This document shows, in pieces, positions 1-64,000 of a DNA stretch of 64,000 nucleotides. This DNA comes from a virus. The position numbers and the translations under genes were made by a program. The stretch spans positions 37,532 to 101,531 of the IMG/VR virus record IMGVR_UViG_3300029267_002252; one strand, written 5' to 3'. The first letter of the stretch is position 1; the number at the start of each line of letters is the position of its first letter. The notes under the pieces were generated by a model. The model worked only from the letters and a program-made list of their open reading frames with translations, had not been told where the DNA came from and did not search any database.

Positions 1-33
1 ATAGCTTATTACATAAACGCAGGACAGAATAAG

Positions 34-609
34 ATGAATCAGGGAATGAACGCAGTTCAGAATTTTTCAGTAAAGGTGCCGAACTTTCCTCCGACACCGA
101 AATTTACTGATGCGTTTGGTGACCTTGCAGCAGCGTGCCCGTTTGTTATGTCAGTTCTTCCAAAGGATAATCTCGCGAATTTTATTGATGGTACGCTTAA
201 TACGTTAACATCGAGTATGCAGGCGGACATAAACGGACTGCTTAACTCTGTTCGTGAGAGCAAAGCATTTAAGAGACTTACGAATGCCGTTGATAAAATT
301 AACCAGAGTGCCAATGTTCTTAAAGCGCAGATATACGGATTTATTAAAGTAATGGAATCTATTATTAAATGTATACAAGCAATATGTGATGCTATCGAAT
401 CGAGTCCTCTAGCCGAACACTTGAAGAAGTGGAAGGAATGGGCGGTCGGAACCACTGAAGGTGGATTGAGTGATTCGTTCATGGGTAAGTGGGCATCGGA
501 TGTTCAGAACCAGAACGCAGCTAAGATGGCTGCTTTTGAGAAGTTTGCAAAGCCCATTCCAAAATGGAAATCACCAGAGCCTAAAGTATATCCAGGAATA
601 GGAGCGTAG
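34..609 (+). CDS. Hypothetical protein at head of baseplate module
   Basis: No family recognised. The frame is open back to position 1, so the true start may lie before the window; AGGA at 21-24, nine bases ahead of the ATG, makes 34 workable. The 191-residue product looks soluble, with a helical middle (about residues 55-120, hydrophobics alternating with Lys/Glu) and a basic, proline-rich end (PKWKSPEPKVYPG). It lies ten bases before a helical protein and the gp25 homologue, so a tail-tip or baseplate role is inferred from position alone. Confidence 0.72.
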   Translation: MNQGMNAVQNFSVKVPNFPPTPKFTDAFGDLAAACPFVMSVLPKDNLANFIDGTLNTLTSSMQADINGLLNSVRESKAFKRLTNAVDKINQSANVLKAQIYGFIKVMESIIKCIQAICDAIESSPLAEHLKKWKEWAVGTTEGGLSDSFMGKWASDVQNQNAAKMAAFEKFAKPIPKWKSPEPKVYPGIGA

Positions 610-619
610 AGAAAGGTCA

Positions 620-1111
620 ATGATGGACGGACTAAGAACATTTTACGAGCAGCTCGGCAGTGCCGATAAAGACGCGTTCGTACAGATGGTTTCGGAATCG
701 AGTATGACTGTCGCACCCGCTGTGAAGGAATCGGTGGAGACGAGACTCAAAGAAGTTATTGCCGAAATCAACAAAGTTAATTCTAAACGCGAGATGTTAA
801 GTAATAAAGCTAATCGTCTTGCCGATTTTGCCGGAAAGCTTCAGGAGTTTATGGATGGCAATAAGAATTATGCTATCGAGATTGTTCTGATAAAGAAGTT
901 CTTCAGTCTTGCTGAAGATAATCTTCGTCAGAAGATAGCTGACTTAAAACCTGATGAGCTTTTGAAAGAAAAGTATGCATTGAAATCAAAGTTACGTGAG
1001 ATGCGCGATGATATCGCATCGTTTTCTAAGATAAATCACGTACTTCATTTAATAATTAAGAAGAGAGGACCGCAGAATGTCCAACGGGAACGGGCAATTA
1101 CCGTCGAATGA
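620..1111 (+). CDS. Coiled-coil protein preceding gp25
   Basis: Unrecognised 163-residue protein, almost entirely predicted helix: long runs of Lys/Glu/Leu from residue 35 to 145 fit a coiled coil, with no membrane segment or signal peptide. AAAGG at 613-617 is close upstream; a second ATG follows three bases later. The last 35 bases overlap the start of the gp25-like gene in another frame, so the two are probably translationally coupled. A baseplate or tail assembly role is positional inference. Confidence 0.75.
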   Translation: MMDGLRTFYEQLGSADKDAFVQMVSESSMTVAPAVKESVETRLKEVIAEINKVNSKREMLSNKANRLADFAGKLQEFMDGNKNYAIEIVLIKKFFSLAEDNLRQKIADLKPDELLKEKYALKSKLREMRDDIASFSKINHVLHLIIKKRGPQNVQRERAITVE

Positions 1112-1499
1112 TGTAATTGGAAGGGGTTTTCAATATCCTTTCAGCATCAACCCCAATAATGGGGGAGTGAATAGTACTGAGGGCGATACAAATATCGTTC
1201 AGAGTATTGTTCATATTCTTGACGTAAGCTTCGGCGAGTATCCGGGGACGCGGGATTTTGGTAGCAGTATCTATGACTTGGTATTCACGATTAATGACCC
1301 TTCTAACGATTCATTGTTACAGCATTTTATTATTGAATCGCTCGAGCGCTGGGAGCCGCGAGTACAAGTTATTTCAGTTACAGTAAATAGAGGTAGGTAC
1401 AAGGAAGGAATCCTTGAGATAGGCATCGACTTTTTTATATTACAGACACATCAGCCTACTTCAATGGTGTATCCGTTCTATCTGCCGCAGGAGGCTTAG
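1077..1499 (+). CDS. Baseplate wedge protein, gp25/gpW-like
   Basis: Small 140-residue protein of the GPW/gp25 family, which forms the baseplate wedge core contacting the tail sheath in contractile tails and type VI secretion systems. The family pattern is visible: an N-terminal helix with IVQSIVHIL (about 40-48), then GEYPGTRDFGS (53-63), a central helix with NDPSND, and the RWEPRVQVI motif (91-99) before a final strand pair. Length is typical. It begins inside the preceding gene and ends one base before the gpJ-like gene, the usual gp25-gpJ-gpI order. Confidence 0.93.
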   Translation: MSNGNGQLPSNDVIGRGFQYPFSINPNNGGVNSTEGDTNIVQSIVHILDVSFGEYPGTRDFGSSIYDLVFTINDPSNDSLLQHFIIESLERWEPRVQVISVTVNRGRYKEGILEIGIDFFILQTHQPTSMVYPFYLPQEA

Positions 1500-1500
1500 T

Positions 1501-3474
1501 ATGGTAACAAGGGGACGTATTCCCACGATAGATTATTCTAGCAGGGATTTTGAAGCTATCAAAGATGATATGATAGCGACTATCCCATTTTTCCTGCCAG
1601 AATGGACTCAGCATAACGAGAATGATTTCGGTATTGCGCTAATTCGTCTTTTCTCGATGATGGGTGATGTACTTCATTATTACATTGACCGTGTTCATAA
1701 TGAGTCGTACCTGCCTACGCTGATTAAGCGGGAATCTGCTATAAACATATTGAACTTGATTGATTATCAGATGAGCAGGCCGTCTGCTGCTACTGTTGAT
1801 ATGGTGTTCGCACTCGCTTCAGTTCAGACTGAAGATACCGTTGTAGCGCAGGGGACGCAGTTGCTTACGAATCCGTTGTTCGAAGGGGATACGGGTATCT
1901 TGTTTGAGACGCTCGATGACCTCATTATTCGCGCCGGGACGCTTGGCAATGAATCTATCGCAGCCGTCGTTCAGGAATATAATGACCTTCCGACTGATAC
2001 GTCTTTACCTGATGCAGAGGATTCGCTTGAAGTAAACACTGTTTATTTTGTTGTAGCCGAGGATGCGTATTATCGTGTCAATAATACCGGTAATTGGGAA
2101 TTACTTAATGTTACTCCTCCCGATTCCGTTAGTGTCGGTGACTATGTTTATAGTGTTAGCGCGGAAGAAGGACTTTCAAAAGTTTACACGTTTCCAGCAG
2201 TATCTCAGAGCGAAGCGTTTTTACGTTTTAGGATACCGGAAACGGGGATTATTCAGGATTCAACAAAAAGTTATGTTGATGAAGGCGGTGGTTTTAATGA
2301 GTGGCCTATTATACAATCATGGCTCGAGGCAGATTTTGACGATAAGAATACTGTGCTGTATACGGATGCTGACGGAAATGTAGACCTCGAATTCGGAAAC
2401 AACATACAAGGGAAGCAGCTCAATGCCGGGAATGTTGTCAGAGCCACTTATCGAGTAGGTGGCGGGGAAGAGGGGAATGTCGGAGCGCATACCATAGTTA
2501 ATATCAACACCCCTCAATCTATATATTGGGTAATCGATTACAATACGAAAGTAGTCGCGGGATGCACCAATCCGTTACAAGCGTCCGGGGGAGCTGACGA
2601 GGAATCTATTGACGAGGCCCGAAGAAAAGGACCACAGAGTTTACGTACGCTGTATCGTGCCGTTACTGCCGAAGACTTTAAGACTATATGTGAATCTGTG
2701 CCGGGAGTATCACGTTGCGCCGTCATTCAAGGCGGGCAGATAGAATCTTGCGGATTCTGCGCCATAACACTTGCAGTCTATCCCGAAGGTGGCGGACCGT
2801 TATCAAGCGAGCTTGAGCAGCGCATACTCAATGAGATTGAGGAAAAACGCATGGTATGCACCTCAGTAGTAATACAGCGTGCTGACGATGTCGAAATCAA
2901 TATGAAGGGGAGTGTGTACGGTTATGTCAACTATCTCCAGGAGGATGTTGAAAATAATCTTGCTGATGCTATTGAACTTTATTTTGAAGAAACGCGCGTT
3001 AATGCTGACTTGACTCAGCCTGTTTATCTTAGTGATGTTATGGCGATGCTCGACGGGGTTGAGGGAGTTGACCACGTTGACCTTACAGAAATAACACGCA
3101 AGCCGAATCCTACTTATCGGATTAATAGCGGCGGTTGGACAGTTACGGGGTTTGAAGTCGGAAAAGATTCTGTTGACGAGACTTTTACCTGTACGTTTAT
3201 CAATAAAGACGAGTTCAAAGTGACCGGCTCTGAAACCGGAGACCATGCGAATGGGACTATCGATGTTCCATATAGTTCTGATAATGAAGAGATTTCTTTT
3301 GTTGTTAACTCCGGTGAGCAGGATGCTGCTCAGGGAGACGAGTTTAGTTTTGTAACTTCGCCTAAAATCGGGAATATATCTACTACGGGAGCTGAGATAC
3401 CTGTCGAAGGGGATATCGAACTCGAAGTAATTATACCCGAAGAAGGCGGAAGAACGTCTGGACCTTGTGGATAA
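1501..3474 (+). CDS. Baseplate J-like protein
   Basis: 657-residue homologue of the gpJ/gp6 baseplate family, which links wedges into the baseplate ring. The N-terminus has the typical DYSSRDFEAIKDDM (11-24) and a helical segment ending in an IDRVHNESYL-like run. The family signature GGADEESIDEARR followed by LYRAVTAEDF lies near 363-392, then the VPGVSRCAV strand. Residues after about 540 add a beta-rich, Ig-like extension not needed by the family. RBS AGGAGG at 1489-1494 is inside the gp25 gene end, suggesting coupling. It is followed after three bases by the gpI-like gene. Confidence 0.93.
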   Translation: MVTRGRIPTIDYSSRDFEAIKDDMIATIPFFLPEWTQHNENDFGIALIRLFSMMGDVLHYYIDRVHNESYLPTLIKRESAINILNLIDYQMSRPSAATVDMVFALASVQTEDTVVAQGTQLLTNPLFEGDTGILFETLDDLIIRAGTLGNESIAAVVQEYNDLPTDTSLPDAEDSLEVNTVYFVVAEDAYYRVNNTGNWELLNVTPPDSVSVGDYVYSVSAEEGLSKVYTFPAVSQSEAFLRFRIPETGIIQDSTKSYVDEGGGFNEWPIIQSWLEADFDDKNTVLYTDADGNVDLEFGNNIQGKQLNAGNVVRATYRVGGGEEGNVGAHTIVNINTPQSIYWVIDYNTKVVAGCTNPLQASGGADEESIDEARRKGPQSLRTLYRAVTAEDFKTICESVPGVSRCAVIQGGQIESCGFCAITLAVYPEGGGPLSSELEQRILNEIEEKRMVCTSVVIQRADDVEINMKGSVYGYVNYLQEDVENNLADAIELYFEETRVNADLTQPVYLSDVMAMLDGVEGVDHVDLTEITRKPNPTYRINSGGWTVTGFEVGKDSVDETFTCTFINKDEFKVTGSETGDHANGTIDVPYSSDNEEISFVVNSGEQDAAQGDEFSFVTSPKIGNISTTGAEIPVEGDIELEVIIPEEGGRTSGPCG

Positions 3475-3477
3475 AAT

Positions 3478-5433
3478 ATGGCGATAATAACATATGTTGG
3501 TGACATAGGCTTAACGGTTACGCCGCATTCGGATTACGACAACGGCATAATCGAAGAGTTCATCACGTACGGTCATCTTAAGATTGACTTAGTGCCGAGT
3601 GGACCGACGCTTCGTCTGCATTATCCTGACGATTGGTTCGCGGAAGTATTTGAAGTCGAGCGTGCCGGAGAGCAGCCGCAGATTAAGATAACATATCAGA
3701 TACCTCTTGCAAAAGATGTAACTAAATTAAGAGTAGTCAGAAGAGCGTATACTTTTCCCGTGAATGAGAATGATGGAGATATTATCCTTGAAGATGATAT
3801 TATGCAGGAGGGGGAATATTACCATTCTGACTTGAATGTTGAGCCGTTTGTCCCGTACTTTTATACATGCTTTTCTGAAGTAAACGGCGGATGGATTTCG
3901 GGACGCAGAGTACAGAAGTCAGCTATTACATACCAGGGGAACTATTTTCCACAGAAGTTGTGGGGTCAGATGCCGCTTAACGAGCAGGTTAAGGACGAGC
4001 AGGGACCTGATGCTGTAGCGACTGTTCTCGAAGAGACTGAAGCTTTAGGGGAGACATATAATATAACCGAGGACGGCGAGACTGCCAGAGGACAGCTTCA
4101 GAGATTCTTCAAACTTATCGGGTTCGAGCTTGATGACGTCAAGGGTATGATTGATTTGATGTTCAATAATATGAGGAACCCTGAGAAATCGACTGATGGA
4201 GTTCTTCCTTATATAGCAGCTCTTATCGGACTGAGTTTGAATACAGAGTTTAGCGTTGATAGGCAGCGGCGTGAGATTCTTGATGCCGTCGGGCTATATA
4301 AGATAAAAGGAACGCCGCTCGGATTTACCGCAGCAGCTCGATTGATTACAAGCGTTAAGCAGATAGAACTTATCGAATATAAGGATTTCTTACTGTGCTC
4401 AAATAATACGGAGCGATTGAGTGCTCGGACAATTACCGATTATCCGGATTTGTACTTGGATGAGTTCGGAGTATATGACCCGTATAAGATTGTCAATCCT
4501 CGTTCATGGAGTGAAGTATTCAATCCTTATACATTTGAGCTTCGTTTATTTGTTTCTGATACGGATACAGTAAGTGCTATCGTGCTTGCGAAGATTGAGC
4601 GCGTAATGGATAACTTTAGCCCAGTATGTACGACCGGGTTCGTGACGTTGTTACCGACAGCCGTTGAGGAAGATATCAACCTTGAAATTGAAGACATTGA
4701 CCTCGATACTATTATTAGTGATGATACTGAAGAAATCGGGGTAGGTTTTGATTCGTCGCAATATTATATGTCGTACGCTTCATTTAGTAAGTGGCAAGTG
4801 AATTATAGTGATTATGGAGGCCCGAAGTTCGAAATAGACGGGTATGATGCAGCGAATGATTTAAGTCCGGGTGATAAGTTTACAATCTCCGGGATAACGT
4901 CGAATCCGTCGCAGAACGGAATTTACACTGTGGCGTGGGTGTCTCCCGGATTGAATCCAGGACCAGTTTCATTTATAGGGACAGTCGAATCTATACCGGG
5001 GCCGCCCGATACGTTTAGTGAAGGCGAGATAGCGTACGGGCCTACGCCAATTAATGTTACAAACAGTTATACCGCGCGAAGCGCGTTCGCATATTATCTC
5101 AGAATTATCAACATAATTAGCACCGTTGCGTCCACGAAGACGATAAAGGTCAGTGGCGACTATAGTAGTATTATAGGAGTCGGTCATGTGATTGAAGTTA
5201 GAAATGCACCGACTGCCGGAGTTAACGGATATTATACCGTTGTAAGTGCGACGTATAGTTCCAGTCCGGATGAAACTGACGTTGTTGTGCAGGAAAGCAT
5301 CGCTGATAGTACCGGTGAAGGGGATATCTATCACGGAACTTTCGAGAGTGAGTTGTGGTGGGATGTTATAACCGATGTTGAAGGAGAAGAGACCGGTATG
5401 ACGGAAGTTGTCAGTTCGTTGGGAGTAAGCTAA
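3478..5433 (+). CDS. Tail protein I-like baseplate protein with appended modules
   Basis: The middle (about 190-320) matches the P2 gpI-type tail protein, with LPYIAALIGLSLN and RQRREILDAVGLYKIKGTP. At 651 residues it is about three times P2 gpI. Extra N-terminal residues carry two copies of a beta repeat (YVGDIGLTVTPHS near 5-17, then YGHLKIDLVPSG) that is amplified in the protein at 19044-20393. The C-terminus (about 540-640) carries a module with YTVVSATY and DETDVVVQE, found again in the spike at 25071-28184. It probably forms the baseplate periphery that receives fibres. No clear Shine-Dalgarno is seen; coupling to the gpJ-like gene is likely. Confidence 0.88.
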   Translation: MAIITYVGDIGLTVTPHSDYDNGIIEEFITYGHLKIDLVPSGPTLRLHYPDDWFAEVFEVERAGEQPQIKITYQIPLAKDVTKLRVVRRAYTFPVNENDGDIILEDDIMQEGEYYHSDLNVEPFVPYFYTCFSEVNGGWISGRRVQKSAITYQGNYFPQKLWGQMPLNEQVKDEQGPDAVATVLEETEALGETYNITEDGETARGQLQRFFKLIGFELDDVKGMIDLMFNNMRNPEKSTDGVLPYIAALIGLSLNTEFSVDRQRREILDAVGLYKIKGTPLGFTAAARLITSVKQIELIEYKDFLLCSNNTERLSARTITDYPDLYLDEFGVYDPYKIVNPRSWSEVFNPYTFELRLFVSDTDTVSAIVLAKIERVMDNFSPVCTTGFVTLLPTAVEEDINLEIEDIDLDTIISDDTEEIGVGFDSSQYYMSYASFSKWQVNYSDYGGPKFEIDGYDAANDLSPGDKFTISGITSNPSQNGIYTVAWVSPGLNPGPVSFIGTVESIPGPPDTFSEGEIAYGPTPINVTNSYTARSAFAYYLRIINIISTVASTKTIKVSGDYSSIIGVGHVIEVRNAPTAGVNGYYTVVSATYSSSPDETDVVVQESIADSTGEGDIYHGTFESELWWDVITDVEGEETGMTEVVSSLGVS

Positions 5434-5765
5434 TGGCATTAACACGAAAGAAGATTCAAGGTACCGCGTTCTATAAAGGTACTAGCAGCGAGATGGTTAT
5501 GCTCGACGTCGCTGACGTTAAATGTTATGAAGCAGGGACTACTACTGCGATACCCATGTATGCTACGAAGACAGGGGGAACACCATTTTGGCCCAGTCCT
5601 CCTGGCGCAGGTTTGAAGACCGATGCTAATGGGTATTTTCAGTTTTGGATAGAGTTTGAAGGATTGATTAAGGTGGAGATTACCAAGTTTGGATATACTC
5701 CGATTGTTCGGGACCATATTGGTACGCCGCCTGCTGACATGATAATTTATGGAGGCACTTTTTAA
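5433..5765 (+). CDS. Small fibre-adaptor domain protein
   Basis: 110 residues forming a single beta domain with CYEAGTTTAIPMYAT (31-45) and GYFQFWIEFEGLIKVEI (about 67-83). The same domain is the N-terminus of the proteins at 12258-14927 and 15449-16153, so it is probably an attachment domain shared by tail appendages; the fold resembles carboxypeptidase-regulatory or transthyretin-like domains, a structural guess. The start overlaps the stop of the gpI-like gene by one base (TAATG). It ends YGGTF; the next protein also ends in GGTF. Confidence 0.75.
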   Translation: MALTRKKIQGTAFYKGTSSEMVMLDVADVKCYEAGTTTAIPMYATKTGGTPFWPSPPGAGLKTDANGYFQFWIEFEGLIKVEITKFGYTPIVRDHIGTPPADMIIYGGTF

Positions 5766-5796
5766 TAAAGGCCATATTGTTTAAGGAGATATAGCT

Positions 5797-7260
5797 ATGG
5801 CTGAAGCTGTTCCGATTAGATTTTATTACGGTACGCGTTCCGGATTTGATTCAGTAAGTGATGCATCCGAAATAGGTCAGCCTTATTTTTTGACTGACCT
5901 AAACGCAATTGTTGTTGCGCATTCTACCGATGCGCCTAGTTCCGGGAACCTTAACTTTCTCCGTGGAGCAGTTAAGACCCAGTCCACAGGTTCGACACCG
6001 ACTGACAGTGCTGCCGATGCGTTCGGAGCTGCCAGCGGTCTGTTGATTTTTGACACGTCCAGCGATACGCTGTACATTTCGAACGGTTCGACCTGGGAGA
6101 CGATTTCCACTGGTGCTCAGCAGTTGAGTGACCTTACTGATGTTGGAGTTGCGACTCCGACTGATGGTAATGTTCTTCGCGGTGACGGTGACAGTTGGGA
6201 GTCCGCAGTATTGCAGCACGATGACCTTGGTGGCGTAGGAGCTGATGACCACCACAATCGTGACCACGCGATTGACAGTACTTCTGACCACGACGGAGTG
6301 TCAGGAGCTACTGAGGACAATTTCGTATCTTTTGACTCGAATGGTCTGCCTAAAGATTCGGGGAAGAGTGATTCTGATTATGAAGATGCTGGAGCCGTGA
6401 CTTCGCACGAAAGTACGTATGACCACTCGGACTTACACACTCGCCAGCATGCGATTGACAGTGCATCCGACCATACGGGTACCGCGACGACCGGTAATCT
6501 GCTTGAAGCGGATGCGAATGGACTTCCGACTGACGCGAGTTACAAGCTGAATGACTCTGGTGATACTTCTGCCGACCTCTGGTCAGCATCGAAAATTGAC
6601 TCCGAGATTCAGTCAGCTATTGACGGACTCGACTGGCAGGACTCTGTCCTCAGTTATATTACCGACAATACAGTCGCTCCTCCGAGTGAAACTACTGGAA
6701 ATCGTTTCATCCTCGCCGGCGACGGCGGTGCTCCTCATGCGAACTGGGACGGTGCTTCTGCCGGAGACCTCGTTGAGTTCAACGGGTCTACTTGGGATGC
6801 CTATACGCCGAATGAAGGTTGGGCTGCGTGGGTAGAGGATACCAATGAGACTCGCGTATACAATGGGTCCGCATGGGTGAAACGCGCTGCTACTGAGAAC
6901 CACAATGATATGGCTAACATTCAGGGCGGAACTGCATCAGAGCGTTACCATTTGACCAATGCTCAGCATACTGTTGCGACACAAGCCGCTACATCTGGAC
7001 AGAATGGTTACATGACCTCCACTTACGCAAGTAAACTGGATGGGATTGAAGACAGTGCCGATGTGACTGATGCGACCAATGTTGCTGCGGCTGGTGCTAT
7101 TATGGGAACATCCTTTTCCGGGAAGGGTGAACTTATTGGAGCGTCTGCTGATGATACCCCTGGAATTCTTGCAGCCGGGACAGACAATTATGTTCTGATT
7201 GCTGATTCCGGGGAAACTCTCGGAATTAAATGGGGTCCGGTGGCAGGAGGAACCTTCTAA
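5797..7260 (+). CDS. Tail fibre protein (short, VPIRF-type N-terminus)
   Basis: 487 residues. The N-terminal 45 residues (AEAVPIRFYYGTRSG then QPYFLTDLNAIVVA) form the small domain that starts many phage fibres and recurs in the next gene. The middle is built of repetitive linkers (DHDGVSGATEDNFVSFDSNG, THESTYDHSDLHT-like) also present at 16153-18027. The C-terminus (about 410-487) resembles the generic trimer-type fibre ending seen across phages. It is preceded by AAGGAGATATAGCT. Role inferred: receptor binding or a fibre shaft on the baseplate. Confidence 0.82.
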   Translation: MAEAVPIRFYYGTRSGFDSVSDASEIGQPYFLTDLNAIVVAHSTDAPSSGNLNFLRGAVKTQSTGSTPTDSAADAFGAASGLLIFDTSSDTLYISNGSTWETISTGAQQLSDLTDVGVATPTDGNVLRGDGDSWESAVLQHDDLGGVGADDHHNRDHAIDSTSDHDGVSGATEDNFVSFDSNGLPKDSGKSDSDYEDAGAVTSHESTYDHSDLHTRQHAIDSASDHTGTATTGNLLEADANGLPTDASYKLNDSGDTSADLWSASKIDSEIQSAIDGLDWQDSVLSYITDNTVAPPSETTGNRFILAGDGGAPHANWDGASAGDLVEFNGSTWDAYTPNEGWAAWVEDTNETRVYNGSAWVKRAATENHNDMANIQGGTASERYHLTNAQHTVATQAATSGQNGYMTSTYASKLDGIEDSADVTDATNVAAAGAIMGTSFSGKGELIGASADDTPGILAAGTDNYVLIADSGETLGIKWGPVAGGTF

Positions 7261-7274
7261 AACGAGCAATCATA

Positions 7275-7302
7275 GGGAGGGGAGGAATGAGCCTCCCCTC
7301 CC
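7275..7302 (+). other. Perfect 11-bp hairpin between fibre genes
   Basis: GGGAGGGGAGG (7275-7285), a six-base loop, and its exact complement (7292-7302). No T-run follows, so it is not a standard intrinsic terminator; a 3' end protector or processing site of the preceding fibre transcript is more likely. A TTGCA palindrome follows five bases later. Confidence 0.6.
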
Positions 7303-7306
7303 AAAA

Positions 7307-7321
7307 TTGCAGGTGATTGCA
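7307..7321 (+). repeat. TTGCAA-type palindrome copy (TTGCAGGTGATTGCA)
   Basis: Intergenic, just upstream of the RBS of the large spike gene. The outer A of the second half is replaced by C. Confidence 0.55.
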
Positions 7322-7336
7322 CGGAGGATATAGAGA

Positions 7337-10300
7337 ATGGCTGAAGAAGTCCCGATTAGATTTTTATACGGAGCGGAAGCAAGTATTCCATCCGCTACTG
7401 GTGCCGATGGTAGACCGATAGTTACTGATGACACCGATGATGAAAAATTATATGTAGCAATTAACAACGCCAACGTCCAGATGGGCGGTAAAGCAGTTGT
7501 AGAACATACTCAGCAGACGACAGGTAATCCGCATAGTCTTGATTATTCTGACGTGTCGGGAGCTGACGGAGCCACCGATGTTACCGGGGCTGAACTGGAA
7601 GAGTTGACTGATGGAAGTAAATCTGCTTTGCATGAACATCAGATGCCGTATGATTATCTCATCGCGCCTTCAGGAGGAAATTATACTTCTATATCAGCAT
7701 ATGTAGCAGACTCTCCTGCCCAAGGAGATGTTATAGCGTTAGCTCCCGGAACGTATACTGAAACTAGTAATATAACGCTCCAGGCAGGAGTTACTATGTT
7801 TGCTTTAGCCAGCCAGCGCGATAGCAACCAACCTGTTAGAGTTGTTTTAGGGAGTTATTCATTCCAAGGAGGTGCTGGTTCAAGGATTGATGGAATATAT
7901 TTTGATATAACTCCAAATTCAGATTCCAATAAAATAACATTATCTATAGATACTATATTCGAAAACTGTGTTCTTGACTATTCCGGAACCGTCGGTAGCC
8001 AAGGGATATATTTCAACTCCGGGTGTATTATCAGTAATACGCGGATACTTGGAAACAATTACTTATATAATGCTCTTGAATGTAACGGAGCAGAGAATTT
8101 CAGTTTGAGAGATATTTATATATCTGGAGTAGATACTGATTACGGTCGAGGGGTATATTTACTATCTCCGAATGTAGGCGGCTCAACCATACAAAGAATT
8201 ACGATGGAAGATTTTGCTACTGCCTCGTCCGCTAACGATGCAGTATACTTATCAGGAAATACCGCAACTAAACCTTGTTCTGTAGAGCATTTGCATATCA
8301 ACGGCGGAAGTAATGTAAATGTAGGGCTGTATATTTACAGCGATATAGAAGGAGCAATGAGCGTTTCAGATTGCAGTTTCACGCAGTGTTTTATCGGAAT
8401 GCAAGTAACTTCTGGAAGATGCGCTTTAAGTAACGTAACAGCTTATGATTGTGATAGAGGGTTTTATTTCTCCGGAGCAGTTCAAGGCTCTAATATAGTT
8501 GCTCGGGGATGCGGCGACGGGACTACTAGCGGTTATGGTATGTATATAGGGTCGTGGAGATGTAACATATCAAACATATCAATATCGAATACAGTTTCCG
8601 GTTCTTGGGATATTCGCAATCCTAGTGGGCAAAGAAATGTTATAAGTAATTTTCACTGCGCTGGTGACTGTAGTTTAAGCGGTGCTGACAATGTTTATGC
8701 CTTTGGGACTATCGAAGGTGACCTTACTATAGGTGAAGGGAGTACCGACGATAGAAATGTTTTCATCGATGTTAAAGTATTCGGTTCGGAAACAGATGGA
8801 GGAATACATACTAAATGGAATTCACGAGTTCATAGAGATGCTTCTGGAACACCTTCGTCTGCTTATGATGTTGATGATGGATATGAGCGCGGAGATTTTT
8901 GGATACAGGAATCTACTGATTCATTATGGGTGTGTGTAGATAATTCTACCGGAGCTGCTGTGTGGACGCAACTTGTCCCAGTTAGTTTAGATTTATCTGG
9001 ACATAACGTAACTGAGCTTGATGATGTTTCTAGTGCCGGTTCTGGACAAATAATTACGTCCGGAGAGCGCACCAACCTGTCTACCGCATATAATCACAGC
9101 CAAGTAACTACGGGAAATCCACACAGCTTAGATGCTGCTGACGTAGGAGCAGCTCCTTCGAGTCACGGGTCTGCAAACCATTCCGGAACTATAGGTACAG
9201 CTTCTCAAATATCTGATTTTGATACTGAAGTGTCTAATAATACCAACGTTTCCGCTAATACCGCAGCGAGACACGCAGAATCTCATACAATAGCGTCTCA
9301 TAGCGATACAACTGCAACTGGAGCGGAGCTTAATACGTTGACTGGTGGTGGTAATGCTGATGCATTGCATTCACATTCTGCTCCATCTCATACGATAGCA
9401 TCGCATTCAGATACATCAGCAACCGGAGCAGAGTTAGATTCCCTTACTGATGGAAGTAAAGTTACACTCCATAAGCATCAGGGCGATTGGGACACTTTGA
9501 TTGATGCCGGAGGGAACGGCGATTTTTCTACAGTAGGAGCAGCCGTTTCCGGAAGTCCCAGTCAAGCTGGTTCAGTGTGGTCTGTCATAGGGAGTACTAC
9601 TGAGTCGGGGAATGTTACCCTTCCTCAAGATGTTGCGCTAGTCGGCAATGGTCCGTCAGGTACCCCTAATCATGTTTCAAGACTTGTTATGGGAAATAAT
9701 ACTCTTGCCCTGAGTGCTGGATGTGTAGTTAGGGGATTAGAGCTATATTTTACCCCGACGTCGGATACTAATAAAATAACTATGGCGGCTGACTCAGCTT
9801 TAATTGATTGTACTATTATTCTTACCGGAAGTACCAAATCAAAAGTAATCTCGATAAATGGAGCGAGAACAAAGATACATAATGTTATTATTGATGGTAA
9901 TGATTATACATATAATGCTATTTATAGCGGAGTTGCTTATGAGGAAATTTCCATACAAGATGTTACAATTAAAGAATTTAACTGTGCTTCTGGTGGTGGG
10001 ACATGTGTAACTATAACAGCTCCAGGAAACGGATGTATTTTTAGAAATATTAATATTACTGAACTTGCTTCCGGGACGCCTAGCGAGTACGTATGCAGTT
10101 TTGGAACGCCGTCAGGCTATGGCGTGGTTTACGATAATATTAGGATAGATGGAAATGATAGTTGTAATTCAGCAATTTTTGGCAGTTCGATATCATATCC
10201 GATTAATGTTAGCAATTGTACGTTTTTGAATATATCGTCTTCTTATCAAGTGCAGATGGGACAAGGTGCTCAAGTATCTAATATCGTATGCAGTAATATA

Positions 10301-11377
10301 GCGACTCTTAATCTTGGTGCGTACGCGTCTGCACGTGGAGTAAAGATGGTAAATAGCTGTGGACGTATTTACGGTTCGACGTGGGTCGGTCTACATGATT
10401 TTTATATGTCTTCTGGTTCTGGTGAGTTTACGTATGAAATCCAACTGGGAACATTTTGCGATGTATCTCATGGACTTGTAGACGGAGATTATTATCAGCC
10501 GGGACCGCAAGGTTCCTGTAGCCGTGTGTACGTCACAGGAAATATGTATTTGTATAATACCGTAAGGTGGCGTGAAGTTACTTGTGATGGGACTTTTTAT
10601 GTTGATACGGGAGGAGTTACTTCTTATGCAGATACTTATGTAGCTCCTTATTATTATAGCCCTTCTTATGACCGGTTTCGCAATAATCTCAGGATGAGCT
10701 CATCTGCATATGCAAGTGAGAGTGTTGGGAGTATTTCATGGAGCCCGCTTAGATTCAGGGGGAATGTCCTGCGCACTGATTTTGGTCTAAGTGACAATTC
10801 TTGGACGTCGGTAGGAAATACGGGAAATCGGTTGGGAGTCAGGGTAGAGGCCGGAGTAACCTATATTATAGAGTATTTTATTCTCGTAGTAGGTAGGCCG
10901 GGAACCTCAACAGGAATCATTCAGCTCAGGTTTAACTTTCCGAGCATGGAAACAGACAGTTTTGGGGGTATTTATGGGTTTACTGAGGAGCATAACCTTG
11001 ATGTTTCGGTCGGCAGTGATTATTTTGGTGGCCCAGGAGCTTATAGGACGACAGCATCGGTTGGTGGTTATAAGAGTTGGGGGCTTAATGCTTTGACCGG
11101 GCAAGATATATGGGTGCGGTCTTCTGGAAACGATAGCACTGCGGGAGTCACTGGCACGGTAACTTTTCACACACAGATAGGTACATTGAGCACATCATAC
11201 TATTATTTTTTCCCAATGCATGTATGGTTGATGTACGAGTGTGGAGATGTAGAGGGTTGGTTTTACCCGGATATTCTAATGAATTGGGGTGGTACTCAGG
11301 CAGTGGTTAAGCAGAATTCTTATGTGAGGATGTCAGCCGGAGCCGCAGAGACCCTGTCCTCCATAGAGACCCAATAG
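7337..11377 (+). CDS. Large tail spike with two tandem beta-helix modules
   Basis: 1346 residues, the largest protein in the window. Residues 1-45 are the VPIRFLYG attachment domain shared with the upstream fibre. Two pectate-lyase-like right-handed beta-helices follow, one starting near 105 (YLIAPSGGNYTSI, then PGTYTETSNITL) and one near 716 (TLIDAGGNGDFSTVGAAV), each with an LxxxCxxxxCxI-like rung pattern. Linkers between them carry HSQVTTGNPHSLDAADVGA and SHSDTSATGAELDSLTDG, shared with 16153-18027. The last 190 residues form a beta-rich cap (RVEAGVTYIIEYFILV). Twin helices suggest an internal duplication; polysaccharide depolymerase or receptor-binding function is inferred. Confidence 0.85.
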   Translation: MAEEVPIRFLYGAEASIPSATGADGRPIVTDDTDDEKLYVAINNANVQMGGKAVVEHTQQTTGNPHSLDYSDVSGADGATDVTGAELEELTDGSKSALHEHQMPYDYLIAPSGGNYTSISAYVADSPAQGDVIALAPGTYTETSNITLQAGVTMFALASQRDSNQPVRVVLGSYSFQGGAGSRIDGIYFDITPNSDSNKITLSIDTIFENCVLDYSGTVGSQGIYFNSGCIISNTRILGNNYLYNALECNGAENFSLRDIYISGVDTDYGRGVYLLSPNVGGSTIQRITMEDFATASSANDAVYLSGNTATKPCSVEHLHINGGSNVNVGLYIYSDIEGAMSVSDCSFTQCFIGMQVTSGRCALSNVTAYDCDRGFYFSGAVQGSNIVARGCGDGTTSGYGMYIGSWRCNISNISISNTVSGSWDIRNPSGQRNVISNFHCAGDCSLSGADNVYAFGTIEGDLTIGEGSTDDRNVFIDVKVFGSETDGGIHTKWNSRVHRDASGTPSSAYDVDDGYERGDFWIQESTDSLWVCVDNSTGAAVWTQLVPVSLDLSGHNVTELDDVSSAGSGQIITSGERTNLSTAYNHSQVTTGNPHSLDAADVGAAPSSHGSANHSGTIGTASQISDFDTEVSNNTNVSANTAARHAESHTIASHSDTTATGAELNTLTGGGNADALHSHSAPSHTIASHSDTSATGAELDSLTDGSKVTLHKHQGDWDTLIDAGGNGDFSTVGAAVSGSPSQAGSVWSVIGSTTESGNVTLPQDVALVGNGPSGTPNHVSRLVMGNNTLALSAGCVVRGLELYFTPTSDTNKITMAADSALIDCTIILTGSTKSKVISINGARTKIHNVIIDGNDYTYNAIYSGVAYEEISIQDVTIKEFNCASGGGTCVTITAPGNGCIFRNINITELASGTPSEYVCSFGTPSGYGVVYDNIRIDGNDSCNSAIFGSSISYPINVSNCTFLNISSSYQVQMGQGAQVSNIVCSNIATLNLGAYASARGVKMVNSCGRIYGSTWVGLHDFYMSSGSGEFTYEIQLGTFCDVSHGLVDGDYYQPGPQGSCSRVYVTGNMYLYNTVRWREVTCDGTFYVDTGGVTSYADTYVAPYYYSPSYDRFRNNLRMSSSAYASESVGSISWSPLRFRGNVLRTDFGLSDNSWTSVGNTGNRLGVRVEAGVTYIIEYFILVVGRPGTSTGIIQLRFNFPSMETDSFGGIYGFTEEHNLDVSVGSDYFGGPGAYRTTASVGGYKSWGLNALTGQDIWVRSSGNDSTAGVTGTVTFHTQIGTLSTSYYYFFPMHVWLMYECGDVEGWFYPDILMNWGGTQAVVKQNSYVRMSAGAAETLSSIETQ

Positions 11378-11388
11378 AGGATTAGTAT

Positions 11389-12228
11389 ATGAATAATTAT
11401 AGTGATGTAACTTTGACAATTGACGACCTTACTTCAGATTTGACAGATGGTGGGTTTTATCGGGATGAGCGCGGGTCAACGTTTACTAATTGCGTTTTCC
11501 AAAATACTGCTGGCGATGCTATGATTGAGCATGTTGATTTTTCATATGCTTTGTTTACCAACTGTACATGGAGCAACCCTGTTAAAGATTGTTTATTCGT
11601 ATCTGCTGAAGGAGCGGTTCCGGGGATATGTAATGTCGTGTTCGATTCAGCTCCTCCTGATAAATGGCTCCCGGCAGATGACATTAACACTATTCTCAGG
11701 GGTACGGGGGAAGAAACTGAGTGGGATTTTGCCCGTATTGATGAGACTGCTGTTCGAAATGCTTTTGAGAACACCCCTATAAATATGGATGACGAGAATC
11801 CAGAATATCTTACAGCAGATGATTATACATTGACTATGGGGAAAGCTCATTATGATTGCCCGATATATGCTGGGGAAGTTTCGAGAACTGAGTGGTTAGC
11901 TGTGGCTACATTTGAAATATCTACAGATGCTATTGATTCATACCAGCCTTACGATGGTATTCCAGATATTCCAGCGAACGGGACAAGCTCATGTACAATT
12001 ACCGTTACTGCAAAAGACCGCGCAGGAGATACCAAAGATGATGATACGACAGTAGTCGTATTTAAGACAACCAGGGGAAGCTTAAGTTCGTTACAGGTTA
12101 CGATGACTGATGGAGTAGCCGAAACAGATTTAACGTCAGTTACAGAAACGACTATCGCTACTGTTACAGCAGAGATAGAAGGAGAGGAGCCGCTGACTAT
12201 TGATATTCAGTTTGCTCCTACGACATAA
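11389..12228 (+). CDS. Spike-associated protein with short beta-helix and Ig-like domain
   Basis: 279 residues and paralogous to 28205-28990. The N-terminal third has beta-helix-like rungs (GSTFTNCVFQNTAGDAMIE, YALFTNCTWSNPVKDCLF). The C-terminal 95 residues form a bacterial Ig/invasin-like domain (DIPANGTSSCTITVTAKDR, TTRGSLSSLQVTMTDGVAE). Each paralogue directly follows a large beta-helix spike gene, so it is probably a partner or cap of that spike. Close RBS GAGGA at 11377-11381. Confidence 0.75.
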   Translation: MNNYSDVTLTIDDLTSDLTDGGFYRDERGSTFTNCVFQNTAGDAMIEHVDFSYALFTNCTWSNPVKDCLFVSAEGAVPGICNVVFDSAPPDKWLPADDINTILRGTGEETEWDFARIDETAVRNAFENTPINMDDENPEYLTADDYTLTMGKAHYDCPIYAGEVSRTEWLAVATFEISTDAIDSYQPYDGIPDIPANGTSSCTITVTAKDRAGDTKDDDTTVVVFKTTRGSLSSLQVTMTDGVAETDLTSVTETTIATVTAEIEGEEPLTIDIQFAPTT

Positions 12229-12243
12229 TGCAATTGATTGCAA
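12228..12243 (+). repeat. TTGCAA-type palindrome copy (ATGCAATTGATTGCAA)
   Basis: Intergenic, ending 14 bases before the next fibre gene start and just ahead of its RBS. Confidence 0.55.
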
Positions 12244-12257
12244 AGTGAGGATAGATA

Positions 12258-14927
12258 ATGGCACGAGTTAAAGTATTCGGAACCGCTTGGTTTGAGGGGG
12301 CTAATAACGTAATGACTACGCTCGCTGGAGCTGATGTCAATGCGTACGAAGCCGGAACCACGACACCTGTTGATATGTATGCAAATCAGACGGGCGGTTC
12401 ACCTATCGGTTCACTTCAGACATTGCTCAACGGGTATTATGAGTTTTGGGTCGAATACAAAGGAGCATTGAAAGTATATATTGATAAGCTCGGGTTTGAC
12501 CCGATTGAGCGGGATTTTGTATATATTGGGCATGGCGATGACGGAAGCATCAAAGACCACGAGGATGTAAGCAGCACGATTGTACCGAATGACGGAGAGG
12601 TTCTGATTTATAATGATACTGAAGGAGAGTATCGTCCTGGACCGATGTCTGCCAGCGGAGTAGTTGTGTGGGATGCTGTGATTGATACGGAAAACGATGC
12701 CGACCCTGAAGGTGACTTCATTACTGCGATGCAGGATGCCACAAAGAGAACTATTGCCGTAATCGGAACGAATGACCTGACGTTTGACCATATAACGACA
12801 AGTGCGTACATGTATATCACTAATGTTGCTGATAAATATGTATGGTTTGAATACGGGATTAAAATTAATGTCGATTTTACCGCAGTTGGACCAATGGCCC
12901 CACAGGAGCAGGGATTCTTCAGGATTCAGCCCGGAGCTAATATAGATGATTATGACTGGAAGTTCGAGAATATGTACATCTCCATTGATAATGGAGCTGG
13001 TGAAGGGGGATTTTTCTCGTTCGGACAGTATATGGGGTCTTCGTATAATTGGCTGTCATCTATTGATTTTACCAACTGTATTTTTGAAGTTAACAGCAGT
13101 AATATAACTAACCCCGTGTTTATTGAAGTGATGCCTTCTGGAAATTATATTGACGGGATATTCCTGAATAAAGTCATTTTTGATGGCTGGTATAACATGG
13201 TCATTGATGACGATGCTGACGATGGAAAGGGAGTGTTCTGGATTAATTCTGTCCACACTCATTTTTGGAACAGCCGCGATGCTGGTTCTACGAACTGGTG
13301 GAAGAAATTTAACAATGCATATCAGGTTACCGGTGGATTTAATTCGCTGGTTCCGAAAGGAAGCTCGCCTCATTCATACCTTGATGCCGATACGCTTGAC
13401 GGATACCATGCTTCTGACTTGATGGGAAGTGCGCCGTCTGCTGACAACGTATCATATACGAATGTAAGCGGAGGAGTTGATAATCATATTTCTGGTTCCG
13501 ATGTTGATACTATTTTGTCGGAATTGAGTGCCGCTGTAGACGGAGTCAGTCAGTATGTAATGTATCCCGGAGATAGTAATTCTGAACTTGACGCGATAAT
13601 TACTGACATCGGCGGGAGCGGTCAGGCGAAGATTACATTCATGCCTGGAGCATACTCATTTACAACTAAAGGGGCGGGGAATGATTTTGATTTTGGAGCT
13701 GCCGATGTAACGATTGAAGGTTATGGCGAAGCTACTCAAATAAGTATAACCGGGACGACGTACACTGGTTCGTGGATGAAGACTACAGGAAAGCTTGCCG
13801 TCAACGACATGTACGTGAACGCTTTAGGGAAAAAGACTTATATATTTGATGGCGGGACTGTTTCGCGCTTCACCAGACTGAGACTGTCTCTTGGGACAAT
13901 ATTAGCGACGACGTATACGTTTATGAGCGACTGCTATATGCCGAGCAGTAATGTCAGTTTTGGGAATTATGCTAATATTTCCAACTGTCAGTTTACCGGT
14001 TCTGGAATTACGAACGTAGTCGGAGCAGCAGCAGTACTTACTGGGATATATAATCTCAGTTCTAATTGGACGGTAGGCGGTAATGGCGTAATGCATATGG
14101 ACGGAACTGCCGGAGTGATGAATTTTTCATCATCGTGTGAGTTTCATCTTAATGGTTCGCTTTTGAATACAGCGAGCATTACATTAGGGAGTGAATCTAT
14201 ATTCTATCCGGGACAGGTATATATTTCGATGTCATATAGTTCCGGGAATCCGATGATAATTCTTAATGATAACGCCAGTATCCAAGGTGGAGTCATTAGA
14301 ATGCCGATAGACCCCGGACAGACTGTGATGGATTTGATTCAAGTATACAGTTCTACAGGAAATTCAGCGTGGAATATTAACGGAGTTACTTTTCTACCGA
14401 AGCTGTATGATAGTAATTGGGATGTTATCGGAGGAGCTTCTACGCTTACATTCATAAAGTATAGCGGTGCCGGAGGAAAAGTGTACATGTCCGATTGTAT
14501 TATCCGTTTCGATGCGAACGGTTTTGATATAATGGACGATAACAGTAAGATACGTCTGAGCGATTCGGGAGCGTACGTGCACCTGAATAATTTAGCTTAT
14601 GAGTTTTTCCGTTCAGGCGGGCCGCTTACTTTTACTGCGTTGAATCTCAGAGCCGAATTTTCAGCAGCATCGTTCAGAGGATGTACTTTAGTCGGGCATC
14701 AGCCTGATTTTCAAATATATGCGACGACTGCCTTGGATTGCCAGGTGTCGGGAAGTAGAATAATATGCAATTCATTAACCCTTTCAAATAGGAGCCAAGT
14801 AACAGGGAGCCAGATAGAAGGAAATATTGGAGTACTTACATCAGGAGCAGATACGATTGTGAACGGATGTCACGTAACTGGAAGTATTAGTGGAAGTGTT
14901 GAAATCAATGCGAACAACACTTCTTGA
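12258..14927 (+). CDS. Tail spike with adaptor N-terminus and beta-helix
   Basis: 889 residues. Residues 1-90 are the adaptor domain of 5433-5765 (AYEAGTTTPVDMYANQTGG, GYYEFWVEYKGALKVYI). A central region of about 280 residues ends in the phage-fibre motif LDADTLDGYHASDL (near 374-387). A linker (YTNVSGGVDNHI, LSELSAA) then leads into a right-handed beta-helix from about 430 onward (ITFMPGAYSF). The linker and helix entry are nearly repeated in 21510-24647, which has a different N-terminus: a domain swap between spikes. Receptor binding is inferred. Confidence 0.83.
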   Translation: MARVKVFGTAWFEGANNVMTTLAGADVNAYEAGTTTPVDMYANQTGGSPIGSLQTLLNGYYEFWVEYKGALKVYIDKLGFDPIERDFVYIGHGDDGSIKDHEDVSSTIVPNDGEVLIYNDTEGEYRPGPMSASGVVVWDAVIDTENDADPEGDFITAMQDATKRTIAVIGTNDLTFDHITTSAYMYITNVADKYVWFEYGIKINVDFTAVGPMAPQEQGFFRIQPGANIDDYDWKFENMYISIDNGAGEGGFFSFGQYMGSSYNWLSSIDFTNCIFEVNSSNITNPVFIEVMPSGNYIDGIFLNKVIFDGWYNMVIDDDADDGKGVFWINSVHTHFWNSRDAGSTNWWKKFNNAYQVTGGFNSLVPKGSSPHSYLDADTLDGYHASDLMGSAPSADNVSYTNVSGGVDNHISGSDVDTILSELSAAVDGVSQYVMYPGDSNSELDAIITDIGGSGQAKITFMPGAYSFTTKGAGNDFDFGAADVTIEGYGEATQISITGTTYTGSWMKTTGKLAVNDMYVNALGKKTYIFDGGTVSRFTRLRLSLGTILATTYTFMSDCYMPSSNVSFGNYANISNCQFTGSGITNVVGAAAVLTGIYNLSSNWTVGGNGVMHMDGTAGVMNFSSSCEFHLNGSLLNTASITLGSESIFYPGQVYISMSYSSGNPMIILNDNASIQGGVIRMPIDPGQTVMDLIQVYSSTGNSAWNINGVTFLPKLYDSNWDVIGGASTLTFIKYSGAGGKVYMSDCIIRFDANGFDIMDDNSKIRLSDSGAYVHLNNLAYEFFRSGGPLTFTALNLRAEFSAASFRGCTLVGHQPDFQIYATTALDCQVSGSRIICNSLTLSNRSQVTGSQIEGNIGVLTSGADTIVNGCHVTGSISGSVEINANNTS

Positions 14928-14988
14928 TGAGCGTTTTATAGTGGAACGCGATTTTGTAACCGCCACTTTTTTCATAAGGAGATAGAAC

Positions 14989-15387
14989 ATGCCTAAGTGG
15001 TGCGATGATGGAGAAAACATGGTAGCTGACACCATTTTCGGAACCCTGTCCCCCGTAGACCCGCTCTACATCGGACTGTACGAAAACGGAACGGAGCCTG
15101 CTGAGGATGATGGGCTCAGCGACCTTACGGAGCAGAGCGGTGACGGGTACGCCCGTATACAGCTCGACCGTGGAAGCTGGACTATCACTGACGATACGGC
15201 TGAGTACGCGCAGGTTACTTTTACTGCTGCGGGAGCAGCGTGGGGTAACCAGTATGGGTATTTTATTACTGATGCTGCGAGCGGCACGACCGGAAGGTTG
15301 GTAGCTGTTGAGCATTTCAGTGACGGACCGTACAATGTGGGCGATGGCGATAGCGTCAAAATCACCCCCAAGGTGACCGTTAGCTAA
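14989..15387 (+). CDS. Small tail-appendage protein
   Basis: 132 residues, beta-rich, acidic. It begins MPKWCDDGENMVADTIFG and contains DPLYIGLYENGTEP, DGYARIQLDRGSW and a KITPKVTVS end, a layout seen in small phage structural proteins that expose a single beta domain. AAGGAG at 14977-14982 supports the start. It lies between two fibre genes; a decoration or fibre-adaptor role is inferred and no family is claimed. GC content and codon use (CGT, CTC, TCC) look higher than in the flanking fibre genes. Confidence 0.7.
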   Translation: MPKWCDDGENMVADTIFGTLSPVDPLYIGLYENGTEPAEDDGLSDLTEQSGDGYARIQLDRGSWTITDDTAEYAQVTFTAAGAAWGNQYGYFITDAASGTTGRLVAVEHFSDGPYNVGDGDSVKITPKVTVS

Positions 15388-15399
15388 GCAGTTTTCGTG

Positions 15400-15423
15400 G
15401 GGGTGGGGGTTATTCCCCACCCC
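15400..15423 (+). other. GC-rich hairpin after small appendage gene
   Basis: GGGGTGGGG (15400-15408) pairs with CCCCACCCC (15415-15423) around a short AT loop. No T-run follows, the same design as the hairpin at 7275. Confidence 0.55.
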
Positions 15424-15448
15424 TGCATCTGACTGAGGAGAATTTTTA

Positions 15449-16153
15449 ATGGCAAATAGGAAAAAGATATTCGGTATTGCTACCGAAGAAGGTACTGATA
15501 ATACCCTTGTTATATTTGACGGGGCTACGGTAAGTGCGTACCAAGCCGGGACCTCGACGCCTATCAATCAGTACGCTACCGAAGGTGCTGCGTCTCCTTC
15601 GACAATTTTGACGGACGACCAGGGCGAGTATGAGTTCTGGATTGATATAGATGAAGATGCTGACCGCATTAAAATTGAAATTACCAAATCCGGACATACG
15701 TCTATTGTTATTGATGACATATTCATCGCCGTGCCGTATATTCAGGATGGCGGAGACATTTATTACAAGGATAATTCCAGGGGGGATAAGTGGTTATCGC
15801 TTCATCAGGTATTTGTTAACGGCGCTCGAAATAATAATAGCGTCACGGACATATATTTAAGTCTTTACGACAGGGGTCCCAGTAACCTGATTCCGTACGT
15901 ACTTCCTTTTGATGCGACACTTGTAGGGATGACTTTGTCGTGTACCAGCAACACCGTATCGTGGACAGGAGAAGTACGTAAGAATGGAGTAGCTGCTGTT
16001 GAAGATTCGCTGTCAATAGCTAATCAATATACGAATTATGATTTCACAAAGAATACGGATTTTGATGCGGGAGACCGTATAGAAATTTATATGAACGGAA
16101 CCAGCATACCACGTCCGTCCGTGGGGCTGTATTTCCGTAGGAGGAAGACATAA
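15449..16153 (+). CDS. Adaptor-domain appendage protein
   Basis: 234 residues. Residues 1-95 are the third copy of the adaptor domain (AYQAGTSTPINQYATEG, GEYEFWIDIDEDADRIKIEI). The remainder is a separate beta domain (SLYDRGPSNLIPYVLPFDAT, WTGEVRKNG, GDRIEIYMNGTSIPRP) of jelly-roll appearance ending in a basic RRRKT tail. The start has GAGGAG at 15435-15440. The stop overlaps the next gene's ATG by one base, linking its dosage to the long fibre that follows. Confidence 0.75.
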   Translation: MANRKKIFGIATEEGTDNTLVIFDGATVSAYQAGTSTPINQYATEGAASPSTILTDDQGEYEFWIDIDEDADRIKIEITKSGHTSIVIDDIFIAVPYIQDGGDIYYKDNSRGDKWLSLHQVFVNGARNNNSVTDIYLSLYDRGPSNLIPYVLPFDATLVGMTLSCTSNTVSWTGEVRKNGVAAVEDSLSIANQYTNYDFTKNTDFDAGDRIEIYMNGTSIPRPSVGLYFRRRKT

Positions 16154-18027
16154 TGCCTGCACCTACACCTGATAACCAGTATAAAATAACTACTACAGGA
16201 ACGCTGAGTCCTGTTGTGTTTGATGACCTCGGAGCCAGGAGCTTCGTCCACCCTACTGTTGATTATGACCTGCTGCAAGAATTTACGGAGCAGGAGATAT
16301 ATGAATCTGCTGATGTGCAGGACGCTATAGGGTCGGGACACATTACTGTTGAAGATAAGTACGGAAATCCCATAACAGACCCGCCAGCACAGATGAACAA
16401 AGAAACGTATGACTCTAACGATGATGGAATACCTGATAGTGCCGCTACTGTTGACGACGGTGTGGGCAATGCATCTACTGCTGCTGAAGTCAAAGACGCA
16501 GTTGACCGCGTACATGACCAAGTTCACGATATTGACGGCTCTGACCATAATGGGGTGTCAGGGGCGACTGAAGATAACCTTGTATCTTTTGATGCTAACG
16601 GGCGCCCGAAGGATAGTGGTTATGACGTAGGGGATTTTGACCCTGCCGGAGAAGCTGCTAATGAAGTTGGCGCCCATGAGACTACTTATGACCACAGTAC
16701 TTATGATACAGCATATACGCATAGTCAGACTACGACAGGAAATCCACATAACTTAGACCCTGCCGATGTTGGAGCCGAGCCTGCTGATTCTACTATAATG
16801 AAAGAAGGGGAAAATGTAAGCCTTCTTAATAATGATGCTGATTACCAGTCGGGTTCGGAAGTCGATTCATCTATATCTACTCATGCTGGTGATGCTAATG
16901 CGCATCATAACGAATTGCACTCGATTGCAAGCCATAATGATACGTCAGCTACTGGCGCGGAACTCGACACACTTACTGATGGAAGCAATGCTGATTCATT
17001 GCATGACCATACAGAAGCTTCTGTAACTGTTACTCATGCATCTACTACTGGGCAGACTGCGAATGACCATCATAATCAATCTCATGTTCTTGCTACAGAG
17101 ACAGCTTTAGGACCTGACCATACTATCTCAGGAGCAACCGCAGGAGATGTATTGAGAGCGTCTGGAGCTACCGCAGCTAATTTCCAAGCATTGAATCATG
17201 CAGATTTAGCTAATAAAGATGCTGAGACTGATATTAAACATGTAACCGATGATGAAAAGGATGCACTCGATAATGCCCCAAATTCTCTAACTGAAGCAAA
17301 CCCTGTAGTAGACTACAGCTTTATAGCAGGGGCCATGAAGGGATTCATCCATAATCTCCTAATGTCAATGAATGATTCCAACCCCGATTATCAGGTAGAT
17401 ATTGGAGCTGGAAGATGTGTTTCAGATGATGGAACAGATTTTATTGTTTCAGATTCAGATATAACAGTAGATATAACAGCGTCCGGTGTTAATGGACTTG
17501 ATACGGGTTCGGAGTCATCCAGCACATGGTATGCTGTGTGGATAATAAAAAATCCGACTAACGGAAATGTTCGAGGGCTTCTTTCAGAGTCTTTTACATC
17601 TCCGACCTTACCCTCGGGATACACGAAGAAAAGAAGGATAGGGTCAATCTATAATGATTCTGGTTCAGATTTCTTTCCTGGCAGGTATGAAGGCTCAGGT
17701 TCAAGAAGGTACTGGATATGGGATGATGATATTCTTGTGCTTTCAGGAGGAAGCTCGACTTCTTATACAGATGTCGATGCGTCAGATTCAGCTCCCCCAT
17801 CAAGCAGATTACTGTATGTACGCCTTAATATGGATGGAACAAGTTTCGCACAATTCACTTTCAGAGAAAATGGAAATACAGCGGCAATTCCAGACAGAGA
17901 GTACGCCTATGTTGATATTGGGGGTCATATTTTCATTCCCGTAGATGAGAATCAGATATTTGAGTATTATGTGACGTCTGGAGATGATGCTGAAGTCCGA
18001 GTACAAGGCTACTGGGAGGATTTATAA
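16153..18027 (+). CDS. Tail fibre protein with repetitive linkers
   Basis: 624 residues. After an N-terminal segment of about 110 residues (VFDDLGARSFVHPTVDYDL, lacking the adaptor domain), it has tandem fibre linkers: DHNGVSGATEDNLVSFDANG, HSQTTTGNPHNLDPADVGAE and SHNDTSATGAELDTLTDGSN, all near-copies of linkers in 5797-7260 and 7337-11377. A beta-rich distal domain starts near 380 (FIAGAMKGFIHNLLMSMND). Translation is coupled to the preceding adaptor protein, which suggests that adaptor carries this fibre. Distal receptor binding is inferred. Confidence 0.82.
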   Translation: MPAPTPDNQYKITTTGTLSPVVFDDLGARSFVHPTVDYDLLQEFTEQEIYESADVQDAIGSGHITVEDKYGNPITDPPAQMNKETYDSNDDGIPDSAATVDDGVGNASTAAEVKDAVDRVHDQVHDIDGSDHNGVSGATEDNLVSFDANGRPKDSGYDVGDFDPAGEAANEVGAHETTYDHSTYDTAYTHSQTTTGNPHNLDPADVGAEPADSTIMKEGENVSLLNNDADYQSGSEVDSSISTHAGDANAHHNELHSIASHNDTSATGAELDTLTDGSNADSLHDHTEASVTVTHASTTGQTANDHHNQSHVLATETALGPDHTISGATAGDVLRASGATAANFQALNHADLANKDAETDIKHVTDDEKDALDNAPNSLTEANPVVDYSFIAGAMKGFIHNLLMSMNDSNPDYQVDIGAGRCVSDDGTDFIVSDSDITVDITASGVNGLDTGSESSSTWYAVWIIKNPTNGNVRGLLSESFTSPTLPSGYTKKRRIGSIYNDSGSDFFPGRYEGSGSRRYWIWDDDILVLSGGSSTSYTDVDASDSAPPSSRLLYVRLNMDGTSFAQFTFRENGNTAAIPDREYAYVDIGGHIFIPVDENQIFEYYVTSGDDAEVRVQGYWEDL

Positions 18028-18028
18028 A

Positions 18029-18448
18029 ATGAACGTAGTAATAGATAAGGATACGAATCAAGTTAAGCGGTTTGGTAACGTAGATTTTGAAAATGATGGG
18101 CAGTTTGATTCTGAAACAGAAGAAATGCTTACAACTGATTTTATGTTTGATGAATCGGTCCATGAGAGGGAGTGGTTTTGGAATGAAACCACTGAGACCT
18201 TCGATAAAGGTGACCCTGTAAAAAGACTGGATAGGTATAAAATTATAAGAGATATTCTTAGTAGTGCCACTCCTGGAGAACAGCAAACAAGGATGTTTAC
18301 AGCTATGAATAAGTATGGAGCTATGTTCATTGCGGCCCTTGATAACAACAATATTGATTTAGCTAAGCTACAAGCCGATATAGCACTGTCGAATGGTGAC
18401 ATCATACAAGCTGACCACGATATACTTTATTCTTGTATTGAAGGTTAA
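18029..18448 (+). CDS. Fibre-associated small protein
   Basis: 139 residues. The ATG at 18029 is chosen over an in-frame ATG at 17984 because GGGAGGA (18014-18020) lies eight bases ahead and the earlier start would overlap the fibre gene by 44 bases. Acidic N-terminal half (DFENDGQFDSETEEM) and a helical C-terminal half (KIIRDILSSATPGEQQTRM) reminiscent of small fibre-assembly chaperones encoded right after fibre genes; that role is positional inference. Confidence 0.7.
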   Translation: MNVVIDKDTNQVKRFGNVDFENDGQFDSETEEMLTTDFMFDESVHEREWFWNETTETFDKGDPVKRLDRYKIIRDILSSATPGEQQTRMFTAMNKYGAMFIAALDNNNIDLAKLQADIALSNGDIIQADHDILYSCIEG

Positions 18449-18453
18449 CGTTA

Positions 18454-19044
18454 ATGGATTATCCAGAATTTAATCTAGACATCCCAAGAATAGGATATTT
18501 TGTCGTATACAAGGGCGACAATTCTTTTTTCTGCAATCAGATTCGCAAGGTTCAGCGTGACCTCGGATTTGACCAGACTGATTCTGATTATACTCATATT
18601 GAAGTTAGTGGCGGTGGGCCGTGGACTGTCGGTGCGCTTTTTCCGAAATCAAAGCTTATTAATATTATAAAGAAGTATCCAGGAAGATATATTAAGATTA
18701 TGAAATATAACGGAGAAGATTATGACGGAAGACCTTCAGCGAAGGTCGGGTTCTTTGGTTCGTCTCGCGCGAATCTTCCGTACAGTTTTCTCGGAGCTAT
18801 TTGGCATCGCCTGAATAGCTGGTTATTTCCTGGAATAAATCCGTTTGTATCGAAGAAGCGACCGATATGTTCTTACTTGTGCGCGTGGGCGCTGTGTAAG
18901 GAGTATCCCGATGCATTTGAAGAGCCGAAGAATGTTATGCCCGCGCATTTTTTAAGTAATACGAAATTTACTTGTGTATGGCAGGGGTATCTGCCTGTTG
19001 CTGAGAATGAAGTTGAATTTAATAAAGTGAAGATTGGTAAATAA
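18454..19044 (+). CDS. Permuted papain-like (YiiX/NlpC-P60-type) peptidase candidate
   Basis: 196 residues. The visible arrangement is a conserved-looking His early (YTHIEV, H48) and a Cys late (KRPICSYLCAWAL, C139) with hydrophobic strands between, which is the circularly permuted order of YiiX/LRAT-like NlpC/P60 relatives. Such enzymes cleave peptide or amide bonds, often in cell wall or lipid substrates. No signal peptide is present. Lying inside the tail operon, it may be a virion-associated cell-wall peptidase. The assignment rests on residue order and context; a non-enzymatic tail protein remains possible. Confidence 0.6.
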   Translation: MDYPEFNLDIPRIGYFVVYKGDNSFFCNQIRKVQRDLGFDQTDSDYTHIEVSGGGPWTVGALFPKSKLINIIKKYPGRYIKIMKYNGEDYDGRPSAKVGFFGSSRANLPYSFLGAIWHRLNSWLFPGINPFVSKKRPICSYLCAWALCKEYPDAFEEPKNVMPAHFLSNTKFTCVWQGYLPVAENEVEFNKVKIGK

Positions 19045-20393
19045 TGCCTGTATTTATCGGTAACGAAGAGTCTGTATCTGCTGTCAATAAGGGGAGTATA
19101 ACTCCTATTGTCGGTAACCTGACCGTCGAGATGAAACCAGGGATGGTCAGGGGGGACTATACCGGAACTCTCGGAATCGATATGATAATCCCACAGTATC
19201 CGGGAAGTCCTTATAAGAAATATTATCAGATACATAATGCTATTAGCGGGATATCGGGAACAGTCGTCACGCTTACTCCGGATTCTATATATGAAGAAGT
19301 TCAGCAGGAATGGGAGTATAACGGAGAGCTTTATATACATTTGATGCCCGAATCCGAAGTTGTTCGGGATTACGTGTATGGGGGTTCTTTAGATGTATCC
19401 CTGACGCCATCATCAACCCGTGTACGCGAGTTTGTTGTTGAGGGGAATATTGGATTATCGCTGACGCCGCACAGCGTCTATGACCACTATGACCAGCTCT
19501 TTGCGTATGCTGGAGATATCGGTGTGACCTTGACCCCCTCGTCGGAGAGGAATCGGGAATGGGTACGTACCGGAGACCTGGAGGTTGACCTCCTCCCGGA
19601 TTCTGACTCCAGCTACCATAACGTATTTACTTTTGAAGGAGACATGGGGTTCAATCTGACCCCGTCATCTGAGCGTAACAGAACGCACTCGTATGCCGGA
19701 GATGTTGACGTACTGCTTACTCCGGATAGTTTGTATCAGAAGCAGGACGCAGGAGAAGATTATGCCGGAAATATTCCGCTGGAGCTTGCGCTTGCATCAG
19801 AGTACGTGCGTGAGTGGACGTATTCCGGTAACGTGCAGCTATCACTGCTTCCGGAGTCTGAGGCATCCTTCACGCACGTTTTTGAAGGTAACCTCGGATT
19901 CAGCTTTATCCCGAATTCGCACACAGAAAAATCCGAGCAGACATTTATATATAATGGAGATATCGAACTAGATTTATTGCCGGCATCTTCGTATTTTAAG
20001 ACGGATAACAAATTCGAATATGTTGGAAACATACCCCTTGAATTGACTCCGGACAGCGATTCAAGTCTCGAGTATGTATACGAGGGGGACCTTGGAGTAA
20101 CGCTTACGCCGGAATCTGCCGCTATAGCTGAAATGGTGTATGCCGGGAATCTTGCGTTATCGCTTACTCCTGCTTCTGATTATTACAAGCATGAGCATGA
20201 GGAATCGTATGTTGGTTCGATTGGAATGAGCCTGCTGCCTGAAGCGTCATCAATCGTTTTTGAAAGAGGGCACGTTGGTCAGCTTGAGATTGTAATGGGA
20301 CTTAAATCTGAGTACCGTTCTGATTTGCAGGTGATTGCAGACGTTGTCGAGCTGGAAGTTCCGAGTAAATATATAGAATTAGAGGTGAGTTAA
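19044..20393 (+). CDS. Beta-repeat structural protein (about 19 copies)
   Basis: 449 residues made almost wholly of a 21-27-residue repeat with core pattern aromatic-x-G-(N/D)-(L/I)-x-h-x-L-x-P-x-S. Examples are YAGDIGVTLTPSS, FEGDMGFNLTPSS, YAGNLALSLTPAS and YEGDLGVTLTPES; I count about 19 units. Two units occur at the N-terminus of the gpI-like protein (3478-5433) and two degenerate ones at the end of the next gene product, suggesting co-assembly of the three through matching strands. Its start overlaps the peptidase stop by one base. Function unknown; a beta-solenoid or string-of-blades fibre is likely. Confidence 0.8.
   Translation: MPVFIGNEESVSAVNKGSITPIVGNLTVEMKPGMVRGDYTGTLGIDMIIPQYPGSPYKKYYQIHNAISGISGTVVTLTPDSIYEEVQQEWEYNGELYIHLMPESEVVRDYVYGGSLDVSLTPSSTRVREFVVEGNIGLSLTPHSVYDHYDQLFAYAGDIGVTLTPSSERNREWVRTGDLEVDLLPDSDSSYHNVFTFEGDMGFNLTPSSERNRTHSYAGDVDVLLTPDSLYQKQDAGEDYAGNIPLELALASEYVREWTYSGNVQLSLLPESEASFTHVFEGNLGFSFIPNSHTEKSEQTFIYNGDIELDLLPASSYFKTDNKFEYVGNIPLELTPDSDSSLEYVYEGDLGVTLTPESAAIAEMVYAGNLALSLTPASDYYKHEHEESYVGSIGMSLLPEASSIVFERGHVGQLEIVMGLKSEYRSDLQVIADVVELEVPSKYIELEVS
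20325..20339 (+). repeat. TTGCAA-type palindrome copy inside CDS (TTGCAGGTGATTGCA)
   Basis: Within the end of the beta-repeat gene, same core as the copy at 7307. Confidence 0.5.
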
Positions 20394-20873
20394 ATGGCAG
20401 AAGTCATACGACACAAAAAGAGATACAAACTCAATAATTTTGGGTTCAATATATTATTCAAGATAACAGAAGCGGACACGCAGGAACCGAAAGACTTGAC
20501 GGGATATGATGCCAAGTTTTTGATGTGGGTACCTGGGAGTTCCGAAGTATATCTTGACGGCGAATGCCGAATACACGATGCTGATAAGGGTGAGTGTATT
20601 TATCTTGTGAAGGACGGAGATTTTGATAGGCTCGGCATCTATTATGCTGAAATTCAGTTGTCAAGAACAGGAGTGCTTGAAGATACAGAGACTTTTGAAG
20701 TGACTATCTATGGTACCGCTCCATCCGGATGTCCCGATGTTCCTGGAGACCAGTATGAGTATGAAGGTGAGATTAATATGTATGTTAATTCTTCACATGA
20801 TGCCAGCATTGAATACGGAGTTGTCGGGAACTTGGCAGTCGAATTATTTATAGACTCAACATATGTTATATAA
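20394..20873 (+). CDS. BppU-like baseplate/fibre adaptor protein
   Basis: 159 residues. The first 110 residues match the pattern of BppU N-terminal-type Ig-like baseplate domains: a target-derived polypeptide modifier (ITEADTQEPKDLTGYDAKFLM), a C-x-I strand (GECRIHDADKGECIYLV), a GIYYAEIQL strand and an ETFEVTIYG end. The C-terminal 40 residues hold two degenerate beta repeats (YEGEINMYVNSS, VVGNLAVELFIDS) akin to the upstream repeat protein. It starts immediately after that gene's stop. Likely connects appendages to the baseplate. Confidence 0.7.
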   Translation: MAEVIRHKKRYKLNNFGFNILFKITEADTQEPKDLTGYDAKFLMWVPGSSEVYLDGECRIHDADKGECIYLVKDGDFDRLGIYYAEIQLSRTGVLEDTETFEVTIYGTAPSGCPDVPGDQYEYEGEINMYVNSSHDASIEYGVVGNLAVELFIDSTYVI

Positions 20874-20886
20874 TAAGGAGTGAGTA

Positions 20887-21483
20887 ATGAGATATCCAGT
20901 AGTAGATAGAAAACCTATCATCAAGCGCGAGCGGCGTAAGATTGAAGTCGTCAGCGTGGGGATGGAGGGTATTTGGTGGGATAAAATACACACCCTCCAG
21001 GATGACGGTAGCATCATAATTACCGAGACTGAGAAAGTTCACAATACCATTATGGATAGTGTCGCCAATCTTATCGCCGGACTTCTGAAGAATGAGACGA
21101 CGTTTACTGGCGGTATTCTGTATCATGCGCTTAGTCGTGGAAATTCTGCTTGGGATACGTCCCCGACTCCGCCTTCGCCCGATAAGTCGAACACGACATT
21201 GCTCGATGAGTATTTCAGAAAAGCCCCGGACCTGATTGAATATATTGACGGAACCGGGAACCCGACGCTTACGATTACAAATCGAATCCGCATAAAGACG
21301 ACATTTGACTTCAGTGAAGCCAATGGTGAGTGGATTCGTGAACAGGGGATTTTTGGCGGTGACGCTACGACCGGACTCGATAGCGGACATATCGTTAATA
21401 CGATACGTCACAGTAGGATAAGAAAAGAGGACAATGTAAAACTGGAACGTTTCATTCAGTTTAATATTGTCGTCAATACATAA
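20887..21483 (+). CDS. Tail-module protein, unknown
   Basis: 198 residues with strong RBS AAGGAGTGAGTA before the ATG. Basic N-terminus (KPIIKRERRKIEV), a helix (HNTIMDSVANLIAGLLKNE) and a C-terminal beta region with REQGIFGGDATTGLDSGHIV and KLERFIQFNIVV. This ending pattern is seen in unassigned phage structural proteins, but I cannot name the family. It sits between the BppU-like adaptor and a DUF6519-type spike, so it is probably a spike base or adaptor. Confidence 0.72.
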   Translation: MRYPVVDRKPIIKRERRKIEVVSVGMEGIWWDKIHTLQDDGSIIITETEKVHNTIMDSVANLIAGLLKNETTFTGGILYHALSRGNSAWDTSPTPPSPDKSNTTLLDEYFRKAPDLIEYIDGTGNPTLTITNRIRIKTTFDFSEANGEWIREQGIFGGDATTGLDSGHIVNTIRHSRIRKEDNVKLERFIQFNIVVNT

Positions 21484-21509
21484 ACGATATTTTATGAGGA
21501 GAAGTTATA

Positions 21510-24500
21510 ATGGGAGCACCCGACGCTAATATCAGTCGAGACATTTTCGACGAAAGGAAGCGGTACCGCAGAGCCGTTGCTCAGCAGGGAGTTCCTCTGG
21601 TAGACGCTGATGAGAATGACGCTAGTAAGTCGCTCGCAACATATACACAGAGAATCATGCAGCAGGCACTCGGCGATGGATGGATTAATGATGGATTCAA
21701 AATCGTTGAGGCTGACAGTTCAGGGCACCGTTCAAGTGACCCCGCAGACAATTTTGTAGTTGCTGGTAGTGACCTGAGTGCGCATGCCGGAGAGGACATT
21801 GATGACCCGTACCTGACCGGTGCGTTTATGCTTGAGGGATTGCGAGCCGTTCTTTTTGGGGACGTTGAGTATAAACCTGACGATTCTTTCCCCGACCCTC
21901 CGGGGAACCCCGAACCAATATCAGCCCAGTCTATTTTCCCGAGAGTAGAGGATGTTAACGAAGGCGGTGGGAATACTACTGTAGTGGATACCGCACAGCA
22001 GTATAAAGTAAATGAGCTGGTAGGTCGTAGTATTCACGTATTGGGAAGTGGACTTGCTCCTCAAGCCATTACTGCGAACACTGCTACCGAGATTACGTTT
22101 GCCGGAAGTCATTCATCTAGTATAAACAGGTATGACCGATATGTCATCACACTCACTGCGCCGACAATCGCAGACCCAGGAACACGTGAGGACGGAGTAT
22201 ACCTTAATATGTATCTTGACCAGATAAATGCTCAGGAAGACCCTTCGTTGTATCACGCTATCGGAGGAGCAGTTGAATGCAAGATTCGTGAGCAGGTAAT
22301 CCAGGAGATATTTGTACGCGAGGATATCGGGACACATGGCGACTGGATTAACGAGCTTGACGACGTCGATGGTCAGTATCGTTATACGGATGCTGACGGG
22401 AATCTTCATTATGTAGTTAAGCTCGCTTCGATTGAGCGTGCTGGTGCTGGTCATGTTGATAATGCGAATATTCGAAACTCGATGATTACAAATCTTCAGG
22501 GGGAATTTGCGTTCGGACTTACAAACTCGCCGTTCCTGTTGATGGGTTCTGCTGAATATGCTGACCATACGACTGACCCGGATAATATCCCCGTACATAG
22601 TGTAAACGGATGGCCTGAAGTTCCGGAAGGATATCCTTCTAATGCTGTTTATATTGCGCGGAAAGAGGACGACAATGCGAACCCAGCCGGGTTTTACGGA
22701 AATACCGCAGGTAGCTGGGTATACTTGTATAACGTGGAAGTTGAAGATGCTTCTGATGTCAACTATACGAACCAGAGTTCGGGGCTGGATACGTGGATTA
22801 GTTCGCCTGCTGATTTAGATACCGTCCTGTCAGAGATAAGTGCCGGGATGGATACCATCGCTGCGGCAAGTGATGACGCGAGTGAAATTGCGTACACTAA
22901 CGTAAGCGGAGGGACGGATAATCACATTACATCTCCGAGTAATGTCGATGCCGTATTATCAGAATTGAGTGACGCTATTGATAATAATGTAATTCAGTAT
23001 ACTATGGAGCCCGGAGACGGAATTACCGAGTGGCAAGCTATTGTAGATGCTATAGTTGCTTCCGGGAGCGGGACAAGACATCAGATTACATTTATGCCGG
23101 GAAGTTACAATTTAAGTTGCCCCAATCAAGCCGTAGCTTGGGATTTCGGAAGTCATTATGTGACTATAACCAGTTATGGAAGACAGGTTACTAATGTTAA
23201 TTTCAATAAGAATGCAGGGCAGTCAATACAGACAGCTATTGCGTGCAATTATCAATTTAGAGTTTTTGGTATTAATCTTGGAGACCTTGGAGACTGGGAC
23301 CATAACAGCGACATCATATTTGATTGCGATTCTTACGGCTCTCATTTCGAAGATATGTATCTCGACGGGAGTGCTGGCGGAATTAATATGACTCTCATTA
23401 ATGCTGGAAATGCTGCCACGATTACTAATATCGAGCTTTTCGATGATTGCAGGATAGTTGTTGATAACAACGCTTATATTTCGAATATTAAAGGCGGGAC
23501 GCGCGTCGATATTACTGCGGGTAATGATTGTATTATAACGGACTGCAACGGAGGTCTCGGAGTAGTTTCGATGGGTGAGCGGGGAGTTATATCTAACTGC
23601 GGAGAGCTTGGGGGAGCTGTTACTCAGTTGAGTGAAGGTAAAATTATTAACTGTAGGGTAGATAATCCCATAACTATTACTCAGGGGAATAGTGGGACTA
23701 TTGAGAATGCTTTCTTGTATAATACGAGCATTGATATTATTCAGGGGGATGGGGGCAGGTGCATTCTTGTTGGCGACGGAAACAGATTCCATCAGTTGAC
23801 TCAAGGAGATAATTCTCAGTTCAGTGCTACCGAAGCCCGCCTGTTTGGGGATTATTGTCTACAGGCAGGGGATTATCATTGGATTGAACAAGGAGATAAT
23901 TCTCATATATTTGCGTCTTCTTTTCATGTTACCGACTATAACCCTGTCGAATCAGGTACTCACGTTATAAAGCAAGGGCAGGACTGCACTATTACTGGAA
24001 TTAAATTTTATGCGAATCTTATGGGAGAGACCTGGAGTACTAGTAGTAAGGTTATGCATTTTATTACTCAAAGTTACAGAGGAGCTATATCTAACGTAAC
24101 TATGACCTTAAATTGCGGAAATGCGTGGACGGGTAATAATATTCGTTTGCATATTTTCAACTTGTCTAATCAGTCGAGGTTGTCTAATTGTCTGTGCTGG
24201 ACTACGGGGACAGGTTTTACAGATTCGGGAACCGGTAATGGCGTGTTTGTGTGGAACGTTAATTATATGTCTCTCTGCTATTTCCGCAACATGGGTGCTG
24301 TGCCTTTATATATTGACACTTCGCATTTATCCACATGTTATATAGATGGAGATATAATAGGGGCTTCAGTTAAGATAACCGGCTCTTATGTAACCGGAGA
24401 TATTATTAGTGTAAGAGAGGCGTCTGGAAACCAGATAATTGGGGATATTACAGTTACGTCGAGTGTTTATGCCCACATAGTTGGAAACCAGTTAGACAAT

Positions 24501-24647
24501 GTGGTAGGTAATGGGAGCAGTATCGGGTGTAACGTATCGAATAATAGTATACTAGGGAATGTTTCCGGAGGTGGGAGCCACCTTACTGATAATTATATTG
24601 GCGGGAGCACTACCGGTACTTGGGTTCGCTCTCATGATAATATATAA
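21510..24647 (+). CDS. Tail spike with DUF6519-like N-terminus and beta-helix (copy 1)
   Basis: 1045 residues. The N-terminus has ISRDIFDERKRYRRAVAQQG followed by VPLVDADENDASKSL, the pattern of DUF6519-type domains found in phage tails and contractile injection systems. That homology continues to about 330 and is shared with 25071-28184. A linker (YTNVSGGTDNHI, LSELSDAI) leads into a right-handed beta-helix near 500 (ITFMPGSYNL), matching the spike at 12258-14927. The rungs are asparagine- and cysteine-rich (CNYQFRV, ITDCNGGLGV, ISNCGELGGAV). Proposed as a baseplate-attached spike for receptor or glycan binding. Confidence 0.83.
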   Translation: MGAPDANISRDIFDERKRYRRAVAQQGVPLVDADENDASKSLATYTQRIMQQALGDGWINDGFKIVEADSSGHRSSDPADNFVVAGSDLSAHAGEDIDDPYLTGAFMLEGLRAVLFGDVEYKPDDSFPDPPGNPEPISAQSIFPRVEDVNEGGGNTTVVDTAQQYKVNELVGRSIHVLGSGLAPQAITANTATEITFAGSHSSSINRYDRYVITLTAPTIADPGTREDGVYLNMYLDQINAQEDPSLYHAIGGAVECKIREQVIQEIFVREDIGTHGDWINELDDVDGQYRYTDADGNLHYVVKLASIERAGAGHVDNANIRNSMITNLQGEFAFGLTNSPFLLMGSAEYADHTTDPDNIPVHSVNGWPEVPEGYPSNAVYIARKEDDNANPAGFYGNTAGSWVYLYNVEVEDASDVNYTNQSSGLDTWISSPADLDTVLSEISAGMDTIAAASDDASEIAYTNVSGGTDNHITSPSNVDAVLSELSDAIDNNVIQYTMEPGDGITEWQAIVDAIVASGSGTRHQITFMPGSYNLSCPNQAVAWDFGSHYVTITSYGRQVTNVNFNKNAGQSIQTAIACNYQFRVFGINLGDLGDWDHNSDIIFDCDSYGSHFEDMYLDGSAGGINMTLINAGNAATITNIELFDDCRIVVDNNAYISNIKGGTRVDITAGNDCIITDCNGGLGVVSMGERGVISNCGELGGAVTQLSEGKIINCRVDNPITITQGNSGTIENAFLYNTSIDIIQGDGGRCILVGDGNRFHQLTQGDNSQFSATEARLFGDYCLQAGDYHWIEQGDNSHIFASSFHVTDYNPVESGTHVIKQGQDCTITGIKFYANLMGETWSTSSKVMHFITQSYRGAISNVTMTLNCGNAWTGNNIRLHIFNLSNQSRLSNCLCWTTGTGFTDSGTGNGVFVWNVNYMSLCYFRNMGAVPLYIDTSHLSTCYIDGDIIGASVKITGSYVTGDIISVREASGNQIIGDITVTSSVYAHIVGNQLDNVVGNGSSIGCNVSNNSILGNVSGGGSHLTDNYIGGSTTGTWVRSHDNI

Positions 24648-24658
24648 AGGAAATGAAT

Positions 24659-25057
24659 ATGAAGATTTTATGCTTTAATCCCGATATTGGAAATATTGGA
24701 ACACAGTCTGATGTTAAAGAGTCTGATATTTCTTTTGACGAAGATGGCGTTCGTATAGTTGTTAATGATATGACATATAACGCTGCTTTTTCTTTTTATA
24801 AGTTTAAGACGCGTTCCACGAAAAGTATAGTCGAGTCTTTTGAATCCGATGCAGCCGAATTAAAGGATATCAGAAAAAATATATTTCGTAAGCGTGAAAT
24901 GCCGCGTACCCCTGAAGAAGACGGGGCGGAAAATTCGGAAGTAGTTATTTCCGAACTTGAGGAAAAGCGCGATGGAGTATTGTCCCGGATGCAGGATAAA
25001 ATTGATTCGTATATCGAAGAAGATAAGCTTGAAAAAATAGAAGTTACAAAGTCATAA
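24659..25057 (+). CDS. Small helical protein between paired spikes
   Basis: 132 residues. ATG 24659 is chosen because AGGA (24648-24651) is seven bases before it; an ATG at 24653 lies only one base after AGGA. N-terminal beta part (MKILCFNPDIGNIG), then an acidic, helical C-terminal half (SVVISELEEKRDGVL-like run) probably forming a coiled coil. Placed exactly between two paralogous spikes, it may be a spike-specific chaperone; no family recognised. Confidence 0.7.
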   Translation: MKILCFNPDIGNIGTQSDVKESDISFDEDGVRIVVNDMTYNAAFSFYKFKTRSTKSIVESFESDAAELKDIRKNIFRKREMPRTPEEDGAENSEVVISELEEKRDGVLSRMQDKIDSYIEEDKLEKIEVTKS

Positions 25058-25070
25058 AGGAGAATAGATA

Positions 25071-28000
25071 ATGGGCGCACCTGATGCTAATATAAGTCGT
25101 GATATTTACGACGAAAAGAAAAGATATCGCCGTGCGATAGTTCAGCAGGGTGTCCCCTGGGTAGACGCTGACGAGAATGATGCGACCGAATCGCTAAGCA
25201 CGTATGTCCAGAGGACGCTACAGCTCGGGCTCGGTGACGGATACATTAATGATGGATTCCGGATTGTCGAAGCTGACGGGACTCCAGGGGGAGGTTATCA
25301 CCGTACGAGCGATAACGTTAATAACTTTGTTGTTGCCGGAAGTGAGCAGGGCGGAGCACTTGAGGGAGCTGATATTGATGATGGCTCTCTTGGCGGGGCG
25401 TTCCTTCTTGAAGGACTTCGTTGTGCGTTATTCGGGGATGTGGAGTATAAGCCTGATGCGACGTTCCCTGCGCCTCCGAATGAAGCGGAACCGGAATCAG
25501 CAAGGTCGATATTCCCACGCGTTACTGAAGTTGAAGAGACTGGCGGTAATACGATAATACATGATTCGGCGCAGAAATATAAGGTCGATGAATTCAAAGG
25601 ACGACAGATTCATATTCTGAACGGGACGCTGACGCCTATTGATATTGTATCGAATACCGCGACCTCAATAACCGTAGCAGGGAGTTACTCGAGTGTTATT
25701 GATGTATATGACCGCTATGTTATTAGGTTGACTGACCCTATTGGGGAAACTGTCGTTAACGTGACACAGGGAAGCAAGCTGTTTCATATCAGTGGGGACT
25801 GGGCTTCGCGTTTTGTAGCGGGGCGTTCGATAAGTATTGCCGGTAGTACCGGGAATGACGGGACATATACTGTCGTTACTGCGACGTATGATGTCGGCGA
25901 TGATGAGACTGATGTGGAAGTAGCTGAAGCTATCCCGAGTGCGACTGCTGATGGTACGTTGTATGATTCGTATGACGGAGCGACGCGCGCTGACGCAGTA
26001 TATTTGAATGTATACCTTGACCAAATAAATGCAGAAGAAGACCCGAATCTTCTTCATCCGCTGTCAACATCGACCGAAGCTCAAATTCGTGAACAGGTAA
26101 TTCAGGAAATCTATGTTCGCGAGGACATTGCGCTGAATGGAGATTGGCTTTCTGAGATTGATGTTGTCGGACAGCATTATCGTTACGAGGATGTGGATGG
26201 GAACCTGCATTATGTAATAAAGCTCGCTGAAATTGAGCGTATAGCCGGCGACGATACGATTACAAATGCCATGGTTACTAATCTTCCGCTTGCGTTCGGA
26301 GCAGCAATTACAGCATTTAATATTCTCGGTTCTGCGGAGTATGCTAATTACAGTACGCCTGGAGATAATATTCCCGTCGATTCAGTTGGAGGATGGCCTC
26401 AAGTTCCTGCGGGAACTCCGCCGAGTGCGTGGTATATTGCCCGTAAAGTTGACGATGATGCGCCGCCGAACCCTGCCGGATTCTATAAAAATATATCCGG
26501 TAACTGGGTATGGCAGTTTGCTGTCGAAGTTGAGACTGCTTCTGATGTCAGTTATGATAACTCGACTTCCGGACTTTCTGCGACTGAAGTGCAGTCAGCA
26601 ATTGATGAGGTTGATGCGAATCTCGATGCGCAGATAACTACGTATGGAGCACATGACCATAGTGCTGGTGACCCGAATCAAGTGTCTCATGCCGATTTGC
26701 TCAGTATTACAGAGGATGACCATCATGACAGACTTCATAGTTTTGATGATGCTGCTGACCATAATCCGCTTACTGGATTTACTGCTGTTGATGAAGTTGT
26801 CCTTACTAATGCTTCTGGATTTCCCGTAAGTTCGGGAATAGATATTACGCAGGTAAGACAGTTTGACGTTGTTGTTGACCGCGCAGATTATGCGACTGAT
26901 ATTCTTGCTGGCGATGCATTGCGAGCTGCGCTGGAGAGCGGGTCATACAAAAGCGTATTTGTGAAGACCGGTACCTACGAAGTTACTGGAGCCGGAATAA
27001 CTCAAAGTACTGTTCAGTATGTATTATGCGAGCCGTCTGTAGTAATGAAGAGACCCGTTGGGTCCAGCGGCGTTTTTGCTCTTCAAGGTGGAAGTACTGT
27101 CGTTGGAATGACTATTGACAGAGTCACTGGGTCGGGAGCAGACGGGTTTGACCTCAATGGTGCAGCTCGAGTCGTCATGTGTACATTTTCCGGGGACGGA
27201 ACTGCCGGAATAGGATTCCAGGGGAACTATGGAAATTACGGGACCAAAGTAATCGACTGTTGGGTCGGTGAAGCAGCGATTGGGTTCCAACAGCTCTATA
27301 ATTTATCTGGATGCATAGCTATACAGTGTACGAGTTCTGCTTTCAACGGATGCTCACGAGTAAGTAACGCATATGTGTACGGCAACGGGAATGAGATAGC
27401 GTTTTCAACTTGTAGTCGCGTATCTAATGTAGAAGTTGAGGGAGCAGAGCATGGTTTTATAAACTGTACGTATCTGACTAATGTCACGTCGTATAATGCG
27501 ACAGGGGCTTACGATTTTAATGGGTGTGACCATGTGACCAATGCTTATTCTGGAAGCGCTTCTGGATGTGGTTTCGAGGATTGCAGGCACCTTAATGGAT
27601 GTCGCGTACATTCTTCGGGCTTCGAAGCAGGATTTTATCAGTGTTATTATCTGACTGATTGTTATTCTTACAACGCTGTTGATTACGGTTTTCGTGAATG
27701 TTATCAGTTATCATCTTGTGGAGCTGATTTCACAGATAATGACGGAGATACGTCGAAAGGGACCGGGTTCTACCTTTGTGACCAGTTATCCGCATGCTAT
27801 GCTGAGTACAATGACTTGCACGGATTTCAGACCTGTTATCAATTGAGTGCATGTAAAGCGGAAGGAAATGCACAGTCCAGCGGAGAAGCCGGGTGCGGAT
27901 TTTATGCGTGTGCGCGCATGTCAGGATGTCAAGCTACAGATAATAATTCGCACGGGTACCATCAGTGCGCCAGGATAGCAGCTTGTCAATCCAATGTCAA

Positions 28001-28184
28001 TGATGGGTATGGGTTCCACAATGCTCAGAATTGCGTGGGGTGTACTGATACTCAGTCCTCGCTTGGCGCATATAATAGTACATCTGCCGCCATCGCAGAC
28101 GCATATTCCGGATGTACGTACACCAATGTAACGGGATGGACTGGAAGTTATACCAGACGTACGAATGCGAGTAACGAACTTTAA
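25071..28184 (+). CDS. Tail spike with DUF6519-like N-terminus and cysteine-ladder beta-helix (copy 2)
   Basis: 1037 residues. The first 330 residues parallel 21510-24647, but an extra module of about 75 residues sits near 226-300 (YTVVTATY, DETDVEVAEA) that matches the C-terminal module of the gpI-like protein. A linker (HDHSAGDPNQVSHADL) precedes a beta-helix from about 640. Its last 270 residues repeat G-F/Y-x-x-C-x-x-(L/I/V)-(S/T)-x-C units (GFYQCYYLTDC, GFRECYQLSSC, GFQTCYQLSAC), stacking cysteines on successive rungs. Proposed receptor-binding or depolymerase spike. Confidence 0.83.
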   Translation: MGAPDANISRDIYDEKKRYRRAIVQQGVPWVDADENDATESLSTYVQRTLQLGLGDGYINDGFRIVEADGTPGGGYHRTSDNVNNFVVAGSEQGGALEGADIDDGSLGGAFLLEGLRCALFGDVEYKPDATFPAPPNEAEPESARSIFPRVTEVEETGGNTIIHDSAQKYKVDEFKGRQIHILNGTLTPIDIVSNTATSITVAGSYSSVIDVYDRYVIRLTDPIGETVVNVTQGSKLFHISGDWASRFVAGRSISIAGSTGNDGTYTVVTATYDVGDDETDVEVAEAIPSATADGTLYDSYDGATRADAVYLNVYLDQINAEEDPNLLHPLSTSTEAQIREQVIQEIYVREDIALNGDWLSEIDVVGQHYRYEDVDGNLHYVIKLAEIERIAGDDTITNAMVTNLPLAFGAAITAFNILGSAEYANYSTPGDNIPVDSVGGWPQVPAGTPPSAWYIARKVDDDAPPNPAGFYKNISGNWVWQFAVEVETASDVSYDNSTSGLSATEVQSAIDEVDANLDAQITTYGAHDHSAGDPNQVSHADLLSITEDDHHDRLHSFDDAADHNPLTGFTAVDEVVLTNASGFPVSSGIDITQVRQFDVVVDRADYATDILAGDALRAALESGSYKSVFVKTGTYEVTGAGITQSTVQYVLCEPSVVMKRPVGSSGVFALQGGSTVVGMTIDRVTGSGADGFDLNGAARVVMCTFSGDGTAGIGFQGNYGNYGTKVIDCWVGEAAIGFQQLYNLSGCIAIQCTSSAFNGCSRVSNAYVYGNGNEIAFSTCSRVSNVEVEGAEHGFINCTYLTNVTSYNATGAYDFNGCDHVTNAYSGSASGCGFEDCRHLNGCRVHSSGFEAGFYQCYYLTDCYSYNAVDYGFRECYQLSSCGADFTDNDGDTSKGTGFYLCDQLSACYAEYNDLHGFQTCYQLSACKAEGNAQSSGEAGCGFYACARMSGCQATDNNSHGYHQCARIAACQSNVNDGYGFHNAQNCVGCTDTQSSLGAYNSTSAAIADAYSGCTYTNVTGWTGSYTRRTNASNEL

Positions 28185-28204
28185 GTTTTTGAAGGAACAT
28201 ATAT

Positions 28205-28990
28205 ATGGGAACTACTTTTACTGATGCTACACTCACTGTAGATGATTTACAGGGGGATATAGCTGGGAGTATATTCACTAACTGCACTTTTGAAGAAACT
28301 GCTGGCGGTGATATTATAGAAGCTATTAGCTTTGTTGTTTGCCAGTTCAATAATTGCACTTGGGATACTGTTGTCGAATCGTGCAATTTTAAGGGGTGCG
28401 ACGGGGATTCTATTGCTCCTAAGACAAAAATAGTCTTTGACTCTCCGCCTGCTGACGGGGTAGTTGTACGCGATGCCCACGGATTTATTCTCGCTGGCGA
28501 CGGAGCTACTACTGAGTTTTACGTTAAAAGACTCGTACAGAGTGTTCTCGATGCCGCTATAACCAAAGCTATCCCTTCCATAAATTACGCGATAACTATG
28601 GGGAAGATGGGAATGACGTGCGGTTCAGGGAATTCTCAGCTAACAAGGGAAGGACTTCTCGCTCAATGTTTGTTGGAAATCAGCACTGATGCAACTGATA
28701 CTGCCAGCCCCGTTGACGGAGTTCCGGATATCACTGCTGATGGAACGAGTTATTGCACGATAACCCTTAAGAAAAAAGACCGCTCAGGAGCGTATAAGAC
28801 CGCTGCTGAAGATAATGATACAATTACACTGGAATGTACTCGCGGAAAGCTCTCCGACCTCCAAGTGGACCTGGTGAACGGAGAAGCTGCTGTCATGCTT
28901 ACTTCTGTTCCTGAAACTTGCATATCGACTGTTATAGCGAATGGCGGGGATTTGGGTGAGGTTCGTATTGATATTCAATTTGCTCCTTAA
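28205..28990 (+). CDS. Spike-associated protein, paralogue of 11389-12228
   Basis: 261 residues: short beta-helix-like rungs (GSIFTNCTFEETAGGDIIE, VCQFNNCTWDTVVESCNF) followed by an Ig-like domain (DITADGTSYCTITLKKKDR, CTRGKLSDLQVDLVNGEAA). The same two-part plan and the same end (DIQFAP) as the protein after the first giant spike, so the spike-partner pair was duplicated. AAGGAA at 28192-28197 precedes the ATG. Confidence 0.75.
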   Translation: MGTTFTDATLTVDDLQGDIAGSIFTNCTFEETAGGDIIEAISFVVCQFNNCTWDTVVESCNFKGCDGDSIAPKTKIVFDSPPADGVVVRDAHGFILAGDGATTEFYVKRLVQSVLDAAITKAIPSINYAITMGKMGMTCGSGNSQLTREGLLAQCLLEISTDATDTASPVDGVPDITADGTSYCTITLKKKDRSGAYKTAAEDNDTITLECTRGKLSDLQVDLVNGEAAVMLTSVPETCISTVIANGGDLGEVRIDIQFAP

Positions 28991-29007
28991 TTGTCAGGAC
29001 TCGGTAT

Positions 29008-29463
29008 ATGTTTGCATTTAAGAAGAAGACTCCGCCGCCTACGAAGATTGAAGAACGTAAAGTAGCCTTTATCGGGAATAACGATAGTGATTACAAAGAG
29101 CTTCAGAAATCTTTTGAATCTATCGGGTTGAAGTGCTACTGGTTCACTTCAGACCGCTGGCAGGAACTTGTTAAGCATCATAAGGATTTTGAAGTCGTAA
29201 TGATTGATTTCAGTTTAGGTGCGGGGATGATGAGTATATCCATTAGTGAGAACCTTCTTCGGAACGCCTATGCCGGACGGATGTTTCTTTTGGCGCATGA
29301 CAGCATGGAATTTTACCACGAAGATTACGCAACTGTGTTGATGATGGATGTTGTTAAGCGTAATCCGATGAAAGTATTCAACGGTAACGGAGTTTCGGGA
29401 GCTACCGTAATTTCTGAGACCGTGTTTATGAAGAAGGCTATCTCTAATGGGAGGAGCAAATGA
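29008..29463 (+). CDS. Receiver-like fold protein, unknown
   Basis: 151 residues. After a basic proline-rich tail, RKVAFIGNNDSDYKELQKSF and FEVVMIDFSLGAG resemble the first strands of a CheY-type receiver, with D67 where the phospho-acceptor would sit. The usual acidic pair after strand 1 is replaced by NND and the later Lys is uncertain, so a degenerate receiver-like fold is the most that can be said. The stop overlaps the next start by four bases (ATGA). Confidence 0.6.
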   Translation: MFAFKKKTPPPTKIEERKVAFIGNNDSDYKELQKSFESIGLKCYWFTSDRWQELVKHHKDFEVVMIDFSLGAGMMSISISENLLRNAYAGRMFLLAHDSMEFYHEDYATVLMMDVVKRNPMKVFNGNGVSGATVISETVFMKKAISNGRSK

Positions 29464-29825
29464 GTGACGTTCCCAATGAAGGTGGGCCAACTCGCGTACT
29501 ACCCCCGTATGATTGTCATTTTATGGGACGTAAACCAGAGGATGTTCGCCGTGAAATTAAAGAGATTGTTTACGAAATCCTGAAGAACCGTGAATTATCG
29601 AGAAGTGAGGAGAAGGTTTTTAGGGAAGTCGCTAACGAGGCGTTTGATATTATGATTTCTGCGCATAATTCTGCGTGCGCACAGAAGCGTGCCGAAGAAA
29701 AAGCTGCGGAGAAGCAAACTGGACGTGACTGGATGGGAATTATAATCAATGCTATTATGATGCTGATTGCTATCGGCTCACTTATATATGCTATTCATTC
29801 TGGCTCCGGAGGAGGTACGCCATGA
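29460..29825 (+). CDS. Small membrane protein, possible lysis component
   Basis: 121 residues. The N-terminal 90 residues are soluble and charged with a helix (REIKEIVYEILKNRELSR). One membrane segment follows near residues 93-112 (MGIIINAIMMLIAIGSLIYA), ending in a GSGGGTP tail. RBS GGGAGGAG overlaps the previous gene. With the small ORF and lipoprotein behind it, this resembles a lysis cassette, but a single tail-anchor-like segment does not prove a holin. Confidence 0.65.
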   Translation: MSDVPNEGGPTRVLPPYDCHFMGRKPEDVRREIKEIVYEILKNRELSRSEEKVFREVANEAFDIMISAHNSACAQKRAEEKAAEKQTGRDWMGIIINAIMMLIAIGSLIYAIHSGSGGGTP

Positions 29826-29929
29826 ATATGTGTTTCAAGAAGAGACGATGCTTTAGAGTTTGGGGACTGGATGTACGGAACGCCAGGATTTTTTCTGAAA
29901 CGCAAAAAGGACAAATTTTTGTTGTTTAA
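29822..29929 (+). CDS. Tiny basic ORF in putative lysis cassette
   Basis: 35 codons (MNMCFKKRRCFRVWGL start, KGQIFVV end). It begins within the previous stop (ATGA) with GGAGG seven bases ahead and stops 12 bases before the lipoprotein ATG, so spacing and signals fit a translated gene. No homology is claimed; it could also be a coupling leader. Confidence 0.45.
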   Translation: MNMCFKKRRCFRVWGLDVRNARIFSETQKGQIFVV

Positions 29930-29941
29930 GGAGTAATTATT

Positions 29942-30826
29942 ATGCGGAATATAGTATTAGTTTTACTGTGCGTGTTTCTATCATCTTGTAGTCTCGTTAC
30001 CGTCACGCAGTCTCACTATAAACGCCAGCTTCCCGACCTTCCGCAAAAGGGACAAATAAGTATTGACGATGTGGGAGCTGTAGCTGTAGGGGGAACTGAA
30101 ATTAATAAGGGTTTGATGGAGTTGAACACCATCGTGGAGCTGGTGGATGATATAGAGCCGACTAAATTCATCGAACGCATAAAGAAATTCCAACCCCGTC
30201 TCGATATTCTAGTAGATTTTTCATATAACATAATGGGTTTCCTTGGAGTCGCCTGGGACAAGATTGATTGGGATAACCCCGAAGAATTTTTCAAGCAGGC
30301 CGAAGAAAAACAGAAGGAGATGGAGGAAGCTCTGAAGAATGAAAGAAATAGAGCACTCGAGCTTGAAAAAGACGTACAGGACTTCACGGTTAAATTAGCG
30401 GAGAAGGAAAAAGCAGTAAAGAGCAAAGAAGACGAGCTTGCTGCTAACGATGGGAAATGGAGTGCTCGGTTTTCTTGGTGGGTGCGTCTTCTCGGGGGAT
30501 TACTCGTATTTTTATTTATAGTTGGCGTAGTTTGGTACGCATATCAAGTATTTACGCGGTGGGCTGCTGGATTACCGTTTAAGGTTGCTGCTTTTGGGGG
30601 AAAGTCTGCCGCTAAAGGACTTACCCAAATAGTTAAAGGACTGCAATCTGCTCGCGTGAAGATACATAATGAAAAAGAGAACGGAGCTACCGCTGAGGAA
30701 AAGGCTGCTTTAGAAAAAGCAATGGACATTCTGCACAGAGAGTTAGCTGAATCTGGAAACGAGGAAGTACATAAACTTGTGAGTGCTATCAAAGATAAAC
30801 ATCGTGTGGAGAAGATTACACCGTGA
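29942..30826 (+). CDS. Lipoprotein with coiled coil and inner-membrane segment (u-spanin-like)
   Basis: 294 residues. A lipoprotein signal is clear: MRNIVLVLLCVFLSSCS with lipobox LSSC and acceptor C16. Residues 115-165 are a strongly charged coiled coil (KQKEMEEALKNERNRALELE). A second membrane segment spans about 182-201 (RLLGGLLVFLFIVGVVWYA), followed by about 90 basic, helical residues. An outer-membrane lipid anchor plus a C-terminal membrane span is the layout of unimolecular spanins, which fuse inner and outer membranes at lysis. The long C-terminal tail is unusual. Start has AAGGAG at 29928-29933. Confidence 0.7.
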   Translation: MRNIVLVLLCVFLSSCSLVTVTQSHYKRQLPDLPQKGQISIDDVGAVAVGGTEINKGLMELNTIVELVDDIEPTKFIERIKKFQPRLDILVDFSYNIMGFLGVAWDKIDWDNPEEFFKQAEEKQKEMEEALKNERNRALELEKDVQDFTVKLAEKEKAVKSKEDELAANDGKWSARFSWWVRLLGGLLVFLFIVGVVWYAYQVFTRWAAGLPFKVAAFGGKSAAKGLTQIVKGLQSARVKIHNEKENGATAEEKAALEKAMDILHRELAESGNEEVHKLVSAIKDKHRVEKITP

Positions 30827-31062
30827 ACGTAGAGTGGGGAACAGTTATCTCGGGAGCATGCGAGTCATGTGTATTCGGTGACACGAGACTGGCTATGAAC
30901 TGCCCGAAGATGCGTGATGTATTCTATAAATATTTTCGGGACAGCGAGGAGATTTGGCTGAAGAAGTGTATGGGTTATGAGCCTATTGCAGATGCATCAG
31001 AAAACAACGTTAATACGTACGCAGGGGAGCTGCATATTACCGTTGGGAACCCGGATTCATAA
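30823..31062 (+). CDS. Small cysteine-containing protein, GTG start
   Basis: 79 residues from a GTG that overlaps the previous TGA (GTGA), with GGAGAAG upstream. Four cysteines in the first 50 residues (GACESCVFGD, NCPKM, KKCMGYEP) suggest a small metal or disulfide fold. Last gene of the long structural transcription unit before the repeat-rich break. Confidence 0.65.
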   Translation: MNVEWGTVISGACESCVFGDTRLAMNCPKMRDVFYKYFRDSEEIWLKKCMGYEPIADASENNVNTYAGELHITVGNPDS

Positions 31063-31086
31063 TTTGAAATTATTGTCAAATGTTTA

Positions 31087-31212
31087 TGTCACTGTGAGGT
31101 TTTGTGACATTTCGCTTTGTCACAGCGGAATCACAGTATTTCTCAATACGTAACGTTCTATATTAGAAAAGCGGGGTTTTAAGCGTTGTGACATATCACA
31201 GCGATGTCACAA
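31087..31212 (+). repeat. Cluster of TGTGACA/TGTCACA inverted repeats
   Basis: Contains TGTCACTGTGA (31087-31097), TGTGACA-N8-TGTCACA (31103-31124), TGTGACATATCACA (31187-31200), and a perfect 9-bp inverted repeat TTGTGACAT (31186-31194) with ATGTCACAA (31204-31212). A further GTGACA/TGTCAC pair lies at 31846-31861. The spacing resembles dimer-binding operators of the CRP/FNR kind but no host factor can be named. The whole 31063-31258 gap shows no convincing gene. Confidence 0.7.
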
Positions 31213-31225
31213 TATTGGATTTTGT

Positions 31226-31241
31226 TTGCACGTGATTGCAA
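31226..31241 (+). repeat. TTGCAA-type palindrome copy (TTGCACGTGATTGCAA)
   Basis: Sits between the TGTGACA cluster and the RBS GGAGAG of the next small ORF. Confidence 0.6.
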
Positions 31242-31258
31242 TCGTCTGGAGAGTATAG

Positions 31259-31474
31259 ATGCGGGATAATGACCGGGATAAGCGTCCACGGAGTCGGGAC
31301 AATCTTATACCGAGACCACCCCAGGAAGATACCAACGGACACCACGATTTTGCACACGATGAGGAGTGGATAGGAACCGCTTTACCGGGAATCTATTACC
31401 TCAACTATACATACACATACCATAGAGGGATAACGTACTACTACAGTATTTATTTCAATATCCGCATCAGATAG
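31259..31474 (+). CDS. Small hypothetical protein, doubtful
   Basis: 71 codons after GGAGAG (31248-31253). The first half is very charged (RDNDRDKRPRSRDNLIPRPP), the second tyrosine-rich (YYLNYTYTYHRGITYYYSIY), an odd mixture unlike other proteins here. It lies in a region crowded with operator-like repeats. RBS and spacing support it; composition argues against. Confidence 0.4.
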   Translation: MRDNDRDKRPRSRDNLIPRPPQEDTNGHHDFAHDEEWIGTALPGIYYLNYTYTYHRGITYYYSIYFNIRIR

Positions 31475-31500
31475 CCGGTAACTTTACAGAGAGGAGCGTA

Positions 31501-32337
31501 ATGAACCCGTTGCAATCGATTGCAATGCCCACAGCCCTTCTAAGCACTCACGTCCACGCTCCTGAAAGTCGGGAAACAAGAACAACCCCTATAAATAATA
31601 AACATACTACCCCAGTCCCGCTTACCATACCGTCCCCCCACACGACCACAGTATACCATACTTTACACACCGCTTTACACCGAACCGCTCAAATACGCCC
31701 CTATATGCGGTATTATGCCCATAAAACGGTACTATATACCCTCTATGTTCTAGCAATTTGTGTGCGCTACAGGCATATAAATGCGATTTATGGCATTTAT
31801 CAGTTCGTAAAAAATGTTATCAACCGGTTTACGTGCAGGCGAATGGTGACAAAAATGTCACATATTATAAATGGGGGTATTGGCGGTCTTAGAGAATTAT
31901 ATTATCATTTCGAATTGAAAACATTAATAAGCCCATGTGTATTTAACATTGGCGTTATAAGGACCGGCAAATCGGGATACCGTGACCAGCAATTCGTATG
32001 CGCCAGCAATAAATTAAGTGAAATTCCGCTAATTTATCAGTCGGTAATTCGGGGTGAAAAAGAAATTAAATGGTTCATGTGTATTTTCGCCATGTGTATT
32101 CGGCTTTTAGAGTCGGTTCTAAGGCCCATGTGTATTCGGTTACGCGGATTACGTAGGGCCCGTGTGTATTCGGCTTTGCGTGTGGTATTTAATTATTTGA
32201 AAATCAACCAATTTATCCCGGTGGTCGGGCCCGGAAAAGTGGAATTAGATTCAGGCGGGTTATTTAAGCCGGCGGTCATTTCATCTTCAGGTCTTCCAGG
32301 CCGTTTGAAAATGATTGCAATGGGGCAGGCAGCATGA
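31501..32337 (+). CDS. Long ORF of doubtful coding status in regulatory/origin-like region
   Basis: A 278-codon open frame with GAGAGGAG upstream (31491-31498). The composition is atypical: few acidic residues, many His/Thr/Pro in the first 70 and Arg/Ile/Tyr later, and C-rich codons rare in neighbouring genes. It includes a TTGCAA palindrome at its start, a GTGACA inverted repeat and four CATGTGTATT-type repeats, of which three are read in the same frame as MCI. This looks like non-coding DNA that happens to lack stops, yet the length and RBS keep a gene possible. No domain recognised. Confidence 0.3.
   Translation: MNPLQSIAMPTALLSTHVHAPESRETRTTPINNKHTTPVPLTIPSPHTTTVYHTLHTALHRTAQIRPYMRYYAHKTVLYTLYVLAICVRYRHINAIYGIYQFVKNVINRFTCRRMVTKMSHIINGGIGGLRELYYHFELKTLISPCVFNIGVIRTGKSGYRDQQFVCASNKLSEIPLIYQSVIRGEKEIKWFMCIFAMCIRLLESVLRPMCIRLRGLRRARVYSALRVVFNYLKINQFIPVVGPGKVELDSGGLFKPAVISSSGLPGRLKMIAMGQAA
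31510..31525 (+). repeat. TTGCAA palindrome copy, perfect (TTGCAATCGATTGCAA)
   Basis: Full two-fold symmetry over 16 bases, nine bases inside the doubtful long ORF. Confidence 0.65.
31560..31740 (+). other. C-rich, G-poor strand-composition switch
   Basis: The + strand here is rich in C, A and T and poor in G (for example CCCCACACGACCACAG), the reverse of the purine-rich + strand elsewhere. No minus-strand ORF accounts for it. A local GC-skew inversion beside repeats is typical of replication origins; that is inference. Confidence 0.45.
31934..32175 (+). repeat. Cluster of five CATGTGTATT-type repeats
   Basis: Copies at 31934, 32076, 32091, 32127 and 32161 (last one CGTGTGTATT), three followed directly by CGGC or CGGT. 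Spacing is irregular (15 to 142 bases). Related longer copies occur further right in intergenic DNA. Confidence 0.65.
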
Positions 32338-32447
32338 GGCGCGTATGGTTTGATATTGGTCGGGCACCGGCAGATTGCAATCAATTGCAAATTAGCCGGC
32401 ACCCGGATACGCCGGCCCCAGGTATTCAGGTGGTTTCCACCGTGTAG
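32334..32447 (+). CDS. Tiny ORF overlapping the doubtful long ORF
   Basis: 37 codons (MRRVWFDIGRAPADCNQ start). Its ATG overlaps the preceding stop as ATGA, the coupling style used throughout this genome, but it lacks its own RBS and contains a TTGCAA palindrome. Real only if the upstream ORF is real. Confidence 0.2.
   Translation: MRRVWFDIGRAPADCNQLQISRHPDTPAPGIQVVSTV
32375..32390 (+). repeat. TTGCAA palindrome copy (TTGCAATCAATTGCAA)
   Basis: Flanked by several CCGGC elements between 32366 and 32416. Confidence 0.6.
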
Positions 32448-32503
32448 GAGTAGACAATGGAAGATGGACCAGGTAGGTTTATAATTCTGGATAGAGTTCG
32501 AGT

Positions 32504-32548
32504 GAGCAGGATTGCAAGTGATTGCAAATGCTCTTTTAACCTTTTTTT
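32504..32548 (+). terminator. Terminator-like hairpin built around a TTGCAA palindrome
   Basis: GAGCA (32504-32508) and TGCTC (32529-32533) enclose TTGCAAGTGATTGCAA (32512-32527); TTTT and a run of seven T follow. The TTGCAA halves form the upper stem. It lies just before the RBS of the membrane protein gene, so it could act as an attenuator. Confidence 0.55.
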
Positions 32549-32563
32549 GAGGGAGGTATTGAT

Positions 32564-32755
32564 ATGGAACAGTTGAAGAACGCAATTAAGATGATTTCGT
32601 CTAAGCGCTCGCTGATGACGCTTGGGATTGGGGGAATCAGTCTGTACACGATTATCAAGAACATTGCTGTACCCAGTGTGGTTATCACGGGGATGATATG
32701 TGTGACCGTCCTGGGGCTTGGGTATCTTTATGTGGAGACCAAGCGTAAAAGTTAG
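32564..32755 (+). CDS. Small membrane protein
   Basis: 63 residues with RBS GAGGGAGG. A basic N-terminus (KNAIKMISSKRS) precedes two hydrophobic stretches, about 18-30 (MTLGIGGISLYTI) and 36-56 (PSVVITGMICVTVLGLGYLYV), then a KRKS tail. Candidate phage membrane or holin-like protein. It stands alone between two terminator-like structures. Confidence 0.65.
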   Translation: MEQLKNAIKMISSKRSLMTLGIGGISLYTIIKNIAVPSVVITGMICVTVLGLGYLYVETKRKS

Positions 32756-32787
32756 ACCACTTCACCCTCCGATGAAGTAGGTCGCAT

Positions 32788-32842
32788 GGGGATGTGCCGG
32801 GAGGCTCTTGCTCACTCTCTCCTCCCGCCATCCCCTTTTTTA
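32788..32842 (+). terminator. Strong intrinsic terminator
   Basis: GGGGATG and GGGAGG arms pair with CCTCCC and CATCCCC around a 14-base loop, followed by seven T. It separates the control region from the recombination operon. Confidence 0.85.
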
Positions 32843-32890
32843 ATTCATTTCGTATAATATAACGAAACGAAATTTTTTCCGATTTTTTCC

Positions 32891-32918
32891 TTGACAAATC
32901 AAATTTTTACGTTATACT
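32891..32918 (+). promoter_or_regulatory. Promoter for recombination operon
   Basis: TTGACA and TATACT spaced 16. The -10 differs from the other promoters (no TG-N-TATAAT), so this may be weaker or differently timed. First ATG 43 bases downstream. Confidence 0.75.
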
Positions 32919-32960
32919 AAACATATAGATTTGTCCGGTAATCCATGAGGAGAATGAGCA

Positions 32961-33434
32961 ATGCCTAGACAACTAAAGCCCTTAAAAGAACTGTCACGTA
33001 TGGGGCGGAAATATCGTACGGACGAAGAGTTCGCGGAAAAAGCCCGCGAGAACAGCCGCAAGTTATCAGAAGAAAGACGCCAGGAGCGTCTCCAGGAGAT
33101 TCGGAATTTCGAGGATGAGCGCGACGGGGAAGGACTGTGGAAACCACGCCTATATAAAGGATTGGAAGTTTTTCACAGTGCAGCCTTTTGTGATTTCCTC
33201 GGGATATCCCGGATGACCATATGGAATTGGAAGCAAGCAGGGATTCTTCCTGCGCCCACGATGATAGATTCGCTCGACAGGGATTGGTATTCCTGGGATT
33301 ATATCGAAGCGATGCGTCGTGTGCTGAAGAAGCGTCTTCGCGGAAGCCTGGAACAGTTCGGGAAGATGATTGAAGAAGAATTCGTCGCCAGCGAACTCAT
33401 CGACGATGAGGGGAGCAATATCGAGACGGATTAA
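32961..33434 (+). CDS. MerR/AlpA-type HTH DNA-binding protein
   Basis: 157 residues. The first 70 residues are highly charged (AEKARENSRKLSEERRQERL). A helix-turn-helix of the MerR/excisionase type lies at about 74-115 (FCDFLGISRMTIWNWKQAG, then SWDYIEAMRRVLKK), including the wing typical of HTH_17 proteins. First gene after the promoter, so it may regulate this operon or act in recombination. A possible reader of the dispersed palindromes, but nothing in the sequence proves it. Confidence 0.75.
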   Translation: MPRQLKPLKELSRMGRKYRTDEEFAEKARENSRKLSEERRQERLQEIRNFEDERDGEGLWKPRLYKGLEVFHSAAFCDFLGISRMTIWNWKQAGILPAPTMIDSLDRDWYSWDYIEAMRRVLKKRLRGSLEQFGKMIEEEFVASELIDDEGSNIETD

Positions 33435-33461
33435 CCCTGTAGACATTAAGGAGAGAGTGAG

Positions 33462-33800
33462 ATGTCGAAGAAAGGCGAAAAAGCCGAGGCAGGAGGCTAT
33501 TCCTGTCACACCATGTACCGCAAGGGAGTCAGAAAACCCTGGGAACCGTTGAGTTCCGATGAGGATACGATGGAACCAGTGCGTTTTCCTGAAGGGGTTG
33601 AGCCCGCACGCATAAGCGTTACCCTGGGACTGACCCTGAACCTCGGGGACTATGAGTCCGCCAAGATATCAGTTACCTGTACACTGCCCACTCCTGTGGA
33701 GGGACTCGAGGACGCGTACGCCTCAGCCCGCGAGTTTGCTGGACAGAAGCTCATCCAGATTAAGAAGGAAGTTGATGACAACCTTCGTGGGGAGAAGTAA
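33462..33800 (+). CDS. Conserved-type early protein upstream of recA
   Basis: 112 residues. After a basic N-terminus the core is two strands with the pattern EPARISVTLGLTLNLGDYES and AKISVTCTLPTP, followed by a helix (AYASAREFAGQKLIQIKKEV). This short alpha/beta protein type is common beside phage recombination genes, but I know no function for it. GGAGAG precedes the ATG and its stop abuts the recA start. Confidence 0.72.
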   Translation: MSKKGEKAEAGGYSCHTMYRKGVRKPWEPLSSDEDTMEPVRFPEGVEPARISVTLGLTLNLGDYESAKISVTCTLPTPVEGLEDAYASAREFAGQKLIQIKKEVDDNLRGEK

Positions 33801-34952
33801 ATGGGCAAGAAGAAGGATGATGAGTCCCCAAAACCCGTAAAAAAGGCCAGCATCGGGGAAATTGTCAGCAATATCAAGAAGAAATACGGGAATGACTCGA
33901 TAGCGCAGGCATCGAAGTCACCAGCAGTGCGTATTGAACGTATTCCCAGTGGGATATACGGAGTGGATAAGCTGCTGGAGGGGGGTTGGCCCCTGGGACG
34001 CATTGTTCAGATTTACGGGAAGGAGTCTGGAGGGAAGACTACGACATTATTGCACTCGATTGCAAATGCTCAGCGTTATTGCCGCCACTGCCTTCGCGTT
34101 AAGCCGGACCGCATCTTTTATCCGGGGGAACCCGCATGCGAATGCAAGACACCCAAGCCGTTTGAGACTATTTGGCTGGATGTTGAGGGAGCGTACGACG
34201 CGGATTGGTCTGAGTGCTGCGGAGTTGACAACGACTTGATGTGGGTTACGCAGCCCGATAATGCTGAAGCCGGACTTGATATCGTTGATGGAGTCGTTCG
34301 CGAAGCAGACGCCAGCTTTGTTGTAATCGATACTCTCACCATGTTGACGCCCAAAGCTGACCTGGAGAAGAGTATGGAAGAAGACGTTATGGCGCTGCGC
34401 GCCCGCAAAATCAACAGATTCATCCGCCGGATTGTGATGGCACAGAATGAGATGGGGATGTTAGCTAAGCGTAGACTCGTTATCTTTATAGTTTGCCACA
34501 TCAACATCGGGATTGGAGGATTCCACCCGACGGAGGAGAAGGCGGGAGGGAAAACCAAGGAGTATGCCAACAGTTTTGAGTTGCGCTTTAAGAAATGTAA
34601 GCAGGATGCTGTTGATATCGGGAAAATGGCTGGAGTTGAGTGTGAAGTCAAGAAGACTAAACTGACCTCCACCTTCGGGGATATCGCCAAGTTCAACTTA
34701 GTGACCAAGCGGACCTCCTTCTTCCAGAAGGGAGTCATCGATGAGACCCCGATGCTGTTCAGGGATTCTATGGACCTCGAGACCATATTCAAGGATGGAA
34801 AGGATTATTGCGTTCATCCGAAAGCCGGGTTTGAGCTGCCGAAAGGAATCACTAACAACAAGGATGTCCAGCAGTTCTTCATCGAGAATCGTAACGAGTA
34901 CGAGTGCCTGAAGCGATTCAACCTTGATTTCATGTTTGGAGATGTTACCTGA
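33801..34952 (+). CDS. recA: RecA/UvsX-type recombinase with cysteine insertion
   Basis: 383 residues. It catalyses ATP-dependent strand exchange on single-stranded DNA. Visible features are Walker A GKESGGKTT (73-81), the strand FETIWLDVEGAYDADW (121-136), and Walker B FVVID (173-177). An insertion after Walker A holds C94, C97, C113 and C115 (CRHC, then CEC), a probable zinc site absent from standard RecA. The loop region with HINIG and KAGGKTKEYANS fits the L2/DNA-binding segment. Coupled to the next gene by one base overlap. It probably serves phage repair and recombination-driven replication. Confidence 0.92.
   Translation: MGKKKDDESPKPVKKASIGEIVSNIKKKYGNDSIAQASKSPAVRIERIPSGIYGVDKLLEGGWPLGRIVQIYGKESGGKTTTLLHSIANAQRYCRHCLRVKPDRIFYPGEPACECKTPKPFETIWLDVEGAYDADWSECCGVDNDLMWVTQPDNAEAGLDIVDGVVREADASFVVIDTLTMLTPKADLEKSMEEDVMALRARKINRFIRRIVMAQNEMGMLAKRRLVIFIVCHINIGIGGFHPTEEKAGGKTKEYANSFELRFKKCKQDAVDIGKMAGVECEVKKTKLTSTFGDIAKFNLVTKRTSFFQKGVIDETPMLFRDSMDLETIFKDGKDYCVHPKAGFELPKGITNNKDVQQFFIENRNEYECLKRFNLDFMFGDVT
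34050..34065 (+). repeat. TTGCAA-type palindrome copy in recA (TTGCACTCGATTGCAA)
   Basis: In-frame within recA just after Walker A; one half-site is TTGCAC. Confidence 0.45.
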
Positions 34953-35335
34953 TGACTGACTGGGACAGACCTGCCGAGAAAGCGAAAGTGGACCGTTGGG
35001 GAAAGCCTCCTCATGAGAAGCAGCAGAATCGCCGACTCGACCGCAGTCTCGGAGGAGAGCCCACGCCTGCATCTGGACGGCTGTCTGGATATAAGGGGGA
35101 CCGGGAATTGGACGGAATGTTTAAGATAGAGGAAAAAGCGACGAGAGCCCAATCGATTGCTGTTCGTCGTAAAGTACTCGAGAAGATTTATAAAGAAGCG
35201 AAGCAGCAGGACAAGGAAGCAGCGCTCGCCTTCAGTTTTCTGGAGGGAAAGAGCCCAGCTCCTTCTGACTGGATTGCTGTGCCTGTCGAACTGTTTCGCG
35301 AGATGTACCAAGCTTGGAAGGAGAAAGTACAATGA
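34952..35335 (+). CDS. PD-(D/E)XK resolvase-like nuclease
   Basis: 127 residues. RRLDRSLGGEP and SGRLSGYKGD precede ELDGMFKIEEKATRAQS, where D54 and E60-x-K62 fit a PD-(D/E)XK core. The rest (LEKIYKEAKQQDKEAALAF, then DWIAVPVELF) follows the plan of small phage Holliday-junction-resolvase-like proteins. Likely a structure-specific DNA nuclease working with the recombinase upstream; motif spacing supports this but no search was possible. It overlaps recA by one base and the next gene by four. Confidence 0.65.
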   Translation: MTDWDRPAEKAKVDRWGKPPHEKQQNRRLDRSLGGEPTPASGRLSGYKGDRELDGMFKIEEKATRAQSIAVRRKVLEKIYKEAKQQDKEAALAFSFLEGKSPAPSDWIAVPVELFREMYQAWKEKVQ

Positions 35336-35706
35336 TTGCAACCAATTTTATTCAGGATGAGGAATCCCTCAAGAAGCCAGTGCCCTACAGCGAGATGACC
35401 GTCGCATCAACCCATACGGACCCGGATGACCAGGACCGTCCCTGGATACACGTAAGTGCAGATGAGGATGGGAATGTTGTTGCTGAGGAGATTCCCTGGG
35501 AGCTGCGTGAGGACCCTGATGAGGAGTCAGATGAGATGGACCTGAAGCAGGAAGAGCTGCGCCGCAAGAAGCGTCTGCTGCTCATCAATACTATTGGGAC
35601 CTTCGCTTACATCTCCGCAGCAGCACTGGGGTGTGCTATGGGGAATATGGGATGGTTAATCGTCATCCTGATGACTATTGCTATTTTTTGCATGGACCGT
35701 AAGTAG
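35332..35706 (+). CDS. Membrane protein with acidic N-terminus
   Basis: 124 residues. ATG 35332 overlaps the previous TGA (ATGA) with AAGGAG 12 bases upstream. The first 80 residues are acidic (DPDEESDEMDLKQEELRRKK); two membrane segments follow, about 84-101 (LLINTIGTFAYISAAALG) and 104-120 (MGNMGWLIVILMTIAIF). A membrane protein inside a recombination operon is unexpected; possible superinfection or membrane-attachment role. No family recognised. Confidence 0.7.
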   Translation: MIATNFIQDEESLKKPVPYSEMTVASTHTDPDDQDRPWIHVSADEDGNVVAEEIPWELREDPDEESDEMDLKQEELRRKKRLLLINTIGTFAYISAAALGCAMGNMGWLIVILMTIAIFCMDRK

Positions 35707-35709
35707 GTT

Positions 35710-35790
35710 CATGTGTATTTGCGCGCGCGTGTGAGGTCGTCACACTGCGCTATTAAAATGCGCCATGTGTATTCGCGCATGTGCGTGAGG
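35710..35790 (+). repeat. Pair of long CATGTGTATT-GCG repeats
   Basis: Copy 1 begins CATGTGTATTTGCGCGCGCG (35710), copy 2 CATGTGTATTCGCGCATGTG (35764); both end in GTGAGG. They fill the intergenic space with alternating purine-pyrimidine GCGCGCG tracts. Confidence 0.7.
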
Positions 35791-35809
35791 TATTAGATTC
35801 GAGGAGAGA

Positions 35810-36091
35810 ATGAGCATGGCTAAGAAAGTCGGAAAGAGTGATTACGGGGTTTATAAGATTGATGGGGATAACCTCGTCCTGAAGAAGGGCGGTTTCGCCA
35901 ACACGTATGAGTGTGAGAAGTGGGTGAGAGCCCAGGCGAAGAAAGAGGGAGCTGGACTCGAAGGTGAGTTCGCAATCCTGTCGCTGCGCAAGAAGTTCAC
36001 CCTCCAGACCAAGACGACGGTGACGGTTAAGCTCATCGATTCAGATGCCGCTGCCGCCGTACCGAGCAAGCCGGCTGCATCTGATGAGTGA
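35810..36091 (+). CDS. Small basic protein, unknown
   Basis: 93 residues from ATG 35810, or 91 from ATG 35816; GAGGAG at 35801-35806 fits 35816 slightly better. The core GVYKIDGDNLVLKKGGFANT and KFTLQTKTTVTVKLID suggests a compact beta-alpha domain, with an alanine-rich tail. It overlaps the nuclease gene that follows by eight bases. Function unknown. Confidence 0.7.
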   Translation: MSMAKKVGKSDYGVYKIDGDNLVLKKGGFANTYECEKWVRAQAKKEGAGLEGEFAILSLRKKFTLQTKTTVTVKLIDSDAAAAVPSKPAASDE

Positions 36092-36947
36092 TGGATTCAG
36101 TTTCGGCGACCTGAGAACGCATAACCAGAAAAAACGCGCCGGGGAGGTTTACGAAGAGCCGGAGTGGGTGAAGGAGACGCCGGAGGAAACCGTCGAGAAG
36201 GCTGTCACTGAGCTGATGTCGAAGCCGGAGAGACGGATATTCGACGATTATTACCATCCCAGTCGTATCCACGACATGTGCCCAGTCGCGGAGTTCTGGT
36301 TGCGGATACGCCGCCCGCCAGTTCTTATTGAGGAGCCTAACCTGCCGCTGTCGTTAATGGCTGCTGCGGGGACCCAGGCCCACAACTTTTTCCAGGACCG
36401 GGTCCTGGGACCTGCGGGAATCCTGTGGGGAAGTTGGGAATGCCCCAAATGCGGGGCAGAGTTTGAGAAGACGTTCCTCCCTGGGAAGTGCCCGGAGTGC
36501 AGTTGCAATCGATTGCAATACCTGGAACCACAAGTTCTCAGCCACGAACACAAGATTCGGGGTCATTCTGATGGAATCATCAGGATACCTTCCCTGGATG
36601 ACATGATTCTTGAGATGAAGAGTAAATCCAGGAACACCTGGGAGAAGACTCATGCCCCCAACGCCAGGGAGAGGACCCAGGCGAGTATTTACATGGAGCT
36701 GCTGGGTGTGGATAAGTGCGTATACCTATTTATTTGCCGGGATGACTACAGATACCGTGCCGTCATTGAGGATAAACGTGAGGACCTGGTTGAGAATGCA
36801 TTCAGGACCATTGACGCCATCGAAGAGTGTGTAGCAGCCGGCGAACCGGACCCAGTCATCATGTGCCAGCGTAAGTGCAGCAGAAAATCGACGACGCGGG
36901 CCCGCGAATGTCCCTTTAGAGAAGAGTGCTGGAGCTTTAAGAAATGA
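36084..36947 (+). CDS. Cas4/RecB-like PD-(D/E)XK nuclease with zinc ribbon
   Basis: 287 residues; ATG 36084 is preferred over an earlier in-frame ATG that would overlap the previous gene by 47 bases. Nuclease residues are GTQAH (H100), GHSDG (D163), ILEMKSK (E177, K179) and the TQASIY motif (Q199, Y203). C66 plus C261, C265, C276 and C282 reproduce the split cysteine set of Cas4/AddB-type Fe-S nucleases. A CPKC...CPEC pair (120-139) adds a zinc ribbon between H100 and D163. Expected activity is exonuclease processing of DNA ends for recombination. No CRISPR array or cas1 is nearby. Confidence 0.85.
   Translation: MSDGFSFGDLRTHNQKKRAGEVYEEPEWVKETPEETVEKAVTELMSKPERRIFDDYYHPSRIHDMCPVAEFWLRIRRPPVLIEEPNLPLSLMAAAGTQAHNFFQDRVLGPAGILWGSWECPKCGAEFEKTFLPGKCPECSCNRLQYLEPQVLSHEHKIRGHSDGIIRIPSLDDMILEMKSKSRNTWEKTHAPNARERTQASIYMELLGVDKCVYLFICRDDYRYRAVIEDKREDLVENAFRTIDAIEECVAAGEPDPVIMCQRKCSRKSTTRARECPFREECWSFKK
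36503..36518 (+). repeat. TTGCAA palindrome copy, perfect, in nuclease gene
   Basis: TTGCAATCGATTGCAA encodes part of SCNRLQY between the zinc ribbon and the catalytic core. Confidence 0.55.
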
Positions 36948-37495
36948 ACAATATAGTAGCCATAGATGTTGGATTTGCGAGTATGGGCATTGTCGTCTTG
37001 TGTATTCGCGCGCGTGATTTAGGTCTTGTGTATAAAGAAGTGATATCGACCAAGCCGTCGCCCAAGAAGCTGAGTATTCGGTCTGCTGATGACAATGTGA
37101 GGCGGTGTCGTGAAATCACGAGGTCGGTACGCCGCGTCATCGACGAGTATGAGCCCGCTGCGGTCGTGCTGGAGATGCCGAGTATGGGCTCTAAGAGTGC
37201 TAAAGCTATGCGAGCGATGGGATTGGCTAGTGGGATAATCGCCGCGTTGGATGTGGTGTATGAGAACCTGCCGTTCTTGTATGCGACACCCACCGACGTT
37301 AAGGTCGCCATGACGGGTAAGAAGTCCGCCTCGAAGGAGGAAGTGCAATCACGTGCAGTGGAAATGATACCGGACATCCTGGATGGTGTGAATAAGACTC
37401 AACGGGAGCACGTAGCAGATGCTTTAGGAGCTGCGGTAGCGGCGAAGGATGCCCCCGTTATTCAGATGTTAAGGAGAATGGAAAATGACGCTTAA
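36944..37495 (+). CDS. ruvC: RuvC-like Holliday junction resolvase
   Basis: 183 residues. RNase H-fold resolvase motifs are visible: AIDVGFASMG with D8, VVLEMPS with E77, a SKSAKAMRAMGLASG helix, TPTDVKVAMTGKKSASKEEV, and EHVADALGAA with H156 and D159. Length is close to bacterial RuvC. It would cut four-way junctions made by RecA; a second nuclease of similar role lies two genes upstream. Start overlaps the Cas4-like stop by four bases. Codons 18-24 lie in a CTTGTGTATTCGCGCG repeat. Confidence 0.9.
   Translation: MNNIVAIDVGFASMGIVVLCIRARDLGLVYKEVISTKPSPKKLSIRSADDNVRRCREITRSVRRVIDEYEPAAVVLEMPSMGSKSAKAMRAMGLASGIIAALDVVYENLPFLYATPTDVKVAMTGKKSASKEEVQSRAVEMIPDILDGVNKTQREHVADALGAAVAAKDAPVIQMLRRMENDA
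36997..37017 (+). repeat. CTTGTGTATTCGCG repeat inside ruvC
   Basis: The only full-length copy within a confident gene, encoding LCIRARD. A shorter CTTGTGTATTTG occurs at 37563. Confidence 0.55.
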
Positions 37496-37856
37496 GGAGC
37501 GTATTTCGGAGGAACTCAAGGGTAAGAAGAAACCGCATGATGATGATGCGGTGCGTGAGTATCTTGTGTATTTGTATCATGAATTGGGGTTACGTACGGG
37601 CCAGATAGGTGAGCGCTTTGATGTAGGAGCCGCAACAGTGCGTTCATTGCTGCGGGCGTTCAAAATCGAGATGAAGGCGTCCGGGGGTGGAAAGGATTTC
37701 ATGAAGCAGTTGAAAGCGCATGGGTATGTTGACCGCAATGACTTTTTTGGACGCAACGCTGATATGGCGAAGACGGACATGGCGAAGGAACTCGAAGTGA
37801 GTTACGGCTCGCTGTGTACGCATTATGAGATATGGAGAAAGAGCTTTACTGGTTGA
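37485..37856 (+). CDS. HTH protein, possible regulator
   Basis: 123 residues overlapping ruvC by 11 bases. The helix-turn-helix candidate is LRTGQIGERFDVGAATVRSL (about 36-55), and a second helical pair near the end (MAKELEVSYGSLCTHYEIW) looks like another HTH. Highly charged, no membrane part. Last gene of the recombination operon; transcriptional control is inferred. Confidence 0.7.
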   Translation: MTLKERISEELKGKKKPHDDDAVREYLVYLYHELGLRTGQIGERFDVGAATVRSLLRAFKIEMKASGGGKDFMKQLKAHGYVDRNDFFGRNADMAKTDMAKELEVSYGSLCTHYEIWRKSFTG

Positions 37857-37875
37857 AAATAATTTCAAAAACTTC

Positions 37876-37903
37876 TTGACTAATATAGAATGTATGATAT
37901 AAT
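37876..37903 (+). promoter_or_regulatory. Extended -10 promoter
   Basis: TTGACT and TATAAT spaced 16, TG one base before the -10. Reads into the gene at 37963. Confidence 0.85.
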
Positions 37904-37962
37904 AGAAGTGTTTAATCAGATACTTTTATTTGTCATACATTCTTTTATTTGGAGGGTGAGCG

Positions 37963-38772
37963 ATGTCTGAGACACAAGACAGTACAAAGGCGATGAGTAT
38001 TCTTCAGAACGGTGACTTTACCCCGTACCTCCTTGGCGAGGATGGGAAGCGTCTTACACGGGATGAGGCATTCCGGAAAGCCGCGAAGGACCTGGTCACG
38101 TTTCACGACAAGGCCAATATTGCGCTGGCTGAAGCGCTCTTCGTTATTAACGGGGAGGAGTACTGGCGGGATTGGATTAATCCCAAGACCGGCAAAGAGT
38201 ACGACAGTTTTCAGCAGTATATTGAAAGTCCGGAACTGGAGTTTCAGTACCGCAAGGCGATGTATCTCATTAAAATATGGGACCAACTCCGGAATAAGCG
38301 GGGCATACCGCTTGAAGTAATCCGGAATAAAGGGTGGTCGAAGCTGAAAGAGATTGCGAGTATCGCACAGGAAGAGGCCATCGAAACTTCCGACATCGTA
38401 GACCTTATTGAGGACAGCTCCGGCATTACTGTTGAGACGGTGCGGGAACGTGCGCTGACACTCCGGTCGAAAGCAATCAAGGACGGGAGAAAAATCGAGA
38501 AGGTCGTGCGTATCACGTTTAACCTGTTTGAAGAGCAGGCCGAGAATCTCAAGACGGCGCTCGAGTTGTCTGAGAAAATCTCTACCAGTGAAAAGTCGGG
38601 TGCCAACCTTGACTATATCTGTACTTCATTCATTGCGTCACACGTGCACGGTGACAAGCGGGAAGAAATTAAGCGTCTGGTGAAGGAGCTTGAAGGAGCT
38701 GCCGGCGTGAAAGTGCTTGTTGCGGATGCGGATGGTGTAATCTATTCCAACAAAGAGTTCAAGGATAAATGA
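37963..38772 (+). CDS. Early protein with DNA-binding-like central region
   Basis: 269 residues. Residues 60-125 (YWRDWINPKTGKEYDSFQQY, RKAMYLIKIWDQLR, then VIRNKGWSKLKEIASIA) resemble the helical regions of ParB-like and phage plasmid-partition-type HTH proteins that recognise DNA. A later helical part (NLKTALELSEKISTSEKS) could dimerise. Such a protein could read the dispersed palindromes, but this is a hypothesis from fold impression and context only. RBS GGAGGGTGAGCG. Confidence 0.6.
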   Translation: MSETQDSTKAMSILQNGDFTPYLLGEDGKRLTRDEAFRKAAKDLVTFHDKANIALAEALFVINGEEYWRDWINPKTGKEYDSFQQYIESPELEFQYRKAMYLIKIWDQLRNKRGIPLEVIRNKGWSKLKEIASIAQEEAIETSDIVDLIEDSSGITVETVRERALTLRSKAIKDGRKIEKVVRITFNLFEEQAENLKTALELSEKISTSEKSGANLDYICTSFIASHVHGDKREEIKRLVKELEGAAGVKVLVADADGVIYSNKEFKDK

Positions 38773-39008
38773 TGGACGGTCACGCGTTATTCAAGGCGGG
38801 AGTCAAGTTACTGATAGGAGCAGTATTACTGGGTCTCGCCTTGACCATCACGTACGGAGGTAACCTCGTACCACAGAATACCCAGGAAGCTATTATGGAC
38901 CTGGTGGTCATGCTTATGTTCCTAACCGGATATGTGCTGACCGCAGTGGGACAAGCTATGGGCGGTGGTCACGTGAAGTCACGGGGTAGCGAGGAATCGG
39001 AGGGGTAG
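38769..39008 (+). CDS. Two-segment membrane protein
   Basis: 79 residues, ATG overlapping the previous TGA. Hydrophobic segments at about 11-29 (VKLLIGAVLLGLALTITYG) and 42-62 (IMDLVVMLMFLTGYVLTAVGQ), with a charged tail. Typical size for a phage inner-membrane protein; function unknown. Confidence 0.72.
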   Translation: MMDGHALFKAGVKLLIGAVLLGLALTITYGGNLVPQNTQEAIMDLVVMLMFLTGYVLTAVGQAMGGGHVKSRGSEESEG

Positions 39009-39028
39009 AAAGTTTTCTGAAATAATCC

Positions 39029-39056
39029 TTGACTTATTACTTTTGTATGCTATAAT
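39029..39056 (+). promoter_or_regulatory. Extended -10 promoter before SWIM/MoxR pair
   Basis: TTGACT-N16-TATAAT with TATGC before the -10; first ATG 57 bases downstream. Confidence 0.85.
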
Positions 39057-39112
39057 ATAAGTGTTGTTTAAGTTTAATGTTTCCCATAATTCTTTTATAG
39101 GAGGGTGAGCAA

Positions 39113-39655
39113 ATGGGAGGCGAGATTAAAAAAGACCTAATGTATATCTGTGACTTCCTAGAGGTCGGGAAGTGGGAGGTTCGCAAAGTCAACAAGCGAA
39201 CTGTAAAGACGGAGGCCACGTATTCTATCACTACAGAATACAATGAGGAAACCGAGGAAGGTATTGCCTCTTGTGACTGTCAGGGATTTGAGAACCGTGG
39301 TCACTGTAAACACATCGAGATGGTCGGGGGAAAAGTATCTCCGCAAGATAATCAGACGAGACTGCGGGGCGAAGACCAAATCGAAGCGGTGAAGAAGTTC
39401 CTTGAAAATTATGCCAAGGAGCAGTTCGGTGGGAACGATTTTGTTCAATACTGCCCCGAGAATGACGGCATAGCGGAACGGTTTGACATCGTTTCGGAAA
39501 GTGATGAACGGAAACTGATGTGGACATCGGTAATTGTGCCGATTGACGAAGGTCGCGAGACCGCTACAGTTCTCGTTCGGGTCGTGTTCAGTACGGATTT
39601 CAATGATGATGTTGATGCCCTTACCGGCAAGGATGCCGAGGAGGGTGAAGAATAA
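39113..39655 (+). CDS. SWIM zinc-finger protein
   Basis: 180 residues. A SWIM motif is explicit: C54-x-C56-x8-C65-x-H67 in SCDCQGFENRGHCKH. The segment before it (WEVRKVNKRTVKTEATYSI) forms the typical strand pair that leads into SWIM, and the rest is acidic and beta-rich. SWIM domains bind DNA or protein partners and recur beside MoxR ATPases and VWA proteins in bacterial operons. Here it shares an operon with the AAA+ ATPase next door. RBS GGAGGGTGAGC. Confidence 0.82.
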   Translation: MGGEIKKDLMYICDFLEVGKWEVRKVNKRTVKTEATYSITTEYNEETEEGIASCDCQGFENRGHCKHIEMVGGKVSPQDNQTRLRGEDQIEAVKKFLENYAKEQFGGNDFVQYCPENDGIAERFDIVSESDERKLMWTSVIVPIDEGRETATVLVRVVFSTDFNDDVDALTGKDAEEGEE

Positions 39656-39689
39656 CCAGTCCATTTCTTTTTTCTAAAGGAGGGTGAAG

Positions 39690-40865
39690 ATGGACGACAA
39701 AAAACTGGCAGGATTTGCCACAAAGTCTGAGTCGGCAATCGACCAGATGCGTAAGGAAGAGGCGAAGCTCGTTCTGCACGAGTTTATCGCTGAAGTCGGG
39801 TGCACCGATTTCGAGGTCGCGGATGATGATTTGCGTGAGAAGGGTCTCAAGGCAGACGTCATTTCTGAAATAACCGACCTTACGATTCCCGGTGTGAAAC
39901 TTGCGTGGGTGACTGAGAGTACTCTCAATGTCAAGGTTACTCCTAAATCCTATAAAGGGATTAAGGGTCAGCCGACACCCACACTCAGGGAAGGTAAGGA
40001 GTTCGACGGCGATGCCGATTCGGATTTCTATATCTATCCCGAATGCACCCCCAAGGTAGTCGAACTGATTGAGGAGGGGTTTCCCGTTCTCTTAATCGGA
40101 CCTGCCGGCACGGGGAAAACAGACCTGCTTGAACGTGTTATCAAACACAAGCTCGGTCGGAAAGTACTTCCATTCAATATGACCGAGGAAACCACGGTCG
40201 ATGACTTCATCGGACACATCAGTCTGAAAGACAACGGTGACGGTGTGATGGAAACCGTATTTACCGATGGTCCGCTTACGCAGTCAATGCGTGAGGGATT
40301 GGTGCTTCAGATTGACGAGTTGGACGTGGCGGAGCAGGGAATTCTGTTCGTACTCCAACGAGTTCTGGAAGGTAAAGACCTCATTGTTTCCAAGAACCAC
40401 GGTGAGCGCGTCAAAGCGGCTCCAGGATTCGCAGTGGTCGCCACCTCGAATACCGCAGGACGAGGTGACCAAGCAGACATCTATCGGAGTCGGCAGATAC
40501 TTGACGAAGCCTTCCTTGATAGATGGTTGGGAGTGTTCCGCATCAATTACCTGTCACAGTCAGACGAGATAAAGGTGCTCCGCAGGAGAACCGGAATCGG
40601 ACAGGCGCAAGCGAAATCATTAACGAAGATTGCCACGGCTGCACGTGCGAGCTTCGGTCAGGATATTATGACTACATTCAGCCTTCGGAAAAGTATCGCC
40701 ACGGCGAAGCTTATCGGGAAGGGATGGACGATGGTCGATGCGTTCAAAGTCGCGGTGCTGAATAAATGCACGGACGAGGACGCGATGGCGCTTGCTGAGA
40801 TTTATCAGCGGATAGCTAAAGACCCGATTGATATGAGCGACAGGATGGGCACGAGCGAAGAATAG
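39690..40865 (+). CDS. MoxR/CobS-type AAA+ ATPase
   Basis: 391 residues from ATG 39690, which follows AAGGAGGGTG; a GTG six bases earlier is inside the ribosome site. Walker A GPAGTGKT (137-144), Walker B VLQIDE (205-210), sensor-1 TSNT (252-255) and the DEAFLDRW stretch (272-279) match the MoxR/CobS clade. The first 110 residues are a separate acidic domain. This clade works with VWA partners to remodel proteins or insert metals; in phages it is often labelled cobalt chelatase although other cobalamin genes are absent, as here. Partner likely at 41029. Confidence 0.9.
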   Translation: MDDKKLAGFATKSESAIDQMRKEEAKLVLHEFIAEVGCTDFEVADDDLREKGLKADVISEITDLTIPGVKLAWVTESTLNVKVTPKSYKGIKGQPTPTLREGKEFDGDADSDFYIYPECTPKVVELIEEGFPVLLIGPAGTGKTDLLERVIKHKLGRKVLPFNMTEETTVDDFIGHISLKDNGDGVMETVFTDGPLTQSMREGLVLQIDELDVAEQGILFVLQRVLEGKDLIVSKNHGERVKAAPGFAVVATSNTAGRGDQADIYRSRQILDEAFLDRWLGVFRINYLSQSDEIKVLRRRTGIGQAQAKSLTKIATAARASFGQDIMTTFSLRKSIATAKLIGKGWTMVDAFKVAVLNKCTDEDAMALAEIYQRIAKDPIDMSDRMGTSEE

Positions 40866-40889
40866 GTCACCCTCCGTTCTTCGCAAATG

Positions 40890-40920
40890 AAGGGGCGGGG
40901 GATGCAGACCTCCGCCCCTT
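40890..40920 (+). terminator. Stem-loop after AAA+ gene
   Basis: AAGGGGCGGGGG pairs with CCTCCGCCCCTT around ATGCAGA (12 bp with one G-T). No T-run follows, so termination efficiency is uncertain. Confidence 0.6.
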
Positions 40921-40952
40921 AACTAAGGGTGAGAAGTTGTTTGAAAATCTGC

Positions 40953-40980
40953 TTGACTTATTGCAATTATATGATATAAT
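40953..40980 (+). promoter_or_regulatory. Extended -10 promoter before VWA gene
   Basis: TTGACT-N16-TATAAT. The spacer contains TTGCAATTATATGA, overlapping one TTGCAA half-site. Confidence 0.85.
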
Positions 40981-41028
40981 ATAATTGTATATTTAGTTAA
41001 GATACTCATATATTCGGAGGGTGAACAA

Positions 41029-43473
41029 ATGAGTAAGTTAGCAAGAATGTTAGAAGTCGGACAGCAAGCGGCTGCACGTGTCTGTGCCGGCAAACGTGTT
41101 CGTATCCTTTACGACACGAAGGGCGGAGCATATACTGAGCCTAACAAGCATGGTATCATACATCTGCCACCACTTCCGGCGGACTTGAGTGATGAAGCAA
41201 TCAATATGCTTCGAGGTCTTGTTGACCATGAGTCCGGTCACGTTAATGACACCGACATGGGTGTTTACAAACGGAAGAAAATAATCGGCGCGGGGATTGT
41301 CCATTTTTTCAGTAATGCAATGGAAGATGCCAGGGTCGATAAGCTGATGGGGGAGAAGGCTCTCGGCGTAGCCCGAAACCTTGACTTCATTCACAATCAG
41401 GCGCTCTATAAAGAGGACATTTGCAGTAATATCCGAGACAAGGAGGGTTGCGATGATAACGAACGTGCCCTGCTTCTGCTCGGTATGCGTATGACAAGAA
41501 CCCACAGGCCGGACGATATTGAGTATATTGACAGTCGTGGAGAAGAGGTCAGCCCGATGTACCCGAAATTCGTGGACATGGTGAAGGAGCAGTTGGAGCG
41601 GGCGAAGTCAGTTCGCAGTACTGAGGAGGTAGTTAACCTCTCAATGGAAATGACTGAAATTTTGAAGGACTATATCAGTCAGGTCGAAGTGCCGAACCCG
41701 TATGGGGGAGAGGGTGAGGAAGGACAGGAAGGGGAAAGCCAGTCCGGTCAGGGACAGGGGAGTTCTTCTGAGGCTGATGGGGATAGTGAGAGTTCTGAGT
41801 CTGGCGGGAAGTCCTCAAAGGGAGGCAAGGGGAAAAAGAGCAAGAGCGACAAATCCGAGGACGGGGAAGGTAAAGGTGAGGGGGAGCAGGAAAAGGATAG
41901 TTCCGGTCCGGGGGAAGTTGAAGAAATTGATATGAGAAAAGATAAAGGTGACGATAGTTCTGCAAGTGATTGCAGTGAGGAGGGCGAAGATGAAGGAGCC
42001 GGCGAAGGGGAAGATGAATCCGGAGGAGGCGGAGATGATAGTGAAGAAACTGAAGAGGCTGAGGGAACTTCTGATTCTGCTGAAGGCGAAGACGGAGACG
42101 AGGCCGAGGATTCATCCTCTGATGGAGAAGGTTCTGATAGTGGAGCAGATGATGAAGGGGAGGTAGAGGACGAAGAGGAAGGTGAAGAGGAAAAGGATTG
42201 GGACGAGTGGGGCGAAGAGGATTATGAGGAAGATGGTTGGGATGATGATGGCGAGGATGAGGATTTTGATGATGACGAGGGTGAGGAGGAAGCCGAAGAA
42301 GGGGACGGTGATGGCGACGGGAGTCCTGATGGTGAGGAGAGTGAAGAAGACGGGGTAGAGGAAGAAGAAAAAAGCATCGAGGAGAAGCGGCAGGAAGTTA
42401 AAGATAAACTTGATGAAACTATCGGAGGCATTGCTCAGCAGAGCAGTGGAGCAGATGGGGGCGTGACTGCTGAAAGCGTGCTTTATGATAAGGTTAGCAA
42501 ACTGATTATTACTGACAAAGTTGATTCCGGCTATCGTGGGGAAACTGTGATACCTTACATCAATGACGACCGGGAGGTAGACCTTGTTGCTGAGAGAGAC
42601 CCGGCTGCGTTGGGAAAAGTATATCCGCATACGCATGCGGCGGACGCGAGGGAGCGGGGGTTCGAGCGATACACTAAGAATGTCCAAGAACTGAGGGGCG
42701 ATGTTAATGTGCTCCGGCGGAGACTGCTGATGGACTTGCTCGGCAATCCTAAGAAGTGGACAAAGCGACAGAAGCAGGGTACGATTAATGACAGGGATTT
42801 ATTCAGGGTCGCATTCAAAGAAGAAGATTTGTTCAAGCAGAAGCGGCGGAAGATTGAACTTGATGCTGCGGTTACTCTGCTCGTTGACTGCTCCGGTTCG
42901 ATGTCGGGAAGCAAGATACAGACGGCAACGGATGTTGCTATTATTCTGTCGGAAACATTGAACTTAGTCGGGGTACCGTTTGAAGTTCTCGGATTCACCC
43001 AAGTCGGAGGCGGGAGCCATCACTACAAAGAAGGGTACACCAGAGTGAGCCCACTGCTCGGCTATGTCGTAAAACCGTTTGAACGGAAATTAGACCATAA
43101 GACCAAAGGTGCGATGGGAAGTCTGCCCGAGGTACTGCTTTATCAGAACCTTGACGGTGAGAGTTTACGATGGGCCGCCAGGAGATTGGCAGAGCGCAAG
43201 GAAAGCAAGAAACTGTTAATCGTAATCTGCGATGGAGCGCCGGCGGGGTATGCTCGATACAATCCCGATGAAGATTTGATACAGGTTGCCCGACAGATAG
43301 AGGATAGCGGCGAAATCAATCTGTTCTGCATCGGAGTTCAGTACTCAAGTGTCGGTCGTTACTATACGAACCATTGCAAAGTTGATAAGGTGAGCGAACT
43401 TGTTAAGACTGCGTACACGAAGATATCCGGCTTCTTGAAGGGGTTAAAAAGTGTGCGAAAGGCGGGGATGTGA
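41029..43473 (+). CDS. CobT-like protein: HEXXH domain, acidic linker, VWA domain
   Basis: 814 residues. The N-terminal domain holds VDHESGHVNDTD (H67-E-x-x-H71) and NAMEDARVD (97-104), the layout of a gluzincin-like metallopeptidase or its inactive relative. Residues about 222-460 are an extreme low-complexity Glu/Asp/Gly/Ser linker. A VWA domain follows, with MIDAS LLVDCSGSMSGSK (near 619-631) and ICDGAP later. CobT-type proteins pair with MoxR/CobS ATPases, such as the one immediately upstream. A separate promoter drives it. The acidic linker may mimic nucleic acid or bind cations; that is inference. Confidence 0.88.
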   Translation: MSKLARMLEVGQQAAARVCAGKRVRILYDTKGGAYTEPNKHGIIHLPPLPADLSDEAINMLRGLVDHESGHVNDTDMGVYKRKKIIGAGIVHFFSNAMEDARVDKLMGEKALGVARNLDFIHNQALYKEDICSNIRDKEGCDDNERALLLLGMRMTRTHRPDDIEYIDSRGEEVSPMYPKFVDMVKEQLERAKSVRSTEEVVNLSMEMTEILKDYISQVEVPNPYGGEGEEGQEGESQSGQGQGSSSEADGDSESSESGGKSSKGGKGKKSKSDKSEDGEGKGEGEQEKDSSGPGEVEEIDMRKDKGDDSSASDCSEEGEDEGAGEGEDESGGGGDDSEETEEAEGTSDSAEGEDGDEAEDSSSDGEGSDSGADDEGEVEDEEEGEEEKDWDEWGEEDYEEDGWDDDGEDEDFDDDEGEEEAEEGDGDGDGSPDGEESEEDGVEEEEKSIEEKRQEVKDKLDETIGGIAQQSSGADGGVTAESVLYDKVSKLIITDKVDSGYRGETVIPYINDDREVDLVAERDPAALGKVYPHTHAADARERGFERYTKNVQELRGDVNVLRRRLLMDLLGNPKKWTKRQKQGTINDRDLFRVAFKEEDLFKQKRRKIELDAAVTLLVDCSGSMSGSKIQTATDVAIILSETLNLVGVPFEVLGFTQVGGGSHHYKEGYTRVSPLLGYVVKPFERKLDHKTKGAMGSLPEVLLYQNLDGESLRWAARRLAERKESKKLLIVICDGAPAGYARYNPDEDLIQVARQIEDSGEINLFCIGVQYSSVGRYYTNHCKVDKVSELVKTAYTKISGFLKGLKSVRKAGM
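41961..41974 (+). repeat. TTGCAA-type palindrome core in VWA gene (TGCAAGTGATTGCA)
   Basis: 14-base core inside the acidic linker coding region; outer bases lost. Confidence 0.4.
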
Positions 43474-43482
43474 AAAAAAGAC

Positions 43483-43510
43483 TTGACATATTATGATTAT
43501 ATGATATAAT
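43483..43510 (+). promoter_or_regulatory. Extended -10 promoter
   Basis: TTGACA-N16-TATAAT, only nine bases after the VWA stop; no terminator intervenes. Confidence 0.85.
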
Positions 43511-43542
43511 TATAATATGCTTTATTAGTCGGAGGATAAGTT

Positions 43543-43839
43543 ATGGGCGATATACTTGATGGCGACCAAGAAGATTATGTTGAGGACTTGGTAATACCGA
43601 AACGTGAGGATTTTCCTGACTGCGATGGTGACGTTCACGTTCGTGACGACTCGTTTATGCGCGGTGAGGATGATAAACGACATTTCGGATTCGAGCAGGT
43701 GCCTCGGGGGGAGAAGTTCGGTAACAGTGATTATAACCCCGATACTCCACGAGACGTTTATGCAATGATGGCAGTCTGCTTTTTATTCGCCATTATCTAT
43801 CAGGTGATAAAGTATTTGAGGGAAAGAGGTACCCAATGA
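43543..43839 (+). CDS. Acidic single-span membrane protein
   Basis: 98 residues. A very acidic 70-residue head (DGDQEDYVEDL, DCDGDVHVRDD) is followed by a membrane segment about 73-90 (YAMMAVCFLFAIIYQVIK) and a short basic tail: a C-tail-anchored layout with the acidic part outside the membrane. Four-base overlap with the next gene. Function unknown. Confidence 0.7.
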   Translation: MGDILDGDQEDYVEDLVIPKREDFPDCDGDVHVRDDSFMRGEDDKRHFGFEQVPRGEKFGNSDYNPDTPRDVYAMMAVCFLFAIIYQVIKYLRERGTQ

Positions 43840-44336
43840 ACATACCAGTCGTGGTTAACCCGTACATGCCGGATAATAAAGCATACCTTGTTTCACATAA
43901 TTATAACGGGTCGATACGTGACATCGTAGCGATAAATTTCTGTGCGGCACAGCGCCCTGCCCCGTGGTTCGAGCCCGTTGTGCCGGATGCACCCAAAGAA
44001 GCCAAGCCTGCTGCTGGTGGCGACGCGAAGCCACGAGGTACGGAGGAATTATCACTGGAGGAGTTGAAGGAGCGGGTCGAGGAGCTGGAGCGGGAAGTGG
44101 CAGACCTGAAGAGCAGGCCAGTGATTGTTCCAATATCTATCCCAGCAGTGCCGGCTGAGCCTGTTTATCCATACGTTCCGTACGAACCCGCGCCTTGGGT
44201 TCCGGGGATTGATGATGGGACCGGTGATTCTGTTACGATTACATGGACTGATTCGTCTACGTCCGGGAAGATATCCGGACTGATTGACAGTTCGTTTGGA
44301 GGCAACGACAATAAGTTTGGACTATATGGAGGGTGA
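43836..44336 (+). CDS. Coiled-coil/proline-rich protein
   Basis: 166 residues. An N-terminal beta part (MNIPVVVNPYMPDNKAYLV), then an alanine/proline-rich stretch, a coiled coil near 70-93 (LEELKERVEELEREVADLK), a proline-tyrosine-rich linker (VYPYVPYEPAPWVPG) and a glycine-rich end. The layout resembles a small trimeric fibre or scaffold, although its place among early genes is unusual. Confidence 0.7.
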   Translation: MNIPVVVNPYMPDNKAYLVSHNYNGSIRDIVAINFCAAQRPAPWFEPVVPDAPKEAKPAAGGDAKPRGTEELSLEELKERVEELEREVADLKSRPVIVPISIPAVPAEPVYPYVPYEPAPWVPGIDDGTGDSVTITWTDSSTSGKISGLIDSSFGGNDNKFGLYGG

Positions 44337-44340
44337 GAAG

Positions 44341-44766
44341 ATGGAAACATTATTTGGGGAAGTAGCCGTTAAGGATGAAGAGAAAGCTCTGGTCACCACG
44401 ACTATCGAAGTCGAGTCGCAGTGCACGGGAAATACTGAATCTGCATACCACCACACGGCAGAGTGTCCGTTTTGCCACAAAGATGCTGAAGTCACCGTAT
44501 TTCAGGACGGTGAGTACGTGTCAAGTGAGTGTTGCATACACTTCAGCGGAACGTATAAGTTCCGGGATGGCAGAGTACGGGGACTGAAGTTCTCAGGAAA
44601 ACGTAAACACATCGCTGTTTTGCGTGGCGAAGTCGAGTGGATAGAGATGGCTGACGTCACCTGCCCATACTGCAAATATGTAGAGCGGGTGGACGAGTAC
44701 GAATTGCCTTCAAGGGATGATTCTCTGTTTCAGTGCTCCTGTTGCAAGGAGAAGTTCTTAATTTAG
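44341..44766 (+). CDS. Two-zinc-site protein
   Basis: 141 residues from ATG 44341 after GGAGGGTGAG; an earlier in-frame ATG would overlap the previous gene. Two cysteine sets are seen: CPFCHK with SECCIHF, and CPYCKY with QCSCCKEKF, each like a zinc ribbon. Probably binds nucleic acid or a protein partner. Last gene before the structured non-coding region. Confidence 0.72.
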   Translation: METLFGEVAVKDEEKALVTTTIEVESQCTGNTESAYHHTAECPFCHKDAEVTVFQDGEYVSSECCIHFSGTYKFRDGRVRGLKFSGKRKHIAVLRGEVEWIEMADVTCPYCKYVERVDEYELPSRDDSLFQCSCCKEKFLI

Positions 44767-44773
44767 GGTGCTG

Positions 44774-44794
44774 TGAGCCCAGAATGAGCCCAGA
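44774..44794 (+). repeat. Tandem 10-base direct repeat TGAGCCCAGA
   Basis: Two exact copies separated by one base just after the zinc protein stop, at the entrance to the RNA-like region. Confidence 0.55.
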
Positions 44795-44876
44795 TTAAGA
44801 GAAGTGACCTTGAAATGAGCCGTTATTCATACTGACCTATTAAAGCCTTAGAACGCCTCTGAGCGGCTCTGAGGAT

Positions 44877-44896
44877 TATTGCAAGTGATTGCAATA
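44877..44896 (+). repeat. TTGCAA palindrome copy with extended arms
   Basis: TATTGCAA and TTGCAATA flank GTGA, giving perfect 8-base arms. It lies upstream of the structured RNA candidate. Confidence 0.65.
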
Positions 44897-44929
44897 GCTC
44901 TTTGAAAACAGACCACCCCTGCTTAGGCT

Positions 44930-45550
44930 CCCTGACAAGCGACGGCGTATAGAACTCGCCCTTAAATAAATGGGCTGATAGATTCTCCCTCCATTCGACG
45001 TAAGGGTGAGCCGTGGACTATTATACAAACAGTCCAATGCAGTATGACTGGGGGGTGGAGGAGCCGGAGATTAGTGGTTCCGAAAACCGAAGGGAGAGCC
45101 TTCGGGATGCCCTTGCCCCCCTTTACGACCGCAATAGAGCCGAACCTGCTACGCCTCATTAACCAGGTACACCTGGAGAGGTCGAAGGTGCTAAGCTCTT
45201 TTATATTTAGAGTGATTAAAAAAAGGTGGACAGTGCGCAAACCCCCACCCGTGTCGCCGAGTAGTTGTCAAGGCCCGCGCATAGGGACCGACGATGAAGG
45301 GCGGGACTGTCAGACGCCTCATTGCGAGGGGTAGATGTCTAAGTGCCAGTTTCTCCGATTAAGCAGACGTGCCTAAACGAGACCGTTGCCAAAGACCATG
45401 CCTATCAGAGGCCGCAGTTGAACGTGCCGTCAGATAGATGCGAAGCCGATTCCCCTAGTGGTAAGCTGAAGCCGAGCGTCAGAGACCTGCCGGGGGCCGG
45501 GACGGAGAGGGATTAGCGGTCCTTTCTGTCACCGGCCCTTAATTTTTTTA
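44930..45550 (+). ncRNA. Candidate large structured non-coding RNA
   Basis: An 860-base gap between genes, GC-rich and full of long pairings. CTCGCCCTTA (44955-44964) pairs with TAAGGGTGAG (45001-45010), extended by ACGG/CCGT. GGACT/AGTCC form a hairpin (45015-45035). GGGGGG (45050-45055) pairs with CCCCCC (45116-45121) around two inner hairpins. CCTC/GAGG enclose CCAGGT/ACCTGG (45154-45181). AGAC/GTCT enclose CCTC/GAGG (45311-45339). It ends in a 17-bp terminator. About 620 nt, the size range of ornate phage RNAs such as GOLLD or ROOL, but I cannot match it to either. No tRNA, tmRNA or RNase P signature fits. 5' end uncertain; it may be processed from the upstream transcript. Confidence 0.6.
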
Positions 45551-45551
45551 T
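45494..45551 (+). terminator. Terminator closing the structured RNA
   Basis: GGGCCGG plus GACGGAGAGG pair with CCTTTCTGTC plus CCGGCCC (17 pairs including two G-T), loop GATTAGCGGT, then TTAATTTTTTTATTTT. The next promoter begins eight bases later. Confidence 0.85.
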
Positions 45552-45558
45552 TTTGACC

Positions 45559-45586
45559 TTGACATATTACATTTATATGCTATAAT
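45559..45586 (+). promoter_or_regulatory. Extended -10 promoter
   Basis: TTGACA-N16-TATAAT, directly behind the RNA terminator, insulating the next operon. Confidence 0.87.
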
Positions 45587-45632
45587 ATAAGTATTACTTT
45601 GGAGACAGGACTTTTTCAGAAGGAGAGTGAAA

Positions 45633-46511
45633 ATGGGCTTGGATATCTATCTTTATCACGCTACAGAGGATTTGAAGCCGTGGCGCGAGAAACAGGAAGA
45701 GTACGAGAAGAAATCTGAAAAGATGTGGAAGGAAGCCGGCGAGTATGACGACCTCACCGACGAAGAACGAGATGCGGTCAGCAAGAAAACAGATGAGCTG
45801 GCTAAGTCGCTCGGGTTGGATGAGTGGGGGAGCGTCCCTGACCATATTGAAGAAGGGGTTAACGAACCGAGCAAAATTCACCCTGACCACATGTTTACGG
45901 TCGGATATTTCCGCAGTTCATACAACAGTGGCGGGATGAACTCAGTATTTCGTGACCTGGGGGTTCCCGACCTTTATGACATCTTCGGGAAAGATAATGA
46001 TGAATATATGTTCACACCTGACTGGGAGGCGTCGAAAGAACGCGCCCGGCTCGCTATTGAGCAGTTGAAGAAACTTGCTGAAAGCGACTTCGGGAAGTAC
46101 CGGGCAATGGAAATGGATGTCAACATTTCGTGGTTGAAGGGATTGACTGAAAGCGATACCAAGCGAGGCGACGAGAATCCTCGCAAACCTGCCTATTCAA
46201 AGCAGGAGGCGATGCAGGAGTTCGTCAAACAGTTGGAGAATCACAAGGGTGATGATGGAAAGCCGAGCGGATTTTCCTCATATTCCACGGGTACGGGAGA
46301 CTATTTTCTTGAGGGAATCAAGGTATTCGGATTCGTAAAGGGGACATCTAAACATTTCATGGGCGGGGAGATACCTACCATTTATGCTATCGCTGAAAAT
46401 AAGGAAGCATACCAGTGGTACATCGAAGCGCTTGAAGTCGTTGAAGAAGTCTGCGACTATGTTTTGGCGCAGGATGACCCTGAAAACTATTTCTTTCACT
46501 GGAGTGGTTGA
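45633..46511 (+). CDS. MGLDIY-type early phage protein
   Basis: 292 residues from ATG 45633 after AAGGAGAGTGAA. The opening MGLDIYLYHAT is shared with widespread phage early proteins of unknown role. The middle contains FTVGYFRSSYNSGGMNSVFRD, and the end has TGTGDYFLEGIKVFGFV and YFFHWSG. Acidic and soluble, with a lysine/glutamate helix near 18-60. The stop overlaps the next ATG by one base. Confidence 0.78.
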   Translation: MGLDIYLYHATEDLKPWREKQEEYEKKSEKMWKEAGEYDDLTDEERDAVSKKTDELAKSLGLDEWGSVPDHIEEGVNEPSKIHPDHMFTVGYFRSSYNSGGMNSVFRDLGVPDLYDIFGKDNDEYMFTPDWEASKERARLAIEQLKKLAESDFGKYRAMEMDVNISWLKGLTESDTKRGDENPRKPAYSKQEAMQEFVKQLENHKGDDGKPSGFSSYSTGTGDYFLEGIKVFGFVKGTSKHFMGGEIPTIYAIAENKEAYQWYIEALEVVEEVCDYVLAQDDPENYFFHWSG

Positions 46512-46951
46512 TGCAGAACAAAAATGTAGAGAAACTCCTGAACGTTCTTCGTGAGAACGGGTTGCCGGATAATGAATACAGGGAGCTGGTCGTCATAAGT
46601 GACCGGATGACCAACGTGTTGACGGTGCTCGGGATGTATGGAATACAGAAAGTAGTTACCGACCTCAAGACAGTGTCGGGTAGACAGCCAATCATAGTTA
46701 TTGAGAGTGAGGTCGCACTATCGAAGCCGGCTATTCAGATTATCACGGATGTTCTCAAAGCATTCGCGATGATATCGGTTCAGGATGAACAGTTCGAGAA
46801 GAACGACAAGTATTCGGGCCACATCCTGTACCTGATGCGGAAACTTGACAATGCAGTCTTAATGCACATCGAAGTGCCCTTTTGGGATGGCTGCGTGAGT
46901 GCGCTAGGTAATAGAAGTATGATGAAGTTCTTGGACGCGGTTACGGGATAG
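46511..46951 (+). CDS. Small alpha/beta protein, unknown
   Basis: 146 residues, ATG inside the previous stop (TGATG). Helical start (NVEKLLNVLRENGLPDNEY), then strand-like PIIVIESEVALSKPAIQI and VLMHIEVPFWDGC. No metal motif or membrane part. Function unknown; no family recognised. Confidence 0.72.
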   Translation: MQNKNVEKLLNVLRENGLPDNEYRELVVISDRMTNVLTVLGMYGIQKVVTDLKTVSGRQPIIVIESEVALSKPAIQIITDVLKAFAMISVQDEQFEKNDKYSGHILYLMRKLDNAVLMHIEVPFWDGCVSALGNRSMMKFLDAVTG

Positions 46952-46960
46952 GAGAGTGAT

Positions 46961-47332
46961 ATGAGAGCACATATTTATATTCGGGATAACGGCAAGACAC
47001 CTGCCGACTTCTCTGTCGTTATGAAGAAGCACAAGAAGGGTGAGGATAAGCCGACATTCAGAGCACGCGTTGCGGGAGGGCAGCTTAACCGAGCATCAGT
47101 CCACCGACTTCGCGAGGCAAGTGCGAGAAGTCTTTATATCAGTAAGAAGCACGACTATAGTGGATATATTGACAGACTGTTGCGCCTGGGGTACAAGCAC
47201 TACGGAGTTATCCAGGGGTTCCTGGACGAAATTCCGAAAGAAGCAGCCGAGGCCCTGGAGGATTTGCTCGGGAAGTACCCACAGCCACAGACTGCCAAGC
47301 CCGCGAGGTGGTTTAACAACCGAAAGAGTTAA
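46961..47332 (+). CDS. Small protein with C-terminal WFNN motif
   Basis: 123 residues: a beta N-terminus (MRAHIYIRDNGKTPADFSVV), a basic middle (HRLREASARSLYISKKHDYSG) and a helix (EIPKEAAEALEDLLGKYP). It ends in a Pro-rich linker and KPARWFNNRKS. The W-F-N-N ending recurs at the C-termini of four genes at 49769-51264 whose bodies are otherwise dissimilar. Good RBS GGAGAGTGAT. Confidence 0.75.
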   Translation: MRAHIYIRDNGKTPADFSVVMKKHKKGEDKPTFRARVAGGQLNRASVHRLREASARSLYISKKHDYSGYIDRLLRLGYKHYGVIQGFLDEIPKEAAEALEDLLGKYPQPQTAKPARWFNNRKS

Positions 47333-47357
47333 TCACACCTCGCACCTCCTTTCCCTG

Positions 47358-47399
47358 GCCCTCGTGTAGGATTGCTTGCCCTGCACGGGGGCTTTTTAT
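47358..47399 (+). terminator. Intrinsic terminator
   Basis: GCCCTCGTGTAGG pairs with CCTGCACGGGGGC (two G-T pairs), followed by TTTTTATTT. Confidence 0.8.
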
Positions 47400-47401
47400 T
47401 T

Positions 47402-47420
47402 CTTGTGTATTTGCGTGCGG
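47402..47420 (+). repeat. CTTGTGTATTTGCGTGCGG repeat
   Basis: Directly behind the terminator and ahead of the next promoter, a position shared with the copies at 57861 and 36-kb-right intergenic copies. Confidence 0.6.
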
Positions 47421-47481
47421 AATCGCTCGTAATGGTGGTCGAATCCGCACATATACGGTCGGAAGTTGTTTTATTTTTCCC

Positions 47482-47509
47482 TTGACTAATTACTTTTATA
47501 TGATATAAT
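47482..47509 (+). promoter_or_regulatory. Extended -10 promoter
   Basis: TTGACT-N16-TATAAT; a TTGCAA palindrome lies 21 bases after the -10, inside the leader. Confidence 0.87.
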
Positions 47510-47530
47510 ATAAGTGTATGTTTAAGTTAA

Positions 47531-47546
47531 TTGCAATCACTTGCAA
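47531..47546 (+). repeat. TTGCAA palindrome copy in 5' leader (TTGCAATCACTTGCAA)
   Basis: Between promoter and RBS, an ideal place for an operator or a 5' hairpin masking GGAGAC. Confidence 0.65.
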
Positions 47547-47558
47547 AGGAGACGTATT

Positions 47559-47804
47559 ATGGCGCGAGCAATCGCTACGTTAGTTGAAGATGATGAGGGG
47601 CGGATGCGTGTGAATGTACGCATCAGACGGGGTGAGATGATTTCGTATTTTCTCGACTCCGACCAGACCAGTATTGCTTACCGGCACTACGGTGATGATG
47701 TCATTGCCGAATTCGAGCCGGCTGACCAGTTCGCACGGATAGCGGAAGTTCCCGACCTTGCGACTGGTCTTTTAGTACCTGTAGAGGAAGGAGTTACGGC
47801 ATGA
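47559..47804 (+). CDS. Small protein, unknown
   Basis: 81 residues from ATG 47559 after AAAGGAGACG. Mostly beta (RMRVNVRIRRGEMISYFL, DDVIAEFEPADQFARIAEV). Its expression is likely affected by the leader palindrome. Four-base overlap with the next gene. Confidence 0.7.
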   Translation: MARAIATLVEDDEGRMRVNVRIRRGEMISYFLDSDQTSIAYRHYGDDVIAEFEPADQFARIAEVPDLATGLLVPVEEGVTA

Positions 47805-48547
47805 GTACACGTTGTCAAATAGGGATTTATGAACGGGACAGTCAGCCGATGGCTGAGCCGACTGTTTTGATGTATCGTCACAGTGACGGTTACCCGGATG
47901 GTCCGCATGGAGTTCCTTATGGGATACTTCCGTTCCTGAAACGGTTCAGCGACGAGCGGGGGCTGACCGATGTTGAGTACCTCCCCGCATGGCTGATGTT
48001 TCACCTTATTCACCACAGCACTGAAAGCATGGCTCGCTGGAATTCGGGGAAAGATTACGGCGCGCCGGACGGAATGGATTTCCTGGGTCATGGGATTTGC
48101 GGAAAGGACTGCGGGTTCCACGGGGACATCGAGTATTTCTATCGCATTAACGCGGCGGAAAAAGAACTTGTCGTCTATTCGTGCGGATGGGATATGGCAC
48201 CGAAGGATTTCAGTGAAATATACCGTATTCCGGTTGATGACTATGAGAACCACAAACTTATAGTCGAGGCACGCAAGGAGCTTCCCGACATCGTAATCGA
48301 ACCTAAACCGATGGCTTGCATACATCAGCAGGACAGACTCGATTATGAACGGGCAGTCGTTACCATCGTCAGCACCGGCGATGTTCCGGGGTTTGATAAG
48401 ATGGAGAAGGCGCAGCAGGAAATTATACGGGACAGTCTTCCCAATCTGGCGAGCAGACTTCACGATGCGTTTATGAACTCTGACATTTACTGGGAGGTAA
48501 TTCGTCAGTATATCGAGAACCTTCTTGAAGAGGAGTTAGAGGTATGA
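47801..48547 (+). CDS. MSTRCQIG-type conserved phage protein
   Basis: 248 residues. The opening MSTRCQIGIYE with LMYRHSDGYPDGPHGV and ERGLTDVEYLPAWLMFHLI is a recognisable but unassigned phage/bacterial protein pattern. A DIEYFYRI strand and Cys-rich GHGICGKDCGFHG follow, then a helical C-terminus. Function unknown. Coupled on both sides by ATGA overlaps. Confidence 0.78.
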   Translation: MSTRCQIGIYERDSQPMAEPTVLMYRHSDGYPDGPHGVPYGILPFLKRFSDERGLTDVEYLPAWLMFHLIHHSTESMARWNSGKDYGAPDGMDFLGHGICGKDCGFHGDIEYFYRINAAEKELVVYSCGWDMAPKDFSEIYRIPVDDYENHKLIVEARKELPDIVIEPKPMACIHQQDRLDYERAVVTIVSTGDVPGFDKMEKAQQEIIRDSLPNLASRLHDAFMNSDIYWEVIRQYIENLLEEELEV

Positions 48548-48717
48548 AAAGATTCAGGGTGCTTGTAAAAGAGATACACTTTCAGCACGTTGTAGTTGAG
48601 GCGGAAGACGCCGAGGCTGCGAAACAAGCTGTTGCTGACGGTGGCGGGGATTACAGTGATGTACTTGAGTACAGTGATACTCTCGACCCCGAGGGCTGGA
48701 TAGTTACGGAGGACTAA
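48544..48717 (+). CDS. Small protein, 57 aa
   Basis: MKRFRVLVKEIHFQHVVVEA start, then EDAEAAKQAVADGGGDYSDV and an EGWIVTED end: a beta-beta-alpha-beta plan seen in small phage proteins that modify a partner. ATG overlaps the previous TGA; GAGGAG lies upstream; stop is two bases before the next ATG. Confidence 0.7.
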   Translation: MKRFRVLVKEIHFQHVVVEAEDAEAAKQAVADGGGDYSDVLEYSDTLDPEGWIVTED

Positions 48718-48719
48718 TC

Positions 48720-49196
48720 ATGGTTGAAGAAACTGAAAAACTTGTAGCCAGTTGGGACACTTACGAGATAATGAAGGGTGAGGTTGAATATCGTCTTGAG
48801 AATTGGGAAGACTTCGGTTATGATGAGAAACCGGATGAGGACGATATCTGGCAGGAAATTCAAATGGACGGTGCCCTGTTTGATTTCTGCTATGAATCGG
48901 AGCTGGCTAATCTGACTGATGTTGTCAGGAGACTGTGCCCGGACGGACGGTGGCATGCCGAAGGACGCAACATGGGATGGCAGCACCGTTCTGCCGAATC
49001 TGACTTTGAGGACATAACGGACGGAAAGGCGCTCATCAGCAAATGCCTCGGAAACGGAGGGGATTACCACTGGTGGGTGTGGGAGGACGGAGACGGACTT
49101 AAGGTGAGAGTGACGCATCACGATGCCCCGATGGGAGAGTGGTACTATTGGAAACCCAAGAAGCCGTGGTTTGAGAACGTGCCCGTGCGGGCGTGA
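48720..49196 (+). CDS. Acidic aromatic-rich protein
   Basis: 158 residues, rich in Trp, Asp and Glu (DEKPDEDDIWQEIQMDGALF, NGGDYHWWVWEDGDGLKV). The end KKPWFENVPVRA is a diverged version of the WFNN tail. ACGGAGGA upstream. No family recognised. Confidence 0.72.
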   Translation: MVEETEKLVASWDTYEIMKGEVEYRLENWEDFGYDEKPDEDDIWQEIQMDGALFDFCYESELANLTDVVRRLCPDGRWHAEGRNMGWQHRSAESDFEDITDGKALISKCLGNGGDYHWWVWEDGDGLKVRVTHHDAPMGEWYYWKPKKPWFENVPVRA

Positions 49197-49214
49197 AGTT
49201 GTTTCAGATAGTCC

Positions 49215-49242
49215 TTGACAAATATCATTTATATGATATAAT
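49215..49242 (+). promoter_or_regulatory. Extended -10 promoter for WFNN gene cassette
   Basis: TTGACA-N16-TATAAT, 30 bases before the first of five closely packed genes. Confidence 0.87.
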
Positions 49243-49271
49243 ATAACTATACTTTATAGGAGACAATGACA

Positions 49272-49757
49272 ATGCATTATCTTCATTTTATGACAGTCAG
49301 AGCGGAAAATCATCAGGAGGCTTGTGATGCTGTTGAAAGCAGTATCGTGGAGTGGGGTAATGAGAATAACTGGAGAAGTATCTGCGGGTCGGTTTGCGAG
49401 GATGATACTGCATACGACACCGGAGAAGGACGGTGGACGCCCTCGTCTTATAAAATCAAAGACATTGAGGAGATGCTGAAGAAGGCGCTCAGTGAGTTTG
49501 ACAATGAGGAGGAGGCACTCGCAACCATGACCACAGTTCTTGCCGGTGAGGAGCCGGATGATAACTGGGATTGGTGGAAACTTTCTAAGTATGCTAAAGC
49601 GAAATATGAAGCAGGGACTCAGGCTGATAACTTTGATATATGGTCAGTAAATTATTTTGATTATCAGTTTGATAATTTCGGTATAACTCAGAAAGCACAC
49701 GAGTATGGTGAGGATGAGGGTAAGCGATACATAGTCCTCATAGATATGCATTCGTAG
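49272..49757 (+). CDS. Early protein, unknown
   Basis: 161 residues. ATG 49272 gives nine bases from GGAG (49259-49262); ATG 49266 would leave only three. Starts MHYLHFMTVRAENHQEACDA, a beta strand then a helix, and has a Trp/Asp-rich middle (EPDDNWDWWKLSKYAKAKYE). C-terminus YIVLIDMHS. Soluble, acidic; no family recognised. Confidence 0.72.
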   Translation: MHYLHFMTVRAENHQEACDAVESSIVEWGNENNWRSICGSVCEDDTAYDTGEGRWTPSSYKIKDIEEMLKKALSEFDNEEEALATMTTVLAGEEPDDNWDWWKLSKYAKAKYEAGTQADNFDIWSVNYFDYQFDNFGITQKAHEYGEDEGKRYIVLIDMHS

Positions 49758-49768
49758 GAGGGTGAGCG

Positions 49769-50137
49769 ATGGAAGTCAGAGCAGAACTTTACGTTTGTAC
49801 GACCGGTAGACACAATAAGTATTACTTCCTTATGGAAAGACCTGGGGGAGGCGGTGTTGATTGTTTCTACGGACGTAATGAGACGCTGAGCAGAGGTCAC
49901 TTCAGTAATCAGATTTATTATACCCATTCGTTTGATACGCAACTGGAGAAGAAGTTGCGCGGGTGGCGGAAGAAGGGGGATGATTACGTTTTGATATTCA
50001 GCGACCAAGGGGAGCACGAGTGGTTGCAGGAGAAAGCAGTGAAATGGGCAAAGTATGGAAGTCATTATGTATCAAAGCCCGAACCAACGCCGGCAGAGCC
50101 AGTGTTTGCTGGATGGTTTAACAATGCAAAGGAGTAG
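49769..50137 (+). CDS. Small protein with C-terminal WFNN motif
   Basis: 122 residues. Body: RAELYVCTTGRHNKYYFLME, a glycine patch, a helix and YVLIFSDQGEHEWLQEKAV. It ends in a Pro/Glu linker and FAGWFNNAKE. RBS GGAGGGTGAGCG. First of four consecutive genes with the motif; the bodies do not look alike beyond a beta start. Confidence 0.75.
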   Translation: MEVRAELYVCTTGRHNKYYFLMERPGGGGVDCFYGRNETLSRGHFSNQIYYTHSFDTQLEKKLRGWRKKGDDYVLIFSDQGEHEWLQEKAVKWAKYGSHYVSKPEPTPAEPVFAGWFNNAKE

Positions 50138-50140
50138 GCG

Positions 50141-50512
50141 ATGATTGCCCACGTTTTCAAAGAGAGTAATGGTAAGCGCGTAGACACGCTTCTTGTAGTT
50201 GCTCCGCTGAGACGTAAGGGTGGGCGCGTAGCCCGAGTTTTCAGAGTACCTTATACGAAGTCCGGGGCGAAGATTCTTCGTGAGACTCCGATAGAGGATT
50301 TTTATGTACGGGACAGGTATTCGTATGAACAGACCGTTAAATACTTTGAGACGCATCGCCGCTGCGGTAGGATGGGAACTGTTGCAGGGACACGAACCAC
50401 ACTTCCTAAGAAGGCAGCGGAGATGTTGACTGAGATGTTGGAAGTTGGCGAGAGATTATTTAAGGTTACCAGACCTGAACCGATGAAAGGGTGGTTTAAC
50501 AATGCCAAGTAG
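50141..50512 (+). CDS. Small basic protein with C-terminal WFNN motif
   Basis: 123 residues, strongly basic (VVAPLRRKGGRVARVFRVPY, RYSYEQTVKYFETHRRCGR). A helix (PKKAAEMLTEMLEVGERLF) precedes the end RPEPMKGWFNNAK. The ATG of the next gene is read from the AACAATG that encodes the Asn pair. AAGGAG upstream. Confidence 0.75.
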   Translation: MIAHVFKESNGKRVDTLLVVAPLRRKGGRVARVFRVPYTKSGAKILRETPIEDFYVRDRYSYEQTVKYFETHRRCGRMGTVAGTRTTLPKKAAEMLTEMLEVGERLFKVTRPEPMKGWFNNAK

Positions 50513-50921
50513 AGGAAGATTTTGGGTAAAGATGCGCCCACAGGGGGAGTGGGGAATCCTTATCGTCCAGGGTGACCATAGTATTACTGTTTATGAAAGT
50601 CCTTTGCATTCGTTTGCACAGAATTGTTTTAACAAGGTAGCGATGTACGATGTCGGAGATGCTGCAAGGCATGGATGTACGTTGCATGAGTTCGCTAACG
50701 AGGTAGCGCATGATTATGCGGATAGGAAAGAATATGAGCACATGGTGTATGATATTTTTAACGAATTTGACCACCCGATGCTGCGGGCAGCGATATGCGC
50801 AAGGGATTATTTCAAGAGAAAGGTAGCTGCGAAACATCGGGAACTTCGGGCAGAAGCAGTAAGAGAAGGAAAGTGGTTTAACAATGGAAAAAAGCTATCA
50901 AGCCTGCGTCCTGTTGAGTAG
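50502..50921 (+). CDS. Small protein with WFNN motif near C-terminus
   Basis: 139 residues. Body includes GRFWVKMRPQGEWGILIVQG, HSFAQNCFNKVAMYDVGDAA and a long basic helix (DYFKRKVAAKHRELRAEAV). Motif GKWFNNGKK lies 18 residues from the end because the frame runs on past the next start, overlapping it by 38 bases. Starts within the previous gene's last codons. Confidence 0.75.
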   Translation: MPSRGRFWVKMRPQGEWGILIVQGDHSITVYESPLHSFAQNCFNKVAMYDVGDAARHGCTLHEFANEVAHDYADRKEYEHMVYDIFNEFDHPMLRAAICARDYFKRKVAAKHRELRAEAVREGKWFNNGKKLSSLRPVE

Positions 50922-51264
50922 GCATACACACCAGTGTACAGTTTACATAGCAAGACCTGAACATGGTATTGTTGAAGTATATCATTCTACCATAAAGCAG
51001 GCAGCAGTGGGGAAATGGCTGTACCGTGACGACTTACATTATGTTGGGGGGACGGTTGATGATAATTTCAGATTGCTTATTGACAGTGCTATCAAGGCAG
51101 GGACTCACAAAGCAGTGTGGAGGTCATTCTCTTCTTCTCGACCAACTATATTTGCTGCCGCCGGCGATGTCTGCATGAGATACCGCAACCACCACGAAGA
51201 CCTGTTCAAGGCTCCGACCCAGTGGTTTAACAATGGTCGCCCAAGCCAACGAGGTAAGAAATAA
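50884..51264 (+). CDS. Small protein with WFNN motif near C-terminus
   Basis: 126 residues starting in the AACAATG of the preceding WFNN codons. Body: YQACVLLSRHTHQCTVYIAR, a helix (VDDNFRLLIDSAIKAGTHKA), RYRNHHEDLFKAP. End: TQWFNNGRPSQRGKK, basic. Last gene of the cassette. Confidence 0.75.
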   Translation: MEKSYQACVLLSRHTHQCTVYIARPEHGIVEVYHSTIKQAAVGKWLYRDDLHYVGGTVDDNFRLLIDSAIKAGTHKAVWRSFSSSRPTIFAAAGDVCMRYRNHHEDLFKAPTQWFNNGRPSQRGKK

Positions 51265-51277
51265 TCTGATTTTGTCC

Positions 51278-51305
51278 TTGACAAATCAAGTTTTTATGCT
51301 ATAAT
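51278..51305 (+). promoter_or_regulatory. Extended -10 promoter
   Basis: TTGACA-N16-TATAAT. Its first 20 bases closely match the 32891 promoter (AAATCAAxTTTTTA spacer). Confidence 0.85.
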
Positions 51306-51334
51306 ATAATTAGACAATTGAAGGAGACAAGATT

Positions 51335-51550
51335 ATGCACGACACACGAGAAAAAGTAAATGAGAGGCCGATGACTGAATGGTCATTGGACGAACTCATT
51401 GAAGAACACTCACGTCTCCGTTCACGGTTTGAAGATGAAACGAATAAGTCGCCTGATATTGGCGATGTTCTTTGGATGATTGAAATAGGCTGTGAGTTGC
51501 GGGACAGAGGCATCGAGATTGTTGACGACTATGAACTCATAGAAAAATAG
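51335..51550 (+). CDS. Small acidic helical protein
   Basis: 71 residues: MHDTREKVNERPMTEWSLDE, then LIEEHSRLRSRFEDETNKSP and DVLWMIEIGCELRDRGIEIV, likely two helices. AAGGAGACAAGATT precedes the ATG. Followed immediately by a three-hairpin terminator region, so it is probably expressed alone or with attenuation. Confidence 0.72.
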   Translation: MHDTREKVNERPMTEWSLDELIEEHSRLRSRFEDETNKSPDIGDVLWMIEIGCELRDRGIEIVDDYELIEK

Positions 51551-51647
51551 CAGGTGCTTGTCACACCTGCGCAAGCGGGTAGCCGCCAGGCTACCTTGTC
51601 TTGTCTCCTGGGGAGGGTGCTTGTCACACCCTCCCCGCTTTTATTTT
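51550..51647 (+). terminator. Three tandem hairpins ending in a terminator
   Basis: Hairpin 1: GCAGGTG/CACCTGC (51550-51570). Hairpin 2: GGTAGCC/GGCTACC (51578-51595). Hairpin 3: GGGGAGGGTG/CACCCTCCCC (51610-51636) followed by a T-rich tail. Hairpins 1 and 3 share the same top, GGTGCTTGTCACACC. Confidence 0.8.
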
Positions 51648-51658
51648 AGGAGAATATC

Positions 51659-51856
51659 ATGGGTGATAATGATGCTTATATTATTTCACAATCAATATGC
51701 GCTTTGATTGAGGCGATGGGGATGCACGCAGAGAATCAGCACAGGTTAGCAAATGACAACAGCATCTCTTATGACGAAGAGGCGTTTAATAAACTTATCG
51801 AGAAGTACGGCATCCACCACAATGCTGTAGTAACGTTGATGAATGAAGGGAGATAG
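51659..51856 (+). CDS. Small protein, unknown
   Basis: 65 residues with TAGGAGAATATC before the ATG. Helical: AYIISQSICALIEAMGMHAE, then EEAFNKLIEKYGIHHNAVV. It has no promoter of its own after the terminator, so it depends on readthrough or an unseen start. Confidence 0.68.
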   Translation: MGDNDAYIISQSICALIEAMGMHAENQHRLANDNSISYDEEAFNKLIEKYGIHHNAVVTLMNEGR

Positions 51857-51860
51857 GACA

Positions 51861-52139
51861 ATGGTTGACAAAATGGAAATTATGATGAACCCGAAGAAGT
51901 ACGGGTATGAGCAGTGTCCTCACTGCAACGGGTACGGGAGTTCTTTGAAAGATAAGCCGGAGCAGATTAAATGCTCTGTTTGCGGTGGACTGGGACTCGT
52001 TAAGGTGGACGTCAATTGTGAGGAGTGCGTCTTTTGGGAGAGTTGCGGAGGGGTCAGGATGTGTTCTAATGACGAATCCGAGTTCTGCGGTCAGGAGACT
52101 TGCGCTTCGGGAACCTGTGATGAGGGTCAGACTGAATGA
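51861..52139 (+). CDS. DnaJ-type zinc-finger protein
   Basis: 92 residues from ATG 51861; an earlier in-frame ATG would overlap the previous gene. CPHCNGYGS and CSVCGGLG are two CxxCxGxG units as in DnaJ central domains. A second cysteine group (CEECVFWESCGG, C, CGQETCASGTC) may bind another metal. It lacks a J-domain. Possibly modulates host chaperones or simply binds a protein; inference only. Four-base overlap with the next gene. Confidence 0.72.
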   Translation: MVDKMEIMMNPKKYGYEQCPHCNGYGSSLKDKPEQIKCSVCGGLGLVKVDVNCEECVFWESCGGVRMCSNDESEFCGQETCASGTCDEGQTE

Positions 52140-52573
52140 AAACCAAGAAACTCAAGGACGGCGGGAACTGCTACGAAGCAGCAGCGCAGGTAGCTGTGCT
52201 CAGCCCTCCTGACGACAGGGAATATTTCGTGGTTCACGGACTTGTCGGGGGATTCATTATTGAGGGTGAGTATGTGCCCCTTCACGGACATGCCTGGGTG
52301 GAGTATTGCGAGAAAGTGCCCATGCCGGCAGAGATGCATAAGAATCTCCCGGAAGGTCACCCGGATTACTTTGAGATGTGGTTTTGTATTGACAAATCCA
52401 ACAACAATGATTCCACGTTGCCCAGGGAGGTGTATTATCATTATGGCGGAGTACGGGAGGACGAGACCGTGCGATACACAGTCGAAGAGGCTCGTCTTAG
52501 AATGGTGGATGCAGCTAACTTTGGTCCGTGGGAGGATTTTATCCTCGAAACCGAGAAGAAGGAGGGGCTGTAA
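52136..52573 (+). CDS. Cys-His protein, possible transglutaminase/papain-like fold
   Basis: 145 residues. GGNCYEAAAQVAV (C12 at a helix start), LHGHAWVEYC (H52) and MWFCIDKS (D86) give a Cys-His-Asp order like papain or transglutaminase folds. Charged, soluble. The triad is read by eye, so an enzyme is only a hypothesis. Followed by a promoter for the next operon. Confidence 0.6.
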   Translation: MKTKKLKDGGNCYEAAAQVAVLSPPDDREYFVVHGLVGGFIIEGEYVPLHGHAWVEYCEKVPMPAEMHKNLPEGHPDYFEMWFCIDKSNNNDSTLPREVYYHYGGVREDETVRYTVEEARLRMVDAANFGPWEDFILETEKKEGL

Positions 52574-52590
52574 CTTTTATTATTTCTTAC

Positions 52591-52618
52591 TTGACTTATA
52601 ACATTTATATGATATAAT
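52591..52618 (+). promoter_or_regulatory. Extended -10 promoter
   Basis: TTGACT-N16-TATAAT, 41 bases before the next ATG. Confidence 0.87.
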
Positions 52619-52658
52619 ATAAGTGTTGTTAAATTGATAGCCACAAAGGAGACAAGAT

Positions 52659-53048
52659 ATGGCAAACAACTATTGCGAGACTTCCGCATTCCTTAATGTA
52701 CCTGCTGATAAGTTAGAGCAGGCTGCTCAAATCGTTGACCGGGAGGTCGAGAGTTTTGACGAGGATGAAGATTGGGGGTATTGCGGAGTCGAAGCCGAGA
52801 TGGAAGGTGACGGAGTATGGTTCCACAGTGATGGAGTTATTATTGACCACCTTGAACAGATAGCGAAAGCGCTGGTCGAGGAGTTGGAGATTGACGAACC
52901 ATTCTACGCGTCATGGTCATACACTTGCGATAAACCACGCATTGATGAATTCGGAGGCGGAGCGCTGTGCGTCCGCAGAGGAAAAGATACGATATGGTTC
53001 GATGCAATGAACCACGTTCATAACATTGTTGAGAAGGAGGCCGAGTGA
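52659..53048 (+). CDS. Acidic early protein
   Basis: 129 residues. MANNYCETSAFLNVPADKLE, then a strongly acidic patch (DREVESFDEDEDWGYCGVEA) and a C-terminal half with YASWSYTCDKPRIDEFGGGA. The alternating pattern fits a small alpha/beta domain. Stop overlaps the next ATG (TGATG). No family recognised. Confidence 0.74.
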   Translation: MANNYCETSAFLNVPADKLEQAAQIVDREVESFDEDEDWGYCGVEAEMEGDGVWFHSDGVIIDHLEQIAKALVEELEIDEPFYASWSYTCDKPRIDEFGGGALCVRRGKDTIWFDAMNHVHNIVEKEAE

Positions 53049-53506
53049 TGGGATATACGCACTATTACTATGTGAAGCCGGAACTTGATACGAAGAAGTT
53101 CGGCAAGTTTGCAAGCGATTGCAAAAAGATTGTCGAATGTGCCAAGGCCGATGGAATCGCCATCGGAGATGGTATGGGAGAAGGTGGAGACCCCAAGATT
53201 ACTGATGGAGCAGTCAGTCTTAATGGGGTGGGAGATGAAGCTCACGAAACATTTGCTGTTGCGCCTGGCGGGGGATATTCCTCAAGCAAGGACGATGCCG
53301 GCAGAGTTTTCAATTTTACCAAAACTGCCCGTAAACCGTATGACGATGTGGTGACAGCTTGCCTTATTGCGCTGAAGCATCATTTCGGTGATGACGTAGC
53401 CATTCACAGTGACGGTGATGAGGGGGAATGGTATCCAGGGAAACAGTTGTGTCAGAGAGCCTGCGGATACGGGGATGGTGTGACCATTCTTGACCGAGAG
53501 GATTAA
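53048..53506 (+). CDS. MGYTHYY-type early protein
   Basis: 152 residues. The start MGYTHYYYVKPELDTKKFGK is a pattern I have met in phage proteins of unknown function; FVVAPGGGYSSSKDD-like glycine loop and DVAIHSDGDEGEWYPGKQLC follow. A TTGCAA palindrome lies in codons 21-26. ATG 53048 is used rather than the GTG three bases earlier. Confidence 0.75.
   Translation: MGYTHYYYVKPELDTKKFGKFASDCKKIVECAKADGIAIGDGMGEGGDPKITDGAVSLNGVGDEAHETFAVAPGGGYSSSKDDAGRVFNFTKTARKPYDDVVTACLIALKHHFGDDVAIHSDGDEGEWYPGKQLCQRACGYGDGVTILDRED
53109..53124 (+). repeat. TTGCAA palindrome copy in CDS (TTGCAAGCGATTGCAA)
   Basis: Encodes FASDCKK; both half-sites intact. Confidence 0.5.
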
Positions 53507-53508
53507 CA

Positions 53509-53688
53509 GTGAAGGTCAGCGAACTCATTGCCTGTTTACAGGAATGCGACCCCGAGCTGCCGGTAGTGCTTTATCCGCTTGGCGGAGACCGGGACGTTAC
53601 TCACGTTCAGGAGGGCGACATCATCGCCAAAGTAAATCCTGTTGAGCTGCGCAAGGTAGTTCAGCTTATTTCGGAAAGGGACGAATGA
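53509..53688 (+). CDS. Small KVSELI-type phage protein, GTG start
   Basis: 59 residues. KVSELIACLQECDPELPVVL is a well-known opening of short phage proteins of unknown role, followed by GGDRDVTHVQEGDIIAKVN. Starts with GTG two bases after the preceding stop; the stop overlaps the PolX-like start (ATGATG). Confidence 0.72.
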   Translation: MKVSELIACLQECDPELPVVLYPLGGDRDVTHVQEGDIIAKVNPVELRKVVQLISERDE

Positions 53689-54227
53689 TGGGCGGAAAGA
53701 TTGCCGGAAAGGGTGGACGCGTTACTCGTAAAGAGATAGAACGCATACGGGATATTGTTGTAGAGTGGTTGGATGCCCCAATCATTGTATGCGGAAGCTA
53801 TCGACGCGGTAAGCCTGATTCGGGGGATGTGGACATCATCGTGCCGGGTACGTGGGACGCATATCACGACAGACTTGTTGAGAAGTTCGGTGAGCACAAG
53901 AATGGGAACCCCAAGAGGACCGGTGAGATTGATGGAGTTCAGGTGGACCTGATGTTCTTTACCAAAGAAGCCTTCGGAGCCGCAATGATGGCGAGCACGG
54001 GAAGTGGGGAATTTAACCGAGCAATGCGCAGCGTGGCGAAGGACAAAGGGATGAAACTTAATGAGAAGGGGTTGTGGGATAGGGAGTCAGGGGAAAGGAT
54101 TCCCGGCACCCAGGATGAAGAAGGAATATTTAATGCGCTCGGCGTGGAGTTTATTCCACCCGAAATGCGTAACGGATTCGGAGAGGTAAACAAAGCACGG
54201 AAAGATTTTCAGGAGGCAGGATTATGA
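53685..54227 (+). CDS. Minimal DNA polymerase X-type nucleotidyltransferase
   Basis: 180 residues. CGSYRRGKPDSGDVDIIVPG contains GS (37-38) and the metal-binding D48-x-D50; VQVDLMF supplies D88. FNRAMRSVAKDKGMKLNEKG and GTQDEEGIFNALGVEFIPPEMR match the PolX thumb, ending with the PPEMR element. The N-terminal 8-kDa/HhH lyase domain is missing, so this is one of the shortest PolX layouts, comparable to viral forms. It could fill gaps in repair or modify ends. ATG 53688 is an alternative start. Confidence 0.85.
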   Translation: MMGGKIAGKGGRVTRKEIERIRDIVVEWLDAPIIVCGSYRRGKPDSGDVDIIVPGTWDAYHDRLVEKFGEHKNGNPKRTGEIDGVQVDLMFFTKEAFGAAMMASTGSGEFNRAMRSVAKDKGMKLNEKGLWDRESGERIPGTQDEEGIFNALGVEFIPPEMRNGFGEVNKARKDFQEAGL

Positions 54228-54562
54228 ACGACAACGACAAAAAACCTTACATTATTTACGACAAGGACGGCGAACGCCGTTATCCGACTATCCCCGAGAA
54301 CCTTGAGCACTCGCTGCGGGTTTACGCGGATGAAGGACGCCCCACGGGAGGGTTCCTCCAGAAGTGTCTGGAGAACAACCTGATGGTTGCGGTGGGAGCT
54401 GCTGACCATAAGAGCTATGCGGCGCTGAAGGAGATATGCCAGTATATCTATAATGAGGTACCCTCATCATGCTGGGGCAGCCCGGAGAAAGTGAAAGAAT
54501 GGCTCGAACTTGATTGGAGTGAAGCCCGGCAGCACTCAATGTTCCCTACGAACCAGGGCTGA
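54224..54562 (+). CDS. Small early protein
   Basis: 112 residues overlapping the PolX stop by four bases. KKPYIIYDKDGERRYPTIPE, a helix (GRPTGGFLQKCLENNLMVAV) and CWGSPEKVKEWLELDWSEAR. Probably co-translated with the polymerase, so a functional link is possible. Unrecognised. Confidence 0.72.
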   Translation: MNDNDKKPYIIYDKDGERRYPTIPENLEHSLRVYADEGRPTGGFLQKCLENNLMVAVGAADHKSYAALKEICQYIYNEVPSSCWGSPEKVKEWLELDWSEARQHSMFPTNQG

Positions 54563-54605
54563 GGCCGCGTCAGTCAAGGAGGTAGGAAGTTTTTTAATTT
54601 AACCC

Positions 54606-54633
54606 TTGACTTATAACAATTATATGATATAAT
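54606..54633 (+). promoter_or_regulatory. Extended -10 promoter
   Basis: TTGACT-N16-TATAAT; first ATG 32 bases downstream. Confidence 0.87.
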
Positions 54634-54664
54634 AGAAGTACACTTTAATTAAGGAGACAGGACA

Positions 54665-54979
54665 ATGACAGACGTTTACAGAGAACACGTTATGGCGGAT
54701 GCCAAAGAAGCGGAAGAAACTGACCGGCACCTTTTTGACGGGGAACTTCAATGCGAATGTTGCGGAGAGTGGGTCCCGGAAGGACAGATTAAACTCGTTG
54801 AAGTCAACGACCTTGGCGGATGCATTAACATCTGCGACGGCTGCCGGGATGAATCCAAAGAATTTCACGCCTGTGAGATGTGCGGTGACATCAAGCATGA
54901 AGATTTGATGCACGATGATATTATCTGTGAGGCGTGCTTTCGTGACATTCAGATTACTTCGGAAGAAAGGGTGAGCTGA
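54665..54979 (+). CDS. Zinc-ribbon protein
   Basis: 104 residues. Cysteines are arranged as QCECCGEWV, CINICDGC, HACEMCGDI and IICEACF, giving two or three CxxC knuckles in a short acidic protein, likely two zinc sites. RBS AAGGAGACAGGACA. The stop overlaps the next ATG by one base. Confidence 0.74.
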   Translation: MTDVYREHVMADAKEAEETDRHLFDGELQCECCGEWVPEGQIKLVEVNDLGGCINICDGCRDESKEFHACEMCGDIKHEDLMHDDIICEACFRDIQITSEERVS

Positions 54980-55512
54980 TGAAAACTATAGAAGTCACTG
55001 ATGAACAATATGACCGCCTAAAACACATGGCGGAGCTGATGGAGACGCAGGACAATCGAGCCACTCGGTTGCCGCTGTACCACGTCTATCAGATTGAGGA
55101 GCGTCGGTGCGACATTGATGATTCGCAGGAGGTAGCTTACTTTGCCAACACTTATGATTTCTTCGAGGTCGCCCACTCGTCAGACGAACTTGTTGAGTGG
55201 TTCAAGAACAAGGAAGAGGTCATGGATAACTGCGACATCACTTCGGAGCAGTATGACGCCATTGACGGCGATGACCCAGGTGAGATTGCCGGTGACTTGG
55301 GATTAACCCAGTTCGGATGGGAGGAAGTCAGGGTGCCGGTGCCTGGAGAGATATTTCTCACCGAGGAGGCTGCTCAGAAACACATTGATTCATTCGGTTA
55401 TCATTACAATAAGCCGTATATTTATGTCGTGAGCGCGTGGCGGAATCCTGAACTGGAGACGGTGATGGATGTTGTAGCACAGATAACTAATCCTGAAGGA
55501 GCACGGCGATGA
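54979..55512 (+). CDS. Early protein, unknown
   Basis: 177 residues. Starts MKTIEVTDEQYDRLKHMAEL, resembling helix-rich N-termini of DNA-binding or antitoxin-like proteins, then LYHVYQIEERRCDIDDSQEV and a long acidic middle. End PYIYVVSAWRNPELETVMDV. Four-base overlap with the next gene. No family recognised. Confidence 0.73.
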   Translation: MKTIEVTDEQYDRLKHMAELMETQDNRATRLPLYHVYQIEERRCDIDDSQEVAYFANTYDFFEVAHSSDELVEWFKNKEEVMDNCDITSEQYDAIDGDDPGEIAGDLGLTQFGWEEVRVPVPGEIFLTEEAAQKHIDSFGYHYNKPYIYVVSAWRNPELETVMDVVAQITNPEGARR

Positions 55513-55763
55513 GTCTTATAATAAACGTAGATGGAACGGCGAAGCCGATAATCAAATGCAAATGCGGGGCGGAGATGAAACCAATCATTACTCCTGTCCC
55601 AGTTATCACAGCACTGGTCTGCAATAAATGCGGACACTCAGTGTTTGAGAACATTGAGGTAATTGAGTTTTTGATGAAAGCTGCGGTTGAGAGACTTGGT
55701 CCGCCGCCACACGCAGTCACGTTCGTACACGGACTGCCTTCAGCAGTGGTGATTCAGCAGTGA
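55509..55763 (+). CDS. Zinc-ribbon protein, small
   Basis: 84 residues. KCKCGAEM and LVCNKCGHSV form a CxC...CxxC ribbon. It continues as a helix (EVIEFLMKAAVERLG) and ends VVIQQ. Probably metal-binding; role unknown. Confidence 0.72.
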   Translation: MSLIINVDGTAKPIIKCKCGAEMKPIITPVPVITALVCNKCGHSVFENIEVIEFLMKAAVERLGPPPHAVTFVHGLPSAVVIQQ

Positions 55764-55764
55764 C

Positions 55765-55784
55765 CTTGTGTATTTGCGTGCCGG
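55765..55784 (+). repeat. CTTGTGTATTTGCGTGCCGG repeat
   Basis: Begins two bases after the zinc-ribbon stop. Confidence 0.58.
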
Positions 55785-55820
55785 AGTGGTATTACGGGTA
55801 GGCTAGATAGGAGGTAAGCC

Positions 55821-56012
55821 ATGTTTGTACTTTTTGATTCGAGAGCTAAAGGCGGGACAGGGAGCTTCGATGCTACGGTGTTGTCAATGGACGACGACAT
55901 TAACGAACTCCGTGAGGAGGCGAAGGACTATGGTGGCGGAGCCATCTACGAGTTCGATTACGAGGATGGGGAGCTGGTCAACGAACGTTTCGTTGAAGAT
56001 GTCGATGGTTGA
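55821..56012 (+). CDS. Small acidic protein
   Basis: 63 residues: MFVLFDSRAKGGTGSFDATV, then a helix (DDDINELREEAKDYGGGAIY) and an acidic end. AGGAGG 10 bases before the ATG. Immediately precedes a promoter. Beta-alpha-beta mini-domain, unknown role. Confidence 0.7.
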   Translation: MFVLFDSRAKGGTGSFDATVLSMDDDINELREEAKDYGGGAIYEFDYEDGELVNERFVEDVDG

Positions 56013-56032
56013 AACTTACTTGAAAATAGTTC

Positions 56033-56060
56033 TTGACTTATGATGTTTATATGATATAAT
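56033..56060 (+). promoter_or_regulatory. Extended -10 promoter
   Basis: TTGACT-N16-TATAAT preceded by GAAAATAGTTC, the same 11 bases as the 59706 promoter context. Confidence 0.87.
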
Positions 56061-56105
56061 ATACATATTGTTTGACAAGACATTTTTTCAATAGGAGACA
56101 AGACT

Positions 56106-56408
56106 ATGGACTGGACACTTGAGAATACCAAAGGCGAAGAAGTCGATTTTGAAGTTGACTACAACATTACGCCGGGTGAGCCGATGATAATGAACCCACC
56201 GGACAGAGCATACCCCGGCAGCGGCCCGGAAGTTGAAATTCTCAATACCGAACATATTGAAGAACTGCTTGGTCGGGAACTGACCGATGCAGAACTCTGT
56301 GATATTGAGGAAGCCGTGATGGAGCGGGCTGCTGAAGAAGCTCGGGATGCTTATTGGGATGAGGGCGACCGCAGATACCACGCGGCGCGGGACGAAGGAC
56401 TTATTTAA
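56106..56408 (+). CDS. Acidic early protein
   Basis: 100 residues. Beta N-terminus (MDWTLENTKGEEVDFEVDYN), Pro/Gly-rich loop, then an acidic helix (REAEEARDAYWDEGDRRYHA-like). AGGAGACAAGACT precedes the ATG. Unrecognised. Confidence 0.72.
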   Translation: MDWTLENTKGEEVDFEVDYNITPGEPMIMNPPDRAYPGSGPEVEILNTEHIEELLGRELTDAELCDIEEAVMERAAEEARDAYWDEGDRRYHAARDEGLI

Positions 56409-56418
56409 GGAGACAATG

Positions 56419-56727
56419 ATGGGTGCTTGCGAATTTATGTGCACTGCTTCAGGTCAGTCAGTGCAGAAAGCCTTTAATGCTGCGGTTGAGCAAGCGCAGT
56501 ATGACTACGGACATGCCGGGTACACGGGAACTATTGCAGAAAAAGACTGCTTTGTTTCCATCGAGGTGCCGGAGGGGGAGAAACCTGAACGGTTTGCCAA
56601 TCAGTTGCTTGAAGATTGTGACCCACGGATTGATGATAAGTGGGGGCCTGCCGGAGCAGTTCAGTTGGAACCGCCCGACAAGGATGGTAATGCTAAATAT
56701 CTCTTTTTCGGATGGGCGTCGTCATGA
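56419..56727 (+). CDS. Early protein, unknown
   Basis: 102 residues from ATG 56419; AAGGAG (56407-56412) is six bases before it. CEFMCTASGQSVQKAFNAAV and DCFVSIEVPEGEKPERFANQ, ending YLFFGWASS, an ending similar to a strand in the DUF2958 protein. Unrecognised. Overlaps the next gene by four bases. Confidence 0.72.
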   Translation: MGACEFMCTASGQSVQKAFNAAVEQAQYDYGHAGYTGTIAEKDCFVSIEVPEGEKPERFANQLLEDCDPRIDDKWGPAGAVQLEPPDKDGNAKYLFFGWASS

Positions 56728-57104
56728 GTGATAAATCAGAAAGAATTGAAGGGTGCATGGACGCTAATAAGCGTCGGCGCGAACAGATTGCACGGGAAGT
56801 GGACGAACTGTCCCGTGAGGCCAGCAAGTTGTCAGGGGAGTACAACGACCTCAAGGCCGAGCTGGAGAAGGAGTCGCATGACGCGGAGTGGCAAGTCCAC
56901 AGTTATGTAGACGGGGAGCTGAGCGTGGTGGAGTGCGATTCAAAAGAACAAGCACTTTCAGAACTCACTGACTATGCTTCAGAAATGTGTATGGCGGATA
57001 TGCGTGAGGATTACTATGACCTCAAACTTATCCACAATGGCGTGGAACTTGATTGGACCATGCGGGCTGTTATTACAGAGTCAATACCGAGCGAGGAACG
57101 GTAA
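56724..57104 (+). CDS. Coiled-coil early protein
   Basis: 126 residues. Residues 10-60 are a coiled coil (NKRRREQIAREVDELSREAS, KLSGEYNDLKAELEKE). The C-terminal half is alpha/beta (AEWQVHSYVDGELSVVECDS). ATG in the previous stop (ATGA). Function unknown. Confidence 0.73.
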   Translation: MSDKSERIEGCMDANKRRREQIAREVDELSREASKLSGEYNDLKAELEKESHDAEWQVHSYVDGELSVVECDSKEQALSELTDYASEMCMADMREDYYDLKLIHNGVELDWTMRAVITESIPSEER

Positions 57105-57138
57105 TGTTTTTTTATTCTTTTGTGAAGGAGAGTGGGCC

Positions 57139-57798
57139 GTGAAGAAGATTGTTATTATGATGGTTGTACTGTTTTCGTTTTTTATCTTTTGTGAAGGAGT
57201 GGTCGGGATGGATTTTTCGTATGACAAATGCCAGTTCGAAGTGGTGTCGGGGGAACTGATGATTTCAGACCCCTGCTACACGAAAGGGACGTGGTGCCAA
57301 GGGAGTGTCGAAGCCAAGAACGGACAGTGGTTCCCTGGAGCACAAGTTGTGAACATTGATGGATGGGGCCATCGTGTCGTTGAGCTTCATGCTCACCACG
57401 AAGATTTCTGTCGGGACAGTTTCGAACGCGATATGGGCGAGTTGCCCCAGGCCGAGTGGGAACGTTTACCTGCTGACATCGGAGTGGATAGCGGTCAGTG
57501 CGGGATATTCGACATGAAACACTTCCGTGACGATAAGGTAGCGGAAGAAGCGCCTCGTCTGACCAAGACTGATATCGGAAGGGGTGACGGGGAGGAAGGA
57601 GGGGAGTGGTACAACCTGTGTTGTGACCGCACCCTGTCGTTCTACAGTTGGGGTCTTATCCCGTATGGAGTCGTGAGCAGCTCAGGTGTCGGGGATGGAA
57701 GTTACGATGCCTTTGTGTCAAGAAATGCTGCGGGCGAAGTCATCGCAGTGAAGATAGTTTATATACCTATCGAGGTGAAAGAACTCGTCGAAGAATAA
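57139..57798 (+). CDS. DUF4241-like protein, secreted or cytosolic start
   Basis: 219 residues from GTG 57139, with a signal-peptide-like start (MKKIVIMMVVLFSFFIFCEG). A second start, ATG 57208, has its own AAGGAG eight bases upstream and would give a 196-residue cytosolic form beginning MDFSYDKCQF. The body has ELMISDPCY, GVDSGQCGIFDMKHF, SWGLIPYGVVSSSGVGDGSY and AVKIVYIPIEV, which fits DUF4241-type proteins; that assignment is by pattern. Both ribosome sites lie in a repeated TTTTGTGAAGGAG block. Confidence 0.7.
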   Translation: MKKIVIMMVVLFSFFIFCEGVVGMDFSYDKCQFEVVSGELMISDPCYTKGTWCQGSVEAKNGQWFPGAQVVNIDGWGHRVVELHAHHEDFCRDSFERDMGELPQAEWERLPADIGVDSGQCGIFDMKHFRDDKVAEEAPRLTKTDIGRGDGEEGGEWYNLCCDRTLSFYSWGLIPYGVVSSSGVGDGSYDAFVSRNAAGEVIAVKIVYIPIEVKELVEE

Positions 57799-57818
57799 GC
57801 AGTTTTGTCTCCTGCTTC

Positions 57819-57857
57819 GGGCGGAGTTGCACGTGATTGCAATTCCGCCCTTTTTTT
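57819..57857 (+). terminator. Terminator formed by a TTGCAA palindrome
   Basis: GGGCGGAGTTGCA pairs with TGCAATTCCGCCC (13 bp, one G-T), loop CGTGAT, followed by seven T. The TTGCAA halves are the upper stem. Confidence 0.85.
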
Positions 57858-57860
57858 GGT

Positions 57861-57938
57861 CTTGTGTATTTGCGCGTACGTTAGGTGTAGGCGGCGGCGT
57901 TGTGTATTTACGTACGCGTTAGGTGTCGGTGGTGGTGA
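57861..57938 (+). repeat. Two CTTGTGTATT long repeats in tandem
   Basis: Unit 1 starts CTTGTGTATTTGCGCGTACG and continues TTAGGTGTAGGCGGCGG; unit 2 starts TTGTGTATTTACGTACGCG and continues TTAGGTGTCGG. Shared extension makes these the longest copies. The surrounding 57858-58015 has no gene. Confidence 0.7.
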
Positions 57939-58015
57939 GTTGAGCCAATGAGGTAGGTAGGGATTTTGCTCTAATGCTGCGGTCGAAAGTCGGGCACGAA
58001 ATTTTTATTTTTTGC

Positions 58016-58044
58016 TTGCAATTATTATATTTATATGATATAAT
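58016..58044 (+). promoter_or_regulatory. Variant promoter TTGCAA-N17-TATAAT
   Basis: The -35 is TTGCAA, not TTGAC(A/T), with 17-base spacing and a leader beginning ACTTATAGAAAAGAAAG that is shared only with the promoter at 63030. Confidence 0.75.
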
Positions 58045-58089
58045 ACTTATAGAAAAGAAAGTTATTTACTTTTGACAAGGAGACAGGAC

Positions 58090-58329
58090 ATGACAGACAA
58101 GGCAGAGTTCAAGTTTTCGCATACGTTCAATGTTGACGGGGAGGACGTAGCGGTCGAGATTAAGTGTGTCCGCATGGACTGCTATCCCGGAGGTCGCGTC
58201 ATAAACTATCCCGAAATCACGGAGAAGTTGCGGCGCGCAATGACGTCTGATGAAAGTCTGACGGTGGGACAGAGATTGCATCGCGAGGTGCACGAGTTCG
58301 TTATGAGCCTTTATGGTCAAAGGGGATGA
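58090..58329 (+). CDS. Small early protein
   Basis: 79 residues from ATG 58090 (AAGGAGACAGGAC upstream). FSHTFNVDGEDVAVEIKCVR then a helix (TVGQRLHREVHEFVMSLYG). First gene behind the variant promoter. Unknown. Confidence 0.72.
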   Translation: MTDKAEFKFSHTFNVDGEDVAVEIKCVRMDCYPGGRVINYPEITEKLRRAMTSDESLTVGQRLHREVHEFVMSLYGQRG

Positions 58330-58330
58330 T

Positions 58331-58570
58331 ATGACGATACTGAAAGTTGAGCGGGTTGATGCGGAACATCAGAGAGTCAGCTATCCGGCGGACCATCCGA
58401 AAAAGAAGGACATCGAGCGTTGGCTGGGATATCTGAGCCCCGGTTATGTGGAGTTCCTGCTGAAACGCGGGTGTGACCCACATTGTTCAGCATGTCGGGC
58501 TGAGGACTGTGAGAATGTTGGGATGGGTGATGACGCCTGTCCTGCCTTCAAGTTCGGAGAGGAGTGGTAG
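58331..58570 (+). CDS. Cysteine-rich small protein
   Basis: 79 residues. LKRGCDPHCSACRAEDCENVG and DDACPAF give five or six cysteines in the C-terminal half, likely a zinc site. Basic helix before them (KKKDIERWLGYLSPGYVEFL). ATG just after the previous stop with AAGGGG upstream. Confidence 0.72.
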   Translation: MTILKVERVDAEHQRVSYPADHPKKKDIERWLGYLSPGYVEFLLKRGCDPHCSACRAEDCENVGMGDDACPAFKFGEEW

Positions 58571-58571
58571 G

Positions 58572-58850
58572 ATGAAGTTATCACATTTCGATGCGGAAAA
58601 GATTGAGGTCGATTACAAAACGTTGAGGACTGTCCTCGGCGGAGCTGTTGCATCAAAGATGTCGTCTATAAATAAGCGGCTCAACAAGATGCACAGTCAG
58701 GATACCCACACGGTCGCCTTCGAAGCAAAACAGATTGCTGAAGAAGCCGAAGGGCTGAAGCACGCGGCAGACTTGTACCATGCCGTATGCGAGGCGCCGA
58801 GTCGGGAAACATTTATCGTTACTGGTATGGAAGAAGGAGACGAGGCATGA
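58572..58850 (+). CDS. Helical early protein
   Basis: 92 residues from ATG 58572 with GGAGAGGAG upstream; a much earlier in-frame ATG overlaps the previous gene. Two long helices (TLRTVLGGAVASKMSSINKR, FEAKQIAEEAEGLKHAADLY). Overlaps the DUF2958 start (ATGA). Confidence 0.72.
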   Translation: MKLSHFDAEKIEVDYKTLRTVLGGAVASKMSSINKRLNKMHSQDTHTVAFEAKQIAEEAEGLKHAADLYHAVCEAPSRETFIVTGMEEGDEA

Positions 58851-59167
58851 AGCTTATGACAAAAGAAATCGAATCGAAGCTGCCGGCGCTGTATGCGAAT
58901 GAGGACAAAGAACCGGAAGACATTAACGTGGTGGTGAAGTTCTTTCATCCGTTCAGTCATTGGACGTGGTTTGCCACTGAGGGAAGCAAGCAGGAGGACG
59001 GGGATTGGCTGTTCTTCGGATGGGTTGAGGGAGATTTCCCCGAGCTGGGGTACTTCAGCCTTCGTGAACTGGAGAGCATCAATATCATGGGTCTGCCGAT
59101 GGAACGTGACAGACACTATGGTTATGACCATACTCTTGCTGAAGTAATGGAGAGGAGCCGGGCATGA
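58847..59167 (+). CDS. DUF2958 family protein
   Basis: 106 residues. The pattern KLMTKEIESKLPALYANEDK, VVVKFFHPFSHWTWFATEGS, DGDWLFFGWVEGDFPELGYF and SLRELESI matches DUF2958 along its whole length, a small protein often found on mobile DNA and phages, function unknown. Overlaps both neighbours by four bases, so translation is coupled. Confidence 0.85.
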   Translation: MKLMTKEIESKLPALYANEDKEPEDINVVVKFFHPFSHWTWFATEGSKQEDGDWLFFGWVEGDFPELGYFSLRELESINIMGLPMERDRHYGYDHTLAEVMERSRA

Positions 59168-59460
59168 TAAAGATAAATGGTCCTGTGTGGGATAACAAGT
59201 GTGACCATGCGGCGGAGGAATATGTTGGGTCATTCGTTGTTGTGAGGAGTCCCGGCGATGAGGAGAAGTATGACCTCTATGTTTATACTGACAAGGTGAG
59301 CGGGAATGCTCACGGATGCCTCCGGTATGGGAATGAGGGACACGAGTACCTGTCTCCAGGGTGCGTGACACATATGTTTCAGAACACAGACCTCCTTTCT
59401 TACCGGGGTGCGTGCGAGATGCTCCGCAATGAGGGGCGGTTCGGATGGACGAAGAAATGA
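59164..59460 (+). CDS. Early protein, unknown
   Basis: 98 residues. Beta-rich (YVGSFVVVRSPGDEEKYDLY, VYTDKVSGNAHGCLRYGNEG), then HMFQNTDLLSYRGACEMLRN. Cysteines in GCVTH and GACEM. Unrecognised; co-translated with DUF2958. Confidence 0.72.
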   Translation: MIKINGPVWDNKCDHAAEEYVGSFVVVRSPGDEEKYDLYVYTDKVSGNAHGCLRYGNEGHEYLSPGCVTHMFQNTDLLSYRGACEMLRNEGRFGWTKK

Positions 59461-59702
59461 AAAAGCCGTGGTTTGAATCAGCTATAGCCTCGGGGCAGCC
59501 GATATATCGTTGCCCCAAGGCTGATAGTTGCGAATTGTTACAGTACCAGCGGTGCCAGCATCAACATAATCATTATGAGATGACATCCTGTACCGGCGGT
59601 AGCGGACGAATGAGATGCCCCAAGTGTGAGGTGGTTGGATATGTTAGACCAAAGAAGGGTTCGAAAGTGAAACATTATTGGCCCAAAGTTTCTTCAAAAT
59701 AG
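59457..59702 (+). CDS. Cysteine-rich protein with PWFES start
   Basis: 81 residues from ATG 59457 (overlapping the previous stop) or 85 from ATG 59445. Begins MKKPWFESAIASGQ, related to the WFNN/WFEN motif but N-terminal. Cysteines: YRCPKADSCEL, YQRCQHQHNH, TSCTGG, RCPKCEVVG, likely two zinc sites. Basic C-terminus. Confidence 0.68.
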   Translation: MKKPWFESAIASGQPIYRCPKADSCELLQYQRCQHQHNHYEMTSCTGGSGRMRCPKCEVVGYVRPKKGSKVKHYWPKVSSK

Positions 59703-59705
59703 TTC

Positions 59706-59733
59706 TTGACTTATACCTATTATATGATATAAT
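59706..59733 (+). promoter_or_regulatory. Extended -10 promoter
   Basis: TTGACT-N16-TATAAT, three bases after the preceding stop. Confidence 0.87.
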
Positions 59734-59774
59734 AATAGTGTTGTTTGATTAGACAGTTTTCAAGGAGACAAGGC

Positions 59775-59978
59775 ATGACAGTTGAAGAAGAAATCAGAGC
59801 AGAGGTCGAGGCGGAAGAACATCACTTGCCGAAAGATGCCGTATTGACCAAGGCCGAAGCACTCGCTTATATTGTATGGAAGATGCATCGCAAAGGGTTG
59901 GTGCATGTCCCTAAGTCGCAGGTTGAGCTTGAAGAGGAGGCGAAGGAAGATGAAGTCCTCAAACAGTTCGGGTTATAA
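59775..59978 (+). CDS. Small acidic helical protein
   Basis: 67 residues from ATG 59775 (AAGGAGACAAGGC). TVEEEIRAEVEAEEHHLPKD, LTKAEALAYIVWKMHRKGLV, then an acidic end. Its final 29 bases overlap a possible start of the next gene in another frame. Confidence 0.7.
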   Translation: MTVEEEIRAEVEAEEHHLPKDAVLTKAEALAYIVWKMHRKGLVHVPKSQVELEEEAKEDEVLKQFGL

Positions 59979-60405
59979 GCCTGCGTGGTTCAACAACAGT
60001 TGCCGTATTTTGAAGGAGAAGGACATGGGGTCATTGAGAGTAGAGCCGGGGTCGAAAGAATATGAACTCGTCAAGCAGTATGTCGAGGCCAAGGAAGCAG
60101 AGAAGGCCGCGAAAAAAGCCCTTGATAAAATCAAGGACGATGTGAAGACCCTGGTGGTCGGAGCGGGGGAAGTTATCGTAGATGATAAGGTCCTCGCTAT
60201 CAAGACCACGAAGCGAACCAATGTCGCGTGGAAAGGCGTGGCGGGGGAAGCGCTTAAAAGACTCGCGGTGAAGAAACGTGAGGAAGTGGAGAACCTTCAG
60301 GAGGGTTCGTACACTACGGAGAGTGAAGTAGTGAGCGTGGTCATCAGTGATTATAAGCCTCCGAAGGGAGCATCTGCTGCGGCTGACGCGTTCGGAAAAG
60401 AATAA
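59950..60405 (+). CDS. Early protein with N-terminal WFNN or shorter start
   Basis: 151 residues from ATG 59950 (GGAGG nine bases upstream), beginning MKSSNSSGYKPAWFNNSCR. An in-frame ATG at 60027, with AAGGAG seven bases ahead, gives 126 residues beginning MGSLRVEPGS. The body is a lysine-rich helix (QYVEAKEAEKAAKKALDKIK), a strand pair (VIVDDKVLAIKTTKRTNVAW) and a C-terminal YTTESEVVSVVISDYKPP. It is the only WFNN case at an N-terminus, joined to the body only if the upstream start is used. Confidence 0.7.
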   Translation: MKSSNSSGYKPAWFNNSCRILKEKDMGSLRVEPGSKEYELVKQYVEAKEAEKAAKKALDKIKDDVKTLVVGAGEVIVDDKVLAIKTTKRTNVAWKGVAGEALKRLAVKKREEVENLQEGSYTTESEVVSVVISDYKPPKGASAAADAFGKE

Positions 60406-60429
60406 CCAATCGTTTAAGGAGGGTGAGTC

Positions 60430-60651
60430 ATGAAACGAGCACGGAAGATTGAGTACTCGGCTAAAGGGAAGAACGGAGAGGAGATTACCGGGATGGTTCG
60501 TTCTGACCTTAAAGCCGTTGAAGCACTCCGTGAGGCAGTGAGGAAATCTCTGTCGGAAGCGGGATTCGACGTGGTGAGCGTTGAAGTCCACGGAATTATT
60601 CCCCGTGGTGAGACTCGTATTATGCAGGAAGGAATGCTCCAGGAGGGGTGA
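60430..60651 (+). CDS. Small basic protein
   Basis: 73 residues (GGAGGGTGAGTC upstream). RARKIEYSAKGKNGEEITGM, helix (LKAVEALREAVRKSLSEAGF) and a strand VVSVEVHGIIPRG: a beta-alpha-beta mini-domain. Unrecognised. Confidence 0.7.
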   Translation: MKRARKIEYSAKGKNGEEITGMVRSDLKAVEALREAVRKSLSEAGFDVVSVEVHGIIPRGETRIMQEGMLQEG

Positions 60652-60678
60652 GAACGCCCTATATTTTAGGAGAAAGTT

Positions 60679-60954
60679 ATGAAGGCACAGATAATCAAGT
60701 CAAGTGAACTCGGGACTAATTGTTGGTCACCGAAGCGCTTTGCCCATAACTGCGCATCCTGCCAACGGTACGACCGTTGCAAGTACCCTGAGAAGCGGGT
60801 GAACAAGAAGTACGAAGGGTTGCGCCAGCTCAGGAAGGTCAAGCTCACCGAGGTGAAGGAGATTGAGCAGGAGATGCGGGATATTGTTGGCGAACACGGG
60901 GATAATCGAAGAACTGTGATTGAGGAGAGTGGTGATGGTAAGGAAAAAGAGTAG
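60679..60954 (+). CDS. Cysteine-containing early protein
   Basis: 91 residues. GTNCWSPKRFAHNCASCQRY and DRCKYP give four cysteines in 30 residues, resembling the Cys clusters of small phage ferredoxin-like or zinc proteins. Basic/acidic helix to the end. AGGAGAAAG upstream; overlaps the next gene by 20 bases. Confidence 0.7.
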   Translation: MKAQIIKSSELGTNCWSPKRFAHNCASCQRYDRCKYPEKRVNKKYEGLRQLRKVKLTEVKEIEQEMRDIVGEHGDNRRTVIEESGDGKEKE

Positions 60955-61348
60955 CGCTAAGAAAAAGAAGGTTGCTAAAAGAAATCAGAAAAAAGAACCT
61001 GAATGTGATTGCGAACTCGGGTGGTACGAAGAGGAGCACAGTGGAGGTTTCCACCCCATGCTCGGAGTGTTCGGAGGAAGTTTGAGAATGCTGGTGGTGC
61101 AGCGTTCAAACCACAGCAGAGTACTGACGCTTGTTGAGAAAGCAGACGGATTTAATAGCAGTTATGGCGACCGCCTCCGTATCCACAAATACTGCCCGCA
61201 GTGTGGCAGGAAGATTGATATTCTCAAAGAACTCAAAGAGTCAACTGAGAAAGCAGTCGAAGTGGTAGTCAATAACATCAAGGAGCGCGATGTGCGGCGC
61301 GAAGAGTTGCGCAAGAAAGGATTCTGCGGATGTGACGAAACAGATTAG
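60935..61348 (+). CDS. Zinc-ribbon protein with basic N-terminus
   Basis: 137 residues from ATG 60935 (GAGGAG upstream). A lysine tract (RKKSSAKKKKVAKRNQKKE) precedes CDCELGW; HKYCPQCGRK supplies a second pair and KKGFCGCDE a third, typical of a zinc ribbon. The basic start suggests nucleic acid binding. Confidence 0.73.
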   Translation: MVRKKSSAKKKKVAKRNQKKEPECDCELGWYEEEHSGGFHPMLGVFGGSLRMLVVQRSNHSRVLTLVEKADGFNSSYGDRLRIHKYCPQCGRKIDILKELKESTEKAVEVVVNNIKERDVRREELRKKGFCGCDETD

Positions 61349-61386
61349 GGGTCAGTCTTGTCTTAAAACAATCAAACAACCACCTG

Positions 61387-61419
61387 GAGCCGGCGTGACC
61401 CCCGCCGGCTCTTTTATTT
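61387..61419 (+). terminator. Intrinsic terminator
   Basis: GAGCCGGC pairs with GCCGGCTC, loop GTGACCCCC, then TTTTATTT, whose last two T open a TTGCAA palindrome. Confidence 0.85.
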
Positions 61420-61433
61420 GCAATCAATTGCAA
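61418..61433 (+). repeat. TTGCAA palindrome copy (TTGCAATCAATTGCAA)
   Basis: Immediately after the terminator T-run. The same 16 bases as the copy at 32375. Confidence 0.65.
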
Positions 61434-61481
61434 GGTTCCACGGCTGTGCGCCGCCCGGTAGAAAGTTCTTTTATTTAGCGC

Positions 61482-61509
61482 TTGACTTATTATATTTATA
61501 TGCTATAAT
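61482..61509 (+). promoter_or_regulatory. Extended -10 promoter
   Basis: TTGACT-N16-TATAAT, TATGC before the -10; first ATG 44 bases downstream. Confidence 0.87.
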
Positions 61510-61552
61510 ATGTATAGTTGTTTGATTAGAACTTTTTTACAGGAGACAGGAC

Positions 61553-62206
61553 ATGAAAGAGGTCACAGTAACTTTTGTTGTTGATGAAGAAAGCTACAAC
61601 AGCGGGATAATGGCGGGTCACACCGATGAAGGATTGATTGTTGTGATGGGATACCATTACTATATGGAACCGTTGCATGAGGGGTTGTGCTTCGCAATCA
61701 ACTCCTACGATGTTAGCGGTCCGAGCGATGAACGCTTCTCAACAGAATTCCACAATGATGCAGATACCACGGCAGAGTGCTTGCTTGCTGCTATCCACGG
61801 TGCTGACCGGAAGAAAGCCTTCGATGCGAGACGCGAAGAGCGCCGGCGGGAAAAAGCTGAACTGCCGAAAGAACCCGACAGCAAATGCCTGATATGTGGC
61901 GAGCCAGTTCCTATGAGCAAGAATCACCGCTACCCAGTTTATGTGGAAGGTCAGGAACTCTGTGAAGAAGTCTGTTACGACTGCATCTACCAGGGGCAGG
62001 AGGAAACTCTTGACAATCTGCATCCCGACTTCTACTACTGCGAAGGGTGTGGGGATTACAGCAAGGGGAACAAATGCCTCGGAGAATGCAAGGGTCGGAC
62101 ACTCACGGATGAGGGATATGAGGAGGATGGTCGGACTGATGCTGAAGCCGATGAGGAAACTCGCCGCATGGGTGGGGACATTCCGGATGAGGAAAGACTG
62201 ATATAG
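61553..62206 (+). CDS. Multi-zinc-ribbon protein
   Basis: 217 residues. N-terminal beta/alpha domain (MKEVTVTFVVDEESYNSGIM, GLCFAINSYDVSG), then a basic helix (RREERRREKAELPKE). A cysteine-rich region follows at about 112-180: CLICGEPV, EEVCYDCIY, YYCEGCGDY, KCLGECKG, consistent with two zinc knuckles. Acidic tail. AGGAGACAGGAC upstream. Unknown role. Confidence 0.75.
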   Translation: MKEVTVTFVVDEESYNSGIMAGHTDEGLIVVMGYHYYMEPLHEGLCFAINSYDVSGPSDERFSTEFHNDADTTAECLLAAIHGADRKKAFDARREERRREKAELPKEPDSKCLICGEPVPMSKNHRYPVYVEGQELCEEVCYDCIYQGQEETLDNLHPDFYYCEGCGDYSKGNKCLGECKGRTLTDEGYEEDGRTDAEADEETRRMGGDIPDEERLI

Positions 62207-62217
62207 GAGGCAGGACA

Positions 62218-62595
62218 ATGTTTAAGAATTATTGGAATCTCGATGAGGAGAAGGAGTCGGTCCTGACATTTGACGGAACAGACCATTGCGTGAAGTGCGG
62301 GGCTGAGAGGACTTCTCATTGGGATGATGGAGTGCAGGCTGAGCTGGATGAGAAAATTATCTGTCTGGAGTGCTGGCACTGGGAGAATACGTTAATGAGT
62401 CGTGACACCGCTATCATAGACGGGGTAGCGTATGAAATCAACGTTGAGGACATTGATGATATGTTCCGGGGGTCGGATGGAAAGCGATTCCACATCAGCT
62501 TTCACTCGGGCAGGAAAGTTGTGAGCCATAACGTGACCTGTCGCGGGAAGGTGCCGGCCCGATTCAATGCCAAAGACAATGCAGTTTTTATTTAA
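62218..62595 (+). CDS. Zinc-site early protein
   Basis: 125 residues. HCVKCGAER and IICLECWHW form a CxxC pair set near residues 20-58. The remainder is beta-rich (IIDGVAYEINVEDIDDMFRG, FHISFHSGRKVVSHNVTCRG). GGAGGCAGGACA before the ATG. Confidence 0.74.
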   Translation: MFKNYWNLDEEKESVLTFDGTDHCVKCGAERTSHWDDGVQAELDEKIICLECWHWENTLMSRDTAIIDGVAYEINVEDIDDMFRGSDGKRFHISFHSGRKVVSHNVTCRGKVPARFNAKDNAVFI

Positions 62596-62607
62596 GGAGG
62601 CAAGACT

Positions 62608-62835
62608 ATGTTCGGATGGTTGAAGAAGAAAGAGCAGAAGCCTGAGAGAGTCCGGGTGACCTGTGAATACGATGTTCACTTTGAAGATGGGATGGAGTGT
62701 CACGGTACGTACGACATCAAAGTCAGCAGGAGTGCTGAGTATGAGTTGGCTCGTGCGATACGGGAACACATCTCCGAGTGCCAGCTCGGGGTGGGAATCA
62801 TCGCAGTCAAAGTCTACAACATCGAGCCTGCGTAA
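62608..62835 (+). CDS. Small basic-start early protein
   Basis: 75 residues. MFGWLKKKEQKPERVRVTCE, then DVHFEDGMECHGTYDIKVSR and a helix (SAEYELARAIREHISECQLG) with a final strand IIAVKVYNIEPA. AAGGAGGCAAGACT upstream. No family recognised. Confidence 0.72.
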   Translation: MFGWLKKKEQKPERVRVTCEYDVHFEDGMECHGTYDIKVSRSAEYELARAIREHISECQLGVGIIAVKVYNIEPA

Positions 62836-62848
62836 GGCAGCAGTTTTT

Positions 62849-62923
62849 CTTGTGTATTTACGCACGCGTGTGGTATACTTGGTGGTCATGTGTATTTACG
62901 TGCGCGATAGGCGTAGGCGGCGG
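62849..62923 (+). repeat. Two CWTGTGTATT long repeats
   Basis: CTTGTGTATTTACGCACGCG (62849) and CATGTGTATTTACGTGCGCG (62887). The second carries the GGCGTAGGCGGCGG extension seen at 57861. The rest of 62924-63029 shows nothing else. Confidence 0.7.
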
Positions 62924-63029
62924 TAGACCTCAAGAAGACATCGCGGTGGTTCGTCGGGATGGGTGGCGCGGTGCTCGTCGTAACTCGTTGATATACTTGG
63001 CTTTGGCTGAAAGTTTTTTTATTTTTTAT

Positions 63030-63058
63030 TTGCAATTATCACTTTTATATGCTATAAT
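63030..63058 (+). promoter_or_regulatory. Variant promoter TTGCAA-N17-TATAAT
   Basis: Twin of the promoter at 58016, including the leader ACTTATAGAAAAGAAAG; 96 bases from the next ATG, an unusually long leader. Confidence 0.75.
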
Positions 63059-63154
63059 ACTTATAGAAAAGAAAGATGTTCTTTATCACTTTAGTTAGGA
63101 GCAAAGACAAAGTTCGGGTTGTTTGTTTTTTACTTTTATTTTTGGAGACAAGAC

Positions 63155-63643
63155 ATGGCAAAGACAAAAAAAGCCAAGAAGAAATCAGAAACCAAGGGCA
63201 AGCGCATTTCGCTTGCTACTCGCACACGCGAGGCCGCCACGACAAAGGCGGGGCTGCATCGTGAAATCGTGAACCACGACGGGCTCGACCAGGGTGACTC
63301 TTACAAGCGGGGCCAGACCAATCACGGGCTGCGTCTTGACGAACATCCTGACGCCAAGGTGCTGGACATCAACGACGCGGTGCAGGCGCTCGGGATTTCC
63401 CAGTATGACGTCAACAAGAAGCGCCGGCAGGAGGTTGTCGCCTATATCGCCGGTCAGCTCGGGAAACTGAAGAAGGGCGACGTTGTTGCATGGGCGGGAC
63501 GCAATGGCGATACCAAGAGCGGTAACGTCAATAAATGCGCAAAGTATTTTTTCAGCAATGCGAAAAGCTCGGTGAGCGGACAGAAATGCGAGGCCACCAA
63601 TTATTTCGCAATCACTTCAGCCGAGACGAAGGTCGAAGCCTAA
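63155..63643 (+). CDS. Highly basic protein, unknown
   Basis: 162 residues from ATG 63155 (GGAGACAAGAC). The lysine-rich start (AKTKKAKKKSETKGKRISLA) suggests DNA or RNA binding. A folded part follows (DAKVLDINDAVQALGISQYD, EVVAYIAGQLGKLKKGDVVA) and a tail with CAKYFFSNAKSSVSGQKCEA. GC-rich codons (GGC, CTC, GAC) differ from neighbours, possibly reflecting high expression or recent acquisition. Alone between variant promoter and terminator. Confidence 0.75.
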   Translation: MAKTKKAKKKSETKGKRISLATRTREAATTKAGLHREIVNHDGLDQGDSYKRGQTNHGLRLDEHPDAKVLDINDAVQALGISQYDVNKKRRQEVVAYIAGQLGKLKKGDVVAWAGRNGDTKSGNVNKCAKYFFSNAKSSVSGQKCEATNYFAITSAETKVEA

Positions 63644-63666
63644 CGGCTGAATGTATCTCCTGTGTG

Positions 63667-63700
63667 GAGGGGTCACCGAGTGGTGGCCCCTCTTTTTTTT
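63667..63700 (+). terminator. Intrinsic terminator
   Basis: GAGGGGTCACC pairs with GGTGGCCCCTC (one G-T), loop GAGT, followed by eight T. Confidence 0.85.
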
Positions 63701-64000
63701 ATTTTTTTTTCAAAGTTGGCACGGGTTGGTGGTACAATCACATGTTTGGCGATAGCCGATTGCAATCACTTGCAGGGCCGGTGGGCACAGCGCGGCGCTG
63801 AGGTGACGACAGATATGGTACAGCTCGGTCGCGGTTGCTGGTAAGGTAGTTGGAGTGGTGGTCGGGAATGGCGAGCGAGACTGTGGTAGGGCCGTGGGGC
63901 GATGAGCGGGCGCGTGAGGTCCTTGTGTATGCTCGGTAGACGTGTACGCGGCTGGCGGCGGCGCACCCAATGAAACATTGGGTTTGGAGGGGAGGGTGAT
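63701..64000 (+). other. Gene-free window end with repeats and a start-proximal hairpin
   Basis: Contains T-rich DNA, a TTGCAA-type palindrome (63760-63774, TTGCAATCACTTGCA), a partial CTTGTGTAT repeat at 63922 with a later GGCGGCGGC, and a hairpin CCCAATG-AAA-CATTGGG (63966-63982) directly before GGAGGGGAGGGTGA. That last run resembles the RBSs seen in this genome, so a gene probably starts just past the window. No promoter was recognised here. Confidence 0.55.

Follow-up and report, generated by a model that had tools for sequence, protein, structure and literature searches.

The window analysed here is a 64,000-nucleotide stretch of viral DNA, positions 37,532 to 101,531 of IMG/VR record IMGVR_UViG_3300029267_002252. 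Between 39113 and 43473 it carries three open reading frames on the plus strand, which encode a SWIM zinc-finger protein, a MoxR/CobS-type ATPase and a protein that combines a HEXXH motif, an acidic linker and a VWA domain. The first-pass annotation had described these three frames, and both their coordinates and their motifs were confirmed when checked against the sequence. The features of the locus and its surroundings are listed below; the promoter-like sites and the SWIM, Walker A and MIDAS motifs were read directly from the nucleotide or protein sequence.

33801..37495, plus strand: upstream recombination cluster (UvsX/RecA-like, Holliday-junction-resolvase family, Cas4/RecB-like exonuclease, RuvC), taken as context and not as part of the proposed machine
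39029..39056, plus strand: sigma70-type extended -10 promoter-like site, TTGACT-16-TATAAT, before the SWIM and ATPase genes
39113..39655, plus strand: SWIM zinc-finger protein, 180 aa (Pfam SWIM, E=0.0017)
39272..39313, plus strand: SWIM motif C54-x-C56-x8-C65-x-H67 (CDC-x8-CKH, residues 54-67)
39690..40865, plus strand: MoxR/CobS-type AAA+ ATPase (AAA_5, phrog_249), counted from the likely ATG start within a 393-aa ORF that opens with GTG at 39684
40098..40121, plus strand: Walker A, GPAGTGKT, residues 139-146 of the 393-aa ORF
40314..40319, plus strand: Walker B Asp-Glu, D211-E212, invariant in alignment A2
40953..40980, plus strand: sigma70-type promoter-like site before the HEXXH-VWA gene
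41029..43473, plus strand: HEXXH-VWA protein (CobT-like), 814 aa (phrog_1576, 8.5e-81; CobT_C, 2.1e-34)
41029..41703, plus strand: N-terminal zincin-like domain, residues 1-225 (AlphaFold2 model and VIA-align list)
41227..41241, plus strand: HEXXH (HESGH, residues 67-71), predicted zinc site from sequence conservation
41314..41328, plus strand: N-x-x-E-D (NAMED, residues 96-100), with E99 the third zinc ligand predicted from conservation
41701..42453, plus strand: acidic low-complexity linker, residues 225-475, defined by composition
42832..43434, plus strand: VWA domain (CobT_C profile match, residues 602-802)
42886..42900, plus strand: MIDAS D-x-S-x-S (DCSGS, residues 620-624)

The ATG at 39690 is the more likely start of the ATPase and is preceded by AGGAGGGTG. 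The ATPase matches AAA_5 (1e-21), CbbQ_C (5.5e-12) and phrog_249 (1.8e-55), and G139, G142, G144 and K145 of its Walker A are invariant in alignment A2. Among solved structures, midasin, CobS, NorQ and CbbQ are its closest relatives by sequence. The gene adjacent to it encodes both the HEXXH N-domain and the MIDAS VWA within one protein, which also matches Pfam CobT (2.2e-13) and whose MIDAS residues D620, S622 and S624 are invariant in alignment A1. The linker of this protein is 43% Asp plus Glu and has a net charge of -91; acidic linkers are found in relatives too. The phage families to which the two proteins are assigned, phrog_249 for the ATPase and phrog_1576 for the HEXXH-VWA protein, are usually called CobS/CobT, and phrog_249 and its relatives carry porphyrin or cobalamin labels.

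Pairs of this type are already known in phages, and the one described here is a new member of the previously described MoxR-vWA-metallopeptidase pairs. A MoxR-vWA pair with an N-terminal metallopeptidase was reported in group 2.2 jumbo phages, where a function in virion assembly was proposed for it (Iyer et al. 2021, PMC7824862). That pair and ours share the two proteins and the domain order of the vWA protein, whereas our locus has a SWIM gene upstream, adjoining recombination genes and promoters absent from the structural region. A second counterpart is formed by the 'CobS' and 'peptidase' (phrog_459) of T4-like cyanophages, which, as here, combine HEXXH and Glu, a VWA MIDAS, a MoxR partner and replication or recombination neighbours, but which are distant in sequence, belong to another virus lineage and lack the SWIM gene. 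A tblastn search with the HEXXH-VWA protein found 92 phage records, and the cyanophage form of the peptidase occurs in 463 phage records, nearly all of them from cyanophages. Relatives are also present in 975 plasmid records, most of them in Klebsiella, Escherichia and Acinetobacter; among the matches listed these records are mostly about 110 kb long, a size that fits phage-plasmids. At least 275 relatives were confirmed among viral contigs.

For comparative analysis, 91 related proteins were grouped into 48 clusters, 45 of which have a complete N-terminus. A profile search located an ATPase gene beside most of the 48 clusters. The conserved core is the pair of ATPase and HEXXH-VWA protein rather than the triad that had been proposed as a unit. 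A SWIM protein is found near the pair in 1 of the 47 other clusters, and in that instance (a 90-kb contig, L031) it is encoded about 2.7 kb downstream of the VWA gene and is not adjacent to the pair. The first-pass annotation had named the lack of conserved linkage with the SWIM gene as evidence against its proposal, and this lack is what we observed; the SWIM-ATPase-VWA arrangement is therefore a local combination. The analogy drawn with yehL/yehP/yehQ or with ternary conflict systems is not supported either. In MoxR-vWA-SWIM operons and ternary systems the SWIM third gene would be conserved, which it is not here; the bpMoxR score of the ATPase, 25.8 bits, is below the cut-off of 27 for the ATPase type of the ternary systems; and the neighbours of the pair are DNA replication and recombination genes.

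The HEXXH motif is intact in 40 of the 45 clusters with a complete N-terminus and in 78 of 85 complete proteins. In an alignment of 53 N-domains HEXXH is invariant because all sequences other than that of the window were picked for having it. The N-x-x-E-D motif played no part in this selection, and within it E99 is invariant and N96 and D100 are each conserved in at least 90% of the sequences; the spacing from HEXXH to the Glu is mostly 24 to 31 residues. The retention of HEXXH among the relatives, together with the conserved and unselected N-x-x-E-D, goes beyond what chance would give. A HEXXH motif with a downstream Glu as third ligand is the gluzincin arrangement, and at the level of sequence the HEXXH and invariant downstream Glu observed here are a gluzincin signature. 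Five cyanophages keep both elements. The search pattern did not find the third-ligand Glu in the Gordonia and Tsukamurella phages, and in nickie, an Acinetobacter phage-plasmid and ANB28 the HEXXH is lost while the ATPase and MIDAS are kept, so that the peptidase appears dispensable in these three.

The AlphaFold model of the N-domain (pLDDT 89.7, pTM 0.87) places HEXXH on a helix spanning residues 55-74 and E99 on a helix spanning residues 89-110. A Foldseek search of this model against the PDB gave no significant match (E>=0.4). With VIA-align, zinc-peptidase folds occupy the first nine PDB rows: abylysin, jannalysin, selecase and a selecase mutant, ArdC, ZMPSTE24, a putative Zn-dependent peptidase and two aminopeptidases. 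Their Z values are modest, at 4.8-5.2, and fall short of what the aligner counts as safe; solved CobT chains are absent among the matches listed. This ranking supports a zincin fold without proving it, and a placement of the HEXXH domain outside the metallopeptidase folds, which the first-pass annotation had also named as counter-evidence, did not emerge from the comparison. The earlier suggestion that the HEXXH domain and the downstream NAMED segment denote a protease is thus strengthened by the conservation of both elements and by the modelled fold. The best structural matches, the minimal zincins abylysin, jannalysin and selecase (Z about 5) and ArdC (Z 5.1), have neither a VWA domain nor an AAA+ partner in their entries, unlike the HEXXH-VWA protein. 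Kinship with AcrIIA26 was also considered, from an N-domain profile match (E=5.8e-5) that covers 53 residues around NxxED; the match did not recur with two single relatives, and the candidate was rejected.

The reading that we favour, to which we assign a probability of about 0.5, is that the ATPase and the HEXXH-VWA protein constitute a metalloprotease that is driven by ATP and acts on proteins while phage DNA is being replicated or recombined. By analogy with CobS-CobT, the two proteins would form a complex in which the VWA domain, via its MIDAS, docks the HEXXH-VWA partner on the MoxR-type ring, and the ring exerts a pull on a substrate protein or remodels it. We infer that the N-domain binds zinc and is proteolytic: zinc would be held by H67, H71 and E99, E68 would serve as the catalytic base, and this gluzincin-like domain, tethered to the VWA domain by the long acidic linker, would cut the substrate. 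The machine would be made along with the early or replicative genes, and its targets would presumably be phage or host DNA-bound proteins engaged in replication or recombination, rather than a cobalt-corrin or the capsid.

We rank the alternatives in the order remodelling chaperone, virion assembly, counter-defence and cobaltochelatase. The first holds that the pair is a MoxR-VWA remodelling chaperone which, like CbbQ/CbbO or NorQ/NorD, cleaves no peptide bond and in which HEXXH has a structural role. Such a function would agree with the solved structures to which the ATPase is closest and with the repeated loss of HEXXH where the ATPase and MIDAS persist, but most clusters (40 of 45) retain HEXXH and the third Glu is invariant, and we regard it as unlikely.

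The promoter-like sites and the neighbouring genes bear on when, and with what, the proposed protease would be made. Because separate strong promoter-like sites precede the SWIM and HEXXH-VWA genes, the locus probably comprises two transcription units, one for SWIM and ATPase and one for the HEXXH-VWA gene, and not a single unit. The window contains 13 promoter-like sites of this class, compared with 0.11 expected, and all of them are located between 37.9 and 61.5 kb of the window. The record, 101.5 kb long, has no member of this class in its first 75.4 kb, a portion that includes baseplate and tail-fibre genes. A longer contig bears the same proteins at 100% identity, and its PolA and DnaB genes lie in the part that carries this promoter class. 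As the class is missing from the structural region and shared with the PolA/DnaB part, expression of the pair would not be late.

A gene-neighbourhood survey in phages, which had been suggested with the first-pass annotation, bears out a pair that is widespread and situated near replication genes, and does not bear out the SWIM gene as its conserved partner. The neighbour set comprised 294 proteins of 120 aa or more encoded within 4.5 kb, from 47 clusters, and was scanned against PHROGs. DNA polymerase III alpha (phrog_405) is the top family, with 23 hits; primase, primase/helicase, DnaB-like helicase, another polymerase family, ligase and integrase are also among the leading ones. The list, which omits families of one or two members, contains no structural family. 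A DNA polymerase lies within 4.5 kb of the pair in 19 of 34 contigs of at least 40 kb, compared with 6.4 expected under random placement (P=8e-7, a value that ignores shared ancestry of gene order). In the phage of the window tens of kb separate the pair from the polymerase, and the pair has no annotated polymerase, primase or helicase beside it in CRP-810 or in the Gordonia and Tsukamurella phages. The terminase family phrog_2 has no match in the record of the window or in the longer contig.

These contexts can be set against the proposal of Iyer et al. 2021, under which the MoxR-VWA proteins would act as a chaperone that assembles virion parts and the N-domain as a peptidase that processes structural proteins. 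In favour of this proposal, the domain architecture of our pair is that of the jumbo-phage pair. However, in the fully mapped Vibrio phage ICP2 and phage T5S1 the pair is located in the replication arm, with the recognisable structural genes on the opposite strand, and cyanophages show the arrangement gp47-gp46-[peptidase-CobS]-gp45, followed in several of them by the clamp loader. The absence of structural families among the leading neighbours and the position of our pair behind promoters not found in the baseplate and tail region point the same way, and we judge a function in virion assembly to be rather improbable. More doubtful again is a protease made early to break down host proteins, in counter-defence or in taking over the host. 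The promoter class of the non-structural region and the structural similarity of the N-domain to ArdC, a plasmid antirestriction protein, would be compatible with such an activity, but the hundreds of cyanophage records and the synteny with replication genes fit a housekeeping function better than a variable one.

Liu et al. 2021 term such pairs CobST and call the cyanophage peptidase label a mistake. Papers on cyanophages count cobS, reported in over 90% of T4-like cyanophages, as a B12 gene, and many papers treat it as an auxiliary metabolic gene for this vitamin. The aerobic cobaltochelatase CobS/CobT (9uka and related structures) does have its ATPase class, a CobT-type VWA and a homologous N-domain in common with the phage pair, and the phage N-domain profile aligns with the N-terminal part of cellular CobT in two solved chains, 9uka and one other. 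In the solved CobT sequences, to which the cellular comparison was confined, the segment corresponding to HEXXH reads DSMA--LRQ and the third-ligand segment is kept as AVEQARVEA; the solved cellular N-domain therefore has no HEXXH, whereas the phage N-domain does. Measured against the curated whole-protein cut-offs for CobS (TIGR01650, 558.55 bits) and CobT (TIGR01651, 759.05 bits), the ATPase scores 95.9 bits and the HEXXH-VWA protein 112.7 bits. Neither CobN (PF02514) nor a ribonucleotide reductase large chain was found in the record of the window or in the longer contig, both of which may be incomplete fragments, and a CobN could be supplied by the host. Because the cut-offs are missed by so much, no CobN was found and HEXXH is missing in solved CobT, we do not file the pair as a cobaltochelatase, in agreement with the earlier view that phage CobS/CobT are mislabelled as cobalamin genes. 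That they are true cobaltochelatase subunits using host CobN to raise cobalamin, as Liu et al. 2021 argue for archaeal and bacterial viruses, is very improbable given shortfalls of 460-650 bits, the failure to find CobN or ribonucleotide reductase in the two records and the combination of HEXXH and Glu, which phages keep whole and solved cellular CobT does not, even though the CobT_C and CobT Pfam matches exceed the gathering score and phage T5S1 has an annotated ribonucleotide reductase.

What is added here to the known pairs is that the catalytic signature is conserved across phages and absent in solved cellular CobT, and that the context is one of replication and recombination, not of structural genes. 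In the part of the literature that we covered, we found no paper stating this contrast together with the replication context, and none on the expression timing or virion proteomics of phage CobT. With solved CobT alone compared, the simpler course of change would be that cellular CobT lost its peptidase site. A broader and more speculative proposal, which we hold to be unlikely, is that phage 'CobST' works alongside replication as an AAA+ metalloprotease clearing DNA of proteins stuck to it, a phage counterpart of DNA-protein-crosslink proteases that is present as a pair throughout T4-like cyanophages and many phage-plasmids, and that the peptidase domain of cellular CobT is a catalytically dead copy. 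If the pair is a replication-linked protease, the B12 auxiliary-metabolic reading of phage cobS would be wrong, a widespread and uncharacterised step of phage DNA metabolism would become accessible to testing by single-residue mutation, and the origin of the cellular CobT N-domain would have a simple account.

The SWIM protein gave a Pfam match slightly below threshold (18.3 bits against a gathering score of 19.6) and an AlphaFold model, built without an alignment, with a pLDDT of 36. Searches for its relatives by tblastn in phages and by peptide patterns in viral and genome contigs returned the same virus and one chance match only. In the phage of the window its gene is probably co-transcribed with that of the ATPase, which suggests a functional link between the two, and the SWIM protein may be an accessory of this locus, one that could recruit nucleic acid or substrate.

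The window carries 13 near-identical strong extended -10 sigma70-like promoters between positions 37876 and 61509, where 0.11 would be expected, all of them on the + strand and of the form TTGAC-N16-18-TATAAT. The same class is represented by 22 sites in the 183.6-kb contig IMGVR_UViG_3300017987_000005 (loci L002 and L003), which has one long stretch without any; this contig reaches past the window's 101.5-kb record, and its SWIM and HEXXH-VWA proteins are both 100% identical to those of the window. The gene next after the recombination cluster is preceded by a promoter-like site:

37876-37903 (+), promoter-like site
37963-38772, 269-aa protein of unknown function (phrog_17202)

The profile of the N-domain alignment (window positions 41029-41703) matched the anti-CRISPR AcrIIA26 (PDB 9zq6_B) over approximately 53 residues around NxxED (E=5.8e-5), and this match was not reproduced with two single relatives as query.

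In a Photobacterium MOBH plasmid (locus L012, 1892-11562), genes for a CobS-like ATPase, a DUF3150 protein and a VWA protein with intact HEXXH are flanked by those for a single-stranded-DNA-binding protein on one side and a toprim-domain protein on the other, which places the pair near replication genes outside phages too. A second phage SWIM protein, of 141 aa (locus L031, 13416-13841), is encoded a few genes away from a MoxR-VWA pair, in surroundings that include matches to primase and DNA polymerase III alpha.

Follow-up and report, generated by a model that had tools for sequence, protein, structure and literature searches.

ROOL RNAs are phage-encoded, about 580–660 nt long, of complex predicted structure and of unknown function (PMC12286853). 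GOLLD is likewise a large phage or prophage RNA of unknown function, and new independent examples of such large stable phage RNAs are rare. Membership of ROOL is defined by the covariance model RF03087, with a gathering score of 99.1 bits; further criteria are a location close to a phage or prophage tRNA island, which is frequent, and a covariation-supported multi-pseudoknot fold with an octameric nanocage. Membership of GOLLD is defined by a match to RF02032 that includes the universally conserved 3′ region. A third described system is the leader of rrn operons, arranged boxB–boxA–boxC, in which boxC follows boxA and pairs with the trailer in a leader–trailer logic (PMC10250234).

We analyzed a window of 64,000 nt of phage DNA, to whose + strand the positions below refer unless a contig is named. 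The window lies within a 101.5-kb contig; the same phage is represented by a 183,648-base contig (G001) of identical sequence, and is of the myovirus type (tail sheath, baseplate wedge). The two ends of the longer contig (L030 start, L040 end) share tRNA-Pro, a boxA and the start of tRNA-Leu. Given these shared ends, the contig probably represents a nearly complete genome, with either circular permutation or terminal redundancy.

An 860-base gap at 44767–45626, between a stop codon at 44766 and the start of the next gene (GTG 45627 or ATG 45633), has a GC content of 0.54, higher than that of its neighbourhood. The original prediction placed in this gap a large non-coding RNA whose 3′ end is precise and which falls in no Rfam class, arguing from the density of paired segments. 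In our analysis, an ncRNA of about 580–640 nt with these properties was the best reading of the gap, while structure density did not hold up as an argument for it. The reading was strengthened instead by a boxA leader and an end-closing helix, both of which had been missed. We conclude that the gap is probably an orphan, untranslated, structured phage RNA gene that uses host Nus-type antitermination.

Comparison with known RNA classes

The gap RNA resembles ROOL in its phage origin, size and complex predicted structure. It differs in having no covariance-model match, in not lying beside a tRNA island and in being an orphan sequence. RF03087 had no match in the cmscan of the window or in a scan of the gap at E ≤ 10. 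A scan of the whole phage also yielded no ROOL match, but none of 14 control genomes matched either, and a very divergent copy could escape the model. By comparison with GOLLD, the gap RNA has no match to RF02032, is shorter and is not near tRNAs. The phage does possess tRNA islands (45 tRNA predictions), none of them inside the window: the gap corresponds to G001:69648–70468 and the tRNAs lie at 0–5 kb and 160–183.6 kb, with the arrays about 65–70 kb off. The likeness to GOLLD and ROOL that had been proposed thus extends to size and layout, and not to the covariance models or the tRNA-island setting.

A cmscan of the gap against 4227 Rfam families yielded no match at the gathering threshold, as anticipated by the original prediction that no known class would be recognised; the best score was 15.4 bits (E 2.5), where gathering requires 50, and is that of a chance match. 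Rfam misses divergent members, and the RNase P RNA of this phage also scores below gathering. The gap was rejected as a group I or II intron, tRNA, tmRNA or RNase P RNA, there being no Rfam support for any of these and no T-arm in the sequence. An 8-mer of the gap, GCTGATAG (44974), recurs in the permuted-tRNA units described below. The possibility that it is the core of a ribozyme common to both was considered and rejected; the surrounding helix differs, and the 8-mer was treated as a chance occurrence.

The search for the same locus in related phages, which the original prediction had proposed, found no homologue in IMG/VR, in GTDB as covered by one pattern scan, or in GenBank phages and plasmids. 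More specifically, blastn of the gap against GenBank phages and plasmids returned no homologue, nor did RNA blastn against the contigs of nine relatives. Searches for a gap homologue among IMG/VR viral contigs, anchored on the downstream gene or on an alignment of that gene with its Bordetella phage homologue, were negative, as were those among viral contigs anchored on the CbbQ-like ATPase, the portal and RecA. In one pattern scan of viral contigs and GTDB genomes, in which the loops were specified and the stems left free, the extra matches lacked complementary stems. An exact 19-mer of the gap occurred only in the phage itself. Overall, the sole matches to the gap were the phage itself (IMGVR_UViG_3300017987_000005, 100% identical) and unrelated chance matches. 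As no homologue was found in the searched collections, no covariation was available.

A predicted boxA leader

The 5′ end of the gap carries, at 44878–44909, a 7-bp hairpin and then GCTCTTTGAAAAC. The hairpin, ATTGCAA-GUGA-UUGCAAU (44878–44895), occupies a boxB-like position directly 5′ of boxA and is also a palindrome dispersed in the phage. The rRNA-type boxA, GCUCUUUGAAAAC (44897–44909), is a predicted NusB/S10 site and fits G[CT]TCTTT[AG]A[AC]A. The interval originally proposed for the RNA, 44930–45550, has a precise 3′ end; its start should be placed at 44878, with the hairpin and boxA included. The gamma-proteobacterial boxA consensus is GYTCTTTAANA (PMC5725501). Compared with this consensus, which may not be that of the host, the gap boxA, GCTCTTTGAAA, has a G for A at position 8. 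It begins with A, and most of the phage copies begin with T. The G variant at position 8 is a Bacillus-type boxA.

The generalised boxA, G[CT]TCTTT[AG]A[AC]A, occurs 11 times in the 183.6-kb phage versus 0.93 expected; one pair of the 11 is the contig terminal repeat, which leaves 10 sites. Of the nine other than the gap site, seven immediately precede an RNA gene or a probable one: tRNA-Val, tRNA-Leu, tRNA-Ala, a permuted-tRNA unit, the tmRNA and two candidate RNA stretches. The remaining two fall within sequence that is, or probably is, coding. RNA genes together with their 60 upstream bases make up 2.3% of the strand positions of the phage. Since boxA copies cluster upstream of RNA genes, an rRNA-style boxA is, to judge from its sequence context, the leader of the stable RNAs of this phage, and the gap bears the same predicted mark. 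The gap therefore probably encodes an ncRNA of ~600 bases, as it starts with the boxA signal that precedes the tRNAs and tmRNA. The boxA-led tRNA and tmRNA genes (L030, L034 and L040) have the same boxA as the gap RNA, and tRNA-Gln (L040:160–190) is preceded by the same composite of hairpin and boxA; these genes belong to recognised families, whereas the gap RNA does not. In a PWM ranking, which is only illustrative and is partly circular because the matrix was trained on those boxA sites, the gap boxA came 19th. If boxA marks phage RNA genes generally, it would provide a sequence-only handle on orphan ncRNAs that are invisible to covariance models. It would also make it possible to test directly whether phages use the rRNA antitermination complex of the host to make their stable RNAs.

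The early transcription unit

The nearest promoter upstream of the gap is an early phage promoter at 43483–43510, a 12/12 match to TTGACA-16-TATAAT with an extended −10 TATG. It precedes three small genes identified as ORFs (43543–43839, 43836–44336 and 44332–44766) that belong to the same transcription unit as the RNA; the second and third had no Pfam match, and the third had one weak PHROG match (phrog_6504). Sequence inspection revealed no terminator between these genes and the gap RNA, and the copies of the phage promoter family include none of the gap's own. The promoter of the next unit (gene 45627–46511), also a 12/12 match with an extended −10, lies at 45559–45586, 10 nt past the terminator. 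Transcription most likely proceeds from 43483 through the three small genes to the terminator at 45494–45549, and the gap RNA apparently forms the 3′ portion of the early operon transcript and is not separately promoted.

Having no promoter of its own, the gap might be nothing more than a long 3′ UTR. The structured UTR would belong to the 43543–44766 operon, boxA would do no more than keep the polymerase going, and the structure would protect or regulate the mRNA, with no separate stable RNA being formed. The location of the nearest promoter upstream of three genes is consistent with such a UTR, as are the lack of a proven terminator or processing site between 44766 and 44910 and the ordinary folding energy of the gap. 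Nevertheless, we consider it unlikely: from the last stop to the next promoter there are 792 nt at the gap, versus about 10–270 nt in the other measurable gaps of the early region, boxA marks RNA genes in this phage, and the P1 helix described below closes exactly between boxA and the terminator.

The promoter family comprises at least 25 near-identical copies dispersed through the phage, with TTGACA or TTGACT, 16 nt, and TATAAT preceded by TATG (pattern CTTGAC[AT]TAT-N8-TATATG[AC]TATAATATAAGTG). Copies in the window are located at 37876, 39029, 40953, 43483, 45559, 47482, 49215, 51278, 52591, 54606, 56033, 59706 and 61482; others are in G001. A CbbQ/MoxR-type ATPase and a CobT-like VWA protein are encoded as a pair at 39684–43473, adjoining the gap.

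Predicted fold

The body of the predicted ncRNA, about 580 nt (44910–45493), matches no Rfam family and no protein family. Its ends are predicted to be joined by a helix, P1, in which a leader-like 5′ strand (44918–44946) pairs with a trailer-like 3′ strand (45471–45493) immediately 5′ of the terminator, with a probability of 0.60–0.73. Among 251 downstream windows, the best partner of the 5′ end was exactly the 3′ end. End pairing of this type was found in 3.5% of shuffles (p = 0.035) and in 0 of 30 other segments of the window; for the raw duplex alone, p = 0.054. P1 would enclose about eight predicted hairpin domains. The gap is like the rrn leader in having a hairpin, then a predicted boxA, then a leader strand predicted to pair with a 3′-end strand. 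It differs in that it leads a non-rRNA, that support for the helix is moderate and that NusB binding is predicted.

The individual helices named in the original prediction are present, some with altered limits. The 10-bp helix CTCGCCCTTA/TAAGGGTGAG (44955–44964/45001–45010), with one G.U pair and a pairing probability of 0.99, closes a hairpin domain at 44955–45010 (CUCGCCCUUA/UAAGGGUGAG). A hairpin follows at 45014–45036 (UGGACUAUU/AACAGUCCA; probability 0.83). The GGGGGG/CCCCCC pairing proposed at 45050/45116 is present as GGGGG/CCCCC (45051–45055/45116–45120), with a probability of only 0.53; the domain it closes (45051–45120) contains two 7-bp hairpins, at 45060–45081 and 45087–45105 (0.79 and 0.98, respectively). 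The nested CCTC/CCAGGT hairpins proposed at 45154–45181 correspond to the helices GCCUC/GAGGU and CCAGG/CCUGG at 45153–45182 (0.94 and 0.99), within a nested hairpin domain at 45136–45199 (0.68–0.99). Further hairpins are predicted in the 3′ half at 45225–45437 (0.53–0.97), the firmest being 45251–45307 and 45402–45437; compared with shuffles, this half has no folding advantage (z +1.5). The final terminator, proposed as 17 bp at 45494–45551, is an intrinsic terminator of 18 bp with one bulged A at 45494–45549. Its stem (45494–45538; loop AUUAGCGG) is followed by a U tract (UUAAUUUUUUU), and it is clearly beyond chance (z −4.9).

Apart from the terminator, the density of paired segments that had been offered as evidence for an RNA is only marginally above that of shuffles. 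Against dinucleotide shuffles, p was 0.03 for helices of at least 7 bp and 0.28 for those of at least 10 bp, and the MFE z-score of the gap was −0.9 without the terminator and −2.0 with it. In the same phage, coding segments scored 0.1 to −1.5, the tmRNA −1.5 and the RNase P RNA −1.6. As the known RNAs and the coding segments of the phage overlap, the MFE z-score was dropped as evidence for an RNA. Helix density alone proves nothing because the folding energy of the gap is ordinary. By the same token, ordinary folding energy does not argue against an RNA, since the tmRNA and RNase P RNA score alike.

The gap might instead encode two tandem RNAs (about 44910–45195 and about 45208–45552), each behind a boxA as in the tRNA arrays of this phage. 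A second, weaker boxA-like site, AGCTCTTTTATATT, does occur at 45194 (13.3 bits) and resembles one before tRNA-Glu (L030:984, TGTTCTTTTATATT); in addition, GCUUAG/CUAAGC can close the first part, which is the better folded of the two (z −1.7 to −2.3). However, the first part taken by itself shows no significant end pairing (p = 0.28–0.43), and folding into a single RNA is favoured by 13 kcal/mol over folding into two; we regard the tandem arrangement as highly improbable.

Coding content

The claim that the 860-base gap lacks a credible ORF was borne out: three gap ORFs tested had no protein-family match in Pfam or PHROG, and codon usage was unexceptional relative to windows in RNA genes. The two best small ORFs, 45013–45162 (49 aa) and 45343–45516 (57 aa), have codon usage above that of all 145 shadow ORFs, a null that is biased, and within the range of true gene fragments; relative to open windows inside RNA genes of the same phage, they rank within the top 7%. 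That one or both encode a protein, with the structure incidental or regulatory, is very doubtful despite this gene-like codon usage, as both start with GTG, the 49-aa ORF has no tblastn match among phages, and ORFs of such lengths arise by chance within the phage's tRNA and tmRNA regions.

Proposed synthesis and role

In the preferred reading of the gap as a single RNA gene, RNA polymerase would start at 43483, pass the three small genes and transcribe the hairpin and boxA (44878–44909). The boxA is predicted from its sequence to recruit host NusB/S10 and partners, which may shield the ribosome-free transcript from Rho and tether the leader during RNA synthesis. The emerging 3′ strand would pair with the leader strand to form P1, closing a multi-domain RNA as in rrn leader–trailer helices, and transcription would stop at 45494–45549. 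The mRNA part would presumably then be cut off; the gap RNA would be the last member of the early transcription unit. We infer that this RNA is expressed, subject to antitermination, matured and stable. Its role is a matter of guesswork: by analogy with ROOL and GOLLD, it may be a stand-alone stable RNA, scaffold or RNP, possibly tied to the RNA-handling set of the phage. We propose only tentatively that it belongs to a new class among the large stable RNAs of phages, borrowing the host machinery for rRNA antitermination and leader–trailer folding, in a phage rich in RNA-processing functions.

RNA-handling genes and other features of the phage

The RNase P RNA, apparently permuted tRNA genes, RtcB and TROVE protein of this phage are arguably more remarkable than the gap. 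The RNase P RNA is minimal, about 190 nt, and lies between tRNA-Thr genes in a tRNA array (L040:2490–2683, − strand; G001 about 182490–182683). It has the ends GAGGAAAGUC...ACAGAAUCCCGCUUA and scores 51.3 bits (E 2.4e-15) with Rfam RNaseP_bact_a, under the gathering score of 100. The tmRNA (L034:10418–10775, − strand; 100.8 bits) has its 5′ end directly after a perfect boxA, TGTTCTTTGAAAA. Upstream of the tmRNA are ~800 non-coding bases (L034:10795–11600, − strand) that carry one boxA at 11311 and another, weaker, at 11591. This stretch, which has no Rfam match, may hold one or two more candidate RNAs.

At L030:1000–1900 (− strand; G001 1000–1900) lies a series of tRNA genes that are apparently circularly permuted, with the 3′ half first, then a short linker and the 5′ half. 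Most units are preceded by a boxA-like TTGTTCTTT and are bounded by ...GTGMTGATAG..GAGTTACTTC and ACTT[GT]CC. Their flanks covary by eye (GCC-CGA/UCG-GUGC, GCC-CGG/CCG-GUGC and GCC-UCC/GGA-GUGC), and the unit at L030 1447–1358, rejoined as a circle, was read by ARAGORN as tRNA-Lys(UUU). The motif was found with tRNA pieces likewise arranged in no other viral contig. Neither permuted tRNAs of this kind nor a phage RNase P RNA was found described in the open-access literature searched, which is not proof of novelty. At L034:19757–19987 (− strand), the anticodon loop of a tRNA is apparently interrupted by an intron some 130–150 nt long. The intron has no Rfam intron match and contains GCAGTGATGAAG, a motif common to the permuted units. 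A TROVE/Ro60-like RNA-binding protein (L030:2021–3523, − strand) is encoded adjoining the permuted tRNAs, and an RtcB RNA ligase is encoded at L030:7846–9015 (− strand).

A second ORF-poor stretch of the window, 31070–32540, has reversed GC skew, several TTGCAA palindromes and repeats of CATGTGTATTCGG, and is possibly an origin or control region. The repeats are located at 30866, 32091 and 32127, with variants at 32060, 32160, 35710 and 35764. TTGCAA-N3/4-TTGCAA palindromes are dispersed in the phage, many of them intergenic (window 31226, 31510, 32375, 32512, 36503, 44879, 47531 and 61418; L033:9559; L034:696 and 13473), and are likely bound by a protein of the phage or of its host. Finally, L028:10608–13439 encodes a candidate terminase large subunit with an intein that carries a LAGLIDADG domain.
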